In this document: piece after piece, positions 1-6,549 of the stretch
How positions within the stretch are numbered: the stretch's first letter is position 1
Layout of the letters: each line of letters begins with the position of its first letter
NCBI GenBank assembly: GCA_018897155.1
Contig: JAHILE010000054.1
Span: 1 to 6,549, forward strand
Direction: 5' to 3'
Length of the DNA: 6,549 nt
From: Nanoarchaeota archaeon
GTDB taxonomy: Archaea; EX4484-52; LFW-46
Position numbers and translations under genes: made by a program
The notes under the pieces: generated by a model
Database searches by the model: none
Seen by the model: the letters and a program-made list of their open reading frames with translations, nothing else
Told to the model about the DNA's origin: nothing

Positions 1-497
1 ACTGGTGCGAATACAACGGAAAACAAATGATCGCATATATTGATGATGCATCCCGTATCCTTACATCATGTAGGGAATTTGACAATGCGACAACAGATAC
101 AACAATAATCGCTTTGGATAAAGCAATAGAATTTGCGGCTCCGTATGGCGGAATATTGCAAATTATGAGCGATCATGGAAGCCAATTTACTGCAACTAAA
201 ACAGATAAAAACGGTGAAGCAGAACATAAATTTGAGCTTTATTTAAAGTCAAAAAACATCGAACCGGTGCATGCAAGAGTAAAACATCCGCAAAGCAACG
301 GCAAAGCGGAAAAGTTTGTGGATACTTACAAAAAGAACCGCAATAAATTTGAAACATTGGACGCATTTATTACGTGGTATAATGATAAGCGACCGCACAT
401 GAGTCTGAATTTCAATAAAGCTGAAACGCCAACTGAAGCGTTTATACGAAAAATGCGGCCTGAAGTCTGGTTTGAGTCCGCTAAAGATTGGTTTTGA
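1..497 (+). CDS. IS481-like DDE transposase, 3' part (5' end outside window)
   Basis: The reading frame is open from the first base, so this is the C-terminal part of a longer transposase; the ATG at 27 is internal. It shows an integrase-core (rve) fold: a YIDDASR strand, then the second catalytic Asp in SDHGSQF, then HPQSNGKAEKF with the catalytic Glu 46 residues after that Asp, then a WYNDKRPHMSLN motif typical of IS481/IS3-type enzymes. The first catalytic Asp probably lies at the cut edge, since bases 1-2 are the end of an NAC codon just before Trp-Cys-Glu-Tyr. The protein would cut and join element ends using two metal ions. It ends in TGA at 495-497. No terminal inverted repeat could be identified downstream. 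The family assignment is firm at the level of DDE/rve transposase; the exact IS family is less certain. Confidence 0.85.
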   Translation, partial: WCEYNGKQMIAYIDDASRILTSCREFDNATTDTTIIALDKAIEFAAPYGGILQIMSDHGSQFTATKTDKNGEAEHKFELYLKSKNIEPVHARVKHPQSNGKAEKFVDTYKKNRNKFETLDAFITWYNDKRPHMSLNFNKAETPTEAFIRKMRPEVWFESAKDWF

Positions 498-732
498 GGC
501 GAAATTATGTGCGCGAAATATATATCAAAGAAGATGGAAATGATTACGGGATATCACATTCTTCTCGCCTTCGCATAAATAGATAGATTATGACGCTAAC
601 CAGCTGCAATGCGAGGATAATTACTATCCAGCTGATACGTATACCAATCCATCATTGCCATAGGTGTATAGTGCATCGTGTACAGTATTTAAAGGTTTTA
701 ATAGAATAAAGTTGGTATACGTTGGATGCCGT
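498..732. other. Intergenic stretch after transposase, upstream of tRNA-Gln
   Basis: No convincing gene is visible. It should contain the right end of the IS element, but no terminal repeat could be recognised. An 11-bp perfect inverted repeat (ACGTATACCAA at 637-647, TTGGTATACGT at 712-722) flanks an AT-rich stretch at 686-708 (TATTTAAAG, TTTTAATAG) that may carry the tRNA promoter. A 26-codon minus-strand frame (676 to 596, starting MHYTPMAMMD) reads like protein but is too short to call. Confidence 0.4.
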
Positions 733-770
733 AGCCCCATGGTGTAGTGGCCAAGCATACGGGCCTTTGG

Positions 771-806
771 AGCAGAGTGAATATTATAAATTTTCTTTGC
801 GAATAT
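771..806 (+). other. Canonical 37/38 intron in tRNA-Gln
   Basis: This 36-nt intron lies one base after the anticodon. AGC is repeated at 771-773 and 807-809, so sequence alone leaves the cut ambiguous by up to three bases, but BHB geometry favours 771-806. The inner helix is GCAGA (772-776) with TTTGC (796-800), including one G-T wobble. The central helix pairs anticodon-loop TTT (766-768) with GAA (801-803), with C765/T804 unpaired. The bulges are GG^A and AT^A. Confidence 0.8.
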
Positions 807-827
807 AGCCTGTGACCGAGGTTCAAA

Positions 828-918
828 TCATGTAATTGCATTGCAAGCTTTTTTCAAGCTCTGCTTGAAAAATCTCGAACGAAAGTGAGAGAATTTCGCA
901 ATGCTCCGCATGCGAAAA
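828..918 (+). other. Non-canonical 59/60 intron in the tRNA-Gln T-loop
   Basis: This 91-nt insertion splits the T-loop between positions 59 and 60. The T stem acts as outer helix. TTC (822-824) pairs with GAA (914-916) as central helix, with A825/C913 unpaired. The bulges are AA^T and AA^T, and CATG (829-832) pairs with CATG (909-912) as inner helix. AAATC is repeated at both ends, so the boundary is chosen by structure. The interior holds a 10-bp hairpin (850-859/863-872), a bulged GNRA hairpin (874-889) and a third hairpin (894-899 plus 901-904, with 908-917) that competes with the BHB pairing. Confidence 0.8.
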
Positions 919-932
919 TCCTCGTGGGGCTA

Positions 933-1055
933 TTTACAAATCCGAAGGATTTGGAAAGCCGCGAGCTCCGCGCCAAATGGTTAATGAGGCGGAGCGACCG
1001 GATTTTTCGCCATTTACTAAATGTATTGGGCGAAAACAGCACAATTATACAATGC
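933..1055. other. Hairpin-rich spacer between tRNA-Gln and tRNA-Gly
   Basis: No convincing gene is present, although 61-codon frames cross it on both strands; these are judged spurious because they also run through the tRNA exons or introns. Three inverted repeats follow one another: CAAATCC-gaa-GGATTTG (937-953), GCTCCGC (965-971) with GCGGAGC (989-995), and TTTTCGCC (1004-1011) with GGCGAAAA (1029-1036). They may be processing or termination structures in a shared tRNA transcript. A TATA-like ATTATAC at 1044-1050 is too close to the tRNA-Gly start to be its obvious promoter, so co-transcription from the tRNA-Gln promoter is possible. Confidence 0.5.
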
Positions 1056-1258
1056 GCGCCGATAGTCTAGTGGTATGATATTGGCCTTCCACGGCTGCAA
1101 AATCAGCAGACATTTTTTGTTTCGCAAGAAACAAAAAAGCCTCAAACGCAAGTGAGAGGACTTTGGGCGACTACATCTTCGATGTAGTCACCTGTTTGGT
1201 GTCGCTGCTTCGCAGCAGAAGAAAGCCGACGGCCCGGGTTCAATTCCCGGTCGGCGCA
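1056..1258 (+). tRNA. tRNA-Gly (anticodon UCC) with a 132-nt intron
   Basis: The exons 1056-1091 and 1224-1258 give a 71-nt cloverleaf. The acceptor GCGCCGA (1056-1062) pairs with TCGGCGC (1251-1257); A1258 is the discriminator and CCA is not encoded. The anticodon stem is TTGGC (1081-1085) with GCCGA (1225-1229), and the anticodon TCC is at 1088-1090. The T arm is CCGGG-TTCAATT-CCCGG (1234-1250). The intron is at canonical position 37/38. A T-rich stretch follows at 1262-1267 and another at 1285-1297, either of which could terminate transcription. The gene ends two bases before the stop codon of the convergent minus-strand reading frame. Confidence 0.93.
1092..1223 (+). other. 132-nt structured intron in tRNA-Gly
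   Basis: The ends form a textbook BHB. Anticodon-loop CTTC (1086-1089) pairs with GAAG (1218-1221), the bulges are CA^C (1090-1092) and AA^A (1222-1224), and the inner helix is GCTGC (1094-1098) with GCAGC (1212-1216). Inside are an 11-bp perfect hairpin with a GCAA loop (1113-1138), a bulged GNRA hairpin (1141-1156), and a 9-bp perfect hairpin GACTACATC-ttc-GATGTAGTC (1169-1189). It is long for an archaeal tRNA intron. No protein of endonuclease size can be encoded in it. Confidence 0.88.
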
Positions 1259-1259
1259 T

Positions 1260-1757
1260 TCATTTTTCATCTGACCCATATACCTTTTGTTTTTTTCTCA
1301 AATGGTGGTGTCTTCCTTTATCTTCATAATGGACTTTGTCATGTTTTATGTGAACTATTTCATGATAATATTTATTGGTGGCGGGGTGTACTTCCTTAGC
1401 AGCTTCATTTTTATGATCTGTTTCAACAGCATATGGCTCTAAACGCAATTCTACGCCTTCGTATAGCTGATTAGTTGCATGGCTTAATTCATTAGCAGCA
1501 GCTTCATTTGTTGCGCCGGGTAGAATTGCCTTGAGAATATAGTCCCAATCCGCATGTTTTTTTAAATCTATATGTACGTCTGAAGGGCTAGTTTTAACCA
1601 CATAAACATATAATTCTGGATGGATGCCCTACTCTTGTTTATTTTTATTAAGCTCGTATCATTCGCGTTCAATATCGCTAATGTCTTTTTCACGTTCAAA
1701 CTTGAGTAACGCATACGCCTCTCCATTTCCATCTCGTTTCTTCAATTTCAAACGCAT
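1260..1757 (-). pseudogene. Uncharacterised reading frame with two in-frame stops
   Basis: A single frame runs from ATG at 1757 to TGA at 1260-1262 (165 codons including the stop) but is interrupted by TGA at 1659-1661 (codon 33) and TAG at 1629-1631 (codon 43). Both flanks read as protein in the same frame: 32 charged residues starting MRLKLKKRDGNGEAY upstream, YELNKNKQE between the stops, and GIHPELYVYVVKTSPSD onward downstream. The promoter also looks real, with TTTATATTT on the minus strand centred 25 bp before the ATG. If translation restarts, a GTG at 1601 would give 113 residues, ending in a His- and Lys-rich tail. I do not recognise a family, and no membrane segment or metal-binding motif stands out. 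The simplest reading is recent inactivation by two substitutions. Readthrough is less likely, because several nearby genes appear to end normally at TGA. Confidence 0.55.
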
Positions 1758-1775
1758 AGAGCTATTTGGGATTAT

Positions 1776-1790
1776 CCAAATATAAATGCT
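1776..1790 (-). promoter_or_regulatory. TATA box for the 1757-1260 reading frame
   Basis: The minus strand reads AGCATTTATATTTGG. The AT core is centred at about 1782, 25 bp upstream of the ATG at 1757, which is the archaeal TATA-to-start spacing expected for a leaderless transcript. There is no ribosome binding site before the ATG. Confidence 0.5.
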
Positions 1791-1798
1791 GTGTAAAA

Positions 1799-1830
1799 TG
1801 CCGAAAGCCCCGGTGTCAGGGCTTCCGGCA
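1799..1830 (-). terminator. Strong hairpin, possible terminator of the 1852-1974 ORF
   Basis: Bases 1799-1810 pair with 1819-1830 over 12 positions with one A-C mismatch and an 8-base loop. The stem is GC-rich. Read on the minus strand it is followed by TTTTA, and it lies 22 bp after the stop of the small minus-strand ORF at 1852. It also lies just upstream of the promoter for the 1757 reading frame, so it could insulate that promoter. Archaeal termination usually depends on the T tract rather than a hairpin, so the role is inferred. Confidence 0.35.
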
Positions 1831-1851
1831 GAAAGGGAGATAAAACAATCC

Positions 1852-1974
1852 TCAGTACAAAGAACTGATTATAGAAGAAGTATTGGTTGTGTTCAAAACC
1901 CTTACTTTGTAGTATTTTCTGTCAACCGCTTCAGCCCACATTGCTAATAAATCGTTTTTCACATAAATCACCAT
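1852..1974 (-). CDS. Possible small 40-residue protein, unknown
   Basis: ATG at 1974 opens a 40-codon frame ending in TGA at 1852-1854. The product begins MVIYVKNDLLAMWAEAV and continues with DRKYYKVRVLNTTNT, a composition that looks like protein rather than random translation. An AT-rich block lies directly upstream, too close to be a proper TATA box for a leaderless start, and the frame stays open upstream of the ATG for some codons, so this may be the C-terminal remnant of a longer gene. A strong hairpin follows it. No family is recognised. Confidence 0.3.
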   Translation of the reverse strand: MVIYVKNDLLAMWAEAVDRKYYKVRVLNTTNTSSIISSLY

Positions 1975-2217
1975 ATAATATTTTATTGCGCGGTCGTGGG
2001 TTTGGTTGTTGAAACTTCAGTGGCCAAAGGGGCCCCAAACCCGCCGTCGCAGGAGTTCTTAATTCCAAGAATAAGGTGTTTTTTGCGGTATATATAACAT
2101 CCCCTTTGGAGCATTGCCGATACGAAAGGAAAGTTGCCGAAATAGAATTTGTGGTGGGTATTAGTAAAATTTGGCTGGGGTGCGCGAAGCGAGTGGAGAA
2201 GTTGCTCGAAGCGGCTT
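1975..2217. other. Stretch without a supported gene
   Basis: Frames of 83 codons (minus, 2234 to 1983) and 105 codons (plus, 2076 to 2393) cross this stretch, but each overlaps the better supported 2218-2526 gene and neither shows recognisable motifs. An 8-bp inverted repeat GGGTTTGG (1998-2005) and CCAAACCC (2035-2042) encloses a GC-rich segment with GGGGCCCC. A small CGC-gaa-GCG hairpin lies at 2184-2192. This may be eroded gene sequence. Confidence 0.3.
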
Positions 2218-2526
2218 TTAATAAGCATTATCAACAGATATGGGGCTCAAAGAGTTATATTTGCTTTCTTGTACAGTTATTTGAGATTGAATCTTACTTA
2301 CGCGTTCATTGTATTCAAGTACCATCTTTCGTATTTTTGGCACACCAATTTCTGAGATTGACATATAAAATAGCTCTTCTTCAGAACCTTTAAATCCCTT
2401 AGTTTCAAGTTCTATTTCTTTATCTATGATAGGTCTAAATAGCTCGATTTCGGCGCCACACATTTCTATCGTTAATTTACTTAACTCTGAAACTATTTTT
2501 TCTTGCTCCGTCTCCTTGTATGGCAT
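2218..2526 (-). CDS. Hypothetical small hydrophilic protein
   Basis: This is a frame of 102 codons from ATG at 2526 to TAA at 2218. The product begins MPYKETEQEKIVSELSKLTI and is rich in Glu, Lys, Ile and Ser. Its early residues and the segment near residue 65-90 (RKMVLEYNERVSKIQSQI) look helical and could form a coiled coil. No signal peptide, membrane helix or catalytic motif is visible. A GTG at 2535 is an alternative start. A TTTTAAG box at about 2560-2566 lies 28 bp before that GTG and 37 bp before the ATG, so the start is uncertain by three codons. It lies about 120 bp downstream of orc1/cdc6 on the same strand. I do not recognise the family. Confidence 0.6.
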   Translation of the reverse strand: MPYKETEQEKIVSELSKLTIEMCGAEIELFRPIIDKEIELETKGFKGSEEELFYMSISEIGVPKIRKMVLEYNERVSKIQSQITVQESKYNSLSPISVDNAY

Positions 2527-2655
2527 ATTAATCACATTAATTATTTGTTTCTATCAAAGCTTAAAAGCTTGTTTTAGTACGATATGTTTCGTAGCCGCTC
2601 CGAGCAATTGAATTAACTTCTTATTAAGTGGAGTAACTTGCGCCATTCACAGCCT

Positions 2656-3681
2656 TCAAATCTTAATACTATATTTCCGCCACCTGACATCGCCGCTTGC
2701 TTCGATAAAGCCCGCTTTTACAAGTTCTTCCATGTTGTAGCGGAATGTGCGCTCACTCGCTGCATTTGGTGCGCGCCTCTTATACTCCTCAAAAATCTCG
2801 CCTGAGCCCGCGCTTGCTTTTTCCTCGATTATTTTGTAAAGTATGCGCGAGTCCTCCTCAATATCCGCAAGCATAGATTCAATCTTCATTCTTTTTGCAG
2901 CCTTCAGGGCGTGTATTATGTCCTCCTTATCGATATTTTTTGCGTTTCTTCCTTCAGCCAATTTTGCAGCCCTGCGCAATATTTCAAGTCCCACACGCGC
3001 ATCCCCACCGGCAGCGTTTGCCGCAACCTTTATCAGCTCTTGCGATATTTTCGATGGCAGTAGGGCGAACATTACGCGGTCGATAAGTATATCTGAAAGC
3101 TCATTAGCCGTATATCTCGGAAATTCTATTGCCTCAACAGCAATCGAACTTCTTATGCGGGGATCGATTTTTGCAAGCGCTTGCTCGCTGTTTGAAATCA
3201 GCACAAGGCCATATCCTTCGCGCGAGAAATCATAAAGTATGTCGAAATTGAGAAGCTTGTCTGCTTCGTCAAGCGCAAGTATCAGTTTTTTCCCGGATGC
3301 CTTGACAAGGTTTGCGACGTCAATAAACAGTTCTTTTGTTTGCCTGCGCGGGTTTGTGAATCGGGACATTTTAGAGACAATTTCGTAAAGTATGGCGTGC
3401 GTTGTCTGCGATTTCCAGCAGTTGATGTATATTGTTTTTGCGTTTGCGGTATGCGATTCAAGCTCCTTGAACATCCATCGCACAAGCGATGTCTTTCCAG
3501 TGCCTGTCGGGCCGAAAAGAAAAACGTTTCTGATTGACTGGTTTATCACAATGGGTTTCAGGCATGATGCAAGGTAGTCGCGCTCACCGTCTCTGTGAAG
3601 AAGCCGTTCGGGAACAAAAACTTCAGTAAGCGCAGATTCATCCTTTATGATGAAGTTCTCGATGTCAAACAGATTGCCCAT
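2656..3681 (-). CDS. Orc1/Cdc6 replication initiator AAA+ ATPase
   Basis: A product of 341 residues from ATG 3681, matching the orc1/cdc6 family. The family recognises origins and helps load the MCM helicase. From the N-terminus: Walker A GPTGTGKT (about 57-64), Walker B LALDEAD (135-141), sensor 1 LISNS (about 162-166), DPRIR with likely arginine-finger residues (about 174-178), sensor 2 GDARVGLEILRRA (226-238), and a C-terminal winged-helix domain (about 275-341) for DNA binding. Length is slightly below the usual 380-420. A TTG at 3702 could add seven residues, but the TATA box at 3701-3711 is centred 25 bp upstream of ATG 3681, which favours a leaderless transcript starting there. Divergent to the kinase pseudogene. 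No origin repeats (ORB) are obvious nearby. It could be the main initiator or an accessory paralogue. Confidence 0.92.
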   Translation of the reverse strand: MGNLFDIENFIIKDESALTEVFVPERLLHRDGERDYLASCLKPIVINQSIRNVFLFGPTGTGKTSLVRWMFKELESHTANAKTIYINCWKSQTTHAILYEIVSKMSRFTNPRRQTKELFIDVANLVKASGKKLILALDEADKLLNFDILYDFSREGYGLVLISNSEQALAKIDPRIRSSIAVEAIEFPRYTANELSDILIDRVMFALLPSKISQELIKVAANAAGGDARVGLEILRRAAKLAEGRNAKNIDKEDIIHALKAAKRMKIESMLADIEEDSRILYKIIEEKASAGSGEIFEEYKRRAPNAASERTFRYNMEELVKAGFIEASGDVRWRKYSIKI

Positions 3682-3700
3682 AGTGAGATTATTGCGCGCC

Positions 3701-3712
3701 AAAATATAAAAG
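3701..3712. promoter_or_regulatory. Shared TATA-like box between orc1/cdc6 and the kinase pseudogene
   Basis: AAAATATAAAAG on the plus strand reads CTTTTATATTTT on the minus strand, so it can act as a TATA box in both directions. On the minus strand it is centred 25 bp before the orc1 ATG at 3681. On the plus strand it is 42 bp before ATG 3748, giving a leader of roughly 15 nt. The intergenic space is only 66 bp. Confidence 0.5.
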
Positions 3713-3747
3713 ATGCGCTGTTCAAATAATGTTTATTGGCTGGTTTT

Positions 3748-4426
3748 ATGAAGTCCGAAGAGTGTTTGAACATAATTATTTCTGAAATCCTACGTTTGTC
3801 AAAGCAGGTTAAGTGCTTCATAATCGGCATCGGCGGCGGGGTGGGAGTCGGAAAAACAGCGCTTGTAGATGCGCTGAAAGTTTCTTTGGAAGAGAAAGGC
3901 AAAAAGGTTGCGATTCTTCATATGGATGATTTTTTGAATCTGCTGAAAAGCGCAGTTTTATCGAAACGGAATGGGATGAAAGGCATGTGAATTTTGGCGA
4001 GCTGTGAAGAGTGTTTGAGAGCATAAGGTGTGGTGATATTGAGGTAATAAAGCCCAAATATAATCGCGCAACCAGGCTAATAGAAATCGAAACGTTCGTA
4101 CTTTCAGGCATTGAGGTTATCATTTTCGAAGGTCTTTACACAATATTCTTTACACAATATCGAGCGAGGAGCGCCTCGGAAATTTTCTTGAGTTTGTCGA
4201 CCTGCCTGTTTTTATGTCCGCTGAGCTTTCGGATATTAAGCGGTGGCGGTTTTTACAGGAAGAAAAAAAGCCGCATCCAAGAAGCATGGAACGGATGGAG
4301 CGCCACTGGAATCTTGGCATTCTTGATGACTTGAACAGGAACATCCTTCCAACGAAAAGAAACGCTCGTTTCATAGTTTTTGTTGATTCTGCGCATACGT
4401 TCAAAATATCTATTCAACGCATATAA
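3748..4426 (+). pseudogene. Uridine kinase/PRK-like P-loop kinase, inactivated
   Basis: Three frames join into one protein of about 220 residues when three lesions are corrected. It belongs to the P-loop kinase superfamily that includes uridine kinase, phosphoribulokinase and pantothenate kinase, which phosphorylate a small hydroxyl substrate with ATP. Visible are Walker A GGVGVGKT (about 30-37), HMDDF, WDERHVNF, a KPKYNRAT segment, VIIFEGLYT, and a C-terminal NARFIVFVDSAH. The lesions are: a lost T in the T run at 3930-3935, shifting frame; an in-frame TGA at 4005-4007; and a perfect 14-bp tandem duplication (4133-4146 and 4147-4160) that shifts frame again. Removing one copy restores EGLYTISSEERLGNFLEF. 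It ends in TAA at 4424-4426. ATG 3748 is the preferred start; a TTG at 3736 is also in frame. The exact substrate cannot be told. Confidence 0.82.
4133..4160 (+). repeat. 14-bp perfect tandem duplication inside the kinase pseudogene
   Basis: TCTTTACACAATAT occurs at 4133-4146 and again, with no gap, at 4147-4160. Since 14 is not a multiple of three, the second copy throws the kinase out of frame. This looks like replication slippage and is unlikely to be a read error. Confidence 0.95.
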
Positions 4427-4430
4427 TAAT
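4419..4430 (+). promoter_or_regulatory. TATA box for the 4450 gene
   Basis: The sequence around CATATAATAA is centred near 4424, 26 bp before ATG 4450, and overlaps the end of the kinase pseudogene. There is no Shine-Dalgarno sequence ahead of the ATG, so a leaderless transcript is inferred. Confidence 0.5.
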
Positions 4431-4449
4431 CAGACGCTAATAATATAAT

Positions 4450-5109
4450 ATGGCTGAGCAAAGCAGCGAGGATATTTTTATTCAGGACTGGGTAAAAAAA
4501 CAGCTTGAGTCAGGCGATGATCCGGAAATTCTGAAAACCGTACTGAAAAACCGCGGGATGAATTCGGGTGTTGTTGATTTAGTTCGTTCATCACTAAAAA
4601 AAGGTCCGCAGGATAAGAAGTCTGATCATATGTTAATTCAGCCGAAAAAGGAATTTATGAATATCGGCCTTAAAAAGGAAGTTGATGACATCATTTTTTC
4701 ATCAAATGTTCCTAAGGCAGATTCTGCAGAATCTGCGGATAGCAAAGAACTGAAAGCAGAGGCAAAAAAAGATGCCCGAAAAAATAAAGCGCCGGAATTA
4801 AAAAAAGAGAGTGAACGGGAGGAAAAACTTTCGGAAAAGGCCGAAATTATAGAATCTCAAAAAATAGCTGTTCGGTCAAATCAGTTTCAGCAATCGCCTG
4901 AAAAAAGCATTCTTTCGCTTTTTTTAGATCGTGTTCGTGTTTTTATGTCTGGGATTAAACTCGGTTCGCCAAAAATAACTGAATATTTTTTTGACACAAG
5001 GGTAGTGATTCTAGCAGGCATTGCAGTTGCAATACTAATAATTGCCCTTTTGATATCATTTGGCCTGAATTGGTATGCGGATTGGGCTGCGAGGTCAGTT
5101 CTGACTTGA
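4450..5109 (+). CDS. Hypothetical tail-anchored membrane protein
   Basis: The product has 219 residues. Residues 10-45 (WVKKQLESGDDPEILKTVL, then NRG and VVDLV) resemble the short helical module seen in many archaeal membrane proteins, which reads roughly I..yI...L..G...eeIk..L...G....v. This is followed by a Lys/Glu/Ser/Ala-rich, probably disordered stretch (about 90-140), a basic amphipathic segment (about 152-175) and one strongly hydrophobic helix (about 185-206, VVILAGIAVAILIIALLISF) close to the C-terminus. There is no signal peptide, so a cytoplasmic domain anchored by its tail is likely. It starts at ATG 4450 behind a TATA box. Its last 15 bp overlap the 3' end of rnhB on the other strand. 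The function is not known; the module may bind a partner protein. Confidence 0.82.
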   Translation: MAEQSSEDIFIQDWVKKQLESGDDPEILKTVLKNRGMNSGVVDLVRSSLKKGPQDKKSDHMLIQPKKEFMNIGLKKEVDDIIFSSNVPKADSAESADSKELKAEAKKDARKNKAPELKKESEREEKLSEKAEIIESQKIAVRSNQFQQSPEKSILSLFLDRVRVFMSGIKLGSPKITEYFFDTRVVILAGIAVAILIIALLISFGLNWYADWAARSVLT

Positions 5110-5775
5110 TATGCTGCTTTTAAATAATTTACTCTGTTTGTCTTTTTTCAAAATCTCCTTTGTTGTCGCCCATGCAGTGCGCACTTCATCCGGCAGCTTT
5201 CCTTCTGATTTCATGTAATTTTTCAGAAAATTTGTTGTTCGCTCATCAGCCGGATACCCCGAGCCGATGTCGCCGTATTTTTCGTATTTTTTCTGTATTT
5301 CTGCAATTATTCCATCGCGCGTGGTTTTCGCGATAATTGAAGCAGCCCCGACAGAGAGGTATTTCGAATCTGCTTTGTGCTCTGCAACTATCTTTTTGTC
5401 TTTTTTTTCTATCTTTGCGCGAAGCCCTAGCATGAATCCCGGGCCGTTGCTTGGAAGGTCAAGAAGCACAGAATCTGCTTGCAGTTTGTTTATTATCCGG
5501 ACCATCGCGTTGAGTTCAATTTCATTTAGGCTCATGATTTGCATGAGTTCATCAATCTGTTTTGCTGAAATTATGACTGTTTCTATGCTTTTTGCAGTCT
5601 TTTTTATTTCGATTGCGATTCTTTCGCGCTGGGCGGGGCTGAGAAGTTTTGAGTCTTTGACTCCTGCGCGTTTCAGCACGGCATTATCTTTTTCATCAAT
5701 TACAACGCCTGCAACAATCATTGGGCCTAGAACCGGGCCGCGGCCGGCTTCGTCGATTCCAAGAATCAATGTCAT
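5095..5775 (-). CDS. rnhB: Ribonuclease HII
   Basis: A 226-residue enzyme that cuts the RNA strand of RNA-DNA hybrids and incises at single ribonucleotides in DNA, for primer removal and ribonucleotide repair in the cytoplasm. The signature GIDEAGRGPVLGPM gives catalytic Asp8 and Glu9. Asp106 (VLLDLPS) and Asp136 (HKADSKYLSVGAASIIAK) complete the four acidic residues, at spacing like that of archaeal RNase HII of about 220-230 residues. GSGYPADERT near residue 171 is the usual family motif. ATG 5775 is chosen because it places the signature at the very N-terminus. An upstream in-frame ATG at 5832 would add 19 residues not expected in the family. The region upstream is AT-rich and shared with the divergent initiator tRNA. 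The stop overlaps the convergent membrane-protein gene by 15 bp. All catalytic residues are present. Confidence 0.95.
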   Translation of the reverse strand: MTLILGIDEAGRGPVLGPMIVAGVVIDEKDNAVLKRAGVKDSKLLSPAQRERIAIEIKKTAKSIETVIISAKQIDELMQIMSLNEIELNAMVRIINKLQADSVLLDLPSNGPGFMLGLRAKIEKKDKKIVAEHKADSKYLSVGAASIIAKTTRDGIIAEIQKKYEKYGDIGSGYPADERTTNFLKNYMKSEGKLPDEVRTAWATTKEILKKDKQSKLFKSSISSQN

Positions 5776-5853
5776 GCTATTTAAATATCTTTTAAACAAT
5801 AAATATAGATTCGATATATGTTCGAAAATCATGGCGGGTCTGCAACTTCATGC
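5776..5853. promoter_or_regulatory. Divergent promoter region of rnhB and initiator tRNA
   Basis: This 78-bp AT-rich interval must hold both promoters. CTATATTTATTG on the minus strand (about 5800-5811) lies some 30 bp before the rnhB ATG. CGATATATG (5812-5820) lies about 37 bp before the tRNA. Neither is decisive. CTGCA (5840-5844) and TGCAG (5851-5855) form a small inverted repeat at the tRNA start. Confidence 0.35.
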
Positions 5854-5965
5854 AGCGGGGTAGTAGTTCATAAAAAATAATACTTCTATGAACTCCCTAA
5901 AGCAGCCTGGAGTGCTCGTTGGGCTCATAACCCAAAGGTCGCTGGTTCAAATCCAGTCCCCGCTA
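5854..5965 (+). tRNA. Initiator tRNA-Met (CAU) with a D-arm intron
   Basis: The acceptor AGCGGGG (5854-5860) pairs with CCCCGCT (5958-5964); A5965 is the discriminator and CCA is not encoded. The anticodon CAT is at 5926-5928 in loop CTCATAA, closed by TTGGG/CCCAA. The three G-C pairs next to the loop and the A1:U72 pair mark it as the initiator. The T arm is GCTGG-TTCAAAT-CCAGT. The D arm is only complete if about 37 nt (5864-5900) is removed, joining G5863 to AGC at 5901 to form stem GAGC/GCTC (3' strand 5914-5917). The mature tRNA would be 75 nt. An intron in the single tRNA needed to start every protein makes its splicing essential. Confidence 0.9.
5864..5900 (+). other. Non-canonical D-arm intron in initiator tRNA
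   Basis: This 37-nt insertion lies between about positions 10 and 11. Its core is an 8-bp perfect stem AGTTCATA (5865-5872) with TATGAACT (5887-5894). A relaxed BHB can be drawn: the central helix GGG (5858-5860) pairs with CCT/CCC bases (5896-5898) including a wobble, T5861/C5895 do not pair, and the bulges are AG^T and AA^A. The exact ends are inferred from restoring the D stem. Confidence 0.72.
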
Positions 5966-5982
5966 TCATTTGATGTGGAATG

Positions 5983-6013
5983 CTTGAAATTGGCGCGTAA
6001 CGCCAATTTCAAG
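5983..6013 (+). terminator. 13-bp perfect hairpin downstream of initiator tRNA
   Basis: CTTGAAATTGGCG (5983-5995) and its exact complement (6001-6013) enclose a CGTAA loop. ATATTATTTTCTT follows, so it could terminate the tRNA transcript 18 bp after the tRNA end. A perfect palindrome of this length could also be the trace of a mobile repeat. Confidence 0.4.
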
Positions 6014-6055
6014 ATATTATTTTCTTAGCATTAGGTGACGACCGAACGATTTCGG

Positions 6056-6067
6056 AAAGTATATTAA
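6056..6067 (+). promoter_or_regulatory. TATA box for the lipoprotein-like ORF
   Basis: AAAGTATATTAA is centred 25-26 bp before ATG 6087. The spacing matches that seen at 1757, 3681 and 4450 and implies a leaderless transcript. Confidence 0.5.
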
Positions 6068-6086
6068 TGCGGTACGGCAAAAATTA

Positions 6087-6266
6087 ATGTATGAAGCAAA
6101 AATACTTTTTTTAACGTTGGCTCTATTGAGCATACTTTTTGTTAGTGGGTGTATTCAACAAGAGCAACCTTCTGGAGAACGAATGTTTGTAGAAACTCAA
6201 ATTAGTCCTGCGGATTATGTATGGAGTAATTTACGAGCTATTGTCTGCAAGAAGCACCTATTTTAG
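6087..6266 (+). CDS. Short lipoprotein-like ORF, probably frameshifted
   Basis: ATG 6087 opens a frame of 59 codons. Residues 1-21 form a hydrophobic signal (ILFLTLALLSILF) ending in the lipobox VSGC, with Cys22 the predicted lipid-attached residue, followed by a polar stretch starting IQQEQPSGER. The product would be exported and anchored in the membrane. After about residue 54 the quality of the frame drops and it stops at TAG 6264-6266, while the +2 frame continues protein-like from about 6248 (QEAPILETPQQIKDNNSM) to TAA at 6302-6304. A lost base near 6249 would explain this and give about 72 residues. The function is unknown. It is either a decaying gene or a sequence error. Confidence 0.5.
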   Translation: MYEAKILFLTLALLSILFVSGCIQQEQPSGERMFVETQISPADYVWSNLRAIVCKKHLF

Positions 6267-6304
6267 AAACACCACAACAGATCAAAGACAATAATTCTAT
6301 GTAA

Positions 6305-6472
6305 TGAGGTATTTTTGGTGCACTACTAAGGTAATTTCCGCTTTTTATTGCATTTATAAACTGACTAATTTGGGCTTATTGGAGTATATCATTTTCTAAT
6401 CGCGATACGATATTGTCCAATTAAAGTCATCTATAAAAACTCCTGTTACCAAATAGGTATAGAGGAATTTCT
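6305..6472. other. AT-rich stretch before the second transposase
   Basis: No gene is visible. It probably contains the left end of the insertion sequence whose transposase begins at 6473, but no terminal inverted repeat could be confirmed. CTATA (6431-6435) and TATAG (6458-6462) form a short inverted repeat upstream of the start. Confidence 0.35.
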
Positions 6473-6549
6473 ATGCCGTTCAAATGTCCAAAATGCAGTT
6501 CTGCAAATTATGCCAAAAAAGGTTTTCGACACAATGCATGTGGTAAAAA
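6473..6549 (+). CDS. Zinc-ribbon transposase, N-terminal start only
   Basis: ATG 6473 begins MPFKCPKCSSANYAKKGFRH and continues to the window end without a stop. The CPxCxSxNxxKxGxxxN pattern, with one visible Cys pair, is the first half of the zinc ribbon found at the N-terminus of several transposase families; the second Cys pair would lie beyond the window. A Shine-Dalgarno-like AGAGGAA (6461-6467) lies 5-6 bp before the ATG, unlike the apparently leaderless host genes, as is common for mobile-element genes. The family cannot be fixed from 25 residues. Confidence 0.6.
   Translation, partial: MPFKCPKCSSANYAKKGFRHNACGK

Follow-up and report, generated by a model that had tools for sequence, protein, structure and literature searches.

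Rickettsia palindromic elements (RPEs) enter genes in frame and measure ~100-150 bp, as summarized in PMC10969869. Haloquadratum walsbyi harbors PATEs and small mobile repeats, archaeal palindromic sequences that are transposase-free, nest in other elements and cause no target duplication; the ends of PATEs are common to IS605-type transposons (PMC3119063). REP/BIME sequences with RAYT (PMC3733652; PMC12306157) are short, palindromic, modular, multicopy and partly arranged as inverted pairs; REPs are extragenic. MITEs are recognized by terminal inverted repeats together with a target-site duplication. Transposition of tRNA introns was reported in Thermoproteales by Fujishima et al. 2010, as cited in PMC4090602.

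The window analyzed here is a stretch of 6,549 nucleotides, in which the introns of two neighboring tRNA genes each contain a module of two hairpins, H and B. LFW-46, the lineage of its host, has been assigned to p__EX4484-52, the sister group of Nanohaloarchaeota (PMC8561730). The module is very probably one unit of a non-autonomous, interspersed palindromic DNA element. The H-B unit occurs in DPANN archaea, in the candidate phylum EX4484-52. By behavior, it is closest to the RPEs, with which it shares palindromic structure, lack of autonomy, multiple copies, in-frame insertion into conserved, mutually unrelated protein genes besides other sites, and clean empty sites in relatives. It differs from them in its unit of ~45-57 bp (48-57 bp for the single units compared with RPEs, 90 bp for a double unit), its two-hairpin H-B structure with tandem G.A mismatches, its archaeal host, and its tRNA-intron copies; the likeness is one of behavior, and the unit is shorter than the RPE range, so that we do not class the element as an RPE. 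By domain of life, the Haloquadratum PATEs and small mobile repeats are the closest. Like PATEs, the unit is archaeal and transposase-free, nests in other elements, and has near-terminal palindromes (H at its start, B at its end) and no significant target duplication; as to a tie to IS605, no copy was found at the ends of the Y1 transposase loci by eye or with the covariance model, and in-frame insertion into many enzymes is not stressed in PMC3119063. The H-B element does not have the repeat and duplication structure of MITEs. With REPs it has in common that it is short, palindromic, modular and multicopy, with copies partly in inverted pairs; in contrast to the extragenic REPs, up to about a quarter of the present copies lie in predicted coding sequence. 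The occurrence of related introns at different tRNA positions is reminiscent of the Thermoproteales case as cited above, from which the present one differs in its DPANN host and in that the introns themselves are targets of a separate palindromic element. No paper describing such elements in DPANN was found in the literature covered, which was partial, and priority is thus unproven.

The first gene of the pair, tRNA-Gln(UUG), occupies 733..932 on the plus strand, where the other parts of the pair and the repeat between them also lie, and contains two introns: an anticodon intron (771-806), whose BHB has one mismatch, and a T-loop intron (828-918) with an inserted H-B. Copy 1 of hairpin H (TTTTTTCAAGC-TCT-GCTTGAAAAA), identified from sequence and fold, spans 849..872, and copy 1 of hairpin B (CTC-GA-AC-GAAA-GT-GA-GAG; CTCGAACGAAAGTGAGAG) spans 874..891, where the covariance model R1 matches at 866-897 with 44.3 bits. 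The second gene, tRNA-Gly(UCC), occupies 1056..1258 (Rfam RF00005, 46.8 bits) and has an anticodon-loop intron at about 1092-1223. Its copy 2 of H (TTTTTTGTTT-CGCAAG-AAACAAAAAA), again from sequence and fold, lies at 1113..1138, and copy 2 of B (CTC-AA-AC-GCAA-GT-GA-GAG; CTCAAACGCAAGTGAGAG) at 1141..1158 is matched by R1 at 1133-1164 with 45.3 bits. ARAGORN detected no tRNA in the window, and Rfam found tRNA-Gly (1056-1258) and missed tRNA-Gln; the call of the latter, predicted from its acceptor stem and a syntenic orthologue with an intronless T-arm in G001, a genome of the same genus, is secure.

The introns, the hairpins H (there called A) and the B elements lie where the first-pass annotation had put them, and the match of 16 out of 18 positions that it gave for the two B copies is the best 18-mer match between the introns, 150 dinucleotide shuffles having reached at most 14. 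Each intron also gave a better fold than any of 200 shuffles (z -3.1 and -5.5). B had been drawn as a stem with a 2-nt bulge; a better description is CTC-GA-AC-GNRA-GT-GA-GAG, whose stem is symmetric and contains tandem G.A/A.G mismatches. Between the two tRNAs lies an intergenic repeat (955..1037) and then a TTTTTCGCC..GGGCGAAAA hairpin. This repeat is missing from the syntenic locus of G001 and has relatives of 72-84% identity elsewhere in the genome (C3, C50, C19, C4 and C29). Model R1 gave no significant match to it in the window. Intergenic short forms bridge it to B, and it seems to be related to B with a longer stem, having a GAGC..GCGA core in an AAAGC..GGATTTT frame.

The module is not confined to this pair. 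A motif search with AAAGCYTCGAACGNNAGTGAGANGA, allowing up to 3 mismatches, returned 13 matches in the genome and 0 in its reversed control. The annotation had proposed a covariance-model search and would have been refuted by a lack of further copies in the genome and relatives; this check, when run, did not refute it. Model R1 of the 18-nt hairpin B, built from 12 copies, finds ~98-115 copies in the 1.43-Mb genome (G000), a count that varies with filters and cut-off, 74 in G001, and 1-13 in each of 16 other genomes of the order; none was found in seven archaea outside the order. The phylum-level genome search returned 34 genomes, every one of which belongs to this order. Exact copies occur in MAGs that bear the names Nanohalarchaeota, Aenigmatarchaeota and uncultured archaeon LFW-46, and there were 0 matches to the exact pattern in viral contigs. 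Rfam, run on the window and some 20 loci, gave only tRNA and rRNA families above gathering scores. Three contig ends of G000 (C2:64-96, C23:38201-38233 and C46:46-78) share an identical H-B sequence, which suggests that the repeats may break the assembly and that the copy number may be underestimated.

Most copies are intergenic, and only three were found in tRNA introns (Gln, Gly, Pro). ORFs predicted with a hexamer gene finder made ad hoc overlap 27 of 90 copies; some of these are doubtful short ORFs, and one copy actually lies in tRNA-Pro. Up to about a quarter of the copies lie inside predicted ORFs. Conserved domains are interrupted in frame, and ten enzyme genes identified by Pfam carry an in-frame copy: KsgA, GatB, a class I aminoacyl-tRNA synthetase (Val/Leu/Ile type), an aminotransferase, MetRS, GatA, PEP synthase, a type I topoisomerase, a family 2 glycosyltransferase and UvrC. 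The alignments of KsgA, GatB, the class I synthetase and the aminotransferase to PDB entries break or show a gap at the insert; the printed PDB alignment of MetRS stops short of the insert, and there the G001 orthologue covers the site. In UvrC (L045:403-2085, minus strand), two B units sit close together and in frame at ~residues 162-195, between the GIY-YIG and UVR domains.

The annotation had seen in the module either a structured, possibly mobile element spreading among tRNA genes or a site bound by some splicing or stability factor. The latter, a functional RNA motif of tRNA introns, would be in keeping with the stable RNA folds of both introns, with the sense orientation of both intron copies, and with the GNRA loops and tandem G.A pairs typical of RNA. 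In single-stranded DNA, too, GNA loops and tandem G.A pairs form stable structures. A strand bias, as expected of an RNA element, was not seen: copies occur on either strand in similar numbers, those outside ORFs are of mixed orientation to neighboring genes with no clear strand preference, and the copies in protein genes and spacers likewise take either strand. Together with the in-frame copies in many enzyme genes, this indicates that the module behaves as moving DNA and not as an RNA signal. As only three of about 100 copies lie in tRNA introns, as the same T-loop intron occurs without the module in tRNA-Glu, and as the loops vary widely, the RNA motif is an exceedingly improbable explanation. 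The idea of a mobile structured element was borne out by empty sites, and it was the restriction to tRNA genes that proved too narrow.

Empty sites of the DNA element are found in protein and tRNA genes alike. The aminotransferase has an exact 57-bp in-frame insert, the family 2 glycosyltransferase a 90-bp in-frame insert that represents a double unit, and MetRS a 54-bp in-frame insert; the G001 orthologue is without the insert in each case. The KsgA insert is likewise missing in G001, and alignments to other relatives split there. We also note that the glycosyltransferase (L192:4103-5245, minus strand) has a second in-frame insert of ~16 residues (VDKEGSTAYISQKFE), additional to the 30-residue palindromic insert and again missing in G001.

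The tRNA pair of G000 was compared with that of G001 by affine-gap alignment. G001 has tRNA-Gln followed by tRNA-Gly in the same order and retains the anticodon intron of tRNA-Gln, and its pair is without the T-loop intron of tRNA-Gln, without the intergenic repeat and without the anticodon intron of tRNA-Gly, which instead carries a D-loop intron. From this comparison of two genomes, the differences at the tRNA sites may reflect either gain in G000 or loss in G001. A further empty site is provided by a paralogue, tRNA-Glu on contig C11 of G000, whose T-loop intron at the same position (CATGCGATTGCATCGCAAGC|TTTTCGATGC..) is devoid of H-B; the H-B of the tRNA-Gln T-loop intron sits at the bar. 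The empty sites of G001 and the tRNA-Glu paralogue argue for mobile, non-autonomous palindromic DNA elements.

The host introns are themselves of the archaeal BHB type as predicted from their junctions. The BHB of the Gln T-loop intron consists of the helix UUCA/CGAA (with one A.C mismatch) and bulges AAU/AAU; that of the Gly intron, assigned by eye, consists of CUUC/GAAG and bulges CAC/AAA. A strict BHB finder overlooked the Gly, Glu and Pro introns because a base next to the helix is unpaired or the register differs, the Gly case being due to one unpaired A. Removal of 828-918 and ~1092-1223 restores intact tRNAs, and the products equal the intronless G001 genes bar one base of the Gln T-loop. 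The third tRNA copy of H-B (C11:5822) belongs to a D-loop intron of tRNA-Pro on C11. Introns akin to the Gln T-loop intron occur in the D-loops of tRNA-Val in G000 and of tRNA-Gly in G001, each missing from the orthologue in the other genome, and the Gln intron is a member of a family that spans the D- and T-loops of several tRNAs. H-B thus lies in a mobile BHB-type intron, one mobile sequence having entered another.

Such introns raise the question of whether the module is a mere passenger of tRNA introns that move by BHB-directed transposition, as reported for Thermoproteales (PMC4090602). The presence of one intron family at the D- and T-loops of different tRNAs, differing between G000 and G001, speaks for this. 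However, most copies lie outside tRNA introns, the three tRNA copies each occupy a different intron and differ in their H stems, and the T-loop intron is also known without the module. The passenger explanation is mostly refuted and very improbable; intron movement accounts for the introns, not for the module. A second, unrelated intron family (CAGTTTCTTTCTC..AAATCTGGGTA..CTCGACTTCGTCGAG..) was observed in both genomes, mostly in the T-loops of numerous tRNAs, Ala, Ile and Asp among them, at L115, L117, L118, L119 and L120 of G000 and at L141, L142, L144 and L148 of G001, with another position in L141; its copies share sequence as if they had been copied between tRNAs. It is conceivable, though rather doubtful, that palindromic elements and non-canonical tRNA introns form one continuum, in which D- and T-loop introns would be two-hairpin insertions with the same T- and A-tract clamps, made spliceable by a BHB that the hairpins supply. 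If so, new archaeal tRNA introns would be born from insertions of palindromic elements.

The unit of the DNA element measures ~45-57 bp and reads T3-6 n..loop..n A3-6 - GC - B - GA, usually with a T-tract 3' of the closing GA. H is an AT-clamped hairpin. In 67 of 89 copies, as against 2 of 89 in the shuffled control, a perfect stem of 6 bp or more terminates precisely at the A-tract in front of B. A further hairpin may follow B and is seen in 25 of 88 copies at the same cut-off vs 2 in shuffled sequence. The tandem G.A mismatches of B are intact in 72 of 84 distinct copies, and the stem types of B covary (CTTC/GATG, CCTT/AAGG, CCTA/AAGG, CCTC/GAGG and CCGA/ACGG), as do its loop-adjacent pairs, GC vs AT. 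The apical part of B ranges from GAA triloops and GNNA loops up to long stems. The same H-GC-B-GA anatomy is present in other families of the order. Units are nested in one another, for example at L060 of G001, and form tandem arrays, with a 57-bp period in C59 and four repeats of 60 bp in G004. A CRISPR-like or integron-like reading of these spaced copies was rejected, since the intervals consist of the same H sequence and therefore represent tandem units.

The H stems differ in sequence at nearly every locus while pairing is kept, and this counts against the element explanation, in that copying of whole units alone fails to explain a variable yet paired H. Local growth without transposition, in which slippage and template switching at T-tracts create and multiply hairpins in place, would fit locus-specific yet perfectly paired stems, and it would also fit the several arrays in which identical H sequences flank B on both sides. 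Clean single inserts of 54-90 bp with a conserved B at unrelated coding sites nevertheless need a donor of B, and local growth is accordingly regarded as highly unlikely.

As for the movement of the palindromic DNA element, new copies would be produced and integrated as DNA, frequently at T-tracts; T-tracts are the insertion sites in the aminotransferase, MetRS and the tRNA introns. The units may be moved by a trans-acting enzyme that recognizes a folded-back strand. The strongest candidate is a Y1 transposase of the IS200/IS605 type, though as an unproven guess. G000 has three Y1 transposase loci (on C40, C35 and C46) and G001 has one, and such loci are missing from most relatives with copies. 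No element was found at the ends of the Y1 loci, as judged by eye and with R1 on partly mapped transposon ends, the one match, 870 bp off, being unrelated. A RAYT-type partner was likewise rejected, as no copies flank Y1 genes. Synthesis by fold-back at insertion is one idea that could explain a variable H beside a constant B. No consistent target-site duplication was seen: the H arm and the downstream sequence share a prefix in 8 of 65 cases vs a permutation mean of 2.7, where the maximum over 2000 permutations was also 8 and the observed value stems partly from tandem copies. An H arm derived from the target, or a target duplication, thus has no significant support, the fold-back idea included, and transposition is unproven by its footprint. 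Copies would persist where they are least harmful, namely in spacers, in RNA that is spliced out, and in frame at tolerant sites of proteins, and no host function needs to be assumed.

The element offers an archaeal counterpart of what is best known from Rickettsia, in that a short palindromic DNA has entered spacers, RNA genes and, in frame, essential protein genes. The tRNA introns caught in gain or loss between close genomes make the origin and movement of archaeal introns testable in one lineage, and the inserted peptides are natural experiments on protein tolerance. Annotation pipelines may mistake the hairpins for structured RNAs or terminators.

Other features of the window include a fragment of a DDE integrase-type transposase (rve) at the contig end (27-497) and a kinase-like P-loop gene (3736-4426), seemingly split into overlapping short frames by pseudogene formation or sequencing errors. 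A Met-type tRNA (anticodon CAU) at 5854-5965 apparently contains a further intron near the start of the D-arm; its G001 orthologue (L147) has a different insert at that place and an anticodon intron.

Follow-up and report, generated by a model that had tools for sequence, protein, structure and literature searches.

The tRNA-Gln(UUG) gene of a nanoarchaeal genome is interrupted twice, once at the canonical position 37/38 and once within the T-loop, and this raises the question of whether the second interruption is a genuine intron and, if so, where it came from. The gene lies on a stretch of 6,549 nucleotides (hereafter the window), contig 54 in an archaeal assembly of 1.43 Mb (G000, 96% complete), which was compared with one genome of the same genus, a sister species (G001, 89% complete), and with 32 genomes of the same order. 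The gene spans positions 733–932 of the forward strand and consists of exon 1 (733–770, tRNA positions 1–37 with the anticodon TTG, 100% match to G001), a canonical 36-nt intron at 37/38 (771–806, with an alignable 37-nt counterpart in G001), exon 2 (807–827, tRNA positions 38–59), the 91-nt T-loop intron (828–918) and exon 3 (919–932, tRNA positions 60–73). Excision of 771–806 and 828–918 gives a 73-nt cloverleaf in which all stems are paired, with a perfect T stem (CGAGG 817–821 and CCTCG 920–924) and a perfect acceptor stem (AGCCCCA and TGGGGCT), and the mature tRNA differs from that of the sister species by a single base (72/73 identical). The 200-nt precursor itself folds as a cloverleaf in which both introns are accommodated (−71.2 kcal/mol, z −4.96), a fold that none of 200 shuffled sequences equalled. 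ARAGORN reported no tRNA in the window, as is expected with interrupted genes, and an Rfam search detected the Gly and initiator Met tRNAs and missed tRNA-Gln. A whole-genome search with the mature sequence recovered two tRNA-Gln genes, UUG in the window and CUG on contig 16, and no second intact tRNA-Gln(UUG) gene in this 96% complete assembly; the original prediction had named such a second copy as grounds for calling the interrupted gene a pseudogene, and those grounds therefore did not arise.

As the motif AAATC is present at both intron ends (825–829 and 916–920), the junction slides on sequence alone, and it is the bulge-helix-bulge (BHB) motif together with the isoacceptor that fixes it between tRNA positions 59 and 60, where it had been placed originally. 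The BHB register sets the cuts at 827/828 and 918/919. Its 5′ strand (817–833, forward) comprises the T stem (817–821), the central TTC (822–824), a mismatched A825, the bulge AAT (826–828) and the inner helix strand CATGT (829–833), and its 3′ strand (908–924, forward) comprises GCATG (908–912), the mismatched C913, GAA (914–916), the bulge AAT (917–919) and the T stem (920–924). The geometry first suggested from the sequence agrees in the T stem as outer helix, the TTC/GAA central helix and the 3-nt bulges; the inner helix had been given as CATG/CATG and is CATGT/GCATG here. Compared with a canonical BHB, the two 3-nt bulges fit, whereas the central helix has three base pairs plus the A825·C913 mismatch in place of the standard four (a relaxed BHB); the isoacceptor has an A-U pair there. 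This isoacceptor, tRNA-Gln(CUG), is without an anticodon intron and has its 59/60 site occupied by a 20-nt intron with a perfect BHB (CGAGG-TTCA-AAA-TCGAA/TTCGA-TGAA-ATT-CCTCG, 4-bp central helix, 3-nt bulges), which provides independent support for the register. The 3-bp central helix is absent from the minimum-energy fold and forcing the full BHB costs just 1.9 kcal/mol; the minimum-energy fold shows the BHB as an internal loop both here and in the perfect-BHB isoacceptor. The box C/D guide RNA boxes UGAUGA and CUGA are absent from 828–918.

T-loop introns were screened in the tRNA genes of both genomes by complementarity of the T stem and the acceptor stem, the splice signal not being used in the search. 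Many were recovered, and the T-loop is a hotspot for introns here. Pairing of TTC with GAA (or GGA) in the 59/60 register was present in 26 of the 27 introns recovered from the two genomes (1/16 expected for each), and given that related copies are non-independent, the fairer figure is the 10/10 obtained in a subset chosen as largely unrelated sequences. Position 59/60 is a listed non-canonical site of archaeal tRNA introns, non-canonical introns are documented beside canonical ones, and the tRNA-Pro of P. islandicum carries three introns (PMC4090602). In Pyrobaculum calidifontis, 46 tRNA genes contain 71 introns between them (PMC8450103). The coexistence of the 91-nt intron with a canonical one is thus real, but it is less rare than had been claimed, since the combination is documented and T-loop introns are common in this genome. 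Elsewhere in the window the initiator tRNA-Met gene (5854–5965) carries an insertion of about 36 nt near position 9/10; its sister counterpart is interrupted there as well and has a 37/38 intron in addition. The hairpin repeats 3′ of tRNA-Gln (935–1045) look by eye like those behind other tRNA genes of the genome.

The genome encodes one EndA-family (PF01974) endonuclease and one RtcB, and no second PF01974 gene was found in it; the one endonuclease found, the type of which had been proposed as a check, is a single-unit protein. Its gene (L033, 1474–2064, reverse strand; relatives from the order, L181–L207) encodes an enzyme closest to the solved structures 1a79, 5x89 and 4fz2, and carries the extra residues K-Y/F-F-G-K ... 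EEK order-wide, at the location of the crenarchaeal CSL. The catalytic Tyr and His are retained in the 27 order sequences recovered, and the position of the catalytic Lys, which we take by our own numbering to be K156 of M. jannaschii, is Ala or Ser. Loops of the ASL and CSL types and their lysine have been tied to broad specificity, and the ARMAN epsilon2 and crenarchaeal (alpha-beta)2 endonucleases share with this enzyme an extra loop with a lysine ahead of the conserved catalytic domain (PMC12397907), unlike them being single-unit, order-wide and altered at the catalytic lysine. The loop being present and the catalytic lysine replaced, the enzyme may have a broad specificity. The loop was also considered as the cause of the intron burst and rejected, for it is order-wide while the strong copies of a second element family (see below) are confined to the genus.

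The 91-nt intron has relatives in the T-loop of tRNA-Glu(CTC) and the D-loops of tRNA-Val(CAC) and tRNA-Trp of the same genome, and in the D-loop of tRNA-Gly(UCC) of G001. Similarity to each of the four is well above background (z 5.0–9.2, 0/1000 dinucleotide-preserving shuffles), the remaining introns compared giving background scores. The family follows the pattern TCATG..ATTGCAT.GCAA..TTTT...CATGCGAAAA, and its members start with TCATG and terminate in GAAAA or in the similar GAAAT or CTAAAA. The likeness thus ends no more than about one base from the splice sites even though the flanking exons differ, the exact cut in the D-loop copies being uncertain by one base. When a family model was built from the four sequences that it matches, it gave these same four as its strong hits across the two genomes, each lying in sense within a tRNA gene, and the next match stood at E 0.05. 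The AAATC repeat was ruled out as a target-site duplication, as the D-loop copies with other flanks still end GAAAA(T).

Several of these sites are empty in the other genome. The tRNA-Gln(UUG) of G001 keeps its 37/38 intron (37 nt) and has an intact T-loop, and the tRNA-Gln/tRNA-Gly pair there lies, as in the window, next to the cdc6 and RNase HII region. The D-loop sites of tRNA-Val and tRNA-Trp are empty in G001 and that of tRNA-Gly is empty in G000, i.e., three of the four genes hosting relatives (all but tRNA-Glu) have a counterpart in the other genome that is uninterrupted at the corresponding site. The tRNA-Gly(UCC) gene of the window (1056–1258) has a 132-nt intron at 37/38 (about 1092–1223) made of hairpins, which its G001 orthologue lacks, having the D-loop intron instead; judging by this contrast, tRNA intron turnover is high. 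At the sequence level, the position, the register, the homology and the empty sites are all in place.

The interior of the 91-nt intron (838–904) is predicted to form a helix (838–844/898–904) and two hairpins (850–872 and 873–892). An alternative hairpin (894–917) uses bases of the BHB 3′ strand, as had been noticed originally and as the computed folds bear out, with a probability of about 0.33 against about 0.67 for the splice-competent fold. Of the folding switch proposed on these grounds, the shared bases and the physical possibility hold, but no positive support for the switching was found, the hairpin being a minority fold in silico. The idea that the interior was copied from a repeat abundant throughout the genome is supported only in part: outside tRNAs the closest match is a single hairpin of 33 nt (85%, E 2e-4), and 8-mer excess reaches 3.5-fold at most.

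A second element family (about 110 nt), outside the window, is frequent in the T-loops of G000 and G001, with no convincing copy in the 32 other genomes of the order. It is composed of a GGTTTC-pyrimidine tract, a purine tract, GACAARTCYGGGTRG, a second purine tract and a hairpin. In most copies purine tract 2 mirrors tract 1, the two changing together (permutation 0/2000). At L156:5899, L122:1502, L020:1567, L150:4882 and about 20 more sites, four sequence variants are seen in which this mirror repeat and the pyrimidine tract vary in concert, making it a candidate triplex. In both species tRNA-Ser(GCT) holds the element inverted (L017 in G000, L087 in G001), in a register that is still BHB-compatible. 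Outside tRNAs, all seven copies start directly after a TAA stop, in sense (L128, L130, L131, L136, L137, L139, L140), behind genes named by eye from their translations (transcription factor B, S15, HtpX, ATPase subunit F and others), and for the two tested the orthologous sister site is without the element. No counterpart of the stop-codon family or of the mirror repeat was found in the literature searched. We tentatively suggest, as one possible reading, that in this lineage tRNA introns are short mobile elements whose ends make up the splicing signal and which for that reason survive in essential tRNAs, and that the second family enters T-loops (at one locus inverted) and lands exactly behind TAA stops, its co-varying three-strand mirror repeat hinting at a triplex (RNA or H-DNA) for spread or processing. 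At the contig end, the window also holds an integrase-core (rve) transposase fragment (3–497), the 3′ end of which (419–558) matches the end of contig 16 (L096 1–140) at 100% identity, and a P-loop kinase-like gene (3736–4426) is split across several frames, owing to frameshifts or as a pseudogene.

The intron could alternatively be an ordinary T-loop intron that was inherited vertically and that the sister has lost, its likeness to others being due to convergence on BHB-forming palindromes. Position 59/60 is indeed occupied in both tRNA-Gln genes, and introns there are numerous in the sister too, yet the likeness covers the non-BHB interior (22/25 identical to the tRNA-Glu intron and likewise to the D-loop intron of tRNA-Gly in the sister), withstands the shuffling and joins introns at different tRNA positions, and the tRNA-Gln(CUG) intron at the very same position is unrelated, which leaves this explanation unlikely. 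We consider it less probable still that the insertion killed the gene, leaving a pseudogene or a dead transposon copy. The insertion of 91 nt in a universally needed loop and the imperfect BHB would be in keeping with such a fate, but the gene is the sole UUG-Gln gene found, its BHB register is kept, and its exons remain 72/73 identical to those of the sister against about 76% DNA identity in the flanking genes. Equally slim are the chances of a regulatory intron in which hairpin 894–917 toggles between a spliceable and an unspliceable form; the overlap with the BHB bases and the computed ratio of the two folds would allow for it, but other T-loop introns, several of them too short for such extra hairpins (20, 29 and 33 nt in the two genomes), sit in many tRNAs, and conservation of the hairpin was compared with the short 45-nt tRNA-Glu relative alone.

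Another alternative concerns the mechanism of movement alone and is compatible with a mobile, spliced intron: rather than by RNA reverse splicing, palindromic, non-autonomous and incidentally spliceable elements could be moved as DNA by an IS200/IS605-like Y1 enzyme. The genome has three Y1 (IS200/IS605-type) transposase genes (L142, L143, L144), target duplication is absent with the D-loop copies retaining their own ends, and the second T-loop element family is found in both orientations and behind stop codons. However, in the two genomes the family of the 91-nt intron is found in tRNA genes alone and always in sense, no link was seen between the transposases and the element ends, and the three of them show no obvious ends in common. 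Such transposition is conceivable, though we are inclined to doubt it. As to viral vectors for the elements, pattern matches in IMG/VR were at chance level or absent.

We consider that 828–918 is very probably a genuine spliced 59/60 tRNA intron of a small mobile family, and one that tRNA-Gln recently gained. The splicing endonuclease would cut it out in vivo at the slightly relaxed BHB and RtcB would seal the ends, the intron being tolerated because its own ends supply the helix and bulge for excision. In the genus, this family occupies two T-loops, in tRNA-Gln(UUG) and tRNA-Glu(CTC), and three D-loops, in tRNA-Val(CAC), in tRNA-Trp and, in the sister, in tRNA-Gly(UCC); tRNA-Gln probably acquired its copy after the two species split, and hairpin repeats may have enlarged it later. 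With two genomes of the genus sampled, gain rather than loss in the sister is argued for by homology to other introns and not by an outgroup with this family. The mobility of the intron and its recent gain are the main point, beyond the reach of a first reading of the window: if the intron is real, recent and related to introns at other sites and in other genes, then tRNA introns move between genes in this lineage.

As 59/60 is a listed position and intron transposition has been described for Thermoproteales (PMC4090602, PMC4033280), the phenomenon is of a known kind, the variant being new and in another lineage. Non-canonical BHB introns of archaeal tRNAs share with ours the position, the BHB signal and the co-occurrence with a 37/38 intron (PMC4090602), whereas in our case the T-loop predominates among the non-canonical sites seen and the central helix is relaxed (3 bp with A·C). 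The transposed introns of the Thermoproteales type (2010, as cited in PMC4033280 and PMC4090602) likewise comprise similar introns across tRNAs and positions with rapid gain, and here too similar introns occupy non-orthologous tRNAs at different positions, with empty orthologous sites in a close relative (Gln, Val and Trp in G001, Gly in G000). Set against what those citing papers relate, the present case has a single-unit endonuclease instead of (alpha-beta)2, orthologous presence and absence in two congeners, and a second family that also occurs behind protein genes and inverted. In Caldiarchaeum a young intron was similarly gained in a tRNA-Thr gene and a mobile element proposed, but there a single locus with an integrase is concerned (PMC3293823), and here several tRNAs, for which a link to an integrase or virus was not found. 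The mechanism by which archaeal tRNA introns spread was called unknown in a 2014 review (PMC4090602), and the reciprocal filled and empty sites in two congeners, along with one family at two tRNA positions, make this spread directly testable. Our findings further suggest that large intron bursts may be possible with a single-unit endonuclease bearing an extra loop, and not just with a heterotetrameric or epsilon2 enzyme.
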